Of a stretch of 64,000 nucleotides of DNA, positions 1 through 64,000 are shown one piece after another. Under the pieces are notes generated by a model. It did not search any database, was not told where the DNA came from, and saw only the letters and a list, made by a program, of their open reading frames with translations. Both the position numbers and the translations under genes were made by a program. The stretch comes from Melioribacteraceae bacterium (GTDB taxonomy: Bacteria; Bacteroidota; Ignavibacteria; Ignavibacteriales; Melioribacteraceae), in the NCBI GenBank assembly GCA_021740785.1, contig JAIOZI010000003.1, forward strand, positions 1 to 64,000, in the 5' to 3' direction. Position 1 is the first letter of the stretch; each line of letters opens with the position of its first letter.

Positions 1-68
1 GCCGATTTTTTATATTTTCGTAGAAATATGACTTCCTTTTCTGTTAATTTAATCTCCGTTCTTTTCAT
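1..68 (-). CDS. N-terminal fragment of an unidentified protein, cut by the window edge
   Basis: Reading leftward from an ATG at 68, the frame stays open to base 1 and gives 22 residues beginning MKRTEIKLTEKEV. An AAGG stretch about 9 bases upstream of the ATG could be a ribosome binding site. The short basic start resembles the first residues of some helix-turn-helix or transposase proteins, but 22 residues are too few to name a family. It may simply be an open frame by chance. Confidence 0.35.
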   Translation of the reverse strand, partial: MKRTEIKLTEKEVIFLRKYKKS

Positions 69-154
69 AGCATTAGCCTTTTTTTACAATTATACAAAAA
101 CTATTGCTATGTTGCAAAACTATATTGTCAGTACACTAGATATACAAGAACTCG

Positions 155-180
155 TTCCCCTCTCGGAAAAGAGAGGGGAA
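155..180. repeat. Perfect 10-bp hairpin repeat
   Basis: TTCCCCTCTC (155-164) pairs with GAGAGGGGAA (171-180) around a six-base loop. It is followed by a GTTGGGGTGAG stretch. A related sequence in the opposite orientation lies near 27020-27052, so this is a dispersed intergenic repeat rather than a local terminator. No gene is seen between 69 and 378. Confidence 0.6.
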
Positions 181-301
181 AAGTTGGGGTGAGTTATGAA
201 TTGCATTTTAGAAATCTATCCTTTGGTTTTGCAATTGGTTTTAATTGGCAATACCGGGATCTCAATAAAAGCCGTAAATGAGCGAATGATTGTTCAGTTA
301 T

Positions 302-376
302 GTAGAGCCGATCAGCGATCGGCTCTAAAAATTCTTTCATTCAAATGAATTTTAGCGATTCAGCGAATCGCTCTAC
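302..376. repeat. Composite palindromic repeat bounded by GTAGAG/CTCTAC
   Basis: The outer hexamers GTAGAG (302-307) and CTCTAC (371-376) are inverted. Inside are two hairpins with the same AGC loop: TAGAGCCGATC/GATCGGCTCTA (303-327, 11-bp stem) and AGCGATTC/GAATCGCT (354-372, 8-bp stem). The AT-rich centre is itself roughly palindromic (AAAATTC ... GAATTTT). The unit looks like a REP/BIME-type element. It ends just after the leftward gene that stops at 379, so it could also work as that gene's transcription end. Confidence 0.65.
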
Positions 377-378
377 AA

Positions 379-1893
379 TCATTTCATAAGCACAAACTTT
401 TTACTAGTCGAAAACTTGTCTGATGTAATCCTATAAATATAAACACCGCTGGAGAGATTGCTTCCGTCAAATGTGTACTCGTATCTTCCTTGTGTTTTTT
501 GTTCGTTGACAAGTGATTGTATTTCTCTACCGAGAATATCATACAATTTAATAACTACCCTTCCCTCTTTTGGGATTTGGTAGACAATGTTTGTTGTAGG
601 ATTGAATGGGTTTGGGTAGTTCTGGCTTAGTTGATAATTATTAACAGAACTTATTTTATTATCAATACTTGTTAAATCATCAGGGCCAAGTCTTATAAGA
701 TATCCGTCTCTTGAAGTAATTGAATCAGATTTCATACCGCCGGCTATATAACCCCCGTCAAATGTATTAATTAAGAAATTTCCCCTGTCCCCGGATTTCC
801 ATCCAAATGGCATCGTCCAAAGAGTATCACCTAAAGAATCTGTTCTTACCAGCCACAAATCCCAGAAACCATTTCCATAAGAATCTGTGGTTCCGCACAT
901 CAGGAAGCCGTTATCATCAGTCTGTACTATGGAAGTTCCTATTTCACCGGTATCGCCGCAATATGTTTTGGTCCACAGAGTATCACCATTATTATCTGTT
1001 CGTAATAACCATAAGCTCATGACATCATTAGATTTTCTAAATTGACCAACAATGGCAAATCCTCCATCATCTGTTTGAAGAATATCACGTCCTTCATCAT
1101 AACCGTCATTTCCATAGGTCTTTACCCATATTATGTTACCTTCAATATCTGTTTTCATTAAAAACAAATCTTCACCCGTTGAGTTAGGATCGGTAACAGG
1201 GAAAAAGGTTGTCCCTACAATTACAAAACAACTATCTCTTGTTTGAATTATTTTAGAAGGTCGTTCTTCATTATTTTCAAATCCCAAATCGTGATTTTTC
1301 TCCCAAATAATCTCTCCGTTTTCCGGATCAATATTCAACAACCATATATTAGCATTGATATCACCATTAAAACCTTTAGCTGCAACCACATAATTATTAT
1401 CGAATGTGTGAGTTACAGATAAGGCAATATCAAACGGTCCACCGGAATCATAAATTTTCTGCCACCTTAATTCACCGTCTGAATCCAGCCTTCTGATAAA
1501 GATATTATTATTTCCATCAATGCGTCGATTCTTATTTCTACCAACAATAATTAAATCATGGTTCGGAGTTTCTATTATATCGCTACCGCTTTCGGATGTA
1601 CTTGATGATCCGAAAGATCTTTCCCAAATTATCTCACCATTGCCGTCAACTTTTACAATCCAAACATTTTCATCGAACTCAGGCTCAGCAAAAGGGGCGC
1701 ATTCACCTATACATACGAAGTTTGAATCGTAAGTTTGTATTGCTGCATAAAATGTTTCCCAGCCTTCCTTGTGATAATTTTTTTCAAATTCTATTTCAGG
1801 TTTGAGAATTGATTTAATAAATGGCGCCGCAATCAGTATGAATAAAATCACTGAAATATACGCCGTCTTTATATTTTTTATCCCGTATTTCAT
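379..1893 (-). CDS. Secreted beta-propeller-like protein with T9SS type A sorting domain
   Basis: A 504-residue exported protein. Residues 1-30 form an N-terminal hydrophobic signal or anchor. The body holds six or seven repeats of about 50 residues, each with a W.. .G ... D.G..I..T.DGGF...G pattern, as in PQQ/WD-like propellers. The last ~80 residues are a T9SS type A sorting domain: it starts with QNYPNPFNPTT, has the central LYDILGREI block, and ends in KKFVLMK. Such domains direct passage through the outer membrane and are then removed. A TTG two codons upstream is also possible; the ATG at 1893 was chosen. No enzyme residues are recognised, and the ligand or role is unknown. Confidence 0.85.
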   Translation of the reverse strand: MKYGIKNIKTAYISVILFILIAAPFIKSILKPEIEFEKNYHKEGWETFYAAIQTYDSNFVCIGECAPFAEPEFDENVWIVKVDGNGEIIWERSFGSSSTSESGSDIIETPNHDLIIVGRNKNRRIDGNNNIFIRRLDSDGELRWQKIYDSGGPFDIALSVTHTFDNNYVVAAKGFNGDINANIWLLNIDPENGEIIWEKNHDLGFENNEERPSKIIQTRDSCFVIVGTTFFPVTDPNSTGEDLFLMKTDIEGNIIWVKTYGNDGYDEGRDILQTDDGGFAIVGQFRKSNDVMSLWLLRTDNNGDTLWTKTYCGDTGEIGTSIVQTDDNGFLMCGTTDSYGNGFWDLWLVRTDSLGDTLWTMPFGWKSGDRGNFLINTFDGGYIAGGMKSDSITSRDGYLIRLGPDDLTSIDNKISSVNNYQLSQNYPNPFNPTTNIVYQIPKEGRVVIKLYDILGREIQSLVNEQKTQGRYEYTFDGSNLSSGVYIYRITSDKFSTSKKFVLMK

Positions 1894-1924
1894 TTTCAAA
1901 ATTTATTTTAGTAATATCTATAAC

Positions 1925-1944
1925 GTCAAGGCGTGAGCCTTGAC
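1925..1944. repeat. 8-bp stem hairpin between two leftward genes
   Basis: GTCAAGGC (1925-1932) and GCCTTGAC (1937-1944) form a perfect stem with a GTGA loop. There is no U-tract, so a Rho-independent terminator is unlikely. A similar GTCAAG...CGCCTTGA sequence lies near 27148-27177, which suggests a dispersed palindrome. Confidence 0.5.
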
Positions 1945-1997
1945 ACTTGAGAATTGATCAGAAATCTAACCAAGAGAATTCTCAATATTCTTTCGGC

Positions 1998-2801
1998 TTA
2001 GTTTATCTGCTTATCATAACGAACAGACTGCATTTCTGCAGCTATTGAAATTGCAATTTCTTCTGCTGTATCGCCCCCGATTTTTAATCCAATTGGTGAA
2101 TGGAAGTTTTTAAAATCAATTGACGACCCGAGATCGGCGATTAACTTGTCTTTTAAATCTGCCGCCTTATGCTTAGAGGCGATTACACCAATATATTTAA
2201 GAGGAAGATTCCTTTCGTATAATCTTTTTGCAACCTCAAAATCATAATTGTGTCCGTGCGTCATAACAACGGCATAAGAATCCGCCGGGGGCTCAAATTT
2301 TTCCGAATAATTAATATAATCTTCATTAATTACTTCGGCAGCATTCGGATGTTTTTCAACTGCCGCAAATTCGGGACGGTTATCAATAATCACAACATGG
2401 TAATTTAATTTGGCTAGAACATTTACCAGTGCGCTTCCAACATGTCCCCCACCGAAAATATAAACCGAAGGATTACGTCCAAAAGTCTCATATAATATTA
2501 CAACCTTCCCATTACACATCATAGGAACTACATCTTTATTTTCCTTCAAAATATTTTCTTTATTTGATAGGATGTACTCGTTGAGTCCGCTCTGATTATC
2601 ATTTAATCTTTTCAACGCATCATTCTTAACTCTAACTTCAAGTTCCCCTCCACCAACCGTTCCAATTGTTGAGCCATCGTTATTGACAATCATTTTAAAC
2701 CCGATTTTTCCCGGTGTCGATCCGGAAACACCGGCAACAGTACATACTACAAAGCTTTTATTATTATTCAGCATTTCATTTATCATTTCAAAAAGATTCA
2801 T
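1998..2801 (-). CDS. XdhC/CoxI family protein (molybdoenzyme maturation factor-like)
   Basis: A 267-residue protein. The N-terminal XdhC/CoxI domain carries AGVSGSTPGK and GTVGGGELE at about residues 25-55. The C-terminal XdhC Rossmann domain has the dinucleotide loop FGGGHVG near residue 120 and an acidic end of strand 2 (IDNRPE). Family members bind molybdenum cofactor and help sulfurate and insert it into xanthine dehydrogenase-type enzymes in the cytoplasm. No molybdoenzyme structural gene is nearby, so the client is unknown. The ATG at 2801 is preferred over the GTG at 2807 because AGGA lies 9 bases upstream of the ATG and too close to the GTG. The upstream 120 bp separate it from the divergent cyclic-nucleotide-binding gene. 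Confidence 0.85.
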   Translation of the reverse strand: MNLFEMINEMLNNNKSFVVCTVAGVSGSTPGKIGFKMIVNNDGSTIGTVGGGELEVRVKNDALKRLNDNQSGLNEYILSNKENILKENKDVVPMMCNGKVVILYETFGRNPSVYIFGGGHVGSALVNVLAKLNYHVVIIDNRPEFAAVEKHPNAAEVINEDYINYSEKFEPPADSYAVVMTHGHNYDFEVAKRLYERNLPLKYIGVIASKHKAADLKDKLIADLGSSIDFKNFHSPIGLKIGGDTAEEIAISIAAEMQSVRYDKQIN

Positions 2802-2923
2802 TTTCACGATTCCTAAATTAATTTCAGATTACTTCATGATTTATTTCGTTTATTCAATAATAATTTTTTTTCAAAAGAAAATCGTTATATTTCATAGATT
2901 TTTTTAACAATCCGATATGATTG

Positions 2924-3472
2924 ATGAACGAAGAACAAAGCACCACGGTTGATACCATTTGGTCTAACGTTTTTTCTCACTTTACAAAAGAGAGTGAAGA
3001 GACAAAATTTGATGTCTTAAAACGAATTCCCATCCTAAAAGACCTTTCAAAAAGAGAACTCAAAGAAATACTAAAAATAACCTACGAAAGAAATTTCGAG
3101 TCCGGTGAATATATATTTCAAACCGGGCAGCCGGGCGCCTCTATGTTTATTATTGAACAGGGCGAGGTTGTTATTGTTAAAAAGAATGAAAAAGATGAAA
3201 ACGTTGAACTTGCCAGGCTGAAGTCAAATGATTTTTTAGGTGAACTTGCTTTATTGGATAACTCACCGCGTTCTGCATCCGCTTACGTTGAGAAACCGAC
3301 AAAGACTCTAGCAATTTTCCGCGATGATCTTTTAAAATTACTTGAGAATAATCCGGATCTCGGTCGAAAGGTTATGCATCGATTAGCTATCACTATAGGT
3401 TATAGATTAAAGGCAACCAACGACTTACTTCTGAAAAAAGAAAAGGAAATTAATAAAAGTAATAATGCCTAA
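2924..3472 (+). CDS. Cyclic nucleotide-binding domain protein
   Basis: A 182-residue cytoplasmic protein made almost entirely of one cNMP-binding (CRP-type) domain, about residues 35-160. Visible hallmarks are the segment from IPILKDLS through F.SGEYIFQTG and the phosphate-binding cassette-like GELALLDNSPRSASAYVE. There is no helix-turn-helix after the domain, so it is not a CRP/FNR transcription factor. It is more likely a small sensor or regulatory partner. Its end overlaps the AI-2E-type transporter start by 8 bases, which suggests translational coupling and joint function. An alternative TTG start lies one codon upstream. Confidence 0.85.
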   Translation: MNEEQSTTVDTIWSNVFSHFTKESEETKFDVLKRIPILKDLSKRELKEILKITYERNFESGEYIFQTGQPGASMFIIEQGEVVIVKKNEKDENVELARLKSNDFLGELALLDNSPRSASAYVEKPTKTLAIFRDDLLKLLENNPDLGRKVMHRLAITIGYRLKATNDLLLKKEKEINKSNNA

Positions 3473-4742
3473 GAGTTCCGAAAGACTGATTCGTTCGAGA
3501 GTTTTTTATTCGCTCACAATAATTATTATTTCTGCAGTTGCGCTATATTTATTACTGGCTCTTCGCAGTTTAATAGTTCCGACCATCATTGGCATGCTGG
3601 CTGCATATATTAGTTCCCCGCTATTAACATATCAAAGAAGAAAAGGTATTCCGAAAAGCATTGCGATATTAATTCTTCTTGGTGCATTCGGATTCATAAT
3701 TTTTGTTATCGGAAAACAAATAGTTAATATAGTTCCCAATGAAAAAGAAAAGCTTGAGTTGAGAATTCAAGTTCAATATAAATTGAATGAAATATACTTG
3801 GATTATATGGATATGACTGATTACGACTCCGAGGGAAATTTCTTATATGATTTAATCGGTAATGAAACCACACCATTTGTTAAGACAGTAAATATGTTTT
3901 TGATGTTGGACGATAAGGAAAAAGAACTATTTAAAAAGTATACGACGGGATATAATAATCAACCGCCGGTGAATGAAAGAATAATTGAATACCACAACGT
4001 AAATAAGACTCTGCCTTTCACCCTAACCAAGGATTTAAAGAAAGATGCGAATAGCAATTCAATAACCGATGAGATAATTCCCGAGCCATCCGATTCTAAA
4101 CTCGCCTTAATCATCAATGCGATATCAACGTGGATTGTCATGCCATTTGTATTCATATTCCTTTTGATTGATGACGGACAGATAAAAAAATATATTATCA
4201 ACCTTGTCCCAAATAAATATTTTGAAATGGCGTTAACAACTTTTGAGAACGTTGATAAAGCAGTAGGCAATTATTTAAGAGGCACTTTTACTCAATGTTC
4301 GCTGGTTGGTATAACTATATTTCTCGGTTTACTTTTAGTAGGATTTGATTTTGAAGCCGCAGCATTAATTGGAATTGTTGCCGGAATTGCAAACGCAATA
4401 CCTTTTCTCGGTCCCGTAATAGGTCTCGGCGCCGGAATTTTATATGCACTTATCGTTGACGGAATTGATCCGATAATACCATATATTTTACCGAGTAATC
4501 CTGTGATCGGTGTTTTAATTGTGGTAGCAATTGCCCAGGCAATGGACAATGCAGTTTTTCAACCGCTGGTTTTAGGTAAGGCGGTTAACCTGCATCCGCT
4601 GGTAGTAATATTCGGTGTAACGGGAGGATCAATTCTTTTCGGATTTATCGGAATGCTATTCGCAATTCCGGCAATTGTAATTTTCAATGTAATAACCAGT
4701 ACCATTTTTAAACAGCTTAAAGCATACTATCTTATTTATTAA
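3465..4742 (+). CDS. AI-2E/PerM family membrane transporter
   Basis: A 425-residue integral membrane protein of the AI-2E family transporter superfamily (PerM/TqsA-like). Two to three N-terminal helices (residues 12-90) come first. A long hydrophilic insert (about 90-210) follows, and then the family core with the glycine-rich GIVAGIANAIPFLGPVIG segment and the terminal GGSILFGFIGMLFAIPA helix region. Members move small molecules or ions (AI-2 or Na+/H+ exchange in studied cases); the substrate here cannot be told. It overlaps the upstream cyclic-nucleotide-binding gene by 8 bases, so activity may respond to a nucleotide signal through that partner. Confidence 0.88.
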   Translation: MPKSSERLIRSRVFYSLTIIIISAVALYLLLALRSLIVPTIIGMLAAYISSPLLTYQRRKGIPKSIAILILLGAFGFIIFVIGKQIVNIVPNEKEKLELRIQVQYKLNEIYLDYMDMTDYDSEGNFLYDLIGNETTPFVKTVNMFLMLDDKEKELFKKYTTGYNNQPPVNERIIEYHNVNKTLPFTLTKDLKKDANSNSITDEIIPEPSDSKLALIINAISTWIVMPFVFIFLLIDDGQIKKYIINLVPNKYFEMALTTFENVDKAVGNYLRGTFTQCSLVGITIFLGLLLVGFDFEAAALIGIVAGIANAIPFLGPVIGLGAGILYALIVDGIDPIIPYILPSNPVIGVLIVVAIAQAMDNAVFQPLVLGKAVNLHPLVVIFGVTGGSILFGFIGMLFAIPAIVIFNVITSTIFKQLKAYYLIY

Positions 4743-4837
4743 CATAACTGCAGAGTGATTTCAATTAGTTTTAATTCATTCATAAAGTTCATCAATAATT
4801 ACGTTTTTCAATTCATTAAAAATTCTACGGGGGAATC

Positions 4838-7800
4838 ATGATTTATTTCAGATTTGTGTTATTATTTTTTCTTTTAGCATTTGTTTCAGCGCTTTCACAA
4901 GATGACGATTCCGGTGATAAAGATTTGATGACATCCGGAACATTTTCCGGGTTAAAATTTCGGGGTGTTGGTCCCGCTTTTACTTCAGGCAGGATTGTCG
5001 ACTTTGCAGTTAATCCGGAGAAACATTCGGAATATTTTGTCGGAGTTGCATCCGGGAATGTATGGAAGACAACAAATTCCGGGGTTACATGGATGCCGGT
5101 TTTTGATAATTACGGTTCGTACTCAATCGGGTTCATAACAATTGATCCTAATAATTATAATGTTGTTTGGGTCGGAACCGGTGAGAATAATAGTCAGAGA
5201 AGTGTCGGTTACGGTGACGGCATCTACAAATCCGAGGATGGCGGCAAGTCATTCAAAAATGTCGGTTTGAAAGAATCGGAGCATATAGGAAAAATAATTG
5301 TCGATCCTAGAAATTCTAATGTTGTCTATGTTGCTGCACAAGGACCGTTATGGAGCGCCGGCGGTGACAGAGGTTTATACAAAACCGTAGATGGAGGAGC
5401 AACCTGGGAAAAGGTTCTTGAGATTAGTGAAAATACAGGCGTTTCGGATATTGTGATGGACCCGCGTGATCCGGATGTGATTTATGCTTCTGCATACCAA
5501 AGAAGAAGACATGTATTCACATTGATTAACGGAGGTCCGGAATCGGCTCTTTATAAAACCACAAACGGAGGTGAGAGTTGGGATAAATTAAAATCCGGTT
5601 TGCCGGGCGGTGATTTAGGCAGAATTGGTCTGGCTATCTCAAATGTTAATCCTGATTATGTTTATGCAATTGTTGAAGCGGCAAATAACAGCGGTGGATT
5701 CTTCCGTACGACGAACCGTGGTGCATCATGGGAGAAACGAAGTGATTACATTGCTAGAAGTCCGCAGTATTATATGGAAATTGTTTGTGATCCAAAAGAT
5801 GTTGATAAAGTCTATTCCTTGGATACATACTCTCGAGTAACAACTGACGGAGGTAAAAATTTTGATCGGCTTAGTCTCAGCGCCCGCCATGTAGATGACC
5901 ATGCAATGTGGATTGATCCTTATGATACCGATCACTTTTTAATTGGCGGCGACGGTGGAATTTACGAAACATGGGACAGCGGAAATTCATGGCATTATAA
6001 AGACAACCTGCCGGTAACTCAGTTTTACAAAGTATCGGTTGATAACGAGAAACCGTTTTATTATATCTATGGCGGTACTCAAGATAATAACAGCATGGGC
6101 GGTCCTTCACGCACAATTAGCCAACATGGAATTGTAAATTCGGATTGGTTCATAACAAATGGCGGAGACGGTTTTGAATCAGTGATTGATCCTCTCGATC
6201 CAAACATTGTTTATGCCCAATCGCAGTACGGTTGGTTGGTACGTTATAATAAAGTTACCGGTCAATCGATTGGAATTAAACCTCAAGAAGGTATTGAGGA
6301 TGAAGCATACAGATGGAATTGGGACGCACCGTTGATAATAAGTCCGCATAAAAATACACGGTTATATTTTGCCGCAAATAAATTATTTAAAAGTGATGAC
6401 CGCGGCGATACATGGGAAGTTATTAGTCCCGACCTCACCCGTCAGCTTGATAGAAATAAATTACCTGTAATGGGAAAACTGTGGAGTATTGATACACCTT
6501 CCAAAAATGCATCAACCTCACATTTCGGTAATATTGTTGCGCTTGATGAATCCCCTCTTCAAGAAGGATTACTCTATGTTGGAACCGATGACGGTTTAAT
6601 TCAAATTTCCGAAGACGACGGTAAAACATGGAATAAGATTGAAAGCTTTCCCGGGGTTCCCGAGTTGACTTATGTAAATTCAATTACTGCCTCGCAGCAT
6701 GATGTGAATACTGTTTATGCTTCATTCAATAATCACAAACGCGGTGACTTTAAACCCTACGCATTTGTCAGCAAAGATAAAGGAAGAACTTGGGAATCAA
6801 TTTCTTCAAATCTTCCTGAGCGCGAATCTGTTTATGATGTGATTGAAGATCACATAAATAGTGAATTGTTGTTCGCCGGTACGGAATTCGGAGTATTCTT
6901 CTCTCCTAGCAATGGGAATAAATGGATTCAACTTAAATCCGGTCTACCAACCATAGCCATACGTGATCTTGAAATTCAACAAAGAGAGAATGATTTAGTG
7001 CTCGCTTCTTTCGGAAGAGGATTTTATGTACTTGATGATTACACACCTTTGCGATTTGCAACAGAAGAAGTGTTAAACAAAGAAGCTCATATTTTCCCGG
7101 TAAAAGATGCATTGTTATATCTTGAAAAATCTCCTTTGGGAGGAGGATCAAAAGGAAATCAAGGCGATGCTTACTACCGGGAAGATAATCCTCCTGTTGG
7201 CGCCACTTTCACATATTACCTGAAAGAGTCGATCAAAACACTTAAACAGGAACGTCAAAAATCAGAAAGCGAATTGATTAAAGAAAATAAGGATGTAGAT
7301 TACCCGGCTAACGAAGAAATAATTGCGGAAAATCTTGAAGAGAAACCGGCTCTTTTATTTACAATCTTCGATGCTGAAAATAATGTTGTACGCAGACTTG
7401 AAACATCTGCTTCTTCAGGAATTAAACGAATAACTTGGGATTTGCGTTATCCTTCACCGAGACCCGCAGCATCAGAATTCTCCAATAATAATGCAGGCAT
7501 GCTTGTTACACCAGGAACATACAAGGTAGGGTTATCTAAAATAGTAGATGGTGAAATTACCGAGCTGCTTGAGCCACAAGAATTTACCGTAAAATTACTC
7601 AACCAGGATTATTTGAATGAAAATGAATTGATAGAGTTGACTGCATTCCAAAAAGAAGTGTCAACACTCTACAGTGATATTCAAGGAGCGAACAGGTTAA
7701 TTTCCGAGCTGCTGGAAAAGGTTGAGAAAATGCAGGTAGCTTTAAAACAAACACCATCCAACACTACTGAATTGATGGCTGAGGCAAAAGTAGTCTACGA

Positions 7801-8089
7801 TAAAATTGAATCTCTGGATAGGGAGATGAACGGTGAAAGAAGTCTCGGCAAATATAATATAAACACACCGCCGTCAGTAAGCGGTAGAATCGGTAATGTA
7901 TTGTGGGGAACTTATGGAACGACATCTGCTCCGACAAATACACAGAAAGAACAATTTCAAATTGCAAAACAACTTTTTGAACCGATTTTAAAAGAGTTAA
8001 CAAAATTATCCGAGATCGATGTGAAAAATCTTGAAGCAGAACTGGAAAAAATTGATGCGCCTTGGACACCGGGCAGGTTACCAAAATAG
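4838..8089 (+). CDS. Large secreted VPS10/BNR-repeat propeller protein, copy 1
   Basis: A 1083-residue protein with a signal peptide (residues 1 to about 20, ending near SALSQ). A sortilin/VPS10-like propeller fills residues 30-740 and has many BNR Asp-box repeats such as S.DGG.TW, TTNSGVTW and YKSEDGGKSF. A FlgD/Ig-like strand segment (GIKRITWDLRYPSP) follows near 870, and a helical, coiled-coil-prone tail spans 930-1080. Such proteins are often labelled glycosyl hydrolase, but no sialidase catalytic arginine set is evident, so binding or scaffold roles are equally likely. There is no T9SS tail. A strong GGGGG site precedes the ATG. A paralogue lies at 21515-24574. Confidence 0.82.
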   Translation: MIYFRFVLLFFLLAFVSALSQDDDSGDKDLMTSGTFSGLKFRGVGPAFTSGRIVDFAVNPEKHSEYFVGVASGNVWKTTNSGVTWMPVFDNYGSYSIGFITIDPNNYNVVWVGTGENNSQRSVGYGDGIYKSEDGGKSFKNVGLKESEHIGKIIVDPRNSNVVYVAAQGPLWSAGGDRGLYKTVDGGATWEKVLEISENTGVSDIVMDPRDPDVIYASAYQRRRHVFTLINGGPESALYKTTNGGESWDKLKSGLPGGDLGRIGLAISNVNPDYVYAIVEAANNSGGFFRTTNRGASWEKRSDYIARSPQYYMEIVCDPKDVDKVYSLDTYSRVTTDGGKNFDRLSLSARHVDDHAMWIDPYDTDHFLIGGDGGIYETWDSGNSWHYKDNLPVTQFYKVSVDNEKPFYYIYGGTQDNNSMGGPSRTISQHGIVNSDWFITNGGDGFESVIDPLDPNIVYAQSQYGWLVRYNKVTGQSIGIKPQEGIEDEAYRWNWDAPLIISPHKNTRLYFAANKLFKSDDRGDTWEVISPDLTRQLDRNKLPVMGKLWSIDTPSKNASTSHFGNIVALDESPLQEGLLYVGTDDGLIQISEDDGKTWNKIESFPGVPELTYVNSITASQHDVNTVYASFNNHKRGDFKPYAFVSKDKGRTWESISSNLPERESVYDVIEDHINSELLFAGTEFGVFFSPSNGNKWIQLKSGLPTIAIRDLEIQQRENDLVLASFGRGFYVLDDYTPLRFATEEVLNKEAHIFPVKDALLYLEKSPLGGGSKGNQGDAYYREDNPPVGATFTYYLKESIKTLKQERQKSESELIKENKDVDYPANEEIIAENLEEKPALLFTIFDAENNVVRRLETSASSGIKRITWDLRYPSPRPAASEFSNNNAGMLVTPGTYKVGLSKIVDGEITELLEPQEFTVKLLNQDYLNENELIELTAFQKEVSTLYSDIQGANRLISELLEKVEKMQVALKQTPSNTTELMAEAKVVYDKIESLDREMNGERSLGKYNINTPPSVSGRIGNVLWGTYGTTSAPTNTQKEQFQIAKQLFEPILKELTKLSEIDVKNLEAELEKIDAPWTPGRLPK

Positions 8090-8109
8090 ACTTACATTTT
8101 AATTAGCAG

Positions 8110-8138
8110 AAAGCCGGATTTTATTCCGGCTTTTTGTT
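8110..8138 (+). terminator. Rho-independent terminator of the first BNR gene
   Basis: AAAGCCGGA (8110-8118) pairs with TCCGGCTTT (8125-8133) around a six-base loop, followed by a T-rich run. It lies 21 bases after the stop of the rightward gene and would also separate it from the convergent radical SAM gene. Confidence 0.85.
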
Positions 8139-8170
8139 TTAACCTAGACAATTTTTAAGAAAATCCGGTT

Positions 8171-9709
8171 TTAATTTAATTCCAGTTGAGGTGCTGAATA
8201 AATGTATTCCCCTCTTGTCTCCCTCTCATAAAATCTTTTCAGAATTATATTGTAGTGGTACATCATCACTGCAAAAAGAAGTGTGATATCCATATTATTG
8301 TAATTGTTCTTAAGTGTAAATAAAATCAGTTTCCAAAAATACTTTCGCTCGTTATTTTTAATTCCCAATTCCAATAAAATTCGTAAAAATGATCGCAAAT
8401 CTTTAAATCGGATTTTTCTTCTTAATGGATTTTTTGCCCGGTATTTTTTCTTCACTGAATAATATTTCATAATTCTCTTGTAAACATCCGGAGGCGAGTA
8501 AACTTCTTTAAGAACCTTTTTATAACCATTGTGCAGAACATCAGCCGGCATCACCGGAAGAATGTTTGTCCGGTCTTCACCAAACTCAAAATGATCAAGC
8601 AGCCTATTTTCTCTTTTCATTCTTTCATGCAGCTCGGTTCCGGGCGGCGCCTTAATAACATTAACAATTAAAAGTACAATTCCGCTTTCCTGAATAAATT
8701 CAGAAAGTGAATCAAAAACATTCTCGGTATCGGTATCCAAGCCGACAATGAATGTACCGAATATCATGAATCCCATTTCCTGGAGGAACCGAATATTTTC
8801 TAATAAATTTCTCCCTGCATTTTGTTTCTTTTTCATAGCAATAAGCGATGCTTCTTCTACTGTTTCAATTCCGATTAGAATATGTCTGAAACCGGCTTCT
8901 ATTAACATCTCTGCAAGTTCTTTATCATCTGCCAGGTTGATTGTAAGCTGCGTTGAAAATCCCGGTGCAAAAGGATTTTTATTCCGCCACTCAATAAGTG
9001 CCGGTAACAATTGATTTTTGAGTTCCCTCTTATTACCGATCAAATTATCATCCGCAAAAAATATCATGTCGTTATTCCCGGAATTAATAATAAGCTCTAA
9101 TTCAGCAATAATCTGTTCGGGAGTCTTTGTTCGTGGTTTTCTACCGAATAGTGTTGTTACATCACAAAAATCACATAGATACGGACAGCCACGTGAATAT
9201 TGAACGATCGCATACAGGTAATCATCGAGATTTATTAAATCCCACATCGGCGGAGGAGTTTGATGTGTATCCGCAAATTCATTTGTTGTGTACACATGTT
9301 TTGCTTCCCCAATCGACAAATCAGCTAAGAATTGAGGGAGAGTAATTTCCGCTTCATTCAATACAAAATGGTCAACACCTTCAAATAATTCGTATTCGTG
9401 TGTGAATAGCGGTCCGCCTGCAACAATCTTTGCATCGAGTCTGTTGCAGAATTCAATCACCTCGTAAACACTTTTTGATTGAACGTTCATCGCACTGATG
9501 AAAACATAATCAGCCCAGTGAACATCATCTTCTCTTAATAATGTAACATTGAGATCAACAACTTTTTTATTCCACTCCGGGGGCAGAAGCGATGCTACCG
9601 TTAATAATCCAACAGGAGGGAATGAAGATTTTTTACCGGTCAATTCAACCATTTTTTGGAACTTACCTATTGTATCCGGCATCTCCGGGTAAACTAGAAG
9701 TATATTCAT
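8171..9709 (-). CDS. B12-binding radical SAM enzyme with DUF4070-type C-terminus (HpnP-like class)
   Basis: A 512-residue enzyme. Residues 1-140 form a cobalamin-binding Rossmann domain lacking the usual His ligand motif. The radical SAM core starts at C175-x3-C179-x2-C182 (RGCPYLCDFC), which binds the 4Fe-4S cluster that cleaves S-adenosylmethionine. The sequence after the cluster (FGRKPRTKTPEQI) and the long C-terminus match the B12-dependent class that includes the hopanoid C-2 methylase HpnP. Such enzymes methylate unactivated carbons of lipids or natural products. No hopanoid or squalene genes are in the window, so HpnP identity is not claimed. It converges on the terminator of the BNR gene and is transcribed alone. 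Confidence 0.85.
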   Translation of the reverse strand: MNILLVYPEMPDTIGKFQKMVELTGKKSSFPPVGLLTVASLLPPEWNKKVVDLNVTLLREDDVHWADYVFISAMNVQSKSVYEVIEFCNRLDAKIVAGGPLFTHEYELFEGVDHFVLNEAEITLPQFLADLSIGEAKHVYTTNEFADTHQTPPPMWDLINLDDYLYAIVQYSRGCPYLCDFCDVTTLFGRKPRTKTPEQIIAELELIINSGNNDMIFFADDNLIGNKRELKNQLLPALIEWRNKNPFAPGFSTQLTINLADDKELAEMLIEAGFRHILIGIETVEEASLIAMKKKQNAGRNLLENIRFLQEMGFMIFGTFIVGLDTDTENVFDSLSEFIQESGIVLLIVNVIKAPPGTELHERMKRENRLLDHFEFGEDRTNILPVMPADVLHNGYKKVLKEVYSPPDVYKRIMKYYSVKKKYRAKNPLRRKIRFKDLRSFLRILLELGIKNNERKYFWKLILFTLKNNYNNMDITLLFAVMMYHYNIILKRFYERETRGEYIYSAPQLELN

Positions 9710-9798
9710 ATAAAAATTCTTTCGGAATTATGGGAACAAACTTTTATTCAATTTAACTAAAATAGGATGGAATGTAAAATTAGATTTTAAACGGGAAG

Positions 9799-9828
9799 AA
9801 AATGCGGGCACCCTTAAAGATGCCCGCA
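9799..9828 (-). terminator. Terminator of the C25 peptidase gene
   Basis: On the minus strand TGCGGGCA pairs with TGCCCGCA (9821-9828 with 9803-9810) and is followed by TTTTC. It sits just beyond the stop codon of the leftward peptidase gene. The T-run is short, so strength is uncertain. Confidence 0.65.
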
Positions 9829-9835
9829 AATAATA

Positions 9836-12800
9836 TTACTTGAGCAGCAACATCTTTTTAACTTCATTAAAACTTCTGCCGCCGTCAATACTTTCTGCTT
9901 CAATACGGAAGAAATACACGCCCGTTGCCATGTGATGAGCGTTCCAAACCGTTTCATGATAACCGGCATCCATAACATTATTGATCAATTGTGCAACCTG
10001 CTGACCCAATGAATTGAATATTACCAGTTTTACATTGCTTTGTGACGGTAGTGCAAATCTTATTTTACTCGAAGGATTGAACGGATTAGGATAATTCTGG
10101 CTGAGCTCAAAATCCGTCGGAATAATTTGATTTTCACCTTTACCATTAACCGAAACAAGTGGTTCATATAGACTTAGATAATCTGCAATATTTTCGAGAA
10201 TCATTCTTTTATGTAAACCATCCGATATCTTATCAAAATTGAATGACATAAATACAACCTGCCGGTCATAAGCTATCATTGATCCGGCTTCGGGATAATC
10301 AGTCCATGATAGAACAACCTCATCCGGGTTGATAGGAACTACTGCATCCTGATCACCGTAATCGGAATAAGAATGACCAATTAAATCCGGCAGCCTGTTC
10401 GGAATTGAAGCTAACGGATGTCTTTTACTTTTAACAGTTATATCTCCGCTGTTATCCGCATCCCAATCATTAATATGAAGAACATCTTCAGCAAAAGCTC
10501 CCGATTGATGATCGTATCCTATTTCACCGCCTTCAATAATTAATACACCGTCATTCTGCACATGATTTAATAATTCAGTCTGCATTTCGGTAGATACCCC
10601 GCCTTCATCACTACCCATGCAGAAAATAACCGAAGAATAATTAAGCCATGTTGATACATCCGTAATAGCAATATCTTCAACAGTTACCGTCATTCCCATA
10701 TTAAGGAATGTGTCGCAAATTGCCTGAGCAGACGATTTTGATTTAGTTACAAATTCAAATGGATTTAATCCTTCTTTATCCGTGAATCTTTTTCCGCCGT
10801 CAGCATCAATAACAAGCAAACCGTGAGGTATTTCTAATGTGAATGCAAAGCTCGTATCCGAATGTATATTAACTAATGTATCAACCTGCATATAACCGGG
10901 GGATTTAACTTTTACGAGAAATTCAAAATTCAATATGGTTTGACTGAATGATCCTGTGGATTCATCAGTTATTATGGTTTCATAGAGTTCCCCGTTATCG
11001 GACCTGTAAAATTTAACTGTTGCCGAAAGCGGATTTCCACCCTCATTAACTACCGTACCTGATATTGTACTGCTTGCAGCCGGACTCAAATTAACGAGCA
11101 TGGAATTTGAACCGTAATTCATAAAGTAATTTTCTGAATATTCTTCAAAACCAAAAGCTTGAACACTAATTTCAATATCACCGACTTCAATTTCTTTCGG
11201 CACGGCAAACGCTCCGCCGGATCCGGTTGTAACTGAGTATACTTCTTCTCCGTTTCTGAATCCTTTCACTCTAGCGCCGCTAACATAACCGCCATCACCG
11301 TCCATGACCAAACCGGCTAATACACCTTTTGCAACAATTATTGGGAACTGCTCGTGATAAAAATTATAGCCGTCTTTCACCAAATAAGCATTAACTGAAC
11401 CAAGTACATTTGGAACAAGCTCGTAAGTATCAGAATTAGCGGTACTAACTGTTTCATTATTAACCGCTGCATAAACTGTTATTTCTTCATCAACAGCCGT
11501 TCCATTTATAACTCCTGGCTGGTTAACCGAGAATGTATCCGATATTCCAAAGTCTGTTGAAACAAATAGTTCTGCATCAGTAAACTCAGTTCCGCCTTCA
11601 ACCCAAACTGTATCGGTAAACAAAAGGTAGGAATCGCCTTCACGTTGTCCTTTAACAAGTAAATATGGACCAACATTAGGATTTAATCCTGCTGAAATAA
11701 TTCCATTATCATCCGTATCTAAAGTATCAACAAAATAACCGGGAGCTTCGAACCAGATGTTAACAGCGCTGATAGGAGCCATTGCCGTATCAAGTACGGT
11801 TACAGTAACATCGGTATTGGTATTTATTGCTATAGTGTCGGGATCCAAAGTTACATTTGCAGGAACAATGACTTGAACATCGGCTAAATACGGTTGGGAG
11901 TTTTGCGCGGTAACGGTAAGAGAAACTGTACCAACTTCATTAATCGGTGAATCGAATGCTACGTTTGCATTTCCGTATTCATCTGTAAGTGCTGAACCGA
12001 GAAGTTCACCGTTCATCATAACGCCGACAAGTGCATTGCTCACCTCGGAAACTGATACTTCAAATGAGGATGATCCAACCGGTAAAATCGGCAGGTGATT
12101 AACTGCCAGTTCTTCAGGTGAAGTCCAAAACAACTGCAACGATGGATCACCGAACAATTCATAAATTTCCCAATAATAATTAATTAAACTGCTGGATGAC
12201 TGCATAACCGCAAAGTTTCCGGCGAATACCATTGATGAAAGTGAAGTTAAATCGGTATAAACCGGCACATCATATGCTCCGAGAGTTGTCTCTTCGAAGG
12301 TTGGTGTTACACCATCACCTACATGAGCAAAATAACCTGTCGACCACCAAACATCTTCATCCCAATAAGTTGAATTTGTGCCGCCGATATATCCAACTGC
12401 ACCTTTATCAGCAGCCCTGGTAAATGCTTCGCCAAAACATACATCAGTATCGAATGCACTTGTTAAGCATGCATTGCCAATTGCCAATGTATATTTTCCG
12501 CTATTCGTTAAATTATTTACATCAGAAATCGTAAAACTTGGATCAGCCCAAACTGTTTGACTTCCGTGAGCAGTATAATTTACAAAACCTACTCCGTCGT
12601 TTACGTCTTGAATAATGTCGGATTCAAATTGACCGGAACCTGTTGTTTCATACATTGCAACATAATCATAGCCATTGCTTGTATTAAAATATTGTTCAGC
12701 TCCGTATCTAATCGTCGGGTAACCGTGTGAGGATGAATGAGAGTAATCCCATCCGGCGATTAATGTAATTCTGTTTAGGTATGACGGATCTTCGATTTCA

Positions 12801-13906
12801 AATTTTTCGTAATAAAGTGTTTTATCAATTATAGCTTGTAATTGACTTGTATTAGTTGCAGAAAATCTACCGGTATAAATATCAGGTAGATAATCTGAAG
12901 TAACTGCAACGAATGGTAAATCTGTAACGTGATATCCTGTTTCACCTGAAAACGGCTGAACCTCATCATCATCCCCAACTAATAAAACAAATGATGGCGC
13001 CGGATTATCTTCCGTTGCGTTATTAAATTCATCATGAATAAAGTTTTTGTAACCGGTATTCGATGATCCGAGTTCTTCTGTTGTTTTCAGAACTACCAAA
13101 TATCCCATTTGAGTTTTCCAATCAACAAACGGCTGTAATGTTTCAACAAATTCCGAAGGAGTTATTATTATGTATTTATGCGGGAATCTCAATAAACTTG
13201 CGGGATCACCGTCATCACTGTTATTCAGCAATGTTGTGAAATTTTTCTCAAAAAACGGCGAATAATATTTTTGTTTTAATGATTGAGTTGCAGCCAAATC
13301 CGAGTTTTCAAAAACAACTCTAATTTTTAGCTGATTATAGATTCTTATAACATTTGTTACAGGGTTATATTCAATCGGCGCAACTTTTAACAAGCCGATA
13401 TTCTTATAACGCATAATCCCTAATTCATCAAATGAAATTTTATCTAATTTATAAAATTGATTTGATGAATATATACTTTCGTCTATTTCAAAGGGTTTTA
13501 ATGAAGGATCGTCACTTTTTGATAACGGAGGTTGAACCGGTATAATTTGATTTGAAAAACCGAGCTCGTTTAAATCAATCTCCTCAATTTTATACTCAAT
13601 TACTTCAGTTCTAACATCGGCACCTATTGGAATTTCAATAAACCTGTTCATCATCGGTAATTTTGGTTCGCCGACATTATTTGAATATTGTGAACCGGGT
13701 AAAATCAACTGAATGAATTCTCCCCTTTTTGTATCTATTGTAACGGGAACAAGTTCAGATAAGTCGTATTCTAAAATTAGTTCTTCTGTAAAATTGGAAA
13801 GGACTTCTACTTTTGTCTCAGCAGATGTTAAACTTATGTTCTGAGCATTAATAGTAAATGCAAACAGCAAAACAACCGCAGACAATAAAAGTAAAATATT
13901 ACGCAT
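9836..13906 (-). CDS. Gingipain-like C25 cysteine peptidase with T9SS sorting domain
   Basis: A 1356-residue secreted protein. A signal peptide (MRNILLLLSAVVLLFAFTINA) is followed by a propeptide region to about 230 and a C25 peptidase domain (about 240-600). The catalytic pair is visible as H447 in NYTAHGS and C480 in GNACLTSAF. Ig-like and carboxypeptidase-regulatory-like repeats follow, then a ThuA/glutamine-amidotransferase-like segment near 1080-1240, and a C-terminal T9SS domain (QNYPNPFNPSS ... MLLLK). Family members digest proteins outside the cell or mature T9SS cargo. The ATG at 13906 was chosen because GGAG lies upstream and the signal peptide starts there; an in-frame start exists 13 codons earlier. 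It ends 8 bases before a terminator hairpin. Confidence 0.9.
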   Translation of the reverse strand: MRNILLLLSAVVLLFAFTINAQNISLTSAETKVEVLSNFTEELILEYDLSELVPVTIDTKRGEFIQLILPGSQYSNNVGEPKLPMMNRFIEIPIGADVRTEVIEYKIEEIDLNELGFSNQIIPVQPPLSKSDDPSLKPFEIDESIYSSNQFYKLDKISFDELGIMRYKNIGLLKVAPIEYNPVTNVIRIYNQLKIRVVFENSDLAATQSLKQKYYSPFFEKNFTTLLNNSDDGDPASLLRFPHKYIIITPSEFVETLQPFVDWKTQMGYLVVLKTTEELGSSNTGYKNFIHDEFNNATEDNPAPSFVLLVGDDDEVQPFSGETGYHVTDLPFVAVTSDYLPDIYTGRFSATNTSQLQAIIDKTLYYEKFEIEDPSYLNRITLIAGWDYSHSSSHGYPTIRYGAEQYFNTSNGYDYVAMYETTGSGQFESDIIQDVNDGVGFVNYTAHGSQTVWADPSFTISDVNNLTNSGKYTLAIGNACLTSAFDTDVCFGEAFTRAADKGAVGYIGGTNSTYWDEDVWWSTGYFAHVGDGVTPTFEETTLGAYDVPVYTDLTSLSSMVFAGNFAVMQSSSSLINYYWEIYELFGDPSLQLFWTSPEELAVNHLPILPVGSSSFEVSVSEVSNALVGVMMNGELLGSALTDEYGNANVAFDSPINEVGTVSLTVTAQNSQPYLADVQVIVPANVTLDPDTIAINTNTDVTVTVLDTAMAPISAVNIWFEAPGYFVDTLDTDDNGIISAGLNPNVGPYLLVKGQREGDSYLLFTDTVWVEGGTEFTDAELFVSTDFGISDTFSVNQPGVINGTAVDEEITVYAAVNNETVSTANSDTYELVPNVLGSVNAYLVKDGYNFYHEQFPIIVAKGVLAGLVMDGDGGYVSGARVKGFRNGEEVYSVTTGSGGAFAVPKEIEVGDIEISVQAFGFEEYSENYFMNYGSNSMLVNLSPAASSTISGTVVNEGGNPLSATVKFYRSDNGELYETIITDESTGSFSQTILNFEFLVKVKSPGYMQVDTLVNIHSDTSFAFTLEIPHGLLVIDADGGKRFTDKEGLNPFEFVTKSKSSAQAICDTFLNMGMTVTVEDIAITDVSTWLNYSSVIFCMGSDEGGVSTEMQTELLNHVQNDGVLIIEGGEIGYDHQSGAFAEDVLHINDWDADNSGDITVKSKRHPLASIPNRLPDLIGHSYSDYGDQDAVVPINPDEVVLSWTDYPEAGSMIAYDRQVVFMSFNFDKISDGLHKRMILENIADYLSLYEPLVSVNGKGENQIIPTDFELSQNYPNPFNPSSKIRFALPSQSNVKLVIFNSLGQQVAQLINNVMDAGYHETVWNAHHMATGVYFFRIEAESIDGGRSFNEVKKMLLLK

Positions 13907-14143
13907 AATCACTCCGTTAATTTTGGTATTATTAATTATTTTCAATTTTTCGGTGAATATTGAATTAATTAGATAGAGTTATCTTTATTCTAGTTTCAAT
14001 ATATGCCAATTCTAGAAAAATAAAAAGTTTTTTTTGATCGGGATTGTTAAAACCGGTGCCGATAAAGTTAATCAAAAAAGAAAAATAGGTCTTTTTTTAT
14101 TATGTTTTATGATGCTAAAATTTTGTTAATAGTCGGAGTAATA

Positions 14144-16315
14144 ATGATGGATGAAATGAAAAATAATGAAGCTAAACTCGATGAGGAGTTTGCAATTAGA
14201 GATGACTTCGAAACAAATGATTTTTCAAAATGGAAAGAGCAAGTTGAGAAAGATCTTAAAGGTGCGGCTTATGAAAAGAAACTGATTACGAAAACTTATG
14301 AAGGAATTGATCTGCAGCCCATTTACACCCGGAAGGATACCGAGAATCTAAAATTTAATGACGGCTTTCCCGGTTTTGATTCCAGGAAGAGGGGACAAAA
14401 ATTTTCCGGGTATGTAAATAAAAGCTGGAATATTTGTCAAAATTTACCTTATCAAAAATCGGAAGATATTAACGAAGCATTAAAAAATGATTTATCACGC
14501 GGTCAAAATTCTATCATGCTAACTTTTGATACTGCCACAAATTTGGGAATTGATGCGGATTTTGCTGATCCCGCGAATGTGGGCGATACCGGTTTATCAT
14601 TGAGCGAAATTAAAACGCTTTCGAATTGTTTGAAAGAAATCGATATTACTCAATATCCTCTTTTTATTAAATCGGGATTTTCTTCGCTCCCGATTTTCCC
14701 GCTTGTACTAAGCTACTTAAAAAGAATAAGCGTAGATCCTTCCGAAATTATTGTATCTGTTGAATCCGACCCGATTGGTTTTTGGATCAGCAAAGGAGAA
14801 TTACCGGTAAAAATAGACAGCGCACTTTATGAACAATATCTTGTTGCTAATTACGCCATTACGAATGAACTGAATTTCAAAACTATTGGGATTGATACAT
14901 CAATATATACTGATGCCGGAGCAAGTTGTGTGCAGGAACTAGCCTTTTCAATCGCAACTGCAAATGAGTACATGCATTCTTTAATTGGAAAAGGGCTAAA
15001 CGCTGAATCCATAATTAAACTATTTCGATTTACATACGGTATCGGTCCAAATTATTTTATGGAGATTGCCAAACTTCGTGCGGCAAAAATTTTATGGTCG
15101 AAAGTTTTGGAAAAATACGGAGTTGATGAATCAGAAAAGGAGATGTTTATACATGCACGAACCACAAGAATGAATCAAACATTATACGATCCCTATGTAA
15201 ACATGCTGCGTACAACAACCGAAGCATTCTCTGCAATTGTGGGCGGAATAGATAGTCTACAGACAAATCCCTTTGATGAAACTTTCAGAGAGCCCAACCA
15301 ATTTTCGAGAAGAATTGCACGCAACACTCAAATTATATTGAATGAAGAATCTCACTTAAACAAATTGATCGATCCCTCCGGCGGCTCATACTATGTTGAA
15401 AAACTCACCGAGGATGTAGCAAAAGCTAGTTGGGAATTATTCAAAGAGATAGAATCAAGTGGAGGAATGATTGAATCAGTCAAAAATAATTTACCTCAAA
15501 AATTAATTTCGGAAGTTGTTGAAAAAAGGAAAAATGACGCTGCTAAACGAAAGACAGTTATTGTAGGAACAAATATGTATGCAAATCTTTCTGAACAGTC
15601 GTTGGAAAAAAAGAAATCCGAAAAGGATATTTTTTATAAAGAGAGATTAGAATTTTTGAGAAATTATAGAGAAGCTTCCAATCAATCAAAAATAAAAGAA
15701 ATTTTATCCCGGTTAAAAGAATCGGGCAAGACAGATTCAAACAAAATTATTGATTCTGCTGTATCGGCATTTCTTGAAGGAGCGACAATCGGTGAAATAA
15801 CAAAGGCAATAAGAACTAACTCTGAAGGTGGAGATAAAACTACACCGGTTAGTGAATTCAGGTTAGCCGGAATGTTTGAGGAATTGAGAAAAATTTCGGA
15901 TAAAATTAAAGACACAGATGGTGAACGCCCCAAAGTATTTTTGGCAAATATGGGTCCAATTAAACAACATAAAGCCAGGGCAGATTTTGCGAAAGGATTT
16001 TTTGAAGTCGGAGGATTTGAAGTTATATCTCCCGAAGGATTTCAATCAACCGCAGATGCAGTATCCGCTGCATTAAAATTAAATACATCGGCAGTTGTGA
16101 TTTGCTCAACGGATGATACTTACCCTGAAATCGTTCCGGCATTTGTAACCGGAATCAGAAATAATAAAAAAGAGATGAATTTAATTCTTGCCGGTTATCC
16201 TAAAGATCAAATTGAAGAACATGTAAAATCGGGAGTTGGCGATTTCATTTATTTGGGATGCAACGCTTATAAAGTGTTATCTGATTTGTTGACAAAGATT
16301 GGAGGGCAATCATAA
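14144..16315 (+). CDS. mutA: Methylmalonyl-CoA mutase small (beta) subunit
   Basis: About 723 residues. The N-terminal TIM-barrel domain (about 30-530) resembles the catalytic subunit. The C-terminal flavodoxin-like domain lacks the cobalamin motif DxHxxG: the matching place reads [11 protein letters not shown]. That is diagnostic of the non-catalytic subunit, which stabilises the heterodimer converting succinyl-CoA and methylmalonyl-CoA. Two adjacent ATGs (14144 and 14147) follow GGAG at 14135-14138; an earlier in-frame ATG at 14102 has no such site. The stop and the mutB start share one base (TAATG), so the subunits are translationally coupled. No cobalamin riboswitch was recognised upstream. 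Confidence 0.93.
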
Positions 16316-18495
16316 TGGAAAGAATAAAATTTGCGGATGTGGAATTACAATTTGAATCAAAATCAAAAAGTTACGATGAGTGGAAAGAGAAGTTTAAAAT
16401 TGAAACCGGGAAGGAACCGGATGATTTTATTTGGGAAACGATGGAAAAGATAAACGTGAAACCACTTTACACGAAAGATGATATTAAAAATTACGAACAT
16501 CTTGAATACATGTCCGGATTACCTCCCTATTTACGCGGTCCTTATTCAACTATGTACGTTATGCGACCGTGGACGGTAAGGCAATATGCCGGATTTTCTA
16601 CAGCCGAAGAAAGCAATGCATTTTACCGCAGAAATCTTGCCGCCGGTCAGAGGGGTTTATCAGTTGCCTTTGATCTCGCTACACATAGAGGATACGACTC
16701 CGATCACCCGCGCGTGGTTGGTGATGTTGGGAAAGCCGGAGTTGCAATTGATTCGGTTGAAGATATGAAGATTTTGTTCGATGGAATTCCACTCGATAAA
16801 ATGTCGGTTTCGATGACAATGAACGGTGCCGTTTTACCGGTGATGGCATTCTATATTGTTGCCGCTGAAGAACAGGGAGTCGAACATTCCAAACTTACGG
16901 GAACTATTCAAAATGATATTTTAAAAGAATACATGGTTCGGAATACTTACATTTATCCACCGAAACAATCGATGAAAATTATTGCCGACATTTTCAGATA
17001 CACCTCGCAGAATATGCCGAAGTTCAACAGCATTAGTATTTCCGGTTATCACATGCAGGAAGCCGGTGCAACGGCTGATTTGGAAATGGCATACACACTT
17101 GCAGACGGGTTGGAATATATACGAACGGGAATTGCTGCCGGAATGGATATTGATGAGTTCGCACCGCGGCTTTCTTTCTTCTGGGCACAGGGAATGAATT
17201 ATTTTATGGAAATTGCAAAGATGCGTGCAGCCAGGTTAATCTGGGCTAAGCTTGTAAAACAGTTCAATCCTAAAAACCCGAAATCAATGTCGCTTCGTAC
17301 ACACTCTCAAACTTCGGGCTGGAGTTTGGCTGAACAGGATCCGTTTAATAATGTTGTCCGCACATGTATTGAAGCAATGGCTGCTGCGCTGGGACATACA
17401 CAATCACTTCACACAAATTCATTAGATGAAGCAATCGCTCTCCCTACTGATTTCTCAGCACGAATTGCTCGTAACACACAATTGTATTTGCAGGATGAAA
17501 CATACATAACACGTGTTATCGATCCATGGGGCGGTTCGTATTATGTTGAATCTTTAACCGACGCATTGCTTAAAAAAGGATGGCAGCATATTCTCGAAAT
17601 CCAATCATACGGTGGAATGACAAAAGCTATTGAAGCAGGAATACCTAAAATGAGAATTGAAGAAGCGGCTGCAAGAAGACAGGCAAGAATTGATTCGGGT
17701 ACTGAAACGATAGTTGGGATTAATAAATACAGGTTGGATAAGGAAGATCCGATTGAAATCTTGGAAGTTGATAATGCAGCGGTAAGAATCTCTCAGATTC
17801 GCAGATTAAATGATACTAAATCAAAAAGAAATGAAAGTGAAGTTCGTAAATGTCTTGAAGCAATTTCAAATTCTGCTGAAACAGGTGAAGGAAATTTATT
17901 AGATTTGTCTGTAAAGGCAGCACGTGTAAGAGCTACCTTGGGCGAAATATCAACAGCAATTGAAAAAGTAAGCGGGAGATATCAAGCAGTGACACGTACA
18001 ATATCAGGCGTATACAGCAGTGAATATAGCGGAAGTGATGACGATGTAATGAATAAAGTTAGAAAGATGACTGATGACTTTGCTGAAAGAGAAGGCAGAC
18101 GACCTCGAATCTTAGTTGCAAAAATGGGTCAGGACGGTCATGACCGCGGCGCTAAAGTTATTGCTACAGCTTATGCAGATATGGGGTTTGATGTTGATGT
18201 GGGACCTCTTTTCCAAACTCCCGAAGAAACTGCCCGGCAAGCCGTTGAAAATGATGTACATATTGTGGGTATTAGTTCGCTCGCTGCGGGACATAAAACA
18301 TTACTCCCTCAACTTGTTGATGAATTGAAAAATCAAGGGCGGGAAGATATTGTTGTAATTATCGGAGGTGTTATACCTCATCAAGATTATGATTTTCTTT
18401 ATGAACACGGAGCTGCGGCAATATTCGGACCGGGCACAAAAATTCCATCGGCGGGAATTAAAATCATGGAATTAGTTAATGAACGATTTGGGTAA
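16315..18495 (+). CDS. mutB: Methylmalonyl-CoA mutase large (alpha, catalytic) subunit
   Basis: A 726-residue enzyme, the usual family length. The substrate-binding barrel (about 40-560) has [18 protein letters not shown] and the [20 protein letters not shown] signature. The C-terminal B12 domain has the intact motif D607-G-H609-D-R-G612 ([12 protein letters not shown]), whose His coordinates cobalt. It interconverts methylmalonyl-CoA and succinyl-CoA by radical rearrangement, linking propionate, odd-chain and branched amino-acid metabolism to the TCA cycle. It starts inside the mutA stop and depends on MeaB, encoded 1.1 kb downstream, for cofactor loading and repair. No methylmalonyl-CoA epimerase or propionyl-CoA carboxylase gene is in the window. 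Confidence 0.96.
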
Positions 18496-18536
18496 TAACA
18501 ATCATTATTGTTAAGCATTTATGAGGTTGTCTTAAT

Positions 18537-18752
18537 CCCAAAAAATTCATTGGAAATGAATTTTTTGCCGCTGGTCGCTCATAAAATGTTTTATTAAAAC
18601 ATTTTATATTGCGGGATTAACCCCGACAATTTGTAAGAGAAATATTTTACTTAAATAACGAATTCCAAAATTTCTATATGACTAAGCATCTGATAATTCA
18701 CAACTTACAAATTGTCGGCACGAAGGGCAGATTTTCCATTGGAAAATCTGGG
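18537..18752 (-). repeat. 216-bp dispersed palindromic element, copy A
   Basis: From CCC to GGG this unit is 216 bp. It is the reverse complement of the copies at 26526-26741 and 56745-56960. It holds a terminal hairpin (CAGATTTTCCATTGGAAAATC-type), the inverted pair CCGACAATTTGTAAG/CTTACAAATTGTCGG, a CATAAAATGTTTT/AAAACATTTTAT hairpin, and a second end hairpin around CATTGGAAATG. TTAA occurs next to both ends. It begins 41 bp after mutB and could end its transcript. The rest of the gap (18753-18941) shows nothing coding. Confidence 0.85.
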
Positions 18753-18941
18753 TTAAAAATAATTTGGGAAGTGCTTTATTAGAGTTTTTGAAATAATATG
18801 ATTATTAAATCGACATGTTAAATGATTTTTCCGGCAACCCATGTCAAAGTTAAAAATTGATTTTATATTAAACAGGCAGCCTATTTCTAATGACCAAAAA
18901 TAGAATTGATTGACCGGGTCACAATGCGGTAATATTATATT

Positions 18942-19508
18942 ATGGAAATAATTCCCACACTAAAAACAGAGAGATTGGAACTCCGTCCATTTAGAATTGA
19001 AGATGCAAAATGGGTAGAGCTTTTTGCCGGTGAAAAGGTAATAGCAGATAACACGCTTTTCATTCCTCACCCGTATCCGGAGGATCTAGCCGAATTATGG
19101 ATTTCAACTCACAAAAAATTAGCTGAAGATGATAAAGAAATTGTGTGGGCTGTAACCGGGAAGAGTGACGGAGAATTTATTGGCGCTATTGGTCTTGAAC
19201 TGAATCTGAAATATAACAAGGGCGAAAGCGGCTACTGGATTGGTATCCCCTATTGGAATAAGGGTTTTGCTACCGAAGCGCTTGCTTCAATAATAAAATT
19301 CGGATTCGAGATACTGAAACTGAATAAGATATCAGCTCATCACTTTTCAAACAACGCAGCTTCAGGAAAAGTAATGTTAAATAATGGAATGCAGAAAGAA
19401 GGATATTTAAGAGAAGAAATAATTAAAAACGGGAAATATATTGATGTGATTTGTTACAGCATACTTTCAAAAGATTATTTTAAGAATCGAGATAACACTG
19501 ACAAATAA
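18942..19508 (+). CDS. GNAT family N-acetyltransferase (RimJ/RimL-like)
   Basis: A 188-residue cytoplasmic acetyltransferase. It starts with TERLELRPFRIEDA, typical of the RimJ/RimL branch. It contains SGYWIGIPYWNKGFATEAL, the acetyl-CoA pyrophosphate-binding loop region, and the terminal pattern NNAASGKVMLNNGMQKEGYLRE. The family acetylates ribosomal protein N-termini, small amines or antibiotics; the substrate cannot be assigned. It stands between mutB and meaB in the same direction but with its own 190-bp leader after repeat copy A. A perfect palindrome TGACC-G-GGTCA (18911-18921) lies 20 bases before the start and could be an operator. Confidence 0.88.
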   Translation: MEIIPTLKTERLELRPFRIEDAKWVELFAGEKVIADNTLFIPHPYPEDLAELWISTHKKLAEDDKEIVWAVTGKSDGEFIGAIGLELNLKYNKGESGYWIGIPYWNKGFATEALASIIKFGFEILKLNKISAHHFSNNAASGKVMLNNGMQKEGYLREEIIKNGKYIDVICYSILSKDYFKNRDNTDK

Positions 19509-19604
19509 TTTCAATAACATAAATCATAATAATTTTACTGCGTTCACGGATGTAAATGATTATATTCGTTAACCAACTGTAAATACAAAACACAAATTTC
19601 AATT

Positions 19605-20720
19605 ATGAGTGACGATAAATCATATAAACCCGATTGGGCGCCTAAAGAAGAAAACGATGCATTTGCAGTCCGTGTAGTGAAAGGCAAAGAAAATGAAGCT
19701 GAAACTTCGGCTGCAAAATTTATCCCGGCAATGAAAAAGAATATTCCATCCGTAATGGAATTGGTACAGGGAGTAATAAATAATAACCGCAACGTTTTAG
19801 CCCGCGCTATTACACTTATAGAAAGTAATTCAGAGCAGCATCATGAAACAGCACAGCAGGTACTGCAGGAAATTCTTCCGGAAACAGGCAAATCAATCAG
19901 AGTTGGAATTACAGGCGTGCCGGGCGCAGGAAAAAGTACTCTCATTGAGGCTCTGGGAATGTACTTGATCTCTCAGGGACATAAGGTTGCAGTATTGACT
20001 GTTGATCCCAGCAGCAGTATAACAAAAGGAAGTATTCTCGGAGATAAAACCAGGATGGAGAAATTATCCCGAGAACCTAATTGTTTTATTCGTCCCTCCC
20101 CTTCCGGCGGTACATTAGGAGGAGTAACACGCAAAAGCCGTGAAACAATTTTAGCGTGTGAAGCTGCCGGTTATGATGTGATACTGGTTGAAACAGTAGG
20201 TGTTGGTCAGAGTGAAATTACAGTTCGATCGATGGTGGATTTTTTTCTATTAGTAATGATTCCATCCGGCGGAGACGAACTTCAAGGTATTAAAAAAGGA
20301 GTAATTGAACTTGCCGATGCGCTTTTAATTAATAAATCAGACGGGGATTTACGGAATAAGGCAAATATTGCAAAAGCTGATTACTCAAACGCCCTTCATT
20401 ACATTATGCCTGCAACTAAAGGATGGCAAACCCGTGCTCATCTTTGTTCTGCTTTAGAGGGAACCGGGATATCAGAAATTTGGGAAATGATTAAAAAGTT
20501 TGAAGAAATTACAAAGGAAAACGGCGTATTTGAAAACCGGCGAAAAGATCAAGCGGTTGAGTGGATGTCGAGAATGATTGAAAACGAGTTACTCGATAAA
20601 TTTTACAACGATTCAAAAATCAGAGAAAAACTTCCTGTGATAAAAGAGAAGATTTTAAACGGTAATTTATGGGCTACCGCTGCCGCAGAAAGTTTATTGA
20701 AAGAGTTTTGGAATAAATAA
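19605..20720 (+). CDS. meaB: Methylmalonyl-CoA mutase-associated GTPase MeaB
   Basis: A 371-residue G3E-type P-loop GTPase. Walker A is GVPGAGKS at residues 104-111. The VDPSSSITKGSILGDKTRM block, the VETVGVGQSE switch region and the NKSDGD base-recognition motif follow. MeaB escorts adenosylcobalamin into the mutase and ejects damaged cofactor, using GTP. Its nearness to mutAB supports that role over the older ArgK arginine-transport label. A 95-bp gap separates it from the GNAT gene, and 31 bp separate it from the LolA-like gene. The first ~50 residues are poorly conserved and longer than in many homologues. Confidence 0.95.
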   Translation: MSDDKSYKPDWAPKEENDAFAVRVVKGKENEAETSAAKFIPAMKKNIPSVMELVQGVINNNRNVLARAITLIESNSEQHHETAQQVLQEILPETGKSIRVGITGVPGAGKSTLIEALGMYLISQGHKVAVLTVDPSSSITKGSILGDKTRMEKLSREPNCFIRPSPSGGTLGGVTRKSRETILACEAAGYDVILVETVGVGQSEITVRSMVDFFLLVMIPSGGDELQGIKKGVIELADALLINKSDGDLRNKANIAKADYSNALHYIMPATKGWQTRAHLCSALEGTGISEIWEMIKKFEEITKENGVFENRRKDQAVEWMSRMIENELLDKFYNDSKIREKLPVIKEKILNGNLWATAAAESLLKEFWNK

Positions 20721-20751
20721 ATCAACATATCTATTAATTATTGAGGTGGAA

Positions 20752-21507
20752 ATGAAAGTCTTAAAATTTGCTGCAGTAATATTTTTATTTAGTACGGTAA
20801 TGTTTGCTCAAACTTTAGAAGAGGTTTTAAATAGTCATTTTGAAGCTACCGGAACAGACAAGCTCGCGGAAGTAAGTACCGTTATTACAAACGGAAAAGT
20901 TATGCAGGCATCTTTTGAAATCCCTATCAAAGCATACAACAAACGTCCAATGAAATTTAGATCGGAAGGCTCTTTCCAGGGTATGGAAATTGTTACAATC
21001 TATGACGGTGAAAGCGGGTGGTCGAAAAATCCTTTTATGGGTTCGAATGATTTTCAACAATTGCCGCAAGATCAATTAGATCAGATAAAAGATCAAGCCG
21101 ATTTTGAAGGCATGTTATTCAATTGGGAAGAAAAAGGTTACAACGTAACACTCGACGGTACCGAAGATTTTGAGGGTATCGAGACTTATGTTGTTACACT
21201 ATCAAAAAAGAATGGAGATGTCTATAAACATTTCATCGACACTGAAAATTTCATCCTGTTGAAGATGGTTTCGAAAATTAATTTCAGGGGAGTCGAAACA
21301 GAAGCAACAACTTTATTCAGCAATTACAAAGAAGTCAATGGAATGGTTATGCCTTTCGAAACCGAAACATTAGTAAACGGACAAACAGCGGCGCAAATAT
21401 CAATTGAGTCTGTTGAATTTAATAAAGATGTTCCCGATTCATTATTTGAGGTACCTGAAACAGTACCCGCAGTTGAAGAAGACAGCACCAAAGTAGACGA
21501 AAAGTGA
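20752..21507 (+). CDS. Periplasmic LolA/LolB-like protein of unknown role
   Basis: A 251-residue exported protein. The signal peptide spans residues 1-20 (ends VMFAQ). The rest reads as a beta-rich lipoprotein-carrier-like fold: FEIPIKAYNKRPMKFRSEG, a YDGESGW strand, and a late SIESVEFNKDVPDSLFEVPE closing motif common in outer-membrane lipoprotein-sorting-like proteins. The ATG at 20752 follows GAGGTG; a GTG two codons earlier overlaps that site. It lies 31 bp after meaB and 7 bp before the second BNR gene, so co-transcription with the latter is likely. Possible roles are carrying a lipid or helping export of the neighbour; neither is shown. Confidence 0.72.
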   Translation: MKVLKFAAVIFLFSTVMFAQTLEEVLNSHFEATGTDKLAEVSTVITNGKVMQASFEIPIKAYNKRPMKFRSEGSFQGMEIVTIYDGESGWSKNPFMGSNDFQQLPQDQLDQIKDQADFEGMLFNWEEKGYNVTLDGTEDFEGIETYVVTLSKKNGDVYKHFIDTENFILLKMVSKINFRGVETEATTLFSNYKEVNGMVMPFETETLVNGQTAAQISIESVEFNKDVPDSLFEVPETVPAVEEDSTKVDEK

Positions 21508-21514
21508 GAACGCA

Positions 21515-24500
21515 GTGAAAAAAATATTTTTTATTTTTTTTGCAGCCGCAATCATAATCTCCGCTCAAACCAAACCTACATCCGATATGTTCGGCTCTAT
21601 TCGCGCAAGGCATATTGGTCCTGCTACAATGAGCGGAAGAATTTCAGCAATTGATGCCAGCAATATTGATCCCCGCGTTATTTGGGTTGGTTCAGCCGGC
21701 GGCGGTATTTGGAAAAGTACGAATTCCGGGACTACATTCAAGCCGGTTTTTGACGACCACACTCAATCCATCGGGACAATTACTATTGATCAGAGAAGAC
21801 CTGATACGGTTTGGGTTGGAACCGGTGAAACTTGGGTACGCAATAGTGTCTCTGTTGGAGATGGCATTTATCGAACTACAAATGGTGGTTCGGACTGGGA
21901 ACATTTGGGATTGGAAAACACTGAAAGAATTTCTAAAGTGATTATCCATCCTGAAAATCCAAATATTATTTACGTTGCTGCATTAGGACAGCTTTGGAGC
22001 GCCAACCCGGAACGTGGTGTTTTTAAATCAACGGATTGGGGTAAATCGTGGAGCAAGATTTTATTTATCGACGACAATACCGGTTGTTCCGATCTTGTTA
22101 TCGAACCGGGAAATCCCAATGTGATTTATGCCGGAATGTGGGACTTTAGAAGAAAAGCTTATACATTTCGATCCGGTGGACCCGGAAGCAGTTTGTTTAA
22201 ATCCACAAACGGCGGTGATTCATGGAACGAAATTATCGAAGGTTTACCAGAAGGTGATAAAGGACGAATTGCACTTGCCGTAACTGAATTGCAGCCCGAA
22301 ATGGTTTATGCTCTCGTTGAGTCTGAGAAAACCGGACTTTATACATCGACTGATTACGGTAATTCTTGGGAACTGAAATCAACTTCGGTAATGATTTCGG
22401 AAAGACCTTTTTATTTTTCATTAATTGTTGCTGATCAGGTTGATTCCAATAAAATTTATAAACCAGGAATGGCTTCCCTGTGGGTAAGCAATGATGCAGG
22501 CGCATCATTCACATCAACATTTATTGAAGGTGGCAAAGTACATTCAGATCATCATGCCTTTTGGATTAATCCAAATAATAATAGTCATCTTTATCTCGGT
22601 ACTGACGGCGGGCTTTATACTTCTTATGATAAAGGCAGTTCATGGATTCATTCACAAAATTTACCTTTATCTCAGTTCTACCATGTTTCGGTTGATAATA
22701 AAAAACCGTATAACGTTTACGGAGGCTTGCAGGATAACGGCTCATGGTTCGGTCCGTCTCAAAGTCCGGGCGGAATCGAAAATAGTGATTGGCAGAATGT
22801 TGGTTTCGGCGACGGCTTTAATGTTGTCCCCGACCCGGGAGATGAAAATATAATTTTTTGGCAGTATCAAGGCGGCAACACTTACAGGTTCTACATCGAT
22901 ACACGGGAGGCAAAAGATATTAAGCCTTACTCCGATGACGCAGACGAAAAGTTACGGTTCAATTGGAATACGCCGCTTGTTATCAGCCGCTTTGATCAAA
23001 ATGTAATTTACACCGGGGCTCAGTATTTATTCCGGTCGAGTGATAAAGGAGATAACTGGGAAAAAATTTCTCCGGATCTTACCACGAACGATGTGGATAA
23101 ACAGCAGCAGGAAAATTCCGGCGGGATAACTATCGATAATTCAACTGCAGAAAATCATTGTACCATTATAACAATCAGTGACTCCCCTATTGAATCTAAA
23201 TATATTTGGGTCGGAACAGACGACGGGAATCTTCAAGTAACATCCGATGGAGGTGAAACATGGACAAATACCGTGCAGAATATTTCCGGTCTGCCCGCTA
23301 GTACATGGTCATCATTTGTGTATGCAAGTAACTTTGATACACGAACCGCATACGCTGCATTCGACGGTCACCGCAGTGGCGATATGAATTCTTATCTCTT
23401 TAAAACTACAGATCTCGGTGAAACGTGGATTGACATAACGGATGAAAATATTCAAGGCTACTGCCATGTAGTAAAGGAAGATCCTGTTAATCCTAATCTA
23501 CTGTTTCTTGGTACTGAATTCGGTCTTTATATCTCATTGGACAGCGGCGATAACTGGTTTAGGTTCGATGGTAATATTCCAAAAGTTGGAATTTTTGATT
23601 TAGTAATTCATCCAACAACTAATGACGTAGTTTTAGCTACACACGGCAGAGGAATTTTAATAATTGATAACATTTCCCCGGTTCGACAGTTATCATCGGA
23701 AATCTTTGAGAATGATGTCACATTGTTGGAGAATGAACCATACATAATTAATGATCCCCAATCCCAGCAAACGTTTTCAGGAGATCAAAATTTTGTCGGC
23801 GGGAATCCACCGAACACGGCAATGATAACCTACTACATGAAGAAAAGACACATCTTTGGTGATATGTATTTGGAAATAATTGATAAAGATGGCAACGTAA
23901 TTAAAAAACTAACTGCAGGCAAAAAAACCGGAATAAACCGGGTGCCCTGGTACATAAACAAAAAACCCCCGAAAGTAAAAGTTTCGTCTCCGCTATTGAT
24001 TTCGCAGGTGGCTTATGGTCCTTCCTATCCTCCTGGTGAATATACTGTAAGATTGGTAAAGGGTAAAAATATTTACGAAAGCAAAATCATATTAATGGAT
24101 GACCCGGATTCACGTCATTCTAAAGAAGATCGTGAAATGCAGTTTGCAGTGTTGAACAAATCCTATAATATGATTGAAGAAATTTCTTTCTTGGTAAAAC
24201 AGGTTGTAGATCTATCAAAAGCGGCAATAGCGAAATCAACTCAAGTTGAGGATGAAGAATTAAAAAGCATATTGAATGAGGCATCAAAAGATATGGATGC
24301 GCTTCAAAAAGAATTGGTTTCGACAAGTTCCAACAGGCTTTCCGGTGAAATCAGGTTAACAGAAAAAATTGCAGATGTTTATGGATCGCTTGTTTTCTAC
24401 CAAGGACGACCAACCGAATCTCAGATAAACCGGTTGAACGTTCTTGAAAAAGAATATAAAAAGCAGCTAGCTTATTACGAATCAACACTAAGTTCTTTGA

Positions 24501-24574
24501 ATGAAAAATTACAGGAGGCTGGAATTCAGGTCATAACTGTTACTACAAGAGAAGAATACTTCAAAGAAGATTAA
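21515..24574 (+). CDS. Large secreted VPS10/BNR-repeat propeller protein, copy 2
   Basis: A 1019-residue paralogue of the protein at 4838-8089, aligning through the propeller (both read R.IGPA.SGRI near the start and WVGTGE.. RSVG.GDGIY soon after). A signal peptide spans 1 to about 18. BNR Asp-boxes (STNSGTTF, TNGGSDW, TSDGGETW) occupy 40-700. A FlgD-like strand (TAGKKTGINRVPWYI) lies near 810, and a helical tail follows from 870. The start is GTG, 7 bases after the previous stop, with GTGAGAA as a weak ribosome site, which suggests coupling to the LolA-like gene. No catalytic residues or T9SS tail are seen. The glycosyl hydrolase label common for this family is not supported here. Confidence 0.82.
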   Translation: MKKIFFIFFAAAIIISAQTKPTSDMFGSIRARHIGPATMSGRISAIDASNIDPRVIWVGSAGGGIWKSTNSGTTFKPVFDDHTQSIGTITIDQRRPDTVWVGTGETWVRNSVSVGDGIYRTTNGGSDWEHLGLENTERISKVIIHPENPNIIYVAALGQLWSANPERGVFKSTDWGKSWSKILFIDDNTGCSDLVIEPGNPNVIYAGMWDFRRKAYTFRSGGPGSSLFKSTNGGDSWNEIIEGLPEGDKGRIALAVTELQPEMVYALVESEKTGLYTSTDYGNSWELKSTSVMISERPFYFSLIVADQVDSNKIYKPGMASLWVSNDAGASFTSTFIEGGKVHSDHHAFWINPNNNSHLYLGTDGGLYTSYDKGSSWIHSQNLPLSQFYHVSVDNKKPYNVYGGLQDNGSWFGPSQSPGGIENSDWQNVGFGDGFNVVPDPGDENIIFWQYQGGNTYRFYIDTREAKDIKPYSDDADEKLRFNWNTPLVISRFDQNVIYTGAQYLFRSSDKGDNWEKISPDLTTNDVDKQQQENSGGITIDNSTAENHCTIITISDSPIESKYIWVGTDDGNLQVTSDGGETWTNTVQNISGLPASTWSSFVYASNFDTRTAYAAFDGHRSGDMNSYLFKTTDLGETWIDITDENIQGYCHVVKEDPVNPNLLFLGTEFGLYISLDSGDNWFRFDGNIPKVGIFDLVIHPTTNDVVLATHGRGILIIDNISPVRQLSSEIFENDVTLLENEPYIINDPQSQQTFSGDQNFVGGNPPNTAMITYYMKKRHIFGDMYLEIIDKDGNVIKKLTAGKKTGINRVPWYINKKPPKVKVSSPLLISQVAYGPSYPPGEYTVRLVKGKNIYESKIILMDDPDSRHSKEDREMQFAVLNKSYNMIEEISFLVKQVVDLSKAAIAKSTQVEDEELKSILNEASKDMDALQKELVSTSSNRLSGEIRLTEKIADVYGSLVFYQGRPTESQINRLNVLEKEYKKQLAYYESTLSSLNEKLQEAGIQVITVTTREEYFKED

Positions 24575-24583
24575 AAATATTCC

Positions 24584-24618
24584 CGGCTGTTCGATTTATA
24601 TATTCGGACAGCCGTTTT
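24584..24618 (+). terminator. Rho-independent terminator after the second BNR gene
   Basis: CGGCTGTTCGA (24584-24594) pairs, with one mismatch, with TCGGACAGCCG (24604-24614) and is followed by TTTTC. It lies 10 bases past the stop codon and should end the transcript that includes the LolA-like and BNR genes. Confidence 0.85.
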
Positions 24619-24704
24619 CATTTTTCATTCATGTCAAATGTTCCTAAACCATTTCTAACTTAACACGTCCAAAAGGTATGTCTACAATTAAATTTGGGGG
24701 AAAA

Positions 24705-26525
24705 ATGCGTAAAGCTATATTTTTGTTATTTGTAATTTACATCGCCGGATGCAGTTCCGGTAATCTTCAAAATAATTCATCATCAACTGAAATTAAATAT
24801 TATGTTGATGTAACTAACCACGAAGCAGACGATCTTTTTCATGTAACGGTTTTAACCGATTATCTAACCGAAGAAAACAATATCTACAATATGGCTGCAA
24901 CTGCGCCCGGTACATATCAGGTGATGGATTTCGGAAGATTTGTAAGTGATATGAAAGCTTTTGACGAAGCAGGCAACGAATTACGAATAGAAAAAATTTC
25001 CGACAATCAGTGGAAGATTCAAAATCCGCAGCAATTATCTAAACTTATTTATGAAGTTGAAGATACTTTCGATGCAGAAGTAACCGAACATCCTGTCGCA
25101 CCAATGAGTGGAACAGGGATTGAAAACGATTTTATTTCTATGAATACATTCGGTGTACTCGGATATTTTGAAGGATTGCAGACTCACCCGGTGGAAATGA
25201 AAATCGACTGTAATCCGGAATGGGAAATCGGGACTTCACTTAATCAAAACTCTTCCGGCTATTACTTTGCCGAATCTTATGATCATCTTGCGGATTCCCC
25301 TGTTTTAATGGGCGAATTGACTGTATCACAAGTAAACGTTAATGATATGCCGGTTGATATTTATGTTTATTCACCAGATACAAATATTACTGCTGAGACA
25401 ATTTTATCTTTAGCGAACGATGTACTGCAGTCTTCATCTGAATTTATTGGATATAAGCCCGCGCCCCAATATAAATTTTTAATGGCTTTAATAAATATGG
25501 AACAGTTCAATAGAAATAAGTTATATGGAGCGGGCGCACTGGAGCATAATTTGAGTTCATTATATGTTATGCCTGTAAATCCTAATGCAATGCAAGGATT
25601 AAGAAGCACGATGGCACATGAATTTTTGCACATTCTCACTCCGCTAAATTTGCACAGCGAAATTATTCATACATATAATTTTGTAGTGCCCACACCATCC
25701 GCACATGTCTGGCTTTATGAAGGAGTTACCGAATGGGCATCTGATATAATGCAGCTTAGAGCAGGATTGATGAACTTCGAAGAATTCGGCAGGCAGGTAA
25801 CCCAAAAGATGAGAGTTAATGATAATTTTAACCGGGAAATCAGTTTAATTGATATGAGCCTTCATTCATACGACGATGATGGTTACGGGCAATTTATTAA
25901 TTTTTATAACCGCGGGGCACTAACTGCAATGTGTTTGGATATTGAACTTCTTGAAGCATCCGGCGGTACTCGCGGGTTGAGAGAGGTCTTTATTGAATTG
26001 CTAAAAGAGTATGGTAAGAATAAACCATTCCCCGAGAATGAATTTCTTGATGTATTTGTTCAGAAAACAAATCCCGGTATTAAAGTGTTTATTGATAAAT
26101 ACATCAGGGGAAGTGAACAATTGCCTGTTGTTGATTATATGAATAAGCTCGGTTATAAATATATTGCCGAAAGAGAGTCGGAAGGCAACCGACCTTCAAT
26201 GGGAATGGGAATTGGTGTAAACGGGCAGGATATTGTTATTGCAAACGTATCCGATTTAGCAAAAGAGTGGGGCTTTCAGAACGGAGATGTTATTATCGAA
26301 GCGCTGGGAGAAGAAGTAAACATGCAGACAATACAGCCTCTTGCAATGAAGATTTTTTCAATGAAGCCGGGTGATGAGTATACATTAAAAGTTAGAAGAG
26401 GTGAAGAAGAACTTGAATTACGCGGTGTTATGATTAAAAGAAAAGACCGACATATTTTTGAAGAGTTAGAAACTTTAACCCCGGAGCAGATAAAACTAAG
26501 AGAAGTGTGGTCGAAAAATTTATAA
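24705..26525 (+). CDS. M61 family metallopeptidase lipoprotein with PDZ domain
   Basis: A 606-residue exported peptidase. A lipoprotein signal ends in IAGC (C16), so it is probably membrane-anchored. An N-terminal beta domain (20-200) precedes a thermolysin-like core with zinc motif H305-E-F-L-H309 and the downstream YEGVTEWASD segment carrying the likely third ligand E339. A C-terminal PDZ domain (about 495-585, with GFQNGDVIIEALGEEVN) follows. M61 enzymes are glycyl-type aminopeptidases. The ATG at 24705 follows GGGGG; an upstream in-frame ATG at 24678 would hide the lipobox signal. The stop codon directly abuts repeat copy B. Confidence 0.9.
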   Translation: MRKAIFLLFVIYIAGCSSGNLQNNSSSTEIKYYVDVTNHEADDLFHVTVLTDYLTEENNIYNMAATAPGTYQVMDFGRFVSDMKAFDEAGNELRIEKISDNQWKIQNPQQLSKLIYEVEDTFDAEVTEHPVAPMSGTGIENDFISMNTFGVLGYFEGLQTHPVEMKIDCNPEWEIGTSLNQNSSGYYFAESYDHLADSPVLMGELTVSQVNVNDMPVDIYVYSPDTNITAETILSLANDVLQSSSEFIGYKPAPQYKFLMALINMEQFNRNKLYGAGALEHNLSSLYVMPVNPNAMQGLRSTMAHEFLHILTPLNLHSEIIHTYNFVVPTPSAHVWLYEGVTEWASDIMQLRAGLMNFEEFGRQVTQKMRVNDNFNREISLIDMSLHSYDDDGYGQFINFYNRGALTAMCLDIELLEASGGTRGLREVFIELLKEYGKNKPFPENEFLDVFVQKTNPGIKVFIDKYIRGSEQLPVVDYMNKLGYKYIAERESEGNRPSMGMGIGVNGQDIVIANVSDLAKEWGFQNGDVIIEALGEEVNMQTIQPLAMKIFSMKPGDEYTLKVRRGEEELELRGVMIKRKDRHIFEELETLTPEQIKLREVWSKNL

Positions 26526-26741
26526 CCCAGATTTTCCATTGGAAAATCTGCCCTTCGGGCCGACAATTTGTAAGTTAAGAAATATCAAATACTTAGCCAT
26601 ATAAAAACTTTGGAATTCATTATTAATGTAAAATGTTTTACTTACAAATTGTCGGGATTATCCCCGCAACATAAAATGTTATATTGAAACATTTTATTAG
26701 CGTCCTGAGGCAAAAATTCATTTCCAATTAATTTTATTGGG
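26526..26741 (+). repeat. 216-bp dispersed palindromic element, copy B
   Basis: Exactly 216 bp from CCC to GGG, in the same orientation as the copy at 56745-56960. Flanks read ATAA on both sides (26522-26525 and 26742-26745), a possible 4-bp target duplication. The left one contains the stop codon of the M61 gene, whose reading frame would end at the same codon without the insertion. Internal hairpins are as in the other copies, with small changes in the loops. Confidence 0.87.
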
Positions 26742-26869
26742 ATAATATTTTTTAAGGCATTTGCATTTTTAATCAATAGCTCCACATATTAATACCTTAT
26801 CAGAAAAGTTCGTGTATTATTTGGCAGAATATTAATGAGTGACCTTTAGCAAAATAATTTTTTGAATAG

Positions 26870-27409
26870 CCACGCCATCAGGTCGTGGGATAATAAGAAA
26901 AAAAAAAGTTAATGGCTTTAACCAAATTAACTGCTAAAATTGGGCTAATGCCCAGTTCTTCTTGTTAATTTGATCCCCAACATAAAAAGGCTGTGTTAAA
27001 ACTCGATGTCAAGCGGGAAACTCATCCCCAAACCCCTCTTGGAAAGAGAAGGTGCTTAAAATATGCTGTCTTTGCAGCTTTTTAAAAGTCCCTCACTTTT
27101 TAAGACCTGCCCGACCGGCGGGCGGGGAGGAATTTTCCATCTCGGGCGTCAAGACCCGCGCCTTGATGTAAAACATAGTTTCAGTGTCGGGAAGTGGTTC
27201 CCGACACCTATAAACCTTTCGCTCATTGAATATCTATCTGCGGTCTTTCGAACCCCGATAGGGGTTCAATATGAATAACCTAAATTGAGAAGGGAAGCAT
27301 CAACCACGGAGTGGTTGAATATGAAAACACATGTTCAACCCCGTTGGGGTTGTTAAAATTAATTTATATACATTATCTATTCACATACAATCCCTTAGGG
27401 ATTGTATGT
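26870..27409. repeat. Cluster of at least eight different palindromic repeats
   Basis: The stretch has no convincing gene but many short perfect hairpins: CCACG/CGTGG (26870-26888); TGGGC/GCCCA (26941-26954); AAAAGT/ACTTTT (27084-27100); GTGTCGGGAA/TTCCCGACAC (27184-27207, 10 bp); GAACCCC/GGGGTTC (27250-27267); CAACCAC/GTGGTTG (27301-27317); CAACCCC/GGGGTTG (27336-27352); ACATACAATCCC/GGGATTGTATGT (27383-27409, 12 bp). Several are followed by a shared AATATGAA spacer. They resemble REP-type intergenic repeats common in Bacteroidota. No transposase of the REP-associated kind is in the window. Confidence 0.75.
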
Positions 27410-27907
27410 CGAGAAGAAGCATTGTTTAAAAACAAAAAGTCTCATTACCGAAAAGGATTTCAATTAGTATGATATTGTTGTAGACTTCAACCATAGTCGA
27501 GTTGCTTAGTTCAATTCTTAAGTTGACAGCATTGCTTTTTAAGAGAAGTCGCCAGACTTCGGCGCACTCTGACGAGGATTTTCCAGAGGGGATACATTTG
27601 GCAAGGGTGAGTTTATTAATTTTAACACAGCATCTAAAATGTCGGGGCAATTCAATCACAGATTGTGAGAAAGGCGGTTTATTGAGATAGATAAAACGAG
27701 AGAATGACTGAATGAAGATGAATGACTGAATGTCTTTGACAATCATCCATTCAACCAATTCAATCTCTTGGGCTGTGAACAATATTTCATTTTAAATTCT
27801 TGACCAAAAAACAAAAATATGGTTGAGGATACTATACTATTCTAATAATTTGGTTCTGGCTTTTCCAGGTTAGGATTAATCCAGAATATGTGGAGCTGTA
27901 AAAATTA
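27410..27907. other. Non-coding stretch with no firm gene
   Basis: An open frame of 118 codons runs on the minus strand through 27426-27782, but it is cysteine- and serine-rich, lacks a ribosome site and crosses a small palindrome (GAAGTC/GACTTC near 27546), so it is not called a gene. The stretch could be a decayed remnant. Nothing else is recognised up to the end of the GH2 gene. Confidence 0.4.
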
Positions 27908-30900
27908 TTATTCAATTCTCAAGTAAATTGGTCGTCCGATTCCCCCGCCGCCGGTTATATCAAATACCTGCAGAACAATTGTGTTTTTACCGGGCTGAAT
28001 AAACTCAGTAATGTCAGTTTCGGTTTTAGTTACAAATACAGTTTCATTGTGATCGGTAAAACTCCCATGCATCGCTGCATAATTTCCATTGATAAATAAC
28101 CGGTATGCATCATCAACTCCTTCAGCCACTAGAGTTACGTTTTTATCTTTCACATTCTCGGGAAGATCAATTACTTTCCGGTACCAAGCCATACCGTCGT
28201 AACGGTAACCTTGATTTTCCCATATTGAAGCTGCATTTATTAATTTCCAATCCGAATCATTAAAATCAACTTTTTCGTAACCGTTTTTCTCACCTTCTTC
28301 ATCCGGATCGGTAATAAATTTCCATCTTTCATTTAATGATATAATCGAGTTGATTCTTCTTACTCCAAAGTCTTTTAGTTCACCTGCGGGAAATTCAACT
28401 TTAGGGAACGATTTATCTTTACCATCCAACCAATTATTCATAAACGAAACAGTTTTGCCGAGAAGCCATTGTCCTGCTTCCGCCGAATGATCTAAGGAGG
28501 TTACAACAAGCAATCCATCACCAACTTTAGACGCTGTAAGCAAATCGAATGGAATTACATCTTCAATCCCGTGATTTTCATATATTCGTATCATTGGATC
28601 AAGATAGTCTTCGATTTCATTTTCGGCTACAGGAATTCCTTCAGCTTTACTGTGAATCAGATCATATTGCATCAAATCAATTAAATGGTTTTCATCAACA
28701 TCGCTCAAGGGTCCAACAGGCGGAGCAAAGTAAGCGCCCGACCACAGCATTTTTGGCTTACCGTCGAAAGCTCCGGGCCACCTGCTCGAAAACAAAATGA
28801 CTGCTCCGCCATTTTCCATGTAATCAATCATATCATACGTTAGCAGCGTAGCAGCCAAGACAGATTTGGAGTTTTGATTAAAAAATCGTTCAAGATCATT
28901 TTCCTCTAAATTTTTCTTATTTTTCCAGTCATCAAATAAAGGATTCAAATCCGAATACCCTTCGCTCAAAACATAAACTTCCTCATCCGTTTGGATTTCA
29001 TATCCCCAGGAATCATTCCACTTAAGAAGTCCCGGCGCTTGATCAATTAATGGAACATTCTTACTTCCGTCAACTTCACTTGTAACTACCGGGGATTTAA
29101 TTTCATTATTCAGCCAGGGAACATTCTGAGGTGTAAATCTTCGGTTGCCGAAATTATCGATTATTCCGCTCGTGATATTCGGATGATCTCTTAGTATAAA
29201 TAACGTCCAGCCGGTATATCTCGGATCAGCATATAATAATCTCAGTTGAAACTCTCGAAACGCTCTAGCAAATTTTTCACTTTGAGGAATGAGATAATCC
29301 TTTACAATGTCCTTACCGCTCAATTCATCATTATAACGAGCTCTTAATTTTTTCTCAACCTCAAGACTCGCTTCAAATGAAATCGGAAACCAATAAGGGT
29401 AATTTTTTCCATCGTGTGCGTCATCCGTACCAGAAAGATAATTCATTAACGGCTTTTGAGAATCAAAGTTAGAATGAGCTTCGATGTCAATCCAGTTGCT
29501 TCCTGCAATACTTTCACCAATTATGTACGGCTTCGGATCTAATGCATCAAGTTGATTGGGCAGATTGATTAACATGTGCTGCGCCCATCTATTATTATTC
29601 CAGTAATTATCTTCTCCGTACCAATCCGTAATTTCCAAATCGCTTAACCAGAACCACGAACTGTTATCCTGAATCGGGGTATCCGTCATCTCGCGTGCAG
29701 TTTTTACAATTTCTTTCATTACCGATTTATCTTTTACTCCGGCTTCAACAGACATACTTCTTAAAATTATCGATGGATGGTTTCTATCCCTCATAAAAAA
29801 TGCGGGGAAAGATTTTCTATATGCTTCCAGTTGTTGTTCTGTAAACTCATTATGCCATGTAGGATATTCCTCCCAAATCAGCACTCCCAATTCATCTGCA
29901 AGCTCATAAAAATAATCGGGCATTACCATCAAGCAAATAGTTTCTGAATTTAAACCCAAACTCTTAACATATTCGAACTCATCTTGAATAATTTCAACCG
30001 GGGGTGCGGGACTGACAACCCTCGGGTAAAACCCCCAATTCAAAACACTTCGAAGGTTAAGTTTTTCTCCATTAAGAAATAAATCACTACCGTCAATCTT
30101 TACTTCACGAAACCCGAATGTTTGGAAATATGAATCGGTAACGTTAACATTTTTTCGATCGATTAAATCAATCTTGGCATAATAAAGATTAGGTGAATCC
30201 GGGTTCCATAATTTGAAATCGTTGACATTAAATGAAAAAATAAAACCATTTTCATTTTCGGATAAATCAAAGCTTTCTATCTCAATTTCATTTTGAATTT
30301 GTTTTTTGTAATTGGAGTTGTATTCACCGATAATTATCTGCGGCTCTACATTAGCAGAGGCAAAGTCCCCGTTGATTAGAACCTCGGCAGTTACCGAACC
30401 ACTGTTAATATCAGTCCTAAAAAATACTCCATCGGTTTTGATGAAAACTTCATTCGTTGAATAGAATTTTACATCCTGCCAAATACCGCCGTGATGAGGA
30501 GCGATTACACTCAAGAATCCTTGAAATATATGTGCCGGAAGTTCATCAACATAAACTAAGATTTCATTCTTCCCCGGTTTTGCAAATTTTGAAATTTCTA
30601 CCGACCACCGGTTATAGTCACCGACATTTCCACCAACCCACTTACCGTTTATCCAAACTCCTGCCGCTGTTGCAACAGCATCAAATTCAAGCCAAAAGCT
30701 TTTTCGTTGTTTTAATAGATTGATATCAATATGAAGATCTTTGCTGAACCAGCCGGTTCCGTTGAAATCAATGCCGGTAAACTGTTCCCACGCTGATGGA
30801 ATATTTACCATTTGATATAATCCCGTCGGTATAAACTTATATGGATTCTCTCTTGCATCTTCAGGAATCACTTCTTCCAGTGATGGACTGTATTTAGGCG

Positions 30901-31084
30901 GATCGAATGAACCTTCGCGACTTTCAACAATCTCTGTTATAGGATCACATTTTATAAAACTCCACTCTCCTGATAGCGATTCCATATCAACTCTTCCGTT
31001 AGGAGATTCATACTTGTAACTTTGTGCACTGATCGTAAGCGATAGTATTATCGAAATGAATATTAAAACTAACGTCTTCTTCAT
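27908..31084 (-). CDS. Secreted glycoside hydrolase family 2-like protein
   Basis: A 1058-residue exported protein. The signal peptide (1-20) is followed by a GH2 sugar-binding jelly roll (about 80-210, with AAGVWINGKWVGG), an Ig-like sandwich (215-325) and a TIM barrel (330-620). The acid/base region reads RDRNHPSIILRSMSVEAG: Glu447 is kept but the Asn that normally precedes it is Val. E524 in IIGESIAG is the likely nucleophile. A middle region follows, then a second galactose-binding-like jelly roll (about 920-1058, with DAYRLFINGNYAA). GH2 enzymes release beta-galactose, glucuronate or mannose; the substrate is not assignable. GGTGAG lies 6 bases before the ATG. It is transcribed alone. 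Confidence 0.85.
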   Translation of the reverse strand: MKKTLVLIFISIILSLTISAQSYKYESPNGRVDMESLSGEWSFIKCDPITEIVESREGSFDPPKYSPSLEEVIPEDARENPYKFIPTGLYQMVNIPSAWEQFTGIDFNGTGWFSKDLHIDINLLKQRKSFWLEFDAVATAAGVWINGKWVGGNVGDYNRWSVEISKFAKPGKNEILVYVDELPAHIFQGFLSVIAPHHGGIWQDVKFYSTNEVFIKTDGVFFRTDINSGSVTAEVLINGDFASANVEPQIIIGEYNSNYKKQIQNEIEIESFDLSENENGFIFSFNVNDFKLWNPDSPNLYYAKIDLIDRKNVNVTDSYFQTFGFREVKIDGSDLFLNGEKLNLRSVLNWGFYPRVVSPAPPVEIIQDEFEYVKSLGLNSETICLMVMPDYFYELADELGVLIWEEYPTWHNEFTEQQLEAYRKSFPAFFMRDRNHPSIILRSMSVEAGVKDKSVMKEIVKTAREMTDTPIQDNSSWFWLSDLEITDWYGEDNYWNNNRWAQHMLINLPNQLDALDPKPYIIGESIAGSNWIDIEAHSNFDSQKPLMNYLSGTDDAHDGKNYPYWFPISFEASLEVEKKLRARYNDELSGKDIVKDYLIPQSEKFARAFREFQLRLLYADPRYTGWTLFILRDHPNITSGIIDNFGNRRFTPQNVPWLNNEIKSPVVTSEVDGSKNVPLIDQAPGLLKWNDSWGYEIQTDEEVYVLSEGYSDLNPLFDDWKNKKNLEENDLERFFNQNSKSVLAATLLTYDMIDYMENGGAVILFSSRWPGAFDGKPKMLWSGAYFAPPVGPLSDVDENHLIDLMQYDLIHSKAEGIPVAENEIEDYLDPMIRIYENHGIEDVIPFDLLTASKVGDGLLVVTSLDHSAEAGQWLLGKTVSFMNNWLDGKDKSFPKVEFPAGELKDFGVRRINSIISLNERWKFITDPDEEGEKNGYEKVDFNDSDWKLINAASIWENQGYRYDGMAWYRKVIDLPENVKDKNVTLVAEGVDDAYRLFINGNYAAMHGSFTDHNETVFVTKTETDITEFIQPGKNTIVLQVFDITGGGGIGRPIYLRIE

Positions 31085-31120
31085 AGCAGCTCACCGGAAA
31101 TTAATAGAAAATAAATGAAT

Positions 31121-31154
31121 AAAAAAAAGAGTACACCATTTGTACGATGTACTC
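31121..31154 (-). terminator. Strong terminator of the FKBP gene
   Basis: On the minus strand GAGTACA (from 31154) pairs with TGTACTC (to 31129) and is followed by eight T residues (31128-31121). It lies 24 bases beyond the stop of the FKBP lipoprotein gene and insulates it from the GH2 gene. Confidence 0.88.
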
Positions 31155-31177
31155 ATTAAGACTAACTCATAAAACTA

Positions 31178-31876
31178 TTATTGCACAATATCAAGAAGTT
31201 CTACTTCAAATATGAGAGTAGAGTTTGCCGGGATTGCTTGATTTCCTCTAGGTCCGTATGCTAAATCCGACGGAACGTAAAGCATATATTTTGATCCAAC
31301 CGGCATTAGCTGCAACGCTTCTGTCCAACCTTTAATAACTCCGTTAACCGGAAATTCAATTGGCTCACCTCTATCGTATGAACTGTCGAAAGTATCTCCG
31401 TTTATGAATGTTCCTTTATAATGAACTTGAACTTTATCAGTTGGTTTCGGTTTCGCACCGCTTCCTTCTTTCAATACTTTATATTGAAGACCGCTTTCAG
31501 TTGTTACTACACCTTCTTTAGCTGCATTTTCTTTTAAAAATGCTTCGCCTTCAGTTTTATTCTTTTCACTCTCAATTTTAGTTTTTGCCTCACGCTCTTC
31601 GATCATTTTTTTCTGATAATTCATCAAAACTTCCGAAGTTTCTTGATCGGTCATAGAAATCAAGGAATCTCCCATACCTTCTCTCAGTCCCTGAAGAAAT
31701 GCATCAAAATCTATTTCAATATCTTGCTTCTTAAAGTTTTTGCCAATATCGGTACCAATTGCATAACTTACCTGGTCAAGTTCTGTTTTCAATTCTTTCG
31801 GTTCATTACTATTATTCTGACATGATGCAAAACTCGCAGAGATTAAAATTACAGCAAACACTTTCAATAACTTCAT
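31178..31876 (-). CDS. FKBP-type peptidyl-prolyl isomerase lipoprotein
   Basis: A 232-residue folding catalyst. The lipobox SFASC places the lipidated Cys at 19. A Mip/FkpA-type N-terminal helical dimerisation region (about 30-115, YAIGTDIGKNFKKQ) leads into a C-terminal FKBP domain (about 140-232) with VQVHYKGTFINGDTFDSSYDR, VIKGWTEAL and PANSTLIFEVELL, all usual active-site strands. It speeds proline cis-trans turns in exported proteins. The ATG at 31876 has an excellent AAGGAG site 5 to 6 bases upstream; a start five codons earlier would overlap that site. It is a single-gene unit with its own terminator. Confidence 0.94.
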   Translation of the reverse strand: MKLLKVFAVILISASFASCQNNSNEPKELKTELDQVSYAIGTDIGKNFKKQDIEIDFDAFLQGLREGMGDSLISMTDQETSEVLMNYQKKMIEEREAKTKIESEKNKTEGEAFLKENAAKEGVVTTESGLQYKVLKEGSGAKPKPTDKVQVHYKGTFINGDTFDSSYDRGEPIEFPVNGVIKGWTEALQLMPVGSKYMLYVPSDLAYGPRGNQAIPANSTLIFEVELLDIVQ

Positions 31877-31951
31877 TACTTCTCCTTTCATTTATAGTAT
31901 TATATTTAGTTAACAAACATAGGTAAATTTCCGGGCAAAATTAAATTAAGG

Positions 31952-33517
31952 TCAAAACGGAAATTCTTCAAGAATTACTTCTTCCATTGGTTCTTCGGAT
32001 GGTTTCTCAGCTTTAGCATGCACTGTATTCGCTTCAACATAAATTGCTTTGTAGGGCTGAGTCGGACAAGCATACTCACATGCGCCGCATCCGATACAAA
32101 TTTTATCATCAATCTTCGGGGCAACAACTTTTTCAACTTCATCATACAACATTTTTACAGCTTTTGTCGGGCAGTGTTCGGCACAAGCTCCACAATCCGT
32201 TTTTTGAGTAAACACAATGCAATTATCTTTTATAAATTTTGCTTTCCCGATCTGAATTAATTTTTTCTCTTCTAATATAACCGGTTCAATTGCTCCGGTC
32301 GGACAAACCTCACCGCAAATCGTGCACTCATAATTACAGAACCCGTTGAAATTATCCATACGCGGCTGAAGCATTCCGATAAAGCCGTATTCTAAAAATG
32401 AAGGCTGCAAAACTTTTGTAGGACATTTACTCACACAAAGATGGCAAGCAGTACATTTTTCAGTAAAACCTTCATTGCTCACAGCACCGGGCGGTGTTAT
32501 AGGATTTTCTCTAATTACTTTTATTTTATTTTTGACAAATACTTTTATTTTTTCCTGTGCTTTTAATATCGATGACAATCCTATTGAAAATATTAACAAA
32601 CTTCCGATAAAATTTCTTTTATCATAATCCGTTTTATTCTTCTCTTCCAAATTCAACTTTTTTGGAATCCGGGAAGAATAGATAATTCCGTGAGATGGAC
32701 ACACGGTCAAACAGTTAAAACAGCTAACACATCTCGAATGATCAACATATTTATTATCCGAATCGATACATGAACCTTTACATTTGATTTCACATATTCC
32801 GCAGCCTGTACAGTTTGTATCATCAATCCTAATTTTCATGAAGGATAATTTGGAAATGTAACCAAGCAAAGTGCCAACCGGACAGATTGTATTACAATAT
32901 AATCTTCCATGAAAAAGTGAGAGCCAAATTAATAATGAAGAAAAAGACAGCACGAATAGAAATCCGAACAATGTATATCCACCCAAAGTAACCGGGTAAA
33001 GGCTGTATATCTCAAATGATTCCAGGATAAAAACTATTAAGTTGTTGAAAAGAGATATTATCGGATTGAAAAAGCCCGCGGCGATTCTTCCGAAATTACT
33101 GTAAGGATCCAACAAGTTCACTGCTAATAAACTTCCGGTAAACAATGAAATTAAAAACAATCCGAGGAAAATGTTTTGAAGTAGAGTTTGCGGTTTGAGA
33201 TAAACATATTTTTTTTTGAATCGAAATTTTTTGCTTAATCTTATTAGAAAGTCTTGTAATGTTCCAAGCGGACAAATGGAAGAACAATAAACTCGACCGA
33301 ATAAAGCAGTTAATACAATTACGATAATAAAACCGCTTACCGTAAACGACAGCAATCCGAATGTTTTTATAAATGACGGAACAAATTGAAAGTAAATTAT
33401 CGATTCGGTAAACTCTGTGGGAATTAACTCATGAATATCAATAAAAAGAGAAAGGGTTGCAATAAAGAAAATCAGTGAAACTGCAATCCTTAGATACTTA
33501 AGGAAACTTTGGTTCAT
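31952..33517 (-). CDS. Membrane polyferredoxin (NapH/MauN-like plus multiple 4Fe-4S clusters)
   Basis: A 521-residue protein. Five or so N-terminal membrane helices (10-215) are interrupted by two CxxxCP motifs (CSSICPLG and CNTICPVG), the NapH-type signature. At least six ferredoxin-like Cys groups follow, such as CTGCGICEIKC, CVSCFNCLTVCP, CTACHLCVSKCP, CGACAEHCP and CIGCGACEYACP. It probably passes electrons between the quinone pool and a periplasmic or cytoplasmic partner. The tail is acidic and Pro/Glu-rich. It starts 3 bases after the stop of the DUF362 gene and forms a two-gene operon with it. The electron donor and acceptor are unknown. Confidence 0.87.
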   Translation of the reverse strand: MNQSFLKYLRIAVSLIFFIATLSLFIDIHELIPTEFTESIIYFQFVPSFIKTFGLLSFTVSGFIIVIVLTALFGRVYCSSICPLGTLQDFLIRLSKKFRFKKKYVYLKPQTLLQNIFLGLFLISLFTGSLLAVNLLDPYSNFGRIAAGFFNPIISLFNNLIVFILESFEIYSLYPVTLGGYTLFGFLFVLSFSSLLIWLSLFHGRLYCNTICPVGTLLGYISKLSFMKIRIDDTNCTGCGICEIKCKGSCIDSDNKYVDHSRCVSCFNCLTVCPSHGIIYSSRIPKKLNLEEKNKTDYDKRNFIGSLLIFSIGLSSILKAQEKIKVFVKNKIKVIRENPITPPGAVSNEGFTEKCTACHLCVSKCPTKVLQPSFLEYGFIGMLQPRMDNFNGFCNYECTICGEVCPTGAIEPVILEEKKLIQIGKAKFIKDNCIVFTQKTDCGACAEHCPTKAVKMLYDEVEKVVAPKIDDKICIGCGACEYACPTQPYKAIYVEANTVHAKAEKPSEEPMEEVILEEFPF

Positions 33518-33520
33518 AAA

Positions 33521-34444
33521 TTAAATCGATAATCTGCTGATATTAAGTTTGCTAAGATCCATTTGCCCGTAATTTGCTTCGCCGGCAAGACGAATATATT
33601 CTACATTTTCCGGCTCGAAACCAAATAGCTTTGCGGCAGCAGCATCGGCAGCCACAATATCGGTGGAAATTATTTGTGATTTCATCTGAACAACATCCGA
33701 TTTGGAAACACCGCGCGGTCCGTTGCGTTTCATAACTGCGTATGCATCTACGATGTTTAAATCGGGTTTTCTAAACGGCACATAATCAGCGATACATTGA
33801 TGTAAATCATTGCGATGCCAATATCCTCTATCCCATACAACTCCCATTAAATTCTTCATTGAAATTGTAATCCTTGCACCGCCATGACTTTTTAAAACCG
33901 GGACATTAATAAACACATCAGATTCCATTATTAATTCATGTACTTTCGTGGTTTTCAAACTTTTACCGTCTTTGATTTCAACTGCTTGATAATAACTTTC
34001 ACTGTGACCCGGTACTATCGTGCCGCCGGCATCTTTCACTGCTTTTTCAATTCCGCTGTTTGAATAACAGCGCGTCCATTCGTCACAGGTATGATCAAAA
34101 ACGTATACCTCTTTTGCCCCGGCATCAAAACAATGTTTGATTATTCTCGATACCAATTTGGGATTTGTATTTGCAGCATTCTCAGGAATAACATCCCAGC
34201 CGATGTTGGGTTTTAACACAACAGTCTGGTTCGGCTTAATAAATTTTTTCATTCCGCCGAATTCAGAAATGGCTTTATCAAACATTGCATCGGCTTCTCC
34301 CCCTTTAATTGCAACTAAATCATAATCTTTTTCGAGAGAGTTTATTGAGTTTGCAAATAGACTATTGATACCGGTAAGTTTTAACGATGCACCGGCAATT
34401 AGTCCGGCGCTTATACTTTTTTGTAGAAAATCTCTTCTTTTCAT
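33521..34444 (-). CDS. DUF362 domain protein with Tat signal
   Basis: A 307-residue protein. The N-terminus MKRRDFLQKS followed by a hydrophobic SAGLIAGASLKL stretch is a twin-arginine signal, implying export in folded form, often with a bound cofactor. The rest is a DUF362 domain (about 45-300), including VVLKPNIGWD, VFDHTCDEW, NVPVLKSHGGARITISMKNLMG and a late DIVAADAAAAKLFGF. DUF362 proteins often neighbour or are fused to ferredoxins. Here the polyferredoxin follows by 3 bases, so a shared redox function is inferred. The ATG at 34444 is chosen over a GTG three codons upstream. The biochemical activity is not known. Confidence 0.88.
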   Translation of the reverse strand: MKRRDFLQKSISAGLIAGASLKLTGINSLFANSINSLEKDYDLVAIKGGEADAMFDKAISEFGGMKKFIKPNQTVVLKPNIGWDVIPENAANTNPKLVSRIIKHCFDAGAKEVYVFDHTCDEWTRCYSNSGIEKAVKDAGGTIVPGHSESYYQAVEIKDGKSLKTTKVHELIMESDVFINVPVLKSHGGARITISMKNLMGVVWDRGYWHRNDLHQCIADYVPFRKPDLNIVDAYAVMKRNGPRGVSKSDVVQMKSQIISTDIVAADAAAAKLFGFEPENVEYIRLAGEANYGQMDLSKLNISRLSI

Positions 34445-34530
34445 GAAGCACACAAATTAGTACTAAAATTGTTTTTAATAAGATATGAATATATTATATT
34501 CCTATCAACAAAAATTTACTTTTGAGCCCT

Positions 34531-35052
34531 ATGTCAACAACAATATTGCTACCAAATAAGAAATCAATTCTTTCAAATACAATCCTTGACGCATTTGGTT
34601 TAGCATTCATTTATTTTGTTCCGGTTCTTTCACATCTTTTTGCTCTTCCGATTTATTACATTGAACCGATGCGAATAATCGTGATACTTTCATTAGCGCA
34701 TGGACACAAAAGCAACTCCTATCTTTTAGCACTTACTCTTCCAATTTTTTCATTTCTCGTTTCAACGCATCCGGTGTTTATTAAGAGCGGACTTATTTCT
34801 GTTGAATTGATATTCAATGTATTCCTGTTTTATTTTATATATCGGGAAACAGCAAATAAACTGATGGCGATTTCAATTAGTATTATCGCCAGCAAGATTT
34901 TCTATTATGCAATCAAATTTATTCTTATTTCAACAGCAGTGTTGGAAACAAAATTAATTGCTACTCCTATATTGATTCAGATCGGAATTATAATTGCTTT
35001 ATCAATATATATTTGTATATTTCTGAATATAAAAAATCGGAATAATTTTTAA
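34531..35052 (+). CDS. Integral membrane protein of unknown function
   Basis: A 173-residue protein with five or six hydrophobic helices (about 18-45, 48-75, 78-92, 98-115, 118-140, 150-168) and almost no soluble part. Size and helix number recall small transporter S-components, but no motif allows a family call. The ATG at 34531 is preferred to a TTG three codons upstream. No ribosome site is visible, and a TACTTTTG box (34517-34524) sits so close that a leaderless transcript is conceivable. It is divergent from the DUF362 operon and 41 bp before the histidine kinase gene. Confidence 0.6.
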   Translation: MSTTILLPNKKSILSNTILDAFGLAFIYFVPVLSHLFALPIYYIEPMRIIVILSLAHGHKSNSYLLALTLPIFSFLVSTHPVFIKSGLISVELIFNVFLFYFIYRETANKLMAISISIIASKIFYYAIKFILISTAVLETKLIATPILIQIGIIIALSIYICIFLNIKNRNNF

Positions 35053-35093
35053 AACTTTTGGGCTTAATTCTTTTTTACACGCGTTAAGATTTT

Positions 35094-37064
35094 ATGAAGA
35101 AGAAACTATCTGTGTTAAAATTTCTTTTTTTATTCCTATTTCTACTTATTGAAATTCCGGCACAAGAAAAAATCGACAGCATAATGGAAAGAATATCCGG
35201 CTTACCGGATACCAGTCGAATTACCGAACTAAATGGAATTTGCTGGAATTACCGCAGTAAAAATCCTCTTCTTGCAATGGAAGCAGGTAAAAATGCTGTT
35301 TTAATCGGCAATAAAATTAAGAACAAAGTTTTACTCGCAACCACACACAATTACCTTGGAGTTGTTTATAGAAATATCGGAGATTTCGATAGTGCAATCG
35401 TAAATTATGAAAATGCTTTAGCCTATTCTACAGAAGCAGGGGATTCCGTTCAAATCGCATATTCATATAATAATATCGGCGGAATACATAGGTTGAAGAA
35501 TCACTACACTCTTGCGCTCGAAAATATTTTCAAAGCATTGGAAATCTTTGAAAACCTGAAGATGGATGAAGGGATTGCATACTGTACCATTAACATTAGT
35601 ATCATTTATAGAAAGCAGCACAATTACTCGAAAGCACTTGATTATCTAAACTATACACTTAAGATTCGTGAAGAACTTGAAGATAGTTTCGGGTATACAC
35701 TTACTCTAAATCATATAGCTGAAGTTTATTATGAACAAGAACTTTACAACGAAGCTTTTAATTACTACAAAATACTTGAAGTTGAATACGGAAAATTAAA
35801 CGACAAAAAAGGAATCGCTACTGTTTACGGTGGTTATGGAGGGGTATATTACTTCAAGAAAGATTATGAAAAAGCATTAAACTATAGATTGAAAGCGCTG
35901 GAATTAAACAAAGAAATAAACAATTACGATGGTATTATTATTAATCACAATAATCTTGGATTAGTTTACGCGGCAATTGGTGAGTTTAATAAAGCAAGAG
36001 ATCATTTATACACCGGTCTCGCCCTTTCAAAGAAAAAAGGAATGAATAACGCTGAAATCGAGGCTTATAAATATTTATCGACATATTTTGAAACTGTATC
36101 AAAATTCGATTCCGCATTAATATATTTTAAAAAATATACATCAAAAAAAGATTCGGTTCTTGCTGAAGAAAATTTAATGAGAGTTGCGGAACTGGAGGTA
36201 AAGTATCAGAGTGAAAAGAAAGAAAAAGAGAACCAACTTCTAAGCAGGGAAAAAGAGCAGAGTCTTTTGCAAAGAAATCATCTTTTAATTATTGTATTTC
36301 TCAGTTTTATACTAATAGGAATATTGTTTTACCGATATATTTCAAATCAAAAGGCAAAACGTAAACTCGATGAACTAAATAAATCAAAAGATAGAATATT
36401 CAGCATAATTTCTCACGATCTTAAAAATCCTTTCAATTCCCTTCTGGGATATTCTGCTTTATTGATCGATGATTTTGATTCATTTTCAGATAGTGAAAAA
36501 GTTGAAGCAATCCGGGAGATTCAAAGCAGTTCAAAAAAATTGTTAACCTTGGTTGAAAATTTACTGGAATGGTCAAGGACACAAAACGGATTATTATCTT
36601 TCAATCCCGACATAATCGACACAAAAGATATTATCGAAAAAAACGTTTCGTTGCTTGAACAATTTGCAAAATCGAAGAACATCCAAATTGAAATCTTAAA
36701 TATTGATGAAGCAAATTGCTATTGCGACGAAAATATGCTTAACAGTATACTTAGAAATTTAATAACGAATGCAATTAAGTTTACAGCTAAGAACGGGGAA
36801 ATCAAGATCGACTGTATTAACACTAATAATAAAATTGAAATTAATGTTATTGATAACGGTATTGGAATTCCAAAAAATATTATCGAGAAAATTCTTGAAA
36901 AAGGATTAACGGAAACACGGGGAGGAACGAATAATGAATCGGGTTCCGGGATAGGATTGATGCTCGTAAATGAGTTTGTTCGTAAAAACGGCGGAAGATT
37001 ATTCATTGAAAGCAATGTGAATAAAGGCTCAAAGTTTACGGTCGTATTACCGGCAGCAAATTAA
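35094..37064 (+). CDS. TPR-domain sensor histidine kinase
   Basis: A 656-residue membrane kinase. A signal peptide (1-24) leads to a periplasmic array of TPR repeats (about 60-330; AYSYNNIGGIHR, INHNNLGLVYAAIGE). A coiled coil (350-395), one membrane helix (about 396-414), a HisKA dimer domain with phospho-acceptor H441 (FSIISHDLKNPFNSL), and a HATPase domain with NLITNAIKF, DNGIGIP and GSGIGLML follow. It should autophosphorylate in response to an envelope signal sensed by the TPRs. No receiver domain or response-regulator gene adjoins it, so it is an orphan in this window. The DUF1028 gene follows after 23 bases. Confidence 0.92.
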   Translation: MKKKLSVLKFLFLFLFLLIEIPAQEKIDSIMERISGLPDTSRITELNGICWNYRSKNPLLAMEAGKNAVLIGNKIKNKVLLATTHNYLGVVYRNIGDFDSAIVNYENALAYSTEAGDSVQIAYSYNNIGGIHRLKNHYTLALENIFKALEIFENLKMDEGIAYCTINISIIYRKQHNYSKALDYLNYTLKIREELEDSFGYTLTLNHIAEVYYEQELYNEAFNYYKILEVEYGKLNDKKGIATVYGGYGGVYYFKKDYEKALNYRLKALELNKEINNYDGIIINHNNLGLVYAAIGEFNKARDHLYTGLALSKKKGMNNAEIEAYKYLSTYFETVSKFDSALIYFKKYTSKKDSVLAEENLMRVAELEVKYQSEKKEKENQLLSREKEQSLLQRNHLLIIVFLSFILIGILFYRYISNQKAKRKLDELNKSKDRIFSIISHDLKNPFNSLLGYSALLIDDFDSFSDSEKVEAIREIQSSSKKLLTLVENLLEWSRTQNGLLSFNPDIIDTKDIIEKNVSLLEQFAKSKNIQIEILNIDEANCYCDENMLNSILRNLITNAIKFTAKNGEIKIDCINTNNKIEINVIDNGIGIPKNIIEKILEKGLTETRGGTNNESGSGIGLMLVNEFVRKNGGRLFIESNVNKGSKFTVVLPAAN

Positions 37065-37087
37065 TTTTTACAATTCGGAAGGATGCC

Positions 37088-38080
37088 ATGAATAGTTTAT
37101 TATCAAACATTATTTTGATATCTCTTATTTTCATTACACCGATAGATGCACAATTCTTCAATTCAGAAAGTCCCTTTGCCCATACTTACTCAATCGTTGC
37201 ACGTGATGAAATTAGCGGCGAGATGGGAGTAGCTGTTCAGTCGCATTGGTTTTCTGTCGGCTCTATTGTAGCTTGGGGCGAAGCGGGAGTTGGAGTGGTT
37301 GCAACTCAATCATTTGTCAATCCAAGTTTTGGACCGATTGGTTTACAATTATTAAAAGAAGGTTTAACACCCGCAGAAGCAGTTAATAAACTTACCGCAG
37401 AAGATAACGGACGAGATTTCAGACAACTCGCGATTCTCAATAAAGCCGGGCAAATTGCCGCTTACACGGGTAACAAATGCATTCAGCCCGCAGGTCACCG
37501 GGTCGGATCAAATTATTCGGTTCAGGCAAATATGATGAAGAATGATAAAGTTTGGTCTGCTATGGCAAAGGCATTTGAAGAGACTGAGGGACCTTTAGCA
37601 GAAAGAATGGTAGCCGCTTTAGAAGCCGCTCAAAATGCCGGCGGTGATATTAGGGGCAAACAATCGGCATCAATATTGGTTGTAAGAGGAGAATCAACCG
37701 GTAAAATTTGGGATGACCGGTTAATTGATTTACGTGTAGAAGATCACCCGGAACCGGTTAAAGAAATTAAACGGCTGCTGCAAATCTATCGTGCGTACGA
37801 ACATATGAATAGAGGTGATGTTGCAGTGGAAACCGGGAACATGAAAAAAGCAATGGAAGAATATTCGGCGGCAGAAGCAATGTTTCCCGGGAACGAAGAG
37901 ATGAAGTATTGGCGGGCAATTACATTAATCAATAACGGAGAATTTGAGAAAGGGCTGGAAATATTAAAATGGGTATTCAATAAGAATAAAGATTGGAAAG
38001 AACTTACACCACGATTAATACCGAGCGGTTTACTTGAAGTTTCCGAAGAGCAGTTGAATATAATTATGGAAATTGAATAA
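37088..38080 (+). CDS. Secreted DUF1028 (Ntn-hydrolase-like) protein with TPR tail
   Basis: A 330-residue protein. The signal peptide (1-21) precedes a DUF1028 domain (about 28-235). Its hallmarks are HTYSIVARDEISGEMGVAVQ, GVGVVATQSFVNPSFG and KCIQPAGHRVG; the domain belongs structurally to the Ntn-hydrolase superfamily, with no proven reaction. The last ~90 residues form a TPR-like pair (RGDVAVETGNMKKAMEEYSAAE). AGGA lies upstream of the ATG. It follows the histidine kinase by 23 bases and may share its transcript, but a functional link is only inferred. Confidence 0.88.
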   Translation: MNSLLSNIILISLIFITPIDAQFFNSESPFAHTYSIVARDEISGEMGVAVQSHWFSVGSIVAWGEAGVGVVATQSFVNPSFGPIGLQLLKEGLTPAEAVNKLTAEDNGRDFRQLAILNKAGQIAAYTGNKCIQPAGHRVGSNYSVQANMMKNDKVWSAMAKAFEETEGPLAERMVAALEAAQNAGGDIRGKQSASILVVRGESTGKIWDDRLIDLRVEDHPEPVKEIKRLLQIYRAYEHMNRGDVAVETGNMKKAMEEYSAAEAMFPGNEEMKYWRAITLINNGEFEKGLEILKWVFNKNKDWKELTPRLIPSGLLEVSEEQLNIIMEIE

Positions 38081-38096
38081 TCTCTTTAAATCACTG

Positions 38097-38570
38097 TTAA
38101 AAGAAATTATCAAACCCGGGATAATATAATTTCTTCTTTGCTTTTTCTTCAGAAAATAAACGATAATATATTTTCCCTTCTGTGCATGTATGTCCGGCTG
38201 AATCAATAATCTTCGTAATAATTTCAGCCTTACCGTTTTCTACATTATTTACTTTTCCGGTTACTTTTATTTTTCCCCTATCTGAAAGAACAGGTCGTTT
38301 AAAATCCACATTTAATGAGACAGTCATTCCTGCAGTTTTCAATTTAATGAAAATAGTCCAGCTTGCTATTTCATCCAAAAGTGTCGTTTGAATACCTCCG
38401 TGAATCACATTTGCATAACCAGTTAAATGATCTTTCGGTTTCCAATTGCATATCACTTCATCTCCGTCTTCAATAAATTCCATCTGAAGACCGAGTTCAT
38501 TTTTAGGTGAGCACGCGAAACAATTATACTCTTTGACTTCGACAAAAGGATTTTTAATTTTTTTCATCAT
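38097..38570 (-). CDS. PaaI-family hotdog thioesterase
   Basis: About 157 residues with a single hotdog fold: CFACSPKNELGLQMEF at the N-terminus, then HLTGYANVIHGGIQTTLLDE, the family's helix and catalytic region, followed by VSLNVDFKRPVL. The family hydrolyses acyl-CoA thioesters in the cytoplasm. The start is ATG at 38570 or 38567; a longer frame to 38660 begins with an AT-rich, unlikely leader overlapping the divergent gene. It is convergent with the DUF1028 gene and divergent from the next thioesterase, 68 bp away. The terminal basic tail (EEKAKKKLYYPGFDNFF) is unusual for the family. Confidence 0.86.
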   Translation of the reverse strand: MMKKIKNPFVEVKEYNCFACSPKNELGLQMEFIEDGDEVICNWKPKDHLTGYANVIHGGIQTTLLDEIASWTIFIKLKTAGMTVSLNVDFKRPVLSDRGKIKVTGKVNNVENGKAEIITKIIDSAGHTCTEGKIYYRLFSEEKAKKKLYYPGFDNFF

Positions 38571-38638
38571 AATTTTTCCATTACTTTTCCGACAATAATA
38601 TTTAATAGAGTTGTAAAATATAAAAAAATGGAGAAGAG

Positions 38639-39046
38639 ATGTATTCTGTATTTGAATCAAAAATTACAGTCAGACCTGATGATATTGATATGAATAATCA
38701 CGTACATTATTCAAAGTATCTTGATTATCTTTTAGCAGCCCGTTACGAACAGATGCATAGAGATTATAAAATGAGCATGCACGAATTCATCGATAGAGGT
38801 TTCACATGGTTCGTTTCCAACATATCAATTGAATTTAAGCGTGCAATGAAATTAGGGGATTTGGTTTTCGTTAAGACTCAGATTCAATCATATCAAGGCG
38901 CACAAAGCACAGTAAAGTTTTGGATGGAAATTGGTGAAAAGAGAAAACTTGCCGCTGAAGGAATTGCCGTTTATTCGCTTATCTCTACAAAGTCCGGAAG
39001 ACCGGTAAGAATACCTCAGGATATAGTTGAAAAGTATTCTATATAA
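38639..39046 (+). CDS. YbgC/4HBT-type acyl-CoA thioesterase
   Basis: A 135-residue hotdog protein of the 4-hydroxybenzoyl-CoA thioesterase branch. The active-site region VRPDDIDMNNHVHYSKYLDY holds the Asp/Asn-rich loop typical of YbgC-like enzymes, followed by EFKRAMKLGDLVFVKT. It hydrolyses a CoA or ACP thioester, with the acyl chain unknown. GGAGAAGAG directly precedes the ATG. It begins a rightward set with the DUF4440-like lipoprotein (18 bp later) and the broken PaaI gene. Together with the divergent PaaI gene this gives three hotdog genes in 2 kb. Confidence 0.88.
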   Translation: MYSVFESKITVRPDDIDMNNHVHYSKYLDYLLAARYEQMHRDYKMSMHEFIDRGFTWFVSNISIEFKRAMKLGDLVFVKTQIQSYQGAQSTVKFWMEIGEKRKLAAEGIAVYSLISTKSGRPVRIPQDIVEKYSI

Positions 39047-39064
39047 ATTTTTTCAGGAGTAAAA

Positions 39065-39526
39065 ATGAGATTATTAACAATAATTTTTCTGGCTTTATTA
39101 ATTTTTTCAAGCTGTAAAAAGGAAGAGATAAATATGGAAAATGAAATTCAATTATTAATTCAAACGGATAATGATTTTTCTACAGCATCAAAGGAATTAG
39201 GCGCTGCCGCAGCTTTTAAGAAATTCCTAACAAAAGACGCTCTCCAATTTCCGGGGGGAGCAGATGTATTAACAGGGGTTGAGAGTATATATTCTTCAAT
39301 GCTAGAAGATGATTCAACATATTCGCTTACATGGAAGCCTCAACACGCAGAAGTAAGCAACTCCGGTGATATGGGCTGGACATGGGGTTATTACAAACTT
39401 ACAATTAAAGAAAGCGGACAAAACCGTTTCGGGAAATACCTGAATGTGTGGCGAAAGTCTGAAAACGGGAAATGGAAAGTTGCTGCAGATATTGGTTCAC
39501 CCGGACCTGACAGAGACAAACTGTAA
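39065..39526 (+). CDS. SnoaL/DUF4440-like lipoprotein
   Basis: A 153-residue exported protein. The signal peptide ends in a lipobox IFSSC (C17). The mature part matches the NTF2-like/DUF4440 fold: a helical start (LLIQTDNDFSTASKELG), DALQFPGGADVLTGVESIY, and the closing strands GDMGWTWGYYKLTI and LNVWRKSENGKWKVAADIGS. Members act as small ligand-binding or ketosteroid-isomerase-like proteins; no catalytic residues can be assigned. An AGGAG site lies 6 bases before the ATG. It sits between two thioesterase genes in the same direction. Confidence 0.82.
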   Translation: MRLLTIIFLALLIFSSCKKEEINMENEIQLLIQTDNDFSTASKELGAAAAFKKFLTKDALQFPGGADVLTGVESIYSSMLEDDSTYSLTWKPQHAEVSNSGDMGWTWGYYKLTIKESGQNRFGKYLNVWRKSENGKWKVAADIGSPGPDRDKL

Positions 39527-39553
39527 CAAAATAAAAATGAGGGAATAAAAACT

Positions 39554-40039
39554 ATGAACGAAATAAAAATTAAAAAAGGAAATGCGTTCCAAGATTTCTA
39601 TCCTGATGATGTTGCACATTGCTACGGCTGTGGAAAGCTGAACGAATATGGTCATCAGATTAAAACTTATTGGGAGGGAGATGAAACCGTAACAAAATAT
39701 ACACCAAAAGAATATCACACGGCAATACCGTGATTTGTTTACGGCGGTTTACTGGCTTCGCTCATTGACTGCCACAGCACCGGTTCAGCCGCGGCTGCAA
39801 TGTATAAATATGAAAACCGTGAAATGGATACCGACCCGCCGCTTAGATTTGTAACTGCTCAATTAAGCGTGACTTATCTCAAACCAACTCCTCTTGGTGT
39901 GGAGCTTGAATTGCGCGGCAAAATAAGAGAAGTTAAAGGTAAAAAAGTGATTGTTGATACTGATCTTATTGCCGATGGCGTAGTATGTGTAAAGGGTGAA
40001 GTTGTTGCAGTTAAAATGCCGGATGATTTAATTCAATAA
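39554..40039 (+). pseudogene. PaaI-family thioesterase gene interrupted by an in-frame TGA
   Basis: The frame from ATG at 39554 (GAGGGA upstream) reads HCYGCGKLNEYGHQIKTYW and then YHTAIP, a TGA at 39731-39733 (codon 60), and continues without shift as FVYGGLLASLIDCHSTGSAAAA and VTYLKPTPLGVELELRGK to 40039. Homologues carry Gly between the P and the F/Y, so one base change GGA to TGA explains it. The downstream part still looks intact. Either a fresh nonsense mutation or a sequence error fits. Gly recoding is unlikely because TGA ends many normal genes here. Full length would be 161 residues. Confidence 0.85.
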
Positions 40040-40146
40040 GTAAAGTCTGCTGACTTATAAAATCATTTGTTTAGTAAAACGTATATTTTTAAAAGAAGCA
40101 AAAACATTCCCTGCAAAAAGAATTACAAAGGAAATCCTTTTTTTAT

Positions 40147-40788
40147 TTATTCAATGTTATCGCAGATACTGTCGGGTGAATCTCTATGATAGATATAGGT
40201 TGGTTTATCAACCTGTAATATTTTGAATCTGCTTGAAGCCCGCTCATAGAAATCTGAGTCATCACTATATTTAAGATTTCGGAAACCACCGAGAGCAAAG
40301 AAGACTTCTCTTCTGCCGAAAAATGTTCCGCCTATTGTACAATCTTTTAAGTGGATTTTTTTCGTGAGATCGTTTTTATCCTTAACAAACGGATCACCGA
40401 TAATCTCAACTCCACCGTGTAACAAATCAATTGAATCATTCTCATCCAAAAATTTAATTCGTAATTCCAAATGTTCCGGTTTGAATTCATCATCACTGCC
40501 AAGAAAGGTGATATATTTTCCGGTTGATGCCTGAATCCCGGCATTGTGAGTAAGAGGAGGTTTGCGATTAGAATGCTTCATGTAACGAATATTTTCAAAC
40601 GAATTTATGTATTGATTTATCATTTCGAATGTGGAATCAGTGCTGCCGTCATCGACAATTATCAACTCCCATTCGCTGAAAGTCTGCTTTATTACAGATT
40701 GGATTGCCCTGTGCAAACTCCATTCACGATTGAAGGTCGGCATAACAACTGAAACAACAGGAGTAAAGTCTTTGTATAAATTGATCAT
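40147..40788 (-). CDS. Family 2 glycosyltransferase
   Basis: A 213-residue GT-A enzyme. It opens with VSVVMPTFNREWSLHRAIQS, has the nucleotide-binding IIVDDGSTD near residue 45, and a metal-binding GSDDE near 98. The acceptor-side pattern GGFRNLKYSDDSDFYERA follows. It transfers a sugar from a nucleotide donor to an unknown acceptor at the cytoplasmic face. It is shorter than most GT2 enzymes and lacks any membrane helix, but looks complete. It is divergent from the GT4 gene with a 72-bp gap, suggesting a shared control region for envelope or polysaccharide synthesis. Confidence 0.9.
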   Translation of the reverse strand: MINLYKDFTPVVSVVMPTFNREWSLHRAIQSVIKQTFSEWELIIVDDGSTDSTFEMINQYINSFENIRYMKHSNRKPPLTHNAGIQASTGKYITFLGSDDEFKPEHLELRIKFLDENDSIDLLHGGVEIIGDPFVKDKNDLTKKIHLKDCTIGGTFFGRREVFFALGGFRNLKYSDDSDFYERASSRFKILQVDKPTYIYHRDSPDSICDNIE

Positions 40789-40860
40789 TTATTCGGTCTT
40801 TAATATTTATATTGTGTTTTCAAAATTTCATCTAATTTACAAAGATTTTTCGATTATTGA

Positions 40861-41979
40861 ATGAATATACTTGTAATTAATTGGCGCTGTATAAAGAATC
40901 CCGAAATGGGCGGCGCTGAAATTCATATGCACGAAATCTTTAAATGCATTGCTGCTAAGGGACACAAAGTAACTTTAATCGCTCATAATTTCAAAGGTGC
41001 AGAACAAGTAGAAATAATTGACGGAATTGAAACTATTCGTGTCGGGAATAAATTTTTCTTCAATCGGCAGTTTAGAAGATTTTTTCTCAATTCAAAAAAG
41101 TTTCAGAATTATGATTTGGTAGTAGATGATATATCAAAGATTCCTCTATTTACCCCAAAGTACATCGATAAACCGCTGGTTGGAATTCTTCACCACATCC
41201 ACGGGAATTCACTATATAAAGAAATACCCGCACCATTGGCTTATTATATAATCCGGACAGAAAAGAAAATCCCAAAAATTTATTCAGGCACTCCGATTTT
41301 CACAGTCTCCCCCAGTACAAGAAATGAATTAATTGAAATGGGACAGCCTGAAGAAAATACTGATTTACTTTACAATGCAATTGATCATGAACTTTTTCAA
41401 AACGTTAATGTTGAAAAATCGGAAATCCCTTTGATCAGTTTTATTGGACGAATAAAAAAATACAAACAAATTGAAACAGTTATAGATGCTGTTGCATTAT
41501 TGATAAACCGCTTTCCCGAGATTCAATTTCACATTGGGGGTCGGGGTGATCATTTACCAAAATTAAAAGAATATGTTAAGCAAAAGGGATTGGACGGAAA
41601 CATAAAATTTCTCGGCTACTTAACAGAAGAACAGAAAGCCGAAGTGATGGGTAAATCATGGTTGTTTATAACAATGGCAATTAAAGAGGGCTGGGGAATA
41701 ACGGTAATAGAGGCTAACGCAATGGGAACGCCGGTTATCGGTTCAGACGTACCCGGGTTGAGGGATTCAATTCAAAATGGTGTGACCGGGTTACTTTCCG
41801 AGTTAGGAAATTCGAAATTATTAGCAGACCGGATACTGAATTTATTCGAAAATAAAAATCAATTAGACATGTTATCTAAAAACGCAAAAGAATGGTCGGG
41901 AAAATTTACATGGGAAAATTCGGCTGATCACTTTCTGGATCGTGTTAAAGACTGGTATCCTGAATTACGTGGGAAATAA
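40861..41979 (+). CDS. Family 4 glycosyltransferase
   Basis: A 372-residue GT-B enzyme. The N-terminal acceptor domain has MGGAEIHMHEIFKCIAAKGH, and the C-terminal donor domain has FIGRIKKYKQIETVIDA and the E-x7-E motif in KEGWGITVIEANAMGTPVI. It probably adds a hexose to a glycan or lipid from a nucleotide-sugar. The GT2 gene lies divergently upstream, and a small charged protein and a DUF2723 membrane protein follow, a layout suited to surface glycan assembly. Specific sugar and acceptor cannot be read from sequence. Confidence 0.9.
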   Translation: MNILVINWRCIKNPEMGGAEIHMHEIFKCIAAKGHKVTLIAHNFKGAEQVEIIDGIETIRVGNKFFFNRQFRRFFLNSKKFQNYDLVVDDISKIPLFTPKYIDKPLVGILHHIHGNSLYKEIPAPLAYYIIRTEKKIPKIYSGTPIFTVSPSTRNELIEMGQPEENTDLLYNAIDHELFQNVNVEKSEIPLISFIGRIKKYKQIETVIDAVALLINRFPEIQFHIGGRGDHLPKLKEYVKQKGLDGNIKFLGYLTEEQKAEVMGKSWLFITMAIKEGWGITVIEANAMGTPVIGSDVPGLRDSIQNGVTGLLSELGNSKLLADRILNLFENKNQLDMLSKNAKEWSGKFTWENSADHFLDRVKDWYPELRGK

Positions 41980-42069
41980 AAAATATATCTTTTGTTCGTT
42001 CCCGAATTCTTTGAAATATTTCATATATTAATGGTTTGAAAAAATTATTGAATATCAAATAATAATTTC

Positions 42070-42306
42070 ATGAGAAACAGAGATCAAAAAAAGTATCTTG
42101 ATACGCTTAAAAGATACACGCGAAAAATGGATCCGAAAGAATTAACGGATTATAAAATGATGGTTAAACGTCATAAGGATGATGAGGATTTTGACAACCT
42201 TACATTCGAAAGACTAAAAAACCTTCATGAAAAATACCATGTAAACCGTGAGCGTAAAGATTACGATCACCTATTCAAAAAACCGGATGAGAATTCATCC
42301 GATTAA
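42070..42306 (+). CDS. Small highly charged protein of unknown function
   Basis: A 78-residue soluble protein rich in Lys, Asp, Glu and Arg (KKYLDTLKRYTRKMD, MVKRHKDDEDFDN, NRERKDYDHLFKKP), predicted mostly helical. There is no signal peptide or known domain. It ends 17 bases before the DUF2723 gene, which has its own GAGGAA site, so the two are probably co-transcribed. The regular codon use and placement support a real gene. No function can be proposed. Confidence 0.65.
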   Translation: MRNRDQKKYLDTLKRYTRKMDPKELTDYKMMVKRHKDDEDFDNLTFERLKNLHEKYHVNRERKDYDHLFKKPDENSSD

Positions 42307-42323
42307 ACCGTAATGAGGAAATA

Positions 42324-45236
42324 ATGAACGAAAAAATGCTTCACAGAATTATCGGATTCGGTGTATTCCTGGTAGCAGCAGTTATATATTTTATGACCGT
42401 GCAGCCGTCGGTATCCTTTTGGGATTGCGGTGAATTTATTGCTTCATCTTATTTGATGCAGGTGCCTCACCCGCCGGGAACTCCATTTTTTTTAATACTC
42501 GGCAGACTCTTTTCAATGATTCCGTTTGCAGATAATATTGCTTTTAGAGTCAATACAGTATCAGTACTTTCAAGTGCATTCACTGTTTTATTCCTTTACT
42601 TGATTGCAGTAAAACTGATTGAAAATTACAAAGGTAAAAAATACGATAATCTTTTAGATGCACTTGGAACATATATCGCCGCTGCAGTCGGCGCTTTATC
42701 TTTAGCATTTGCGGACACATTTTGGTTCAATGCGGTCGAAGCTGAAGTTTATGCACTCGCAACATTTTTTATTGCAATTGTTGCATGGCTGATGATGGTT
42801 TGGAATGAAAAAGCAGACGAACCGGATAATGAAAAATATTTAATATTAATTGCATATCTCATCGGTATTTCTACCGGTGTACATTTAATGTCGGTGCTGG
42901 CAATTGTTTCCATCACAATGGTAATAATGTTTCGTAAATACATCACAGATGAAAATCACCTAATACAAACAGCTTATATTTTCATCGGTCATGCCGTAAT
43001 ACTGCTGTTGATTGCAGTTGTTATGTGGGCGGGAATAACAAGTTCGGGCCCGCCTGCACCTGAAGAATACAAATCAGTCGATCAAAGATTTTTAATGATA
43101 TTCGTCGGGTTAAGTGCATTAATAATGGGAATATTCTGGAGAAAACTTTTCACACGAAATTCAATTTATATCCCGGTAATAATCGGCGGTATTGCTTTAT
43201 TCACTACATATCCAGGTATGGTGAAGTATATTCCCAACTTTATGTCTGAAGTAGGCGGAAATAATATTGTATTAGATATCTTGATAATTCTGGGAATATT
43301 GGGATTAATTGGTTACGGTATTTATTGGACTAAAACAAATAATCAAGAAACTCTGAACCTAGTATTCAAGTTGTTTTTATTCGCGTTCTTAGGTTTCACT
43401 ACATATTCGATGATCATTATCCGCGCCAACCAGGATCCACCCATTAATTTGAATAGCCCGAAAACATTCCCTGAGTTAATTTCATATCTTAATCGTGAAC
43501 AGTACGGTGATTTCCCTACATTCCAGCGCAGGTTTTCCCAGGAACCCCATCAACAGAGAATTTATACCCAGTACAGCAGTGATTTAGATTTCTTCTGGTC
43601 TTATCAAATGAATCACATGTTCAACCGTTATTTGATGTGGAATTATGTCGGGCGCGAATCAACTATTCAAGAATCAGGTATCGACCCCTCAAAATATTGG
43701 GCAATACCATTCATCTTCGGTTTATTCGGAATGTATTATCATCTGCGTAAAGATTGGAAAATGTTTTCCGTATTTATGATGATGTTTATTTTTCTCGGAT
43801 GGCTGACTGCCTTTTATCAAAATCAACAGGAACCTCAACCGAGGGAACGGGACTATTTTTACGTCGGGGCGTTTTTCGTTTTCTCTATTTGGATTGCCAT
43901 CGGCACACGCGGTTTATTTGAGGTGTTGAAAGAAAGTATTGAAGAAAGTGGTCTCAAACAACCGGTTCTAGGAAGCTTTTTAGTGCTTGCATTCATTTTC
44001 ATTCCGGCAAATATGCTGAAAGAAAATTACTTTACTCATGATCGATCGACAAATTATGTACCGTGGGATTATTCTTATAATATGCTTCAAAGTGTTGCTC
44101 CGAATGCAATTCTATTTACAAACGGAGATAATGACACTTTCCCGTTATGGTATCTGCAGGATGTTGAAGGTGTACGGCGTGATGTAAGAATTGCCAACCT
44201 CAGCTTATTGAATACTGCATGGTATATTGAGCAGCTAAAGAACACGGAACCTCATGGCGCTGAGAAAGTTGCTATGACAAGATCGGATACGGAAATAAGG
44301 AAACTCGGACCGATGAGATGGGAGCCGAGAAAAATGTCGGTTGACGTACCCGAACAAGTCTACAAGGAATTCGGCATTACCGATACGTCAGTTATAAATA
44401 AAGGAAATATTACCTGGACAATGGAGAACAGCGCTCAATTCGGGAATGTGAAAGCTGTGCGGGTTCAGGATTTAATGGTGCTTGATCTGATTATTGCCAA
44501 TCAGTGGAAAAGACCTATTTACTTTGCAGTTACTGTTTCCGATGACAGCCGGATAGGTCTGGATGATTACCTTCAAATGGAAGGTTTATCATTCAGGTTA
44601 ACGCCCATTAAAAATACTTCTTCATATGAAAGGGTTGCAGAAGATATTATGTATGATCAATTGTTTAATCTTCCCGCACCGGATGAATACAGCAAAGATT
44701 ATGATCCGGGATTCAAATTCCGCGGGCTGAATGATCCGACAATTTTCTTTGATGATAACCATGTACGCCTGACTCAAAATTATAGAAATTCGTACATGCG
44801 TCTGGCGCTCCATTATCTTTATAATACAAACAAGAAAGATATGGTAGTGAAAACGCTTGATAAGATGGAAGAAATGCTTCCGCGTTCAATTATTCAAATG
44901 GATCCAAGGCTGTTGTTCGACGTCGGAAATATTTACCTTGAAGCAGGCGCTGTCGATAGATTTGCTGAAATATCAATTGAAGTAGAAGAGTACGCACTTA
45001 AGAGACTTGAACAAAACCCGCGTGATTTCAGCAGCAGTTATAATCCTTACAGGTTATTGTTCCAGATTTATGAGAATCTGAAGCAGTATGATAAGGCGCT
45101 TGACATTGCGCTTCGTCTGCAGAATTTAATACCAAACGATGCGAATGTTAATTCACTGGTTCGCCAATATAGAAACTTATTGAAATCAGATACGGTCGAA
45201 ACTCCGGTTCAAGAACTTAAAGGGGATTTCGATTAG
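42324..45236 (+). CDS. DUF2723 membrane protein (possible protein O-glycosyltransferase)
   Basis: A 970-residue protein. The N-terminal DUF2723 region shows TVQPSVSFWDCGEFIASSYLM and VPHPPGTPFF in the first periplasmic loop; the Asp and Glu resemble the catalytic acids of GT-C mannosyltransferases. About ten to twelve membrane helices run to residue 590. A large soluble part follows with FTNGDNDTFPLWYLQ, and a TPR-like tail lies near 840-950. The family is thought to move sugars from a lipid carrier to proteins across the membrane, which fits the nearby GT2 and GT4 genes; this is inference. It ends at a strong terminator. Confidence 0.88.
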   Translation: MNEKMLHRIIGFGVFLVAAVIYFMTVQPSVSFWDCGEFIASSYLMQVPHPPGTPFFLILGRLFSMIPFADNIAFRVNTVSVLSSAFTVLFLYLIAVKLIENYKGKKYDNLLDALGTYIAAAVGALSLAFADTFWFNAVEAEVYALATFFIAIVAWLMMVWNEKADEPDNEKYLILIAYLIGISTGVHLMSVLAIVSITMVIMFRKYITDENHLIQTAYIFIGHAVILLLIAVVMWAGITSSGPPAPEEYKSVDQRFLMIFVGLSALIMGIFWRKLFTRNSIYIPVIIGGIALFTTYPGMVKYIPNFMSEVGGNNIVLDILIILGILGLIGYGIYWTKTNNQETLNLVFKLFLFAFLGFTTYSMIIIRANQDPPINLNSPKTFPELISYLNREQYGDFPTFQRRFSQEPHQQRIYTQYSSDLDFFWSYQMNHMFNRYLMWNYVGRESTIQESGIDPSKYWAIPFIFGLFGMYYHLRKDWKMFSVFMMMFIFLGWLTAFYQNQQEPQPRERDYFYVGAFFVFSIWIAIGTRGLFEVLKESIEESGLKQPVLGSFLVLAFIFIPANMLKENYFTHDRSTNYVPWDYSYNMLQSVAPNAILFTNGDNDTFPLWYLQDVEGVRRDVRIANLSLLNTAWYIEQLKNTEPHGAEKVAMTRSDTEIRKLGPMRWEPRKMSVDVPEQVYKEFGITDTSVINKGNITWTMENSAQFGNVKAVRVQDLMVLDLIIANQWKRPIYFAVTVSDDSRIGLDDYLQMEGLSFRLTPIKNTSSYERVAEDIMYDQLFNLPAPDEYSKDYDPGFKFRGLNDPTIFFDDNHVRLTQNYRNSYMRLALHYLYNTNKKDMVVKTLDKMEEMLPRSIIQMDPRLLFDVGNIYLEAGAVDRFAEISIEVEEYALKRLEQNPRDFSSSYNPYRLLFQIYENLKQYDKALDIALRLQNLIPNDANVNSLVRQYRNLLKSDTVETPVQELKGDFD

Positions 45237-45267
45237 CAGGCTGCATTTATAAATTTGCAATAATTTT

Positions 45268-45303
45268 AAGAGCTGATCAACCATTGATCGGCTCTTTTTT
45301 TCT
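45268..45303 (+). terminator. Rho-independent terminator after the DUF2723 gene
   Basis: AAGAGCTGATCA (45268-45279) pairs with TGATCGGCTCTT (45285-45296), allowing one G-T pair, around a five-base loop, and continues into a run of T. It lies 32 bases after the stop. Confidence 0.9.
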
Positions 45304-45312
45304 ATTTTTTTT

Positions 45313-45500
45313 CGGTTAAACCGGAATTATGCATTATAACACGCTACATAAATAATAGGATTATAAATTGCGCCGTCATTTATGGCAGCGATTCTTTAAA
45401 GATAATGGAATGCGGGCTTTAGCCCAATAACCTTTTGGGTTAAAACCCGATATATTTGTTTATCCATTATTCACGGCGCTGAAGCACCGTGCTATTATTC
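45313..45500. repeat. Composite palindromic intergenic repeat
   Basis: Between the terminator and the leftward LOG gene lie several short inverted repeats: GGGC/GCCC (45414-45425), GGGTT/AACCC (45437-45448) and an outer pair ATAATGGA/TCCATTAT (45402-45409 and 45463-45470). A CACGG ... CCGTG pair follows (about 45472-45490). The GCGGGCTTTAGCCCAA part resembles the TGGGCTAATGCCCA hairpin at 26941. No gene is present. Confidence 0.6.
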
Positions 45501-45517
45501 TTATTGAATAATCCATG

Positions 45518-46054
45518 TTAAAATTTTTCCAAAAGTTTTGGAATGATATACCCGGCACATTCTTCAACATCTTCAAAAGTTTTAATCAGTCCGGTTTTTC
45601 GTTTCTCAATTACAATCCTTTTTTCCATCTCATCAATGATATTTTTCCACATATCACCAACTGCAGCAACCGGTTTAATGTTCATCAATCCCTTATTCAG
45701 GAATTCCCATACTATCGTTAACTCCAGCATAGTTCCGGTACCGCCCGGTAGAATAATATAAGCATCACCAAATTCAACCAGTTTTTCAATTCTTACCATC
45801 AAACTATTAGTTGCAATATTTTTGGTTAGATGTTTACTAGGATTAGATCTAAAAACAGAAACCGTAATACCGACTGCATCCCTGCCTGCTTCAACCGCAC
45901 CTTTGGAAACCGCATCCATTATTCCCATATATCCACCGGTACAAACATCTATTCCGTTTTCACCTAAAATTTTTCCAAGCCGGTATGCATTTTCATATTC
46001 TGTATCACCCTGCTGAGGAATTGAACTGCCGAAGACTGAAACAATTTTGCTCAT
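45518..46054 (-). CDS. LOG-family Rossmann protein (TIGR00730-type)
   Basis: A 178-residue protein of the LOG/YgdH family, once labelled lysine decarboxylase. The start IVSVFGSS, the CTGGYMGIMDAVSKGA segment and the signature PGGTGTMLE (family pattern PGGxGTxxE) are present. Studied LOG enzymes are phosphoribohydrolases that cut the base from cytokinin or purine monophosphates. The bacterial substrate here is unknown. Its ATG directly follows the YjbQ stop with no gap, so the two form one transcript. Confidence 0.9.
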   Translation of the reverse strand: MSKIVSVFGSSIPQQGDTEYENAYRLGKILGENGIDVCTGGYMGIMDAVSKGAVEAGRDAVGITVSVFRSNPSKHLTKNIATNSLMVRIEKLVEFGDAYIILPGGTGTMLELTIVWEFLNKGLMNIKPVAAVGDMWKNIIDEMEKRIVIEKRKTGLIKTFEDVEECAGYIIPKLLEKF

Positions 46055-46474
46055 TTATTGTCCTGTAAATTGAGCTATAATATTGCGGCTGCGCTCACGG
46101 TTATCAAAATCGATAAGTACAATTTGCTGCCATGTACCGAGAATTAACTTACCGTCTTTAAATGGAACCGTAAACGATGCGCCCTGCAGCGCAGACCTTA
46201 CATGTGAGTAACCGTTATGATCGTTCCAAGTTTCATCGTGATGATATTTTTGATTTGATGGAATAATCTTTTCAAAAAATTCTGGATAATCCTGAAGAAG
46301 ACCGAGTTCGTATTCAATTGTCGTAATGCCTGTAGTAGCCCCGGGTGCAAATACCAATACACTCCCCTCTTTCATATTCGCTTCTCTTAAAAGCATATCC
46401 ACTTTCGAAGTGATATCGATGATATCATTTCTCCCTTTTGTTTTGACACTGAATGTCATTGTCTTTATTTTCAT
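46055..46474 (-). CDS. YjbQ family protein (UPF0047)
   Basis: A 139-residue single-domain protein of the YjbQ/UPF0047 family. Visible are VFAPGATTGITTIEYE, the YHHDETWNDHNGYSHVRSALQGAS segment with clustered His residues that bind metal in the fold, and LGTWQQIVLIDFDNRERSR. Members have weak thiamine-phosphate synthase activity in tests, but the true role is unclear. The ATG at 46474 is chosen because homologues start near here; an earlier in-frame start at 46498 adds eight residues. It is the first gene of a pair with the LOG-family gene. Confidence 0.9.
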   Translation of the reverse strand: MKIKTMTFSVKTKGRNDIIDITSKVDMLLREANMKEGSVLVFAPGATTGITTIEYELGLLQDYPEFFEKIIPSNQKYHHDETWNDHNGYSHVRSALQGASFTVPFKDGKLILGTWQQIVLIDFDNRERSRNIIAQFTGQ

Positions 46475-46556
46475 CTCATACCAAAATAATTGTTGCAAAC
46501 GTAAACTTAGTAGTAAATAAATATTATTACAAGATTGATCCCGGAAAATAAATCGA

Positions 46557-47318
46557 ATGTATATTAAAAAAGCATCATTCAGATTTTATGAAGAATTGAA
46601 CGATTTTCTAAAACCGATTCTAAGGAAAAAAACATTCGAATTTGAGTTTAAAGGTAATCCGTCAGTTAAAGATGTAATTGAAGCAATAGGAGTACCGCAC
46701 ACTGAAATTGATTTAATACTTGTTGACGGGAAATCCGTTGGTTTCGATCATATTTTAAAAGATAAATCACAAGTTTCCGTTTACCCGGTCTTTGAATCGT
46801 TCGATATTTCCAAAGTTACTCATCTTAGATCAAAACCCCTGCGTGATAAAAAGTTTATATTAGATGTCCACCTCGGGAAACTTGCATTATCATTACGCAT
46901 ACTGGGAATTAATTCTATTTACAAAAACAATATTGATGATAAACAAATAATCAAAATTGCATTATCAGAAAGCAGAACAATCCTCACACGTGATTTGGGT
47001 ATTTTGAAAAACGGCAATGTAACTCACGGTTATTATGTGAGAGAAACAAACACGGATAACCAGGTAAGAGAAATTATTAATAGATTCCAGCTGAATAATT
47101 TTATAAACCCACTAAGCAGATGTTTGAAATGCAACAATCCGCTGGAAGTAATAGACAAAGAAAAAATCGAACATCTATTACAGCCAAACACAAAAAAACA
47201 TTTTCATGATTTTTATTATTGCAGCGTATGCGAAAAAGTATACTGGAGAGGATCACACTACCAAAATATTATGAAAAAACTGATGAACTGGGGTGTGGAG
47301 ATTAATAATCAGCAATAA
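46557..47318 (+). CDS. Mut7-C RNase-domain protein with ubiquitin-like N-terminus
   Basis: A 253-residue cytoplasmic protein. The N-terminal ~80 residues form a ThiS/ubiquitin-like beta-grasp domain (VKDVIEAIGVPHTEIDLILVD, VSVYPVFE). Then comes a Mut7-C/PIN-like RNase domain (FILDVHLGKLALSLRILGI, RTILTRDLGIL) with conserved Asp residues, and a zinc ribbon (CLKCNNPL ... CSVCEKVYWRGSHY). An RNA-related role is inferred from the fold. The gene is divergent from the YjbQ pair by 82 bp, and its 3' end overlaps the convergent TPP-enzyme gene by 17 bases, so both transcripts overlap. Confidence 0.88.
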   Translation: MYIKKASFRFYEELNDFLKPILRKKTFEFEFKGNPSVKDVIEAIGVPHTEIDLILVDGKSVGFDHILKDKSQVSVYPVFESFDISKVTHLRSKPLRDKKFILDVHLGKLALSLRILGINSIYKNNIDDKQIIKIALSESRTILTRDLGILKNGNVTHGYYVRETNTDNQVREIINRFQLNNFINPLSRCLKCNNPLEVIDKEKIEHLLQPNTKKHFHDFYYCSVCEKVYWRGSHYQNIMKKLMNWGVEINNQQ

Positions 47319-48456
47319 CAATATTCATCGTATCGCCAGCGCTCACTTCTTTAAATACTTGTCTGATTTCAATTGGATCATGCGGATCACTTATATGTGT
47401 AACATACTTTTCGTATCCTGCCAGCAGTCTTAAAAGAATACTCTTATGAATCGGCTGCCCACCCGTTGCCGCAGCTTGCTTATTGTTAAAGATAAGTATT
47501 TTTATCGGCAATTCTCTTTGAACAACTTCGATTAGCGAAATATGTCCGGCTGCAATAAACCCGAAATCACCGGAAACCGCCCACACATTTCTTTTACCGC
47601 TTAGATACGCGCCGATCGCAAGTGGAATACTTCCGCCGATATGAGTCAGCGCATCGATTGAATCGTAAGGAGGAAGACAAAAATAACTTGACGAACTTGT
47701 GTCACCCGTTACAGCATCACCACGGTAATCTTTAAATACATTAAATACATCCCAATATTTTATCGCCGCTTGTTTTCTCGATTCATTTAAACCGTCCGGG
47801 ATTTGAGGAATTTTAGGAGATGGAATTGCAGTGAGATCGCCTTGTAATTTCTTCGCGGTAAAAACTTGATATTGGTATTCGGCAAACAGAGGAGATACAA
47901 TGTGCTTTAGAATGTTCCGATTATATTCAAAATTTTTCTTTAAATCGTTTCGTCTATCGAAAGTAATTTCTTTTTCTATTTTACCAGCATCTATCAAAAG
48001 GGCAACGGGTAGTTTAAGACTTTCCGACATTTGATATGCAGCGACAACATCATCATAAAGAGATTCTATTTTTGCTTTATGGAAAGGAAATGACATTCCT
48101 TTCAACACAGGTACAATCTCCAAAATATTATCTGAATGTGCACCCGAAAAATCCTCAAAAATCATAACAACAAAACCGGCGGTAATCTGTGTATATAGAG
48201 AATCTGAAGCTGCATTCGCTGCTTTTACCAATCCATGTGATTTAATCAGTACTGCAGAACGTTTACCGAATATACTTGAACCGTGTGCAATTGAATAAGC
48301 AGGTTCTTCATGAAATGAAGTAAAATATCTTTTCATTGCGATTGAATTATAACTTAAAAAAGTTTCACTTCCGCCGTATCCCGGCACATGAGTTACCACA
48401 TCTACACCGAGATCGATCATTGCATATGATATCACATCTGATGCTTTAGCTTTCAT
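47302..48456 (-). CDS. Thiamine diphosphate-dependent enzyme, decarboxylase/acetolactate-synthase superfamily
   Basis: A 384-residue TPP enzyme. The N-terminal PYR domain has the activating Glu in SFHEEPAYSIAHG, and the C-terminal PP domain has HIGGSIPLAIGAY and the metal/TPP motif GDFGF ... LIFNNKQAAATGG. This keeps the Asp and final Asn, but the usual GDG reads GDF. The length and lack of a middle domain recall sulfopyruvate, phosphonopyruvate or indolepyruvate-type enzymes; no substrate can be set. The gene lies downstream of the mechanosensitive channel gene, overlapping it by 11 bases, and converges on the Mut7-C gene. Confidence 0.82.
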   Translation of the reverse strand: MKAKASDVISYAMIDLGVDVVTHVPGYGGSETFLSYNSIAMKRYFTSFHEEPAYSIAHGSSIFGKRSAVLIKSHGLVKAANAASDSLYTQITAGFVVMIFEDFSGAHSDNILEIVPVLKGMSFPFHKAKIESLYDDVVAAYQMSESLKLPVALLIDAGKIEKEITFDRRNDLKKNFEYNRNILKHIVSPLFAEYQYQVFTAKKLQGDLTAIPSPKIPQIPDGLNESRKQAAIKYWDVFNVFKDYRGDAVTGDTSSSSYFCLPPYDSIDALTHIGGSIPLAIGAYLSGKRNVWAVSGDFGFIAAGHISLIEVVQRELPIKILIFNNKQAAATGGQPIHKSILLRLLAGYEKYVTHISDPHDPIEIRQVFKEVSAGDTMNIVIADY

Positions 48457-49687
48457 TACTTTGTCTCTCTTGATTTTTTATCGCCATATTAAAATCATGT
48501 CCTGTAGGATTCTGATATACACGCAATTCAAAGCTCGGTACAACTGCAAGAAGATGATCAAACAGATCGGCTTGAATTTCCTCATAATCGATCCATGCCG
48601 TTGTATTGGCAAAGACATAAAGTTCAATCGGAATTCCTTCTGGACCCGGGGGTAATTGTCTAATCAAAAATGTAAGATCTTTCCTGATATCTTCCCTGTA
48701 ATTTAAATAAGCTTTGATATAAGCACGAAACGTTCCGAGATTCGTCAATCTTCTCCCGTTAATCAATTCCGAAGTATCAAACTTTTTTTTCTTGTTGTAA
48801 TTTTCAATGTCGTCAATTTTTTCTTGAATGTAATCCTGAATCAACTGGAATCGTTTGAATTTATCAAGCATTTCATTTGTGCAGAATTTCACACTCCCCA
48901 AATCAATATTGATCGCGCGTTTAATTCTTCGTGCACCGGTTTCCTGCATTCCGCGCCAATTTTTGAAAGATGCCTCAATCAATTGATGTGTCGGTATGAC
49001 CGAAATGGTTTTATCGAAATTTCTAATCTTTATGGTATGAAGGGAAATATCCATCACATCACCGTCAACACTGTACTTCGGAACTTCAATCCAATCACCG
49101 ACTTTAATCAAATCATACGATGAAATCTGAATGCTGACAACGAATGAAAGAATAGTATCTTTAAAAACGAGTAAAATGATTGCCGTTAAAGCGCTTATAC
49201 CGCCAAGCAGAGCCCAAGGACTTTCGCCGGTTAATACACCAACTAAAATAACAGTACCGAATATATACATTATGATTTTTACGACCTGCATATATCCTTT
49301 AATCGGACGATCCCTAAATTTTTCTGAGCTCTGAAGCAAGTCCGTAATTGAACTAAACAGAGTTCCCAATGACATCAACAAAGTTAAACCGATTAACGCT
49401 TGCGAAACCCGGTCGAGTAAAACTTCAATTGTAGGCAGCAAATATGTAAACGAACTAATAACAACGAGGGGGGCAATGTATGAGATTCTACGCAGTAATT
49501 TTTCATTTAACAGCAAATCATCATATTCGGTTTTTGTTCTCTGAATAATTTTACGAATACTCGGTAAAATAATTTTCTTGGAAATTAAATAGGCTAAATA
49601 CGCAAAGAGAAGGACTCCCGCAAATTTCAAATTTTCATAAATGATAGGATACTCTTCAAGCCAACTTGTAAATTTGTCATACCACAT
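48446..49687 (-). CDS. YbdG-like small-conductance mechanosensitive channel
   Basis: A 413-residue inner-membrane channel. Five hydrophobic helices (about 20-175) lead into the MscS pore and beta domain: FKDTILSFVVSIQISSYDLIKVGDWIEVP, VDGDVMDISLHTIKIRNFDKTISVIPTHQL and FKNWRGMQETGARRIKR. This last stretch is specific to the YbdG/miniconductance branch. It releases solutes under osmotic stress. Start options are GTG (49693) and ATG (49687); neither has a clear ribosome site. Its end overlaps the TPP-enzyme start by 11 bases; a functional link is not obvious. Confidence 0.92.
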   Translation of the reverse strand: MWYDKFTSWLEEYPIIYENLKFAGVLLFAYLAYLISKKIILPSIRKIIQRTKTEYDDLLLNEKLLRRISYIAPLVVISSFTYLLPTIEVLLDRVSQALIGLTLLMSLGTLFSSITDLLQSSEKFRDRPIKGYMQVVKIIMYIFGTVILVGVLTGESPWALLGGISALTAIILLVFKDTILSFVVSIQISSYDLIKVGDWIEVPKYSVDGDVMDISLHTIKIRNFDKTISVIPTHQLIEASFKNWRGMQETGARRIKRAINIDLGSVKFCTNEMLDKFKRFQLIQDYIQEKIDDIENYNKKKKFDTSELINGRRLTNLGTFRAYIKAYLNYREDIRKDLTFLIRQLPPGPEGIPIELYVFANTTAWIDYEEIQADLFDHLLAVVPSFELRVYQNPTGHDFNMAIKNQERQSNES

Positions 49688-49780
49688 ATACACACACTGA
49701 TTTTATTATCGAATACAAAATGTCTATTCAAAGTTACAAAAAACTAGTATCATTGACTTTAATTATATGGAATTTTGTAA

Positions 49781-50671
49781 ATGACCGAAAAGACAAAAGC
49801 ATACGGCGCATGGATTTCAATCTGCCTGGTTTGGGGAACAACTTATCTTGCAATTAGAATTGGTGTTGATACATTACCTCCATTTTTATTTGCCGGGTTC
49901 AGATGGATCATTGCCGGTTTGTTTCTTTTATCAATTATGAAATTTCGCGGCTATAAACTTCCGCCAAAAAGTGATTTGATTCGACTCGGGATTGTAGGAA
50001 TTCTACTGCTCGGTTTTGGTAACGGATTGGTTGTATTTGCAGAACAATGGATTCCAAGCGGACTTACAGCATTGCTGATTACCACAATGCCGTTTTGGAT
50101 AGTCGGCATTGAAGCGCTTGTGCCGTCCGGTCCGAAGTTAAACAAACTAATTTTTACAGGATTGTTTTTGGGGTTTTCCGGTTTGCTTTTAATTTTTAGA
50201 GATAATCTAGGCAATCTATTAAATCCCGAATATGTGACGGGTATTGCTGCATTACTATTTGGAATGATATGCTGGGCAGCCGGTTCAGTATTTTCAAAGT
50301 ATAAAAAAGTCAGCACGCATCCGATGATGGGCGCTTCTGTGCAGATGTTGATTGCCGGAGTTGCTCAAACATCAGTTGGACTATTAGCCGGTGAGTTACC
50401 CGAATTCGTTTTCAATCAATCTAATTTTTTGGCTTTTATGTATCTCGTTATCGTCGGATCAATTTTCGGTTATGCATTTTACATTTATGCTTTGACACAT
50501 CTCCCGGTTTCGCTTGTTTCAACTTATGCTTATGTTAACCCGGTTATTGCTCTTTTCCTCGGCTGGCTTATACTTGATGAACCGCTTACAATTTTGGTGA
50601 TAGTTTCGGCTGTGGTAATATTAACAGGAGTTGGATTGGTAAAAGCCGGAAGTAGGAAATTAATAAACTAG
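49781..50671 (+). CDS. EamA/DMT family transporter
   Basis: A 296-residue transporter with ten membrane helices in two EamA repeats. The first begins WISICLVWGTTYLAIRIGVDTLPP, and the second holds GMICWAAGSVFSKYKK and LVSTYAYVNPVIALFLGWLILDEPL. The family exports or imports metabolites such as amino acids or nucleotides by proton exchange. The substrate is unknown. The gene is divergent from the channel gene with a 93-bp gap and converges with the outer-membrane barrel gene. Confidence 0.93.
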   Translation: MTEKTKAYGAWISICLVWGTTYLAIRIGVDTLPPFLFAGFRWIIAGLFLLSIMKFRGYKLPPKSDLIRLGIVGILLLGFGNGLVVFAEQWIPSGLTALLITTMPFWIVGIEALVPSGPKLNKLIFTGLFLGFSGLLLIFRDNLGNLLNPEYVTGIAALLFGMICWAAGSVFSKYKKVSTHPMMGASVQMLIAGVAQTSVGLLAGELPEFVFNQSNFLAFMYLVIVGSIFGYAFYIYALTHLPVSLVSTYAYVNPVIALFLGWLILDEPLTILVIVSAVVILTGVGLVKAGSRKLIN

Positions 50672-50704
50672 ATTTAATCCGGATTTTCAAATAAATTTTT
50701 TGGG

Positions 50705-51853
50705 TTAAAAATAATATTCACCTTGAAGATAGTACGAATCACCGTAATACCAATATTCGGTGAAATTATCTCCGAATGAAATTTGTGCGCCGAGACTAAA
50801 ATAAAAATCCTCAGTCAGGGAATAATTGCCGAATAATCCATAGTAACCGCTTTGATCATTTAGATTAATATTGAAAGCAACCGAGGTTGATAATAAAGAA
50901 TGAAGTTGATAATTAATATTGGTGATAAAATAATTTTGACTGAGATTTAATATCTCACCATTAGCCAGCCGGAATAATTCGTAATTCATTTTATCCTTTT
51001 TCCCTTCACCGTTAAAATGATATTCAATTAACCCATAAAGTTTTGATGTGAATTGGTAGTCTGCGCCCAAAATATATTTAATAAAATTATCGCTTGCATT
51101 TTCATTATAAACTGAATATATACCCTCGCCTCTAATACCTGCATCAAATAAATTCCCGGCAAAGTCCAAACCGATAACATAACGCTGATCGAAATAACCC
51201 GACATGATTGAGAAATCGTACTGATCGAAATTAGTGCGAAACCTTGCGCCAAAATTTGATTTACTCATATCTTCTCTGAAATTATAAACGATATTCAAAT
51301 CGGTGAAGTTACCTAGATAAATCATAGTTGATACCGCATCTGCACCGTCTTTTTCTATCTTATAAAAATTCGCCGGATTAATCGGATTGAACAAATCCAT
51401 CGGATTCCAAATCCTCCCCGTTCCCCAAGAAATACGCTGCCTTCCGATTATGACATTCCCCCAATCGAAACCCTGCCGTATATAAATCCGATCTATGAAA
51501 TGATTAACTATAAATTGATTTTTATTGATGAGTTTCCAATTCATTTTAACCAACTGCCTCCGGTTTGAATCTGTAGTGAGATCAAATAAGCTGAAGTTGG
51601 TCTCGCTCATATAAAGCGAGTTGATTTCATATTCTAAATTTAATCGCGTAGTCTCACTCAAATATACTGTTGGTCTTAGACGAACTCTCGATAAATTATA
51701 AAATTGATCATCAAGCTTAAAAATCACCAAATCCCTCGAGGGTTGATAGATGGGCATATTAAAAGCATAGCCGCTTATATTAAAATCTGTCTGCCCGAAT
51801 AGCGCTGTTCCTGATATTAATATGAACAAGAATACTTGTAAGTTTTTAATCAT
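50705..51853 (-). CDS. Outer-membrane beta-barrel protein, DUF1302-like
   Basis: A 382-residue exported protein with a signal peptide (1-20, ALFGQ). Alternating hydrophobic/polar strands end in an aromatic residue (QGEYYF), as expected of an outer-membrane barrel. The motif IIGRQRISWGTGRIWNPMD resembles the GRQ..NWG segment of DUF1302-type proteins that, elsewhere, accompany DUF1329 LolB-like proteins and lipid exporters. It is the last gene of the operon starting at 56665; its ATG overlaps the SDR-like stop by four bases. It probably forms the outer-membrane exit or acceptor of that system. Confidence 0.72.
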   Translation of the reverse strand: MIKNLQVFLFILISGTALFGQTDFNISGYAFNMPIYQPSRDLVIFKLDDQFYNLSRVRLRPTVYLSETTRLNLEYEINSLYMSETNFSLFDLTTDSNRRQLVKMNWKLINKNQFIVNHFIDRIYIRQGFDWGNVIIGRQRISWGTGRIWNPMDLFNPINPANFYKIEKDGADAVSTMIYLGNFTDLNIVYNFREDMSKSNFGARFRTNFDQYDFSIMSGYFDQRYVIGLDFAGNLFDAGIRGEGIYSVYNENASDNFIKYILGADYQFTSKLYGLIEYHFNGEGKKDKMNYELFRLANGEILNLSQNYFITNINYQLHSLLSTSVAFNINLNDQSGYYGLFGNYSLTEDFYFSLGAQISFGDNFTEYWYYGDSYYLQGEYYF

Positions 51854-52713
51854 TTCTTGAAGTTATCATGATGTAACGAATTAAAAAAATCTTTAAGTGT
51901 GTGTTTCCCAAACTTCGGAGCAATCATATCTTCAGCCATGCTTGTAAGAAAAAACTCAATCTTTGCATAAAATCTTTTAGGAGTAAACAACCTCACTTTA
52001 GCAATTACTAATTTCCTTATCCAATCCGGAATGTAAACTATTTTCTTTTTATTGCGGGCAGCGGCAAATGCTATTTCTGCTATCTCATTTTGCGATAGCA
52101 CTTCCGGTCCGCCGATATTTATTTCTTTGTTATCCTGTTCAACAGCGTCCACACAAACTTCCGCAAGATCTTCACCGTGAATTGGATTTAATTTTTTTTC
52201 GCCTTTTCCGAATAAATATATTCTACCCTTTACAGCCATGTTATAAAATTCCGTTATATCGGAGAAAAATCCGTTCGGACGAATAACAGTATAATCGATG
52301 CCGGAAGATTTTAATTCATCAACAAATTTTTCTTTTGCGCTGCATATAACCAAATCCCTCATCAAATCGCCTTTAAGTACCGATATATAAATAAATTTCC
52401 GCACATTTTTTTTCAGCGCTTCATTTAACAGGTTTACATTCGCTTGATAATCAACGGCTTCGTATGAAAGCCCATCTTTCTGTTTTGTTATTCCGACAGT
52501 GGAAATTACTACATCTATTCCGGCACAGATATTTGTTAATGATTCAGGTTTGGTAACTTCGGCAGATATCACTTCAGTTAATTCCGGATTGTAGTTGTTT
52601 AATTTCTTTTTGTCTCGAACAATCGCTCTAGTATTGTAACCTTTTCGTTCAAGCTCGGCTAAGATAAATCTACCGAGATAACCGGTTGCGCCGGCTAAAA
52701 GAATTTTTTTCAT
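51850..52713 (-). CDS. NAD(P)-binding atypical SDR (NmrA-like)
   Basis: A 287-residue Rossmann protein. The dinucleotide loop GATGYLGRF (residues 7-15), the VVISTVGITKQ strand and the FIYISVLKG segment mark an atypical SDR/NmrA-like member. The YxxxK pair of classical SDRs is not seen. The C-terminus has a hydrophobic stretch. It may modify or sense a lipid or quinone-linked substrate. It overlaps the ATPase gene before it and the barrel gene after it by four bases each (ATGA), firmly inside the transport operon. Confidence 0.85.
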   Translation of the reverse strand: MKKILLAGATGYLGRFILAELERKGYNTRAIVRDKKKLNNYNPELTEVISAEVTKPESLTNICAGIDVVISTVGITKQKDGLSYEAVDYQANVNLLNEALKKNVRKFIYISVLKGDLMRDLVICSAKEKFVDELKSSGIDYTVIRPNGFFSDITEFYNMAVKGRIYLFGKGEKKLNPIHGEDLAEVCVDAVEQDNKEINIGGPEVLSQNEIAEIAFAAARNKKKIVYIPDWIRKLVIAKVRLFTPKRFYAKIEFFLTSMAEDMIAPKFGKHTLKDFFNSLHHDNFKK

Positions 52714-53378
52714 TCAATTCTCCCATCCTTAAGAATTATCAATCGTTTTGCCCTTTCAATAACCTGTTTATCATGTGAAGAAAAAACAAATGTGATATTT
52801 TTTTCTTTATTCATCTGCTCCATTAAATCGAGCAAATTACTTCCGGTTTTAGAATCCAGATTGGCAGTTGGTTCGTCTGCCAATACAATAGTCGGATTAT
52901 TTACAATCGCTCTTGCCACCGCAACTCTCTGCTGCTGCCCGCCGCTCATTTCATTGGGACGTTTATCAGCTAGTTCTTTAATTTCCAGTTCATCCATAAT
53001 AGCCAACGCCCTCTCGGTTCTCTCTTTTTCCGGAACTCCTAAAAGCATCATGCTGAACTCTATATTTTCAATTGCAGTCAAAACCGGAATTAAATTGTAT
53101 GCCTGGAAAATGAATCCGAGTTTGTTCAATCGAATTTCGGATAACTCCTTTTTAGTTTTTTTCGAGATATCCTCTGATTCAAAAAATATTTTCCCGCTCG
53201 TGGGTTTATCAAGCGCTCCTATTAAATTCAGCAATGTTGTTTTGCCCGAGCCCGAGGGACCTGCTATAACAACATAATCACCTGTATTGATAGTCAAATC
53301 AACATCATCAAGCGCTTTAACCGGAACCCCGTTATCTTGATAAATCTTTTCTAATTTTTCTGTTCTGATTATTTCCAT
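52710..53378 (-). CDS. LolD/MacB-type ABC transporter ATPase
   Basis: A 222-residue ATPase. Walker A is GPSGSGKT (residues 40-47), the Q-loop region is GFIFQAYNLIPVLTAIENIE, the signature is MSGGQQQRVAVARAI, and Walker B is TIVLADEPTANLDSKTG. Those traits place it with LolD, MacB and FtsE. It should drive the two FtsX-type permeases encoded upstream. The gap to the second permease is 71 bp, the longest in the operon. Its stop overlaps the SDR-like gene start by four bases. Confidence 0.94.
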   Translation of the reverse strand: MEIIRTEKLEKIYQDNGVPVKALDDVDLTINTGDYVVIAGPSGSGKTTLLNLIGALDKPTSGKIFFESEDISKKTKKELSEIRLNKLGFIFQAYNLIPVLTAIENIEFSMMLLGVPEKERTERALAIMDELEIKELADKRPNEMSGGQQQRVAVARAIVNNPTIVLADEPTANLDSKTGSNLLDLMEQMNKEKNITFVFSSHDKQVIERAKRLIILKDGRIE

Positions 53379-53449
53379 TTCATTTAACTGTTATTTGTAA
53401 ATTTTTATTTATTTGGATGATATTTTTCCAATTGCATTTCAGTTATAAC

Positions 53450-54664
53450 TCATACATATCTTATAGCATAAACCGGTTCAAGTTTTACTGCTTTGTAAGC
53501 AGGGTATAAAGCGCCGATAACTGTAATCACCGGTATTGAAATTACAGATAGCAATAAATTTTCTATATCAAGCCTGGGATAGATTACAGCGCCCACGCCA
53601 AATGAATTTAGACTTTCAGAAAACATACTCAAATCCAACCCAACAGAAGCCAGTCTCCATTGAATAACCATGCTGATTACCAGACCAACGATGGTGCCAA
53701 TGATACCAATTATAAAGGCTTCTGTTACAATCATCCCGAAAATTTTTCGATTCTTCATTCCGATTGCCATTAAAACTCCGAATTCATTTATCCTTTCAAA
53801 AACCGACATCAGCATTGTATTAATTATTCCGAATATTAACGCCAATCCGACTATCATTATTACTATCAGAACTGTTTCTTTATAGTAATCCATTTGAATG
53901 ATTAATGTCGGGAGTAAATCTTTATATGTCAGCACCTCAAAATCAGCCGGTAGTTCAGTGATTAATCTCTCTTTTATTTGATCAACGTTTTCGTAGTTAT
54001 CGGTTATAACCGCGAACTCATAAATTTTATCATTAACATTCAGCATTCTTTGGGCATCAGCTGCCGGAATGTAAATGTAAGTTCTTTCAAATTCCGAACT
54101 TGATGTTTTAAAAATCCCCACAACTCTAAATACTTCAGAACCAATACTGCCGTCAATTTGATTTGACATTGCAACAACCTTATCGCCTAGACTCACATTC
54201 AGCTTATCTGCCAATTTTTGTCCCAACATAATTTCACGAGACCCACCGCTCAGATATTCACCATCTTTTAATGATTCATCAATTATAGATACGCTCTTCT
54301 CCTCTTCAGGATTAACTCCATAAATATAAACTCCCGATGAACTGGTTGCGCTGCTTATTAAACCAAAAGCAATAACACGCTTGCTGACTGAATTAATACC
54401 TTTTACCGTTTTAATTTTGCTTTCCGCCGATTGATAACCCGGAATAAAATCTTTTACTACCTTGTTATTATGAAAGCCTTTTTTATGAATTTGGATGTGA
54501 GAAATATTTGTGCTTACGCGGTTAAATAACATTTGATACATCATCCCGTTCATGAATGTATCCATAAATATCAGCGCAATAACACCGGCAACAACTGACC
54601 CTAACACAATTATTGATCTTCGTTTATTCCGCCCAATATTTCGCCATGCAATTTTTAAAATCAT
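53450..54664 (-). CDS. FtsX/MacB-type ABC permease 2
   Basis: A 404-residue permease. An N-terminal helix (about 20-40) is preceded by AWRNIGRNKRRS, the coupling start shared by this family. A periplasmic MacB-PCD-like domain (45-260) follows, then three helices (about 265-385) and a KAVKLEPVYAIRYV tail. It is a likely half of a heterodimer with the permease at 54689-55918, matching LolC/LolE architecture. A 24-bp gap separates the two. Members extract lipoproteins or drive mechanical efflux without crossing the membrane. Confidence 0.9.
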   Translation of the reverse strand: MILKIAWRNIGRNKRRSIIVLGSVVAGVIALIFMDTFMNGMMYQMLFNRVSTNISHIQIHKKGFHNNKVVKDFIPGYQSAESKIKTVKGINSVSKRVIAFGLISSATSSSGVYIYGVNPEEEKSVSIIDESLKDGEYLSGGSREIMLGQKLADKLNVSLGDKVVAMSNQIDGSIGSEVFRVVGIFKTSSSEFERTYIYIPAADAQRMLNVNDKIYEFAVITDNYENVDQIKERLITELPADFEVLTYKDLLPTLIIQMDYYKETVLIVIMIVGLALIFGIINTMLMSVFERINEFGVLMAIGMKNRKIFGMIVTEAFIIGIIGTIVGLVISMVIQWRLASVGLDLSMFSESLNSFGVGAVIYPRLDIENLLLSVISIPVITVIGALYPAYKAVKLEPVYAIRYV

Positions 54665-54688
54665 TTTTTCACCAAGTATCAGGATTTA

Positions 54689-55918
54689 TTAAGTGTATCT
54701 TATTCCTTTCAGAGGCTCTAATCTATATACTTTTACTAGAGGATAAATGCTCGATAAAACTGAAATCACGAAAACTGTTATTGATGTATTTATGAAAATA
54801 CTCCTCTCCATTGTCGATTGAATTTGAGGCAGAAATCCATACTCCTCATAAATCCATCCGAGTTCGCTTCCCAATTCAATAGGATTCTGAACGATGTAAT
54901 AATTTATTATTCCTCCGATTATATCACCCAATACAATTCCTATAATCGTAATGAAAATAATTTCCATTAATACAAGATAGACTAATTTTAACTGCGGCAT
55001 TCCAATCGATAACGTAACGCCGAATTCATTAAATCTTTCCGTTACCGACATCAACACTGTATTCAAAATTCCAAATGCAACAATCACAATAAGAATTAGT
55101 AAAAAGAAAACACCGCTGATATTGTCAAATTCAATTGATTGTTTAAGATCCGGCATTACCTCCCCCCATGAAAGAACGGCAAGTTTCCGATCGGATATTT
55201 TTTCATTCAAATTGTTTCTGACAGTTTCGATTTCATCAAGTGAATTTAGATTGATTACAAGCGCATGAATATTACCGTACATCGAGAGCAGATCATTTGC
55301 CGATTCAATTCCCATAAAAACACCCATCGCATCAAATTCGGGAGATCCGAATTTTGCTGTCCCGGAAATAATAAATTTTTGATTTCCAAGCGCCCCGTCA
55401 AATCCTTGAGATAAAATCACAACCGTATCGCCAATCTCAGCATTTAAATTTCCCAAAAGTTTTGCACCGATAACAATTTCCTTTGAGCCTGCCGAGTTAA
55501 AGAAACTGCCCTCATCAATTCTATCCAATAAGTGTGTTACTTCCTTTTCTGTTTGAGGGTCAATCCCAAATATCGCAGCACCTTGAGAATTATCTTTAAA
55601 GCTGATCAAACCTTGCGCATGTATGCGTGTAGTATAAGATTTTATTCGGGGAGTTGTATTTAGAGCATTCCGGATTTCATCAGTAATTCTAAATGCTTTA
55701 TTAAGCGATGGATTTTTCTGATAACCATCACGCTGAATCTGAATGTAACCTGAAAACATCTCTACCGCATTTTTGATATTCACATTGTAAGTTCCGATCT
55801 GTACTCCGCGCATCGCAACTGCACTCAACGTAGCAAATGTAATTGCCGTCAATGTTAATATCGATCTTCTTTTATTGCGCCAAATATTCCGCCAGGCTAA
55901 TTTTAAAAGCAGCTTCAC
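54689..55918 (-). CDS. FtsX/MacB-type ABC permease 1
   Basis: A 409-residue permease built like the gene below it: AWRNIWRNKRRSILTLTAITFA at the start, a periplasmic domain (45-260), three C-terminal helices and a YRLEPLKGIRYT end. The start is GTG, directly after the TAA stop of the LolA-like gene with no intervening base, indicating coupling. Both permeases share FGILNTVLMSVTERFNEFGV-type sequence, so they are duplicates. With the LolA-like protein and the barrel they suggest a route across the envelope. Confidence 0.9.
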   Translation of the reverse strand: MKLLLKLAWRNIWRNKRRSILTLTAITFATLSAVAMRGVQIGTYNVNIKNAVEMFSGYIQIQRDGYQKNPSLNKAFRITDEIRNALNTTPRIKSYTTRIHAQGLISFKDNSQGAAIFGIDPQTEKEVTHLLDRIDEGSFFNSAGSKEIVIGAKLLGNLNAEIGDTVVILSQGFDGALGNQKFIISGTAKFGSPEFDAMGVFMGIESANDLLSMYGNIHALVINLNSLDEIETVRNNLNEKISDRKLAVLSWGEVMPDLKQSIEFDNISGVFFLLILIVIVAFGILNTVLMSVTERFNEFGVTLSIGMPQLKLVYLVLMEIIFITIIGIVLGDIIGGIINYYIVQNPIELGSELGWIYEEYGFLPQIQSTMERSIFINTSITVFVISVLSSIYPLVKVYRLEPLKGIRYT

Positions 55919-56665
55919 TTAATTGCCTCTTTCCAATTCTCTAAATGAAAATATCCTTTCATTCAATTTAATATCGAACTCCATTTTAATTACTTCGATT
56001 ACCGTTGAATTCCCTTCTTTAATATTATTATGCATTGCCCAGCGAGTCGGCATTAAACGATCATCCATTTTCATTACACCGCTAAACTCCATATAGCGAA
56101 CTAGATTTCCCTTTTCGTCATAATAATCAACACGGGCTGCAAGATTATCAACTTTACGGACCCAGTAAAGCAATCTTCCCCAAACAACAGGAGCATCAGG
56201 TTCCGGAATTAATTCAATCTTCCAGCAAAGCTCGCCGTCAATTTTTTCATCTCCCAAAAGCTTTTGTGTGTAATCATCAGTAAGATTTGATTCACGAACC
56301 AAATCATCATTCGTAAAATCGGAACCGTTCCATGATTGAAGCATCATCGATGGTGGAATTTTTATTGTTGTTTCAGTATTTTTTAAATAGCTCCACATTT
56401 CATTCCCGATTTTTAACGTCTTATTACCCGCCTCTTTTGGAGGAGATTGAATAACAATTAATGCTTTCTCATTTCCTTCCCACCAGCTTTCCATTTTAAG
56501 TTCGCGTGTATAGTCAGGAGTTTCAACAGTCATTTTTATTATTCCATGAGCATTCTCTCCCTTAAGATTGTCTTCAGCTTTATTTATTATTTCTTCAGCC
56601 GTTTGAGGAAACATTAAACATGGAACAATAAGAAGCATGATTGAAATGAAAACTTTACTATTCAT
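55919..56665 (-). CDS. LolA-like outer-membrane lipoprotein-sorting family protein
   Basis: A 248-residue periplasmic protein. The signal peptide (1-21, CLMFPQ) is followed by a carrier-like beta sheet: HGIIKMTVETPDYTRELKMESWWEGNE, IGNEMWSYLKNTETTIKIPPSMM and a distal GRLLYWVRKVDNLAARVDYYDEKGNLVR. These match COG2834-type outer membrane lipoprotein-sorting proteins, often paired with lipid exporters. It heads the operon and is 20 bases from an operator-like palindrome. The ATG at 56665 is chosen over a GTG three codons upstream. Confidence 0.87.
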   Translation of the reverse strand: MNSKVFISIMLLIVPCLMFPQTAEEIINKAEDNLKGENAHGIIKMTVETPDYTRELKMESWWEGNEKALIVIQSPPKEAGNKTLKIGNEMWSYLKNTETTIKIPPSMMLQSWNGSDFTNDDLVRESNLTDDYTQKLLGDEKIDGELCWKIELIPEPDAPVVWGRLLYWVRKVDNLAARVDYYDEKGNLVRYMEFSGVMKMDDRLMPTRWAMHNNIKEGNSTVIEVIKMEFDIKLNERIFSFRELERGN

Positions 56666-56684
56666 AATTAACACCGAGATTAAA

Positions 56685-56702
56685 TGACTAAACGTTCAGT
56701 CA
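56685..56702. promoter_or_regulatory. Operator-like palindrome, site 1 (likely TetR target)
   Basis: TGACTAAACGTTCAGTCA is an 18-bp palindrome with one mismatched pair (positions 6 and 13). Its reverse complement matches site 2 (57023-57040) at 15 of 18 bases. It lies 20 bases before the LolA-like start, suited to repress the transport operon. Confidence 0.65.
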
Positions 56703-56744
56703 AAAACTAAGTATATGAATCTCTTTTGTCAAGTATTTTTTTAA

Positions 56745-56960
56745 CCCAGATTTTCCATTGGAAAATCTGCCCTTCGTGCCGACAATTTGTAAGTTGAGAA
56801 ATGTCAAATACTTAGCCATATAGAAATTTTGGAATTCGTTATTTGAGTAAAATATTTTTCTTACAAATTGTCGGGGTTAATCCCGCAACATAAAATGTTT
56901 CAATAAAACATTTTATGAGCGGCCAACGGCAAAAAATTTATTTCCAATGAATTTTTTGGG
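56745..56960 (+). repeat. 216-bp dispersed palindromic element, copy C
   Basis: Exactly 216 bp from CCC to GGG and nearly the same as copy B. The hairpin CATAAAATGTTT/AAACATTTTATG has a 12-bp stem. The inverted pair CCGACAATTTGTAAG/CTTACAAATTGTCGG flanks about 80 bp. TTAA occurs at the left edge and one base past the right edge. It sits between the two operator-like sites, so it has probably pushed apart a compact divergent control region. Confidence 0.87.
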
Positions 56961-57022
56961 TTTAATTTTTCTTTTAAGAGACAAGAAATCATTTGATTAT
57001 ATTGAATAATAACAATATTTTT

Positions 57023-57040
57023 TGACTGACCATTTATTCA
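57023..57040. promoter_or_regulatory. Operator-like palindrome, site 2 (likely TetR target)
   Basis: TGACTGACCATTTATTCA matches the reverse complement of site 1 (TGACTGAACGTTTAGTCA) at 15 of 18 bases, although its own two-fold symmetry is weaker. It ends 13 bases before the TetR start, a position suited to autoregulation. Confidence 0.55.
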
Positions 57041-57053
57041 ATAATTAATTCTT

Positions 57054-57653
57054 ATGCCAAGATCATCGGAACAAAATAAACAGATAAGAGAAAAAACCAA
57101 GAAACGCATTCTGGAAACTGCTAGAACCCTCTTTGCTAAAAATGGTTTTCACGGAACTTCAATAAGTGAAATTGCAAAAGAAGCCGGTATTTCAAAAGGA
57201 CTCACTTACAATTATTTCAAAAGTAAAACCGAAATCGTTGAAGTAATATTCGATGAATTTTTATTAGACGCCCATAATTTTTTTGAAGTAATCAATAACT
57301 ATTCTGACCCGTACGAAAAATTGACGGCACTGATTGAATCATCATTTGATTATATTGAATACGCTGAAGATCAATGGAAACTTAATTTTAGTCTTATTCT
57401 CCAACCCCAGGTTATGAAACTTGCCCGCAGCCAAATGATAAAATTTTATGATGAAATGCTGAACGAAATAGAAAAAGTTTTTAAGGGAGTCGGAATAAAG
57501 AATGCAGCTTCGGAAGCGCGGGTGTTCGGCGCCGCTCTAGATGGAATCGGAATGTACTATATGATGAATAAGGAAAACTACCCTCTTAAAAAAATCAAAA
57601 AACACCTCCTGAAGAAATACAGCAAGGAAGAATTGCAGAAAACTTTTCGTTAA
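57054..57653 (+). CDS. TetR/AcrR family transcriptional regulator
   Basis: A 199-residue regulator. The N-terminal helix-turn-helix reads TSISEIAKEAGISKGLTYNYFKS (about residues 32-55), and the ligand-binding domain includes FDYIEYAEDQWKLNFSLILQP. It is divergent from the six-gene transport operon, with operator-like sites before each start, which makes it the likely local repressor. The inducer may be the substrate of the transport system, perhaps a lipid-like molecule. Repeat copy C lies between the two promoters. Confidence 0.92.
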   Translation: MPRSSEQNKQIREKTKKRILETARTLFAKNGFHGTSISEIAKEAGISKGLTYNYFKSKTEIVEVIFDEFLLDAHNFFEVINNYSDPYEKLTALIESSFDYIEYAEDQWKLNFSLILQPQVMKLARSQMIKFYDEMLNEIEKVFKGVGIKNAASEARVFGAALDGIGMYYMMNKENYPLKKIKKHLLKKYSKEELQKTFR

Positions 57654-57683
57654 AAATGAATTCTCTACGTTGTAACCTCTCAA

Positions 57684-58871
57684 TTATTTGAAGAGTGAAT
57701 TGACATCCATGTTGATAAAATCATACCAAGGTAAAACTTCATCACTTATAAGAATATTTCTATACACTTTATAATTTTGATTGAACTTCCTAATACCTTT
57801 GTGGAACTTAGTATGTGATATTTTCACTTCGATTGTAATTACCTTTTTACCTTTTTTTATAACATAATCAACTTCATCATTAACGTGCCGCCAATAATAT
57901 AGTTGAAAATCATTAATCCTAGCCTCATTTAAAAGGTGTGCGCCGATAATTTGCTCTACTTTTCTACCCCAATTTGATAAATCATTTTGCGATTCTAAAA
58001 AATTAAGATCCGAGTAAACCGATGAAAGCGCCGAATTGAAGACCACCCATTTCGGGATGCTTGATTTTGTAGAAGCCGCCGAACCCGAATATTTTTGCAG
58101 ACCGGAAAGCATCCACGTTTTGTCAAGTAATTCTTGATAGTGTCTTAATGTGGTAGTATTCCCGGCATCGTGAAGCTGTCCTAATATTTTATTATATGAT
58201 AATATTTCACCGGAATATATACAGCCAAGTTCAAACAAATTTTTTAATAGGGCTGGTTTTTGAATAGTTGTTAATTGTAAAATATCCCTTGAAACGGTTG
58301 TTTCAACAATTGAGTCGAGAATATAATTTTTCCATCTCTTTTCAGATTTTATTAATTCCGCTGCACCCGGGTATGCTCCAAAATAAACATACTCCTCCGG
58401 TGAAAAGCCGAATGCTTCCTTCATTTCACGAAATGACCAATGAGGAAGTTTAATCACCTCGAATCTTCCGGTTAGTGATTCGGTCAATCCTTTTTGAATT
58501 GATAATGAGGAAGAACCAAGAAGCAGTAACTTTATATTAATCCCATTTCTTGTATCCTTATCCCAATTCTTTTTAACAACTTCGCTCCAATTTTCCAGCT
58601 TTTGAATTTCATCAATTATTAAAAGAGCCGTTTTCGATTTTGAATTATTCAGCTTCCACCGCAGTGCGTCCCATTGTTGATCAATCCAGAATGTATTACC
58701 CGGTGTAACTCCGTCTGTTGATGTAAAAGAAAACATCCCTTTCATCTTTTGAATTAATTGATTTACTAGTGTTGTTTTTCCAACTTGTCTTGGACCTAAA
58801 ATAATTTGAATGAATTTACGCGATTCTGCCAATCGCTTTTTGAGGATGGATATTTGCTTTCTTTCATACAT
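57684..58871 (-). CDS. AAA-type ATPase with DUF4143 domain
   Basis: A 395-residue protein. The N-terminal P-loop GPRQVGKTT (26-34) and Walker B LLIIDEIQ (D87, E88) define the AAA_14 domain. The C-terminal DUF4143 region (about 200-350) contains a nuclease-like YYWRHVNDEVDYVIKKGKKVITIEVKI, with the ExK-type core of PD-(D/E)xK folds. Its function is not established; such genes spread widely and behave like accessory elements. The ATG follows GGAGTG, in which the TGAGTAA repeat array lies. It stands alone, convergent with the TetR gene. Confidence 0.9.
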   Translation of the reverse strand: MYERKQISILKKRLAESRKFIQIILGPRQVGKTTLVNQLIQKMKGMFSFTSTDGVTPGNTFWIDQQWDALRWKLNNSKSKTALLIIDEIQKLENWSEVVKKNWDKDTRNGINIKLLLLGSSSLSIQKGLTESLTGRFEVIKLPHWSFREMKEAFGFSPEEYVYFGAYPGAAELIKSEKRWKNYILDSIVETTVSRDILQLTTIQKPALLKNLFELGCIYSGEILSYNKILGQLHDAGNTTTLRHYQELLDKTWMLSGLQKYSGSAASTKSSIPKWVVFNSALSSVYSDLNFLESQNDLSNWGRKVEQIIGAHLLNEARINDFQLYYWRHVNDEVDYVIKKGKKVITIEVKISHTKFHKGIRKFNQNYKVYRNILISDEVLPWYDFINMDVNSLFK

Positions 58872-58872
58872 T

Positions 58873-58924
58873 TTTACTCACTCCATTGAGTAATTTTACT
58901 CAATATACTGAGCAAATTTACTCA
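58873..58924. promoter_or_regulatory. Array of TTACTCA/TGAGTAA palindromes upstream of the DUF4143 ATPase
   Basis: Within 52 bases there are TTTACTCA (58873-58880), the palindrome TTGAGTAATTTTACTCAA (58886-58903; 8-bp arms) and TGAGCAAATTTACTCA (58909-58924; one mismatch). The array begins 1 base before the ATG and covers the ribosome site, so a protein bound here would block transcription or translation. Confidence 0.6.
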
Positions 58925-58953
58925 ATTCATCTTGAATAAACAAACATCCCTCT

Positions 58954-60378
58954 TTAAGTTTTTTTGATATTCCGTGTTCCGCTAATAGGGGGAGTGTGTT
59001 TGTGCGTTATTAAACTAATAATAAATGTTAAAATAAATGAAACAACAAACCCGGGAATTAATTCGTAGATGAAATCTTTGAGGATGTTTACCTGGTTCCA
59101 AATAATGACAGTCAACATCCCGGAGATAAATCCCGCTGCAACACCGTATTTTGTAGTACGTTTCCAAAATAATGAAAGCAAGAGAGTCGGACCAAACGCC
59201 GCGCCCAAACCTCCCCACGCAAATAGTACAAGCCAGAAAACCAAGTCCGATGCTGCAAATCCAAATGAAAATGCAAGCAGAACTATTAGTAATATAATTA
59301 TGCGACTGTAAAACACCGCCTTCTTATTAGATAACTTTTTCTCCGGCTTAATCGATTTTTCGTAAATATCACGAATAACCGCTGAAGCACAAACGAGCAG
59401 CATTGAATCTGCAGTTGACATTATTGCCGCAAGAATTGAAGCAATTACAATTCCAAATAAAATAGGATGAAGATGTAACTGCGCCAAATATGGAAAAAGT
59501 TTTTCGGGATCACCATCAGGGAGCAGATCACTGCTTATGAAATAGGCTCTGCCGATAAGTCCGATGAATATTGCAGAAATCGCCATTACTACATTCCAAA
59601 ACGTACCGATGTATGCACTGAATTTTAGTTGATCAGGATCTTTTATTGACATATATCTTACAAGGATATGCGGATTACCGGGCGAGCCCAGACCAATACC
59701 GAGAAATCCTATCAATCCCCCGACTGAAATTGCAAACGGGTCGAACAGAAATGAATTATTCTGAACAATTAAATTATACATTTCACCAAAACCGCCGATG
59801 TCAATAATTGCAACAACGGGCAAGATAACTAAAGCAAACAGCATGAACACTGATTGTATAACATCTGTAATCGAAACGGCAAGAAATCCTCCCAGAAAAG
59901 TATAAAGCAAAACAATAATTGCAGTAATTACAACTCCGGAAAATTCGGAAACATCAAAACTTGCGCTGAATGCTTTACCTCCACCGACAAATTGTGCGCT
60001 GATGTATGCAGTCATAAAAATTATAATAATGAACGCTGAGATTAATCTTAGAAGATTTGATTTGTCATTATATCTTGATGCAAAATAATCGGAGATGGTT
60101 AGATCATCATTATCCTGGGTTTGTTTTCTTAGAATCGGCGCAGCATAAATAAACATTAGAAATTCGACAAGAGTGTAACCAGCAACAGCCCAAATGGCTG
60201 ACAATCCCCGTACATAAGCTAATCCCGTTACTCCGATCAATAACCAACTGCTTCTGCCTGATGCAACGGCGCTGAGAGCTACAACAAATTTATTCATCTC
60301 TCTGCCGCCGAGGAAAAACTCACTCAATCCTTTTGATGAAAACTTTGCGGAAAGCAATCCTACCGATAATATCAACAA
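58954..60378 (-). CDS. Sodium/solute symporter (SSS family, PutP-like)
   Basis: At least 474 residues with about twelve membrane helices. The SSS signatures FFLGGREMN (near 20), ASGRSSWLLIG and GIGLGSPGNPHILVRYM match the proline/sodium symporter branch, and the alanine/glycine-rich helix GIVIASILAAIMSTADSMLL carries the sodium-site Ser/Thr. The 5' end is uncertain: the first helix clearly extends upstream to about 60447 in frame, but no ATG, GTG or usual TTG precedes it. The TTG at 60378 would cut that helix. A CTG at 60447 or a base error is possible. Confidence 0.88.
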   Translation of the reverse strand: MLILSVGLLSAKFSSKGLSEFFLGGREMNKFVVALSAVASGRSSWLLIGVTGLAYVRGLSAIWAVAGYTLVEFLMFIYAAPILRKQTQDNDDLTISDYFASRYNDKSNLLRLISAFIIIIFMTAYISAQFVGGGKAFSASFDVSEFSGVVITAIIVLLYTFLGGFLAVSITDVIQSVFMLFALVILPVVAIIDIGGFGEMYNLIVQNNSFLFDPFAISVGGLIGFLGIGLGSPGNPHILVRYMSIKDPDQLKFSAYIGTFWNVVMAISAIFIGLIGRAYFISSDLLPDGDPEKLFPYLAQLHLHPILFGIVIASILAAIMSTADSMLLVCASAVIRDIYEKSIKPEKKLSNKKAVFYSRIIILLIVLLAFSFGFAASDLVFWLVLFAWGGLGAAFGPTLLLSLFWKRTTKYGVAAGFISGMLTVIIWNQVNILKDFIYELIPGFVVSFILTFIISLITHKHTPPISGTRNIKKT

Positions 60379-60455
60379 AATATAAGAGACAAATGATATT
60401 ACAGTGTAGATGTTTGTTGTTATTTCAAGATTAGCTGCTTGTTCCAGAACTCCAC

Positions 60456-61064
60456 CTATTTCTTGAGCAGTTCTTTTATTTCCTTTAACTCAGACAAGAT
60501 TGCGTTAAAAATATTTTTGTCTGAGACCGGTTCATCCGTTGAATCATCAACCGAAATTGGAGAAGCAGTTTTTGCATTCCTAAACATTAACTGCAGAAAT
60601 TTTAATCTCTCATTCCAGTCTATCAATCCTGCGAGATTGCCTTCGTAACCAGTAGGTGAACTTGACTGCCCGGCTGTTTGAATTCTGATCGACCCTAACC
60701 CGAGAATTCTATCAAACGGTGAACGGTGAAGCATGAAATCCGTAACTCCTCTAAACGGTATGTTCTGTTGAAGCCTGGAAATAATTCCTTTGTGAATTAT
60801 AACCCTCTCATCAGTAATCTCATATTTTAGATTTTTGAAGTAGATTAAAATCAGAGGCACGGAGATCGCCCATAACAGAATACATATTCCCAAGATTATT
60901 GGCCATACAATTATTGCAACCTGGGAACCACTTATTTTTGGATCAAGAGGTATTAGTGACTGCAGCAGCACGCCGGAAACAACAACAAAAAATGATATAA
61001 CTGCGAGAAGCATGTACTGCTTTGTAATTAACTTCCTATCCGGTTTAAATTCTACATCTTCCAT
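60456..61064 (-). CDS. Membrane protein with bacterial PH domain (YdbS-like)
   Basis: A 202-residue protein. Two hydrophobic helices (about 20-45 and 55-80) are followed by a bPH2 domain with YEITDERVIIHKGIISRLQQNIPFRGVTDFMLHRSPFDRILGLGSIRI, the classic YdbS pattern. The C-terminal ~60 residues are charged and helical. Function is unknown; PH-domain relatives bind lipids or proteins at the membrane. The ATG at 61064 has GGAG 7 bases upstream. The TAG stop sits against the symporter gene, suggesting one transcript. Confidence 0.87.
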   Translation of the reverse strand: MEDVEFKPDRKLITKQYMLLAVISFFVVVSGVLLQSLIPLDPKISGSQVAIIVWPIILGICILLWAISVPLILIYFKNLKYEITDERVIIHKGIISRLQQNIPFRGVTDFMLHRSPFDRILGLGSIRIQTAGQSSSPTGYEGNLAGLIDWNERLKFLQLMFRNAKTASPISVDDSTDEPVSDKNIFNAILSELKEIKELLKK

Positions 61065-61087
61065 TTTTTTCTCCAACTAAATTTATT

Positions 61088-61525
61088 TTATTTTTGAAAC
61101 TCCTTTTCAAATCCTTTTTGTGTCGGTCTGTAAATGAAAGCCATGACAGTAATTACAGCAAAAATTCCAAGATAAATATAATCATTGGTAGCTAATAAAG
61201 AATATGCATTCCATGTATTCACAAATAATAATACTATAACTTTTGCAAGCGAAAATCTACAATAAATGAAAATGTTATTTTTTGCTTCGAATTGATTTGT
61301 GCGAATTCTATTTCTGATAATATTAAACACAAGAATTACGAGAGTGTTCAAAATGATGGTGATAACACGAATGTTTTGTTCATCGATATTTTTAAAATTC
61401 AGATAATTATTTGAAGAGACGAATTGTGCAGATATGCCTAAGAAGAGATGGAGAGCAAGAAAAAAAAGGGAGAGATTCTCATATTGAGCGGGTATTTTAA
61501 TTTCACTATTCGAATTTTCTCTCAT
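61088..61525 (-). CDS. Four-helix membrane protein of unknown function
   Basis: A 145-residue protein with four hydrophobic stretches (about 18-37, 53-72, 90-108, 115-133) and a basic C-terminus. No recognised family. It is 12 bases from the small secreted-protein gene before it and 23 bases from the PH-domain gene after it, so it probably belongs to the same leftward transcript. Confidence 0.68.
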   Translation of the reverse strand: MRENSNSEIKIPAQYENLSLFFLALHLFLGISAQFVSSNNYLNFKNIDEQNIRVITIILNTLVILVFNIIRNRIRTNQFEAKNNIFIYCRFSLAKVIVLLFVNTWNAYSLLATNDYIYLGIFAVITVMAFIYRPTQKGFEKEFQK

Positions 61526-61537
61526 TGCAATTGTTGG

Positions 61538-61972
61538 TTAGTCAATATCAGCAAGCAAATAATTATTTTCCAATTTAATGATTTTGAATGTGTTTTTTAA
61601 TTCTTGTCCGCCGCTAAGAAAATGAACGGTTATGTAATGCCATTCAGTACCATCCTTTATTTCATGGTTATAATCGGAAAATGAATATTCATCAGATATT
61701 TCAATCAGCGCGTAAATTTTTTTACACATTCTTTTTACTTGGTTTTCTTCGCTCTTATCCCTGAAGTTATATTTATCACGAAGGTTTCGCTTATTGTCCT
61801 TCCCGGTATAAACAATAAATTCCCTTGCACTTTGAAAATTTTCCGCACGGCATTTATCAAAAATATTTTCAACCAATTTTTTTACGGATATTTCATCATT
61901 TTGCGCATGAGAGCTAACGGACAATAAAAGATAAAGCAAGCTAAAAAGATATATACTCTTCCCTCTTTTCAT
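61538..61972 (-). CDS. Small secreted protein of unknown function
   Basis: A 144-residue protein. A signal peptide (1-23, ending SSHAQ) precedes a soluble part with VENIFDKCRAENFQSAREFIVYTGKD and a closing NTFKIIKLENNYLLADID strand pair, resembling NTF2-like or DUF4878-type folds without a safe match. The ATG at 61972 has a perfect AAAGGAG site 5 bases upstream; an earlier in-frame start is ten codons away. It heads the small leftward group with the membrane and PH-domain genes. Confidence 0.7.
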   Translation of the reverse strand: MKRGKSIYLFSLLYLLLSVSSHAQNDEISVKKLVENIFDKCRAENFQSAREFIVYTGKDNKRNLRDKYNFRDKSEENQVKRMCKKIYALIEISDEYSFSDYNHEIKDGTEWHYITVHFLSGGQELKNTFKIIKLENNYLLADID

Positions 61973-62068
61973 ATCGACTCCTTTCTTGCTTTGAATTGTC
62001 ATGCTTCAATCAACTTACAAAAAAATACTAGTTAGAGTCAATACCAGGAAAAATATACTTCTTCCGAA

Positions 62069-62842
62069 TTAATATTGATAGTGTTTTATCTGTTCACCTT
62101 TTTTACCAATTTCCGTCATTGCTTCAATACCAATTTTAAGATGGAGGTCAACAAATTTTCTATTTACCATTTTATCCGACTCTTCAGTCTTTACGCCTTC
62201 TGGAATCATAGGTAAATCGGAAACCAGCAGCAGCGCCCCTCTCGCAATTTGATTTACATACCCGGCTATAAAAATTGTAGCTGTTTCCATATCAATTCCG
62301 ATGCTGCCCATCTTACGCAAATATGCTTTGAATTGTTTATCCCATTCCCAAAGCCTGCGATTGGTTGTATACACAACACCTGTCCGGTATTCATGATGGT
62401 GAGCAATTATTTTATCTGAAACAAATTTATGCAATTTGAATGATGGAAGCGCAGGCACTTGTTCGGGCATGTAATCATTACTTGTTCCTTCTCCCCGGAT
62501 GGCTGCAATCGGCAAAATGAAATGTCCAATTTCAGTAGATCTTTTCAACCCGCCGCATTTACCTAAAAACAATACGCCTTTAGGATTACGCGCAACGAGC
62601 AAGTCCATAATAGTAGCGGCGTTTGATGAACCGATTCCAAAATTAATTATCGAAAGTCCTTTTGTATTGGTTGCGGTCTGCATTGGTTTTCCATGACCTT
62701 TTATATCGCAATCGAAAATTTTTGCAAATTTAGTTACATAATTATGAAAGTTTGTCAGAATAATATAATCGCCGAAATCATCAATTTTTGTCCCGGTATA
62801 ACGTGGGAGCCAATTTTTTGCAAGTTCTAATTTTGTTTTCAT
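62069..62842 (-). CDS. amn: AMP nucleosidase (Bacteroidota-type)
   Basis: A 257-residue enzyme of the purine nucleoside phosphorylase superfamily. The conserved stretch FGIGSSNAATIMDLL, the LGKCGGLKRSTEIGHF segment and the late GSIGIDMETATIFIAGY (base and sugar binding, with the MET motif) are seen. It splits AMP into adenine and ribose 5-phosphate. The length fits the short form that lacks the extra N-terminal domain of the E. coli enzyme. One base separates it from the PAP2 gene, transcribed first, so they are co-transcribed. Confidence 0.92.
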   Translation of the reverse strand: MKTKLELAKNWLPRYTGTKIDDFGDYIILTNFHNYVTKFAKIFDCDIKGHGKPMQTATNTKGLSIINFGIGSSNAATIMDLLVARNPKGVLFLGKCGGLKRSTEIGHFILPIAAIRGEGTSNDYMPEQVPALPSFKLHKFVSDKIIAHHHEYRTGVVYTTNRRLWEWDKQFKAYLRKMGSIGIDMETATIFIAGYVNQIARGALLLVSDLPMIPEGVKTEESDKMVNRKFVDLHLKIGIEAMTEIGKKGEQIKHYQY

Positions 62843-62843
62843 A

Positions 62844-63422
62844 TCAGTTTAATTCTTCCTTATTTTTTACAAATTTTTTTTCTATATACTTATCCAGCCG
62901 AACTGCGCCAAGTGCAAATAAATAACCAATACCGTAACCAATAAGAGCGCCAATGATAATATCAGAGGGATAATGAACACCGACATAAGGTCTAGACAAT
63001 GCAACTAAAAATGCAGTAATGAATAAAGCTTTTTTATAGTTTGGATACAGCATAGAAAAAAATGCAGCTACAGCAAAATTATTAACTGCATGAGATGAGG
63101 GAAATGAATATGAGCCTGTACAAACCACTAAAATATTTACGTCATCAAGAACATTACATGGTCTTGCCCTTTCGAAAAAAGATTTTAGAAAAGTACTATT
63201 CAACTGATCTGAAAATGTGATCAACAGGAGCGCTCCGAATGCGGCAATACGACCAATTCTTCCTCCTTTAATCACCAGCATCAGCCAGAATATTATATAG
63301 ACCAGGTACCAATGTTTAACATCAGTTAAATAAACAAAAAACTTATCCAGTGCAGTAAATGACAGGGTGTGATTTATAAAATAAAAAATAGAAACATCAA
63401 TATTATAAAGTATATCAACCAT
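62844..63422 (-). CDS. PAP2 family phosphatase (membrane)
   Basis: A 192-residue integral membrane phosphatase. All three active-site motifs are complete: K80-x6-R87-P88 (KSFFERARP), P-S-S-H (108-111, with nucleophile-activating H111) and S143-R144-x5-H150-x3-D154 (SRPYVGVHYPSD). It hydrolyses lipid phosphates such as phosphatidate or undecaprenyl diphosphate at the outer face of the inner membrane. The gene begins the pair with the AMP nucleosidase gene. Confidence 0.93.
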   Translation of the reverse strand: MVDILYNIDVSIFYFINHTLSFTALDKFFVYLTDVKHWYLVYIIFWLMLVIKGGRIGRIAAFGALLLITFSDQLNSTFLKSFFERARPCNVLDDVNILVVCTGSYSFPSSHAVNNFAVAAFFSMLYPNYKKALFITAFLVALSRPYVGVHYPSDIIIGALIGYGIGYLFALGAVRLDKYIEKKFVKNKEELN

Positions 63423-63500
63423 GATAAAAGTAAAAATGTGATTGGATGCGGTAAGTTAATAAATAGAATTTATTGCGCCAAAGTAAATAATAGATTATAA

Positions 63501-63530
63501 TTGATAATAAAATTAATTGACATATATTTG
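63501..63530 (+). promoter_or_regulatory. Bacteroidota-type promoter candidate
   Basis: TTG (63501-63503) and TATATTTG (63523-63530, pattern TAnnTTTG) are separated by 19 bases, as in the Bacteroidota -33/-7 consensus. The expected start of transcription lies near 63537, before the partial membrane gene. No second support is available. Confidence 0.4.
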
Positions 63531-63585
63531 TATATTAATGACATAAAATCAGAAATCATCTTAAATAAATATGTGATTTATACAA

Positions 63586-64000
63586 TTGGCAGGAAGCACT
63601 AGTAAAGTATTTATCAGCGAAGAGAAGAAAAAAGAATTAGTTAAAGAAGAAATCACCGATCAACTAATTGTACCTCTTCGGTTATTAGCCGTATTCACTG
63701 CAGTTGCGGGAATATTTGCGTTAATATTCGAAGTACGCCACTTTGCTGATTTTTCAATTCAAATCTATTACAGCAGACTTCTTTCAACGGGCATTTCGTT
63801 TTTAGTTTTAGTTCTTTCTTATACAAATACCGGGAAAAAACATCCTGTTATTCTTGTCCATCTACTTCTTCTATTTATAACTTACTCTACTGCAACTATT
63901 ATATATCTGCTTCCTAAAACGCTGGTTGTAAACTCTAATATACTAGCGTTGGTGATTTTTACGTCCGCAATATTTTTAAGCTGGGAAGTTAAGAACCAAA
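63586..64000 (+). CDS. N-terminal part of a membrane protein, cut by the window end
   Basis: From TTG at 63586 the frame stays open to the last base, giving about 138 residues. A soluble charged start (SKVFISEEKKKELVKEEITD) is followed by hydrophobic helices near residues 30-50, 60-75, 85-105 and 115-132. This recalls the membrane sensor part of regulators such as cyclases, but no catalytic domain is in view. The only start codon in frame after the upstream stop is this TTG, and no clear ribosome site precedes it. Confidence 0.6.
   Translation, partial: MAGSTSKVFISEEKKKELVKEEITDQLIVPLRLLAVFTAVAGIFALIFEVRHFADFSIQIYYSRLLSTGISFLVLVLSYTNTGKKHPVILVHLLLLFITYSTATIIYLLPKTLVVNSNILALVIFTSAIFLSWEVKNQ

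Follow-up and report, generated by a model that had tools for sequence, protein, structure and literature searches.

A predicted ABC-driven envelope transport cassette with a LolA-like carrier and a DUF1302-related barrel in a Melioribacteraceae genome and in other bacteria

The passage of hydrophobic molecules over the periplasm and outer membrane is a poorly known process. The RND (MMPL)–DUF1329/LolA-like–DUF1302 systems are exemplified by AmeABCD of Castellaniella, PP_0765/PP_0766/PP_2018/PP_2019 of P. putida and TOL_3187/TOL_3188 of T. oleivorans; a TetR gene is often nearby, and the RND, DUF1329 and DUF1302 genes have been associated with monoterpenes, Tween 20 and long-chain alkanes (PMC6394551, PMC10866462, PMC6304351), the Ame system being described as efflux (PMC6394551). 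LolABCDE comprises two permeases, an ATPase and a LolA-fold carrier. Among Type VII ABC complexes, YbbAP-TesA of E. coli is proposed to extract hydrophobic molecules (PMC12646458). Finally, the LolA3 protein of Porphyromonas gingivalis scarcely binds LolB, and no role is known for it (PMC13103446).

Here we describe a cassette that has features in common with all of these, located in a 64,000-nucleotide stretch of DNA from a Melioribacteraceae bacterium (the window). As in the RND–DUF1329–DUF1302 systems there is an inner-membrane pump, a carrier of the same fold group, a barrel that is homologous by profile and a TetR gene close by, but the pump is a Type VII ABC transporter rather than an RND protein, and the barrel escapes the DUF1302 Pfam model. 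The two permeases, ATPase and LolA-fold carrier are likewise found in LolABCDE, but the window set scores below the Lol cut-offs, its carrier is not PF03548, a barrel is added, and the genome has separate Lol genes. The transporter type is that of YbbAP-TesA, whose partner is a hydrolase whereas the partners here are a LolA-like carrier and a barrel. The cassette is best read as an ABC-driven relative of the RND/DUF1329/DUF1302 transporters that would take hydrophobic cargo to or through the outer membrane. We found no description of such an ABC-driven version in the open-access literature, which is no proof of novelty.

Gene content and predicted structures

The features of the locus are as follows.

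50705–51853, minus strand: outer-membrane beta-barrel of 382 aa, DUF1302-related by profile, with an invariant C-terminal Phe and the motif GRQR..WG...W.P.D.FN
51850–52713, minus strand: atypical SDR (NAD_binding_10, NDUFA9-like), accessory and outside the conserved unit
52710–53378, minus strand: LolD-like ABC ATPase (TIGR02211, 232 bits against a cut-off of 308)
53450–54664, minus strand: LolCE-like permease 2, MacB_PCD and FtsX (TIGR02212, 165 bits against a cut-off of 362)
54689–55918, minus strand: LolCE-like permease 1, MacB_PCD and FtsX (TIGR02212, 118 bits against a cut-off of 362)
55919–56665, minus strand: LolA-like periplasmic carrier, PF17131, with a signal peptide lacking a lipobox by eye
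56685–56702, no strand: putative TetR operator O1, TGACTGAACGTTTAGTCA, adjoining the carrier gene
57023–57040, no strand: putative TetR operator O2, TGACTGACCATTTATTCA, adjoining the TetR gene
57054–57653, plus strand: TetR-family regulator, divergent from the operon

The open reading frame listing bears out the layout described in an earlier note on this DNA. The six minus-strand frames and the divergent TetR gene are all present, the carrier frame (55919–56674) is in stop-to-start contact with permease 1, and there are 4-nt overlaps at both the ATPase/SDR and the SDR/barrel junctions. The ATG at 56665 that was proposed as the carrier start is the most likely one within its frame. Permease 1 is separated from permease 2 by 24 nt, and permease 2 from the ATPase by 71 nt.

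Pfam comparisons identify the carrier as LolA_like (PF17131, 8.6e-56), the SDR as NAD_binding_10 (1e-25) and the regulator as TetR_N (2.7e-17), and place MacB_PCD and FtsX domains in each of the two permeases. The ATPase matches ABC_tran (1.5e-35) and has LolD as its best NCBIfam match; its Walker A, Walker B and signature motifs are intact by eye. Permeases of this domain composition together with an ABC ATPase constitute a Type VII (MacB/LolCDE) transporter. The operon does not encode a MacAB-TolC efflux pump, since the MacA adaptor and TolC are absent from it, and the pump at this locus is of the ABC and not the RND/MMPL type.

The AlphaFold model of the barrel protein is confident (mean pLDDT 93.1, pTM 0.88) and is indeed a barrel, with 18 long strands counted from the strand listing and a long, nearly invariant loop at approximately residues 140–170. 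Its best structural matches in the PDB are porins and the alginate exporter AlgE, and as the TM scores are ~0.6 or less these show a barrel and not a function. There is no credible match to its sequence in the PDB and no Pfam or NCBIfam match, the protein falling below the DUF1302 (PF06980) gathering score. The likeness to DUF1302, which the earlier note had proposed, is substantiated by hhalign comparison with DUF1302 barrels (prob 99.8, E 5.5e-30).

The carrier model (pLDDT 92.7) has the LolA fold and is closest to P. gingivalis LolA3 (PDB 9tp6), NE2245 and a DUF1329 protein (TM ~0.8), with a TM of only ~0.45 to canonical LolA structures. PF17131 is its sole family match, the canonical LolA family PF03548 giving none. 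The carrier is thus LolA-like, as had been proposed, and nearest to the PF17131/DUF1329 group. A Prevotella nigrescens protein very close to LolA3 (E 4.7e-92) sits between MMPL and DUF1302 genes, so that this relative of LolA3 has an RND pump as its partner whereas the window carrier has an ABC pump.

Conservation of the unit and its pump

Several surveys show that the carrier, pump and barrel genes travel together. First, when relatives were searched with the barrel as query, 24 of 58 genomes had a match (a count that includes the genome of the window), and 22 of the 23 relatives' loci outside the window retain the order carrier, permease, permease, ATPase, barrel, apart from gaps in those 22 at contig ends or broken genes. 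The arrangement is therefore more than chance, and the earlier note's grouping of the barrel with the ABC genes holds in related genomes. At the 23rd locus the carrier and barrel go with an MMPL/RND pump, and ABC genes are absent. Second, a scan of named genomes revealed 80 loci in several phyla, among them Ignavibacteria, Calditrichota, Bacteroidota, Rhodothermota, KSB1, Elusimicrobia, Zixiibacteriota, Pseudomonadota and others. Counts were restricted to the 63 loci with at least 4.6 kb upstream, where the ATPase is present in 60, the permease in 58, the carrier in 52, TetR in 26 and the SDR in none; the recurrence of the five-gene unit in this set is given as 52/63. Some of these are genomes already among the relatives (e.g. 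L024/L065, L039/L120, L162/L066 and L163/L067) and the counts are thus not fully independent. Third, a survey driven by the carrier, without the barrel as query, gave 41 strong PF17131 matches in the order, 39 of which were examined. With two loci cut by contig ends left out (L052 and L053), the barrel is adjacent to the carrier in 36 of 37 complete loci, and at the remaining one (L055) a DUF1302 barrel lies roughly 7 kb off; the pump is ABC in 28 and RND in nine. Finally, at the phylum level, carriers scoring above 200 with the carrier profile have a barrel in 29 of 30 loci (the last ends at a contig edge), with an ABC pump in 28 and an RND pump in two. Twelve PF17131 genes with lower scores occur on their own, and the family at large is therefore not bound to the cassette.

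The SDR fares differently. The earlier note had included it as an enzyme that modifies the cargo, a suggestion that the neighbourhoods do not sustain: it lies in the unit at only two of the 23 relatives' loci and is found in five of 58 genomes, in some of them elsewhere than the cassette. We therefore reject it as a core member and treat it as an optional passenger or accessory gene in a few genomes. Its PDB matches are NDUFA9-type proteins and, by eye, its sequence retains the lysine of the YxxxK motif without the tyrosine. Among the recurrent neighbours of the loci there is no co-conserved biosynthetic gene that names a substrate, and no informative family beyond local synteny.

The organization of the loci varies. 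Besides the order seen in the window, some loci are reversed (TetR, barrel, ATPase, permeases, carrier), some have a single permease (ATPase, permease, carrier, barrel), some, in Betaproteobacteria, have fused permeases, and others are RND loci (TetR, MMPL, carrier, barrel). By profile, the window barrel family is matched by barrels from the reversed (prob 97.5) and single-permease (prob 98.5) loci. The host genome itself carries a second cassette, of the RND type (L045, 6318–12445 of contig C54), with two TetR genes, MMPL and LolA-like genes and a DUF1302 barrel that, in common with other RND-locus barrels, scores above the Pfam cut-off. In a FastTree phylogeny of 145 carriers, which is provisional given its long branches, the ABC and RND carriers part with a single change (support 93). 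As one split suffices, repeated independent pump swaps were rejected, and the swap looks old.

Two further arrangements were seen. An RND cassette on plasmid pHIC of Haliovirga abyssi (L235, 1206–11584; DUF1302, MMPL and LolA-like genes) adjoins a radical SAM gene and a 3-oxoacyl-ACP synthase III-like (KAS III-like) gene, a possible, weak hint at a fatty-acid-derived cargo. In two Burkholderiales loci (L106, 2829–5474, and L114, 3237–5573) the carrier frame is 778–881 aa long with PF17131 at the C-terminal end only and no Pfam match outside it; these are either fusions or frame artefacts of high-GC DNA.

The control region

The divergent intergenic regions of the relatives have in common the palindrome TGACT-N8-AGTCA (9 of 19, against at most three in shuffles). 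With one mismatch allowed in the locus counts, it lies upstream of the carrier in 18 of the 24 loci where TetR is divergent, in none of the 16 where TetR is on the same strand, and in three of the 59 where no TetR was detected. The window has two such sites, the putative operators O1 and O2, and this conservation supports the TetR control suggested in the earlier note. Elsewhere in the host genome, matches to the palindrome do not rise above a reversed-pattern control; a wider TetR regulon was accordingly rejected, and the regulator looks local.

O1 and O2 are 338 nt apart, compared with ~105–125 nt in relatives that have both sites. The extra DNA is a 222-bp repeat (approximately 56742–56963) that leaves both operators outside it. 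The host genome contains at least 40 copies with ≥93% identity, among them a second copy in the window at 18537–18757. The repeat is AT-rich with nested inverted repeats, has CCC...GGG ends, and the copies that were aligned are flanked by apparent 5-bp target duplications. There is no Rfam match, and since matches in relatives are weak and partial at best, the repeat is probably a miniature transposable element, recent in the host lineage, that inserted between the operators.

Proposed role of the cassette

We lean towards the cassette being a dedicated trans-envelope exporter of hydrophobic, probably lipid-like cargo, in which a TetR-controlled Type VII ABC pump acts with a LolA-like carrier and a barrel. 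The computed results that point this way are the gene set and its conservation across relatives and phyla, including the adjacency of the barrel in the carrier-driven surveys; the folds, with a barrel model and a carrier nearest LolA3/DUF1329; the DUF1302 profile match; the use of the same carrier–barrel pair by RND pumps, also in the host genome; the separate LolCE and LolA genes there; and the operator motif. Precedent is provided by the Type VII extraction complex (PMC12646458) and the RND/DUF1329/DUF1302 genes. A TetR repressor bound to the two palindromes would hold the operon off until a ligand, which may be the cargo or an acyl derivative, releases it. By analogy with the Type VII ABC and RND systems, the LolCDE/MacB-like transporter (two permeases and the LolD-like ATPase) would pull cargo from the outer leaflet of the inner membrane, and the LolA-like protein would receive it in its greasy groove, ferry it across the periplasm and dock on the 18-strand barrel, which would put it into the outer membrane or let it go outside. 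The earlier note's reading as envelope transport is upheld as such, with substrate and direction suggested by these precedents; it is from the pump families only that export is argued.

More tentatively, these loci may represent a widespread and undescribed class of ABC-driven transporters, in which a Type VII pump, a LolA-like shuttle and a DUF1302-type barrel deliver hydrophobic cargo other than lipoproteins to the outer membrane or the outside. In the cassette, an inner-membrane pump, a carrier and a barrel are encoded together as a complete set; it suggests a role for orphan LolA3-type carriers and for DUF1302/DUF1329 proteins, and its range from Ignavibacteria to Vibrio campbellii and Ralstonia pickettii makes the question testable in culturable hosts. 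Vibrio campbellii has all of it (L234), whereas Ralstonia pickettii carries the form with fused permeases (L098).

The same parts could work inward, the barrel admitting a hydrophobic nutrient or mislocalised lipid that carrier and pump take to the inner membrane. Growth on monoterpenes, Tween 20 or long alkanes, to which the RND/DUF1329/DUF1302 relatives are linked, would fit, but extraction or export is the known activity of both Type VII ABC and RND pumps and Ame is described as efflux, which makes this unlikely. A detoxifying efflux system, with TetR sensing a foreign hydrophobic cargo (a solvent, a bile-like compound or an antibiotic) rather than a native lipid, would account for a local regulator with putative operators at the cassette promoter only and for the lack of a co-conserved biosynthetic gene, and has a precedent in Ame; we regard it as improbable in that a system with a soluble shuttle does not resemble the known tripartite efflux pumps and the wide distribution suggests a lipid of the cell's own.

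That the cassette is the housekeeping Lol system was rejected. A separate LolCE pair in the host genome (316 and 285 bits, likewise below the TIGR02212 cut-off) lies beside a LolD-like ATPase (284 bits), and the one PF03548 LolA gene of this genome is on yet another contig; with these separate genes, the cassette is a dedicated system. A specialised Lol pathway that moves one or a few lipoproteins, or aids placement of the barrel, and not a free small molecule would agree with the LolA fold of the carrier and with LolD and LolCE as the transporter's best NCBIfam matches, but is quite improbable given scores under the Lol cut-offs, the genome's own LolCE pair and LolA, the distance of the carrier from canonical LolA, the poor binding of LolB by the related LolA3, and the service of the same carrier–barrel pair by RND pumps, which are not known as lipoprotein movers.

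Elsewhere in the window, a third, marginal LolA-like gene (20746–21507; PF17131, 33 bits) adjoins a gene for a 1019-aa Sortilin/Vps10-repeat protein.
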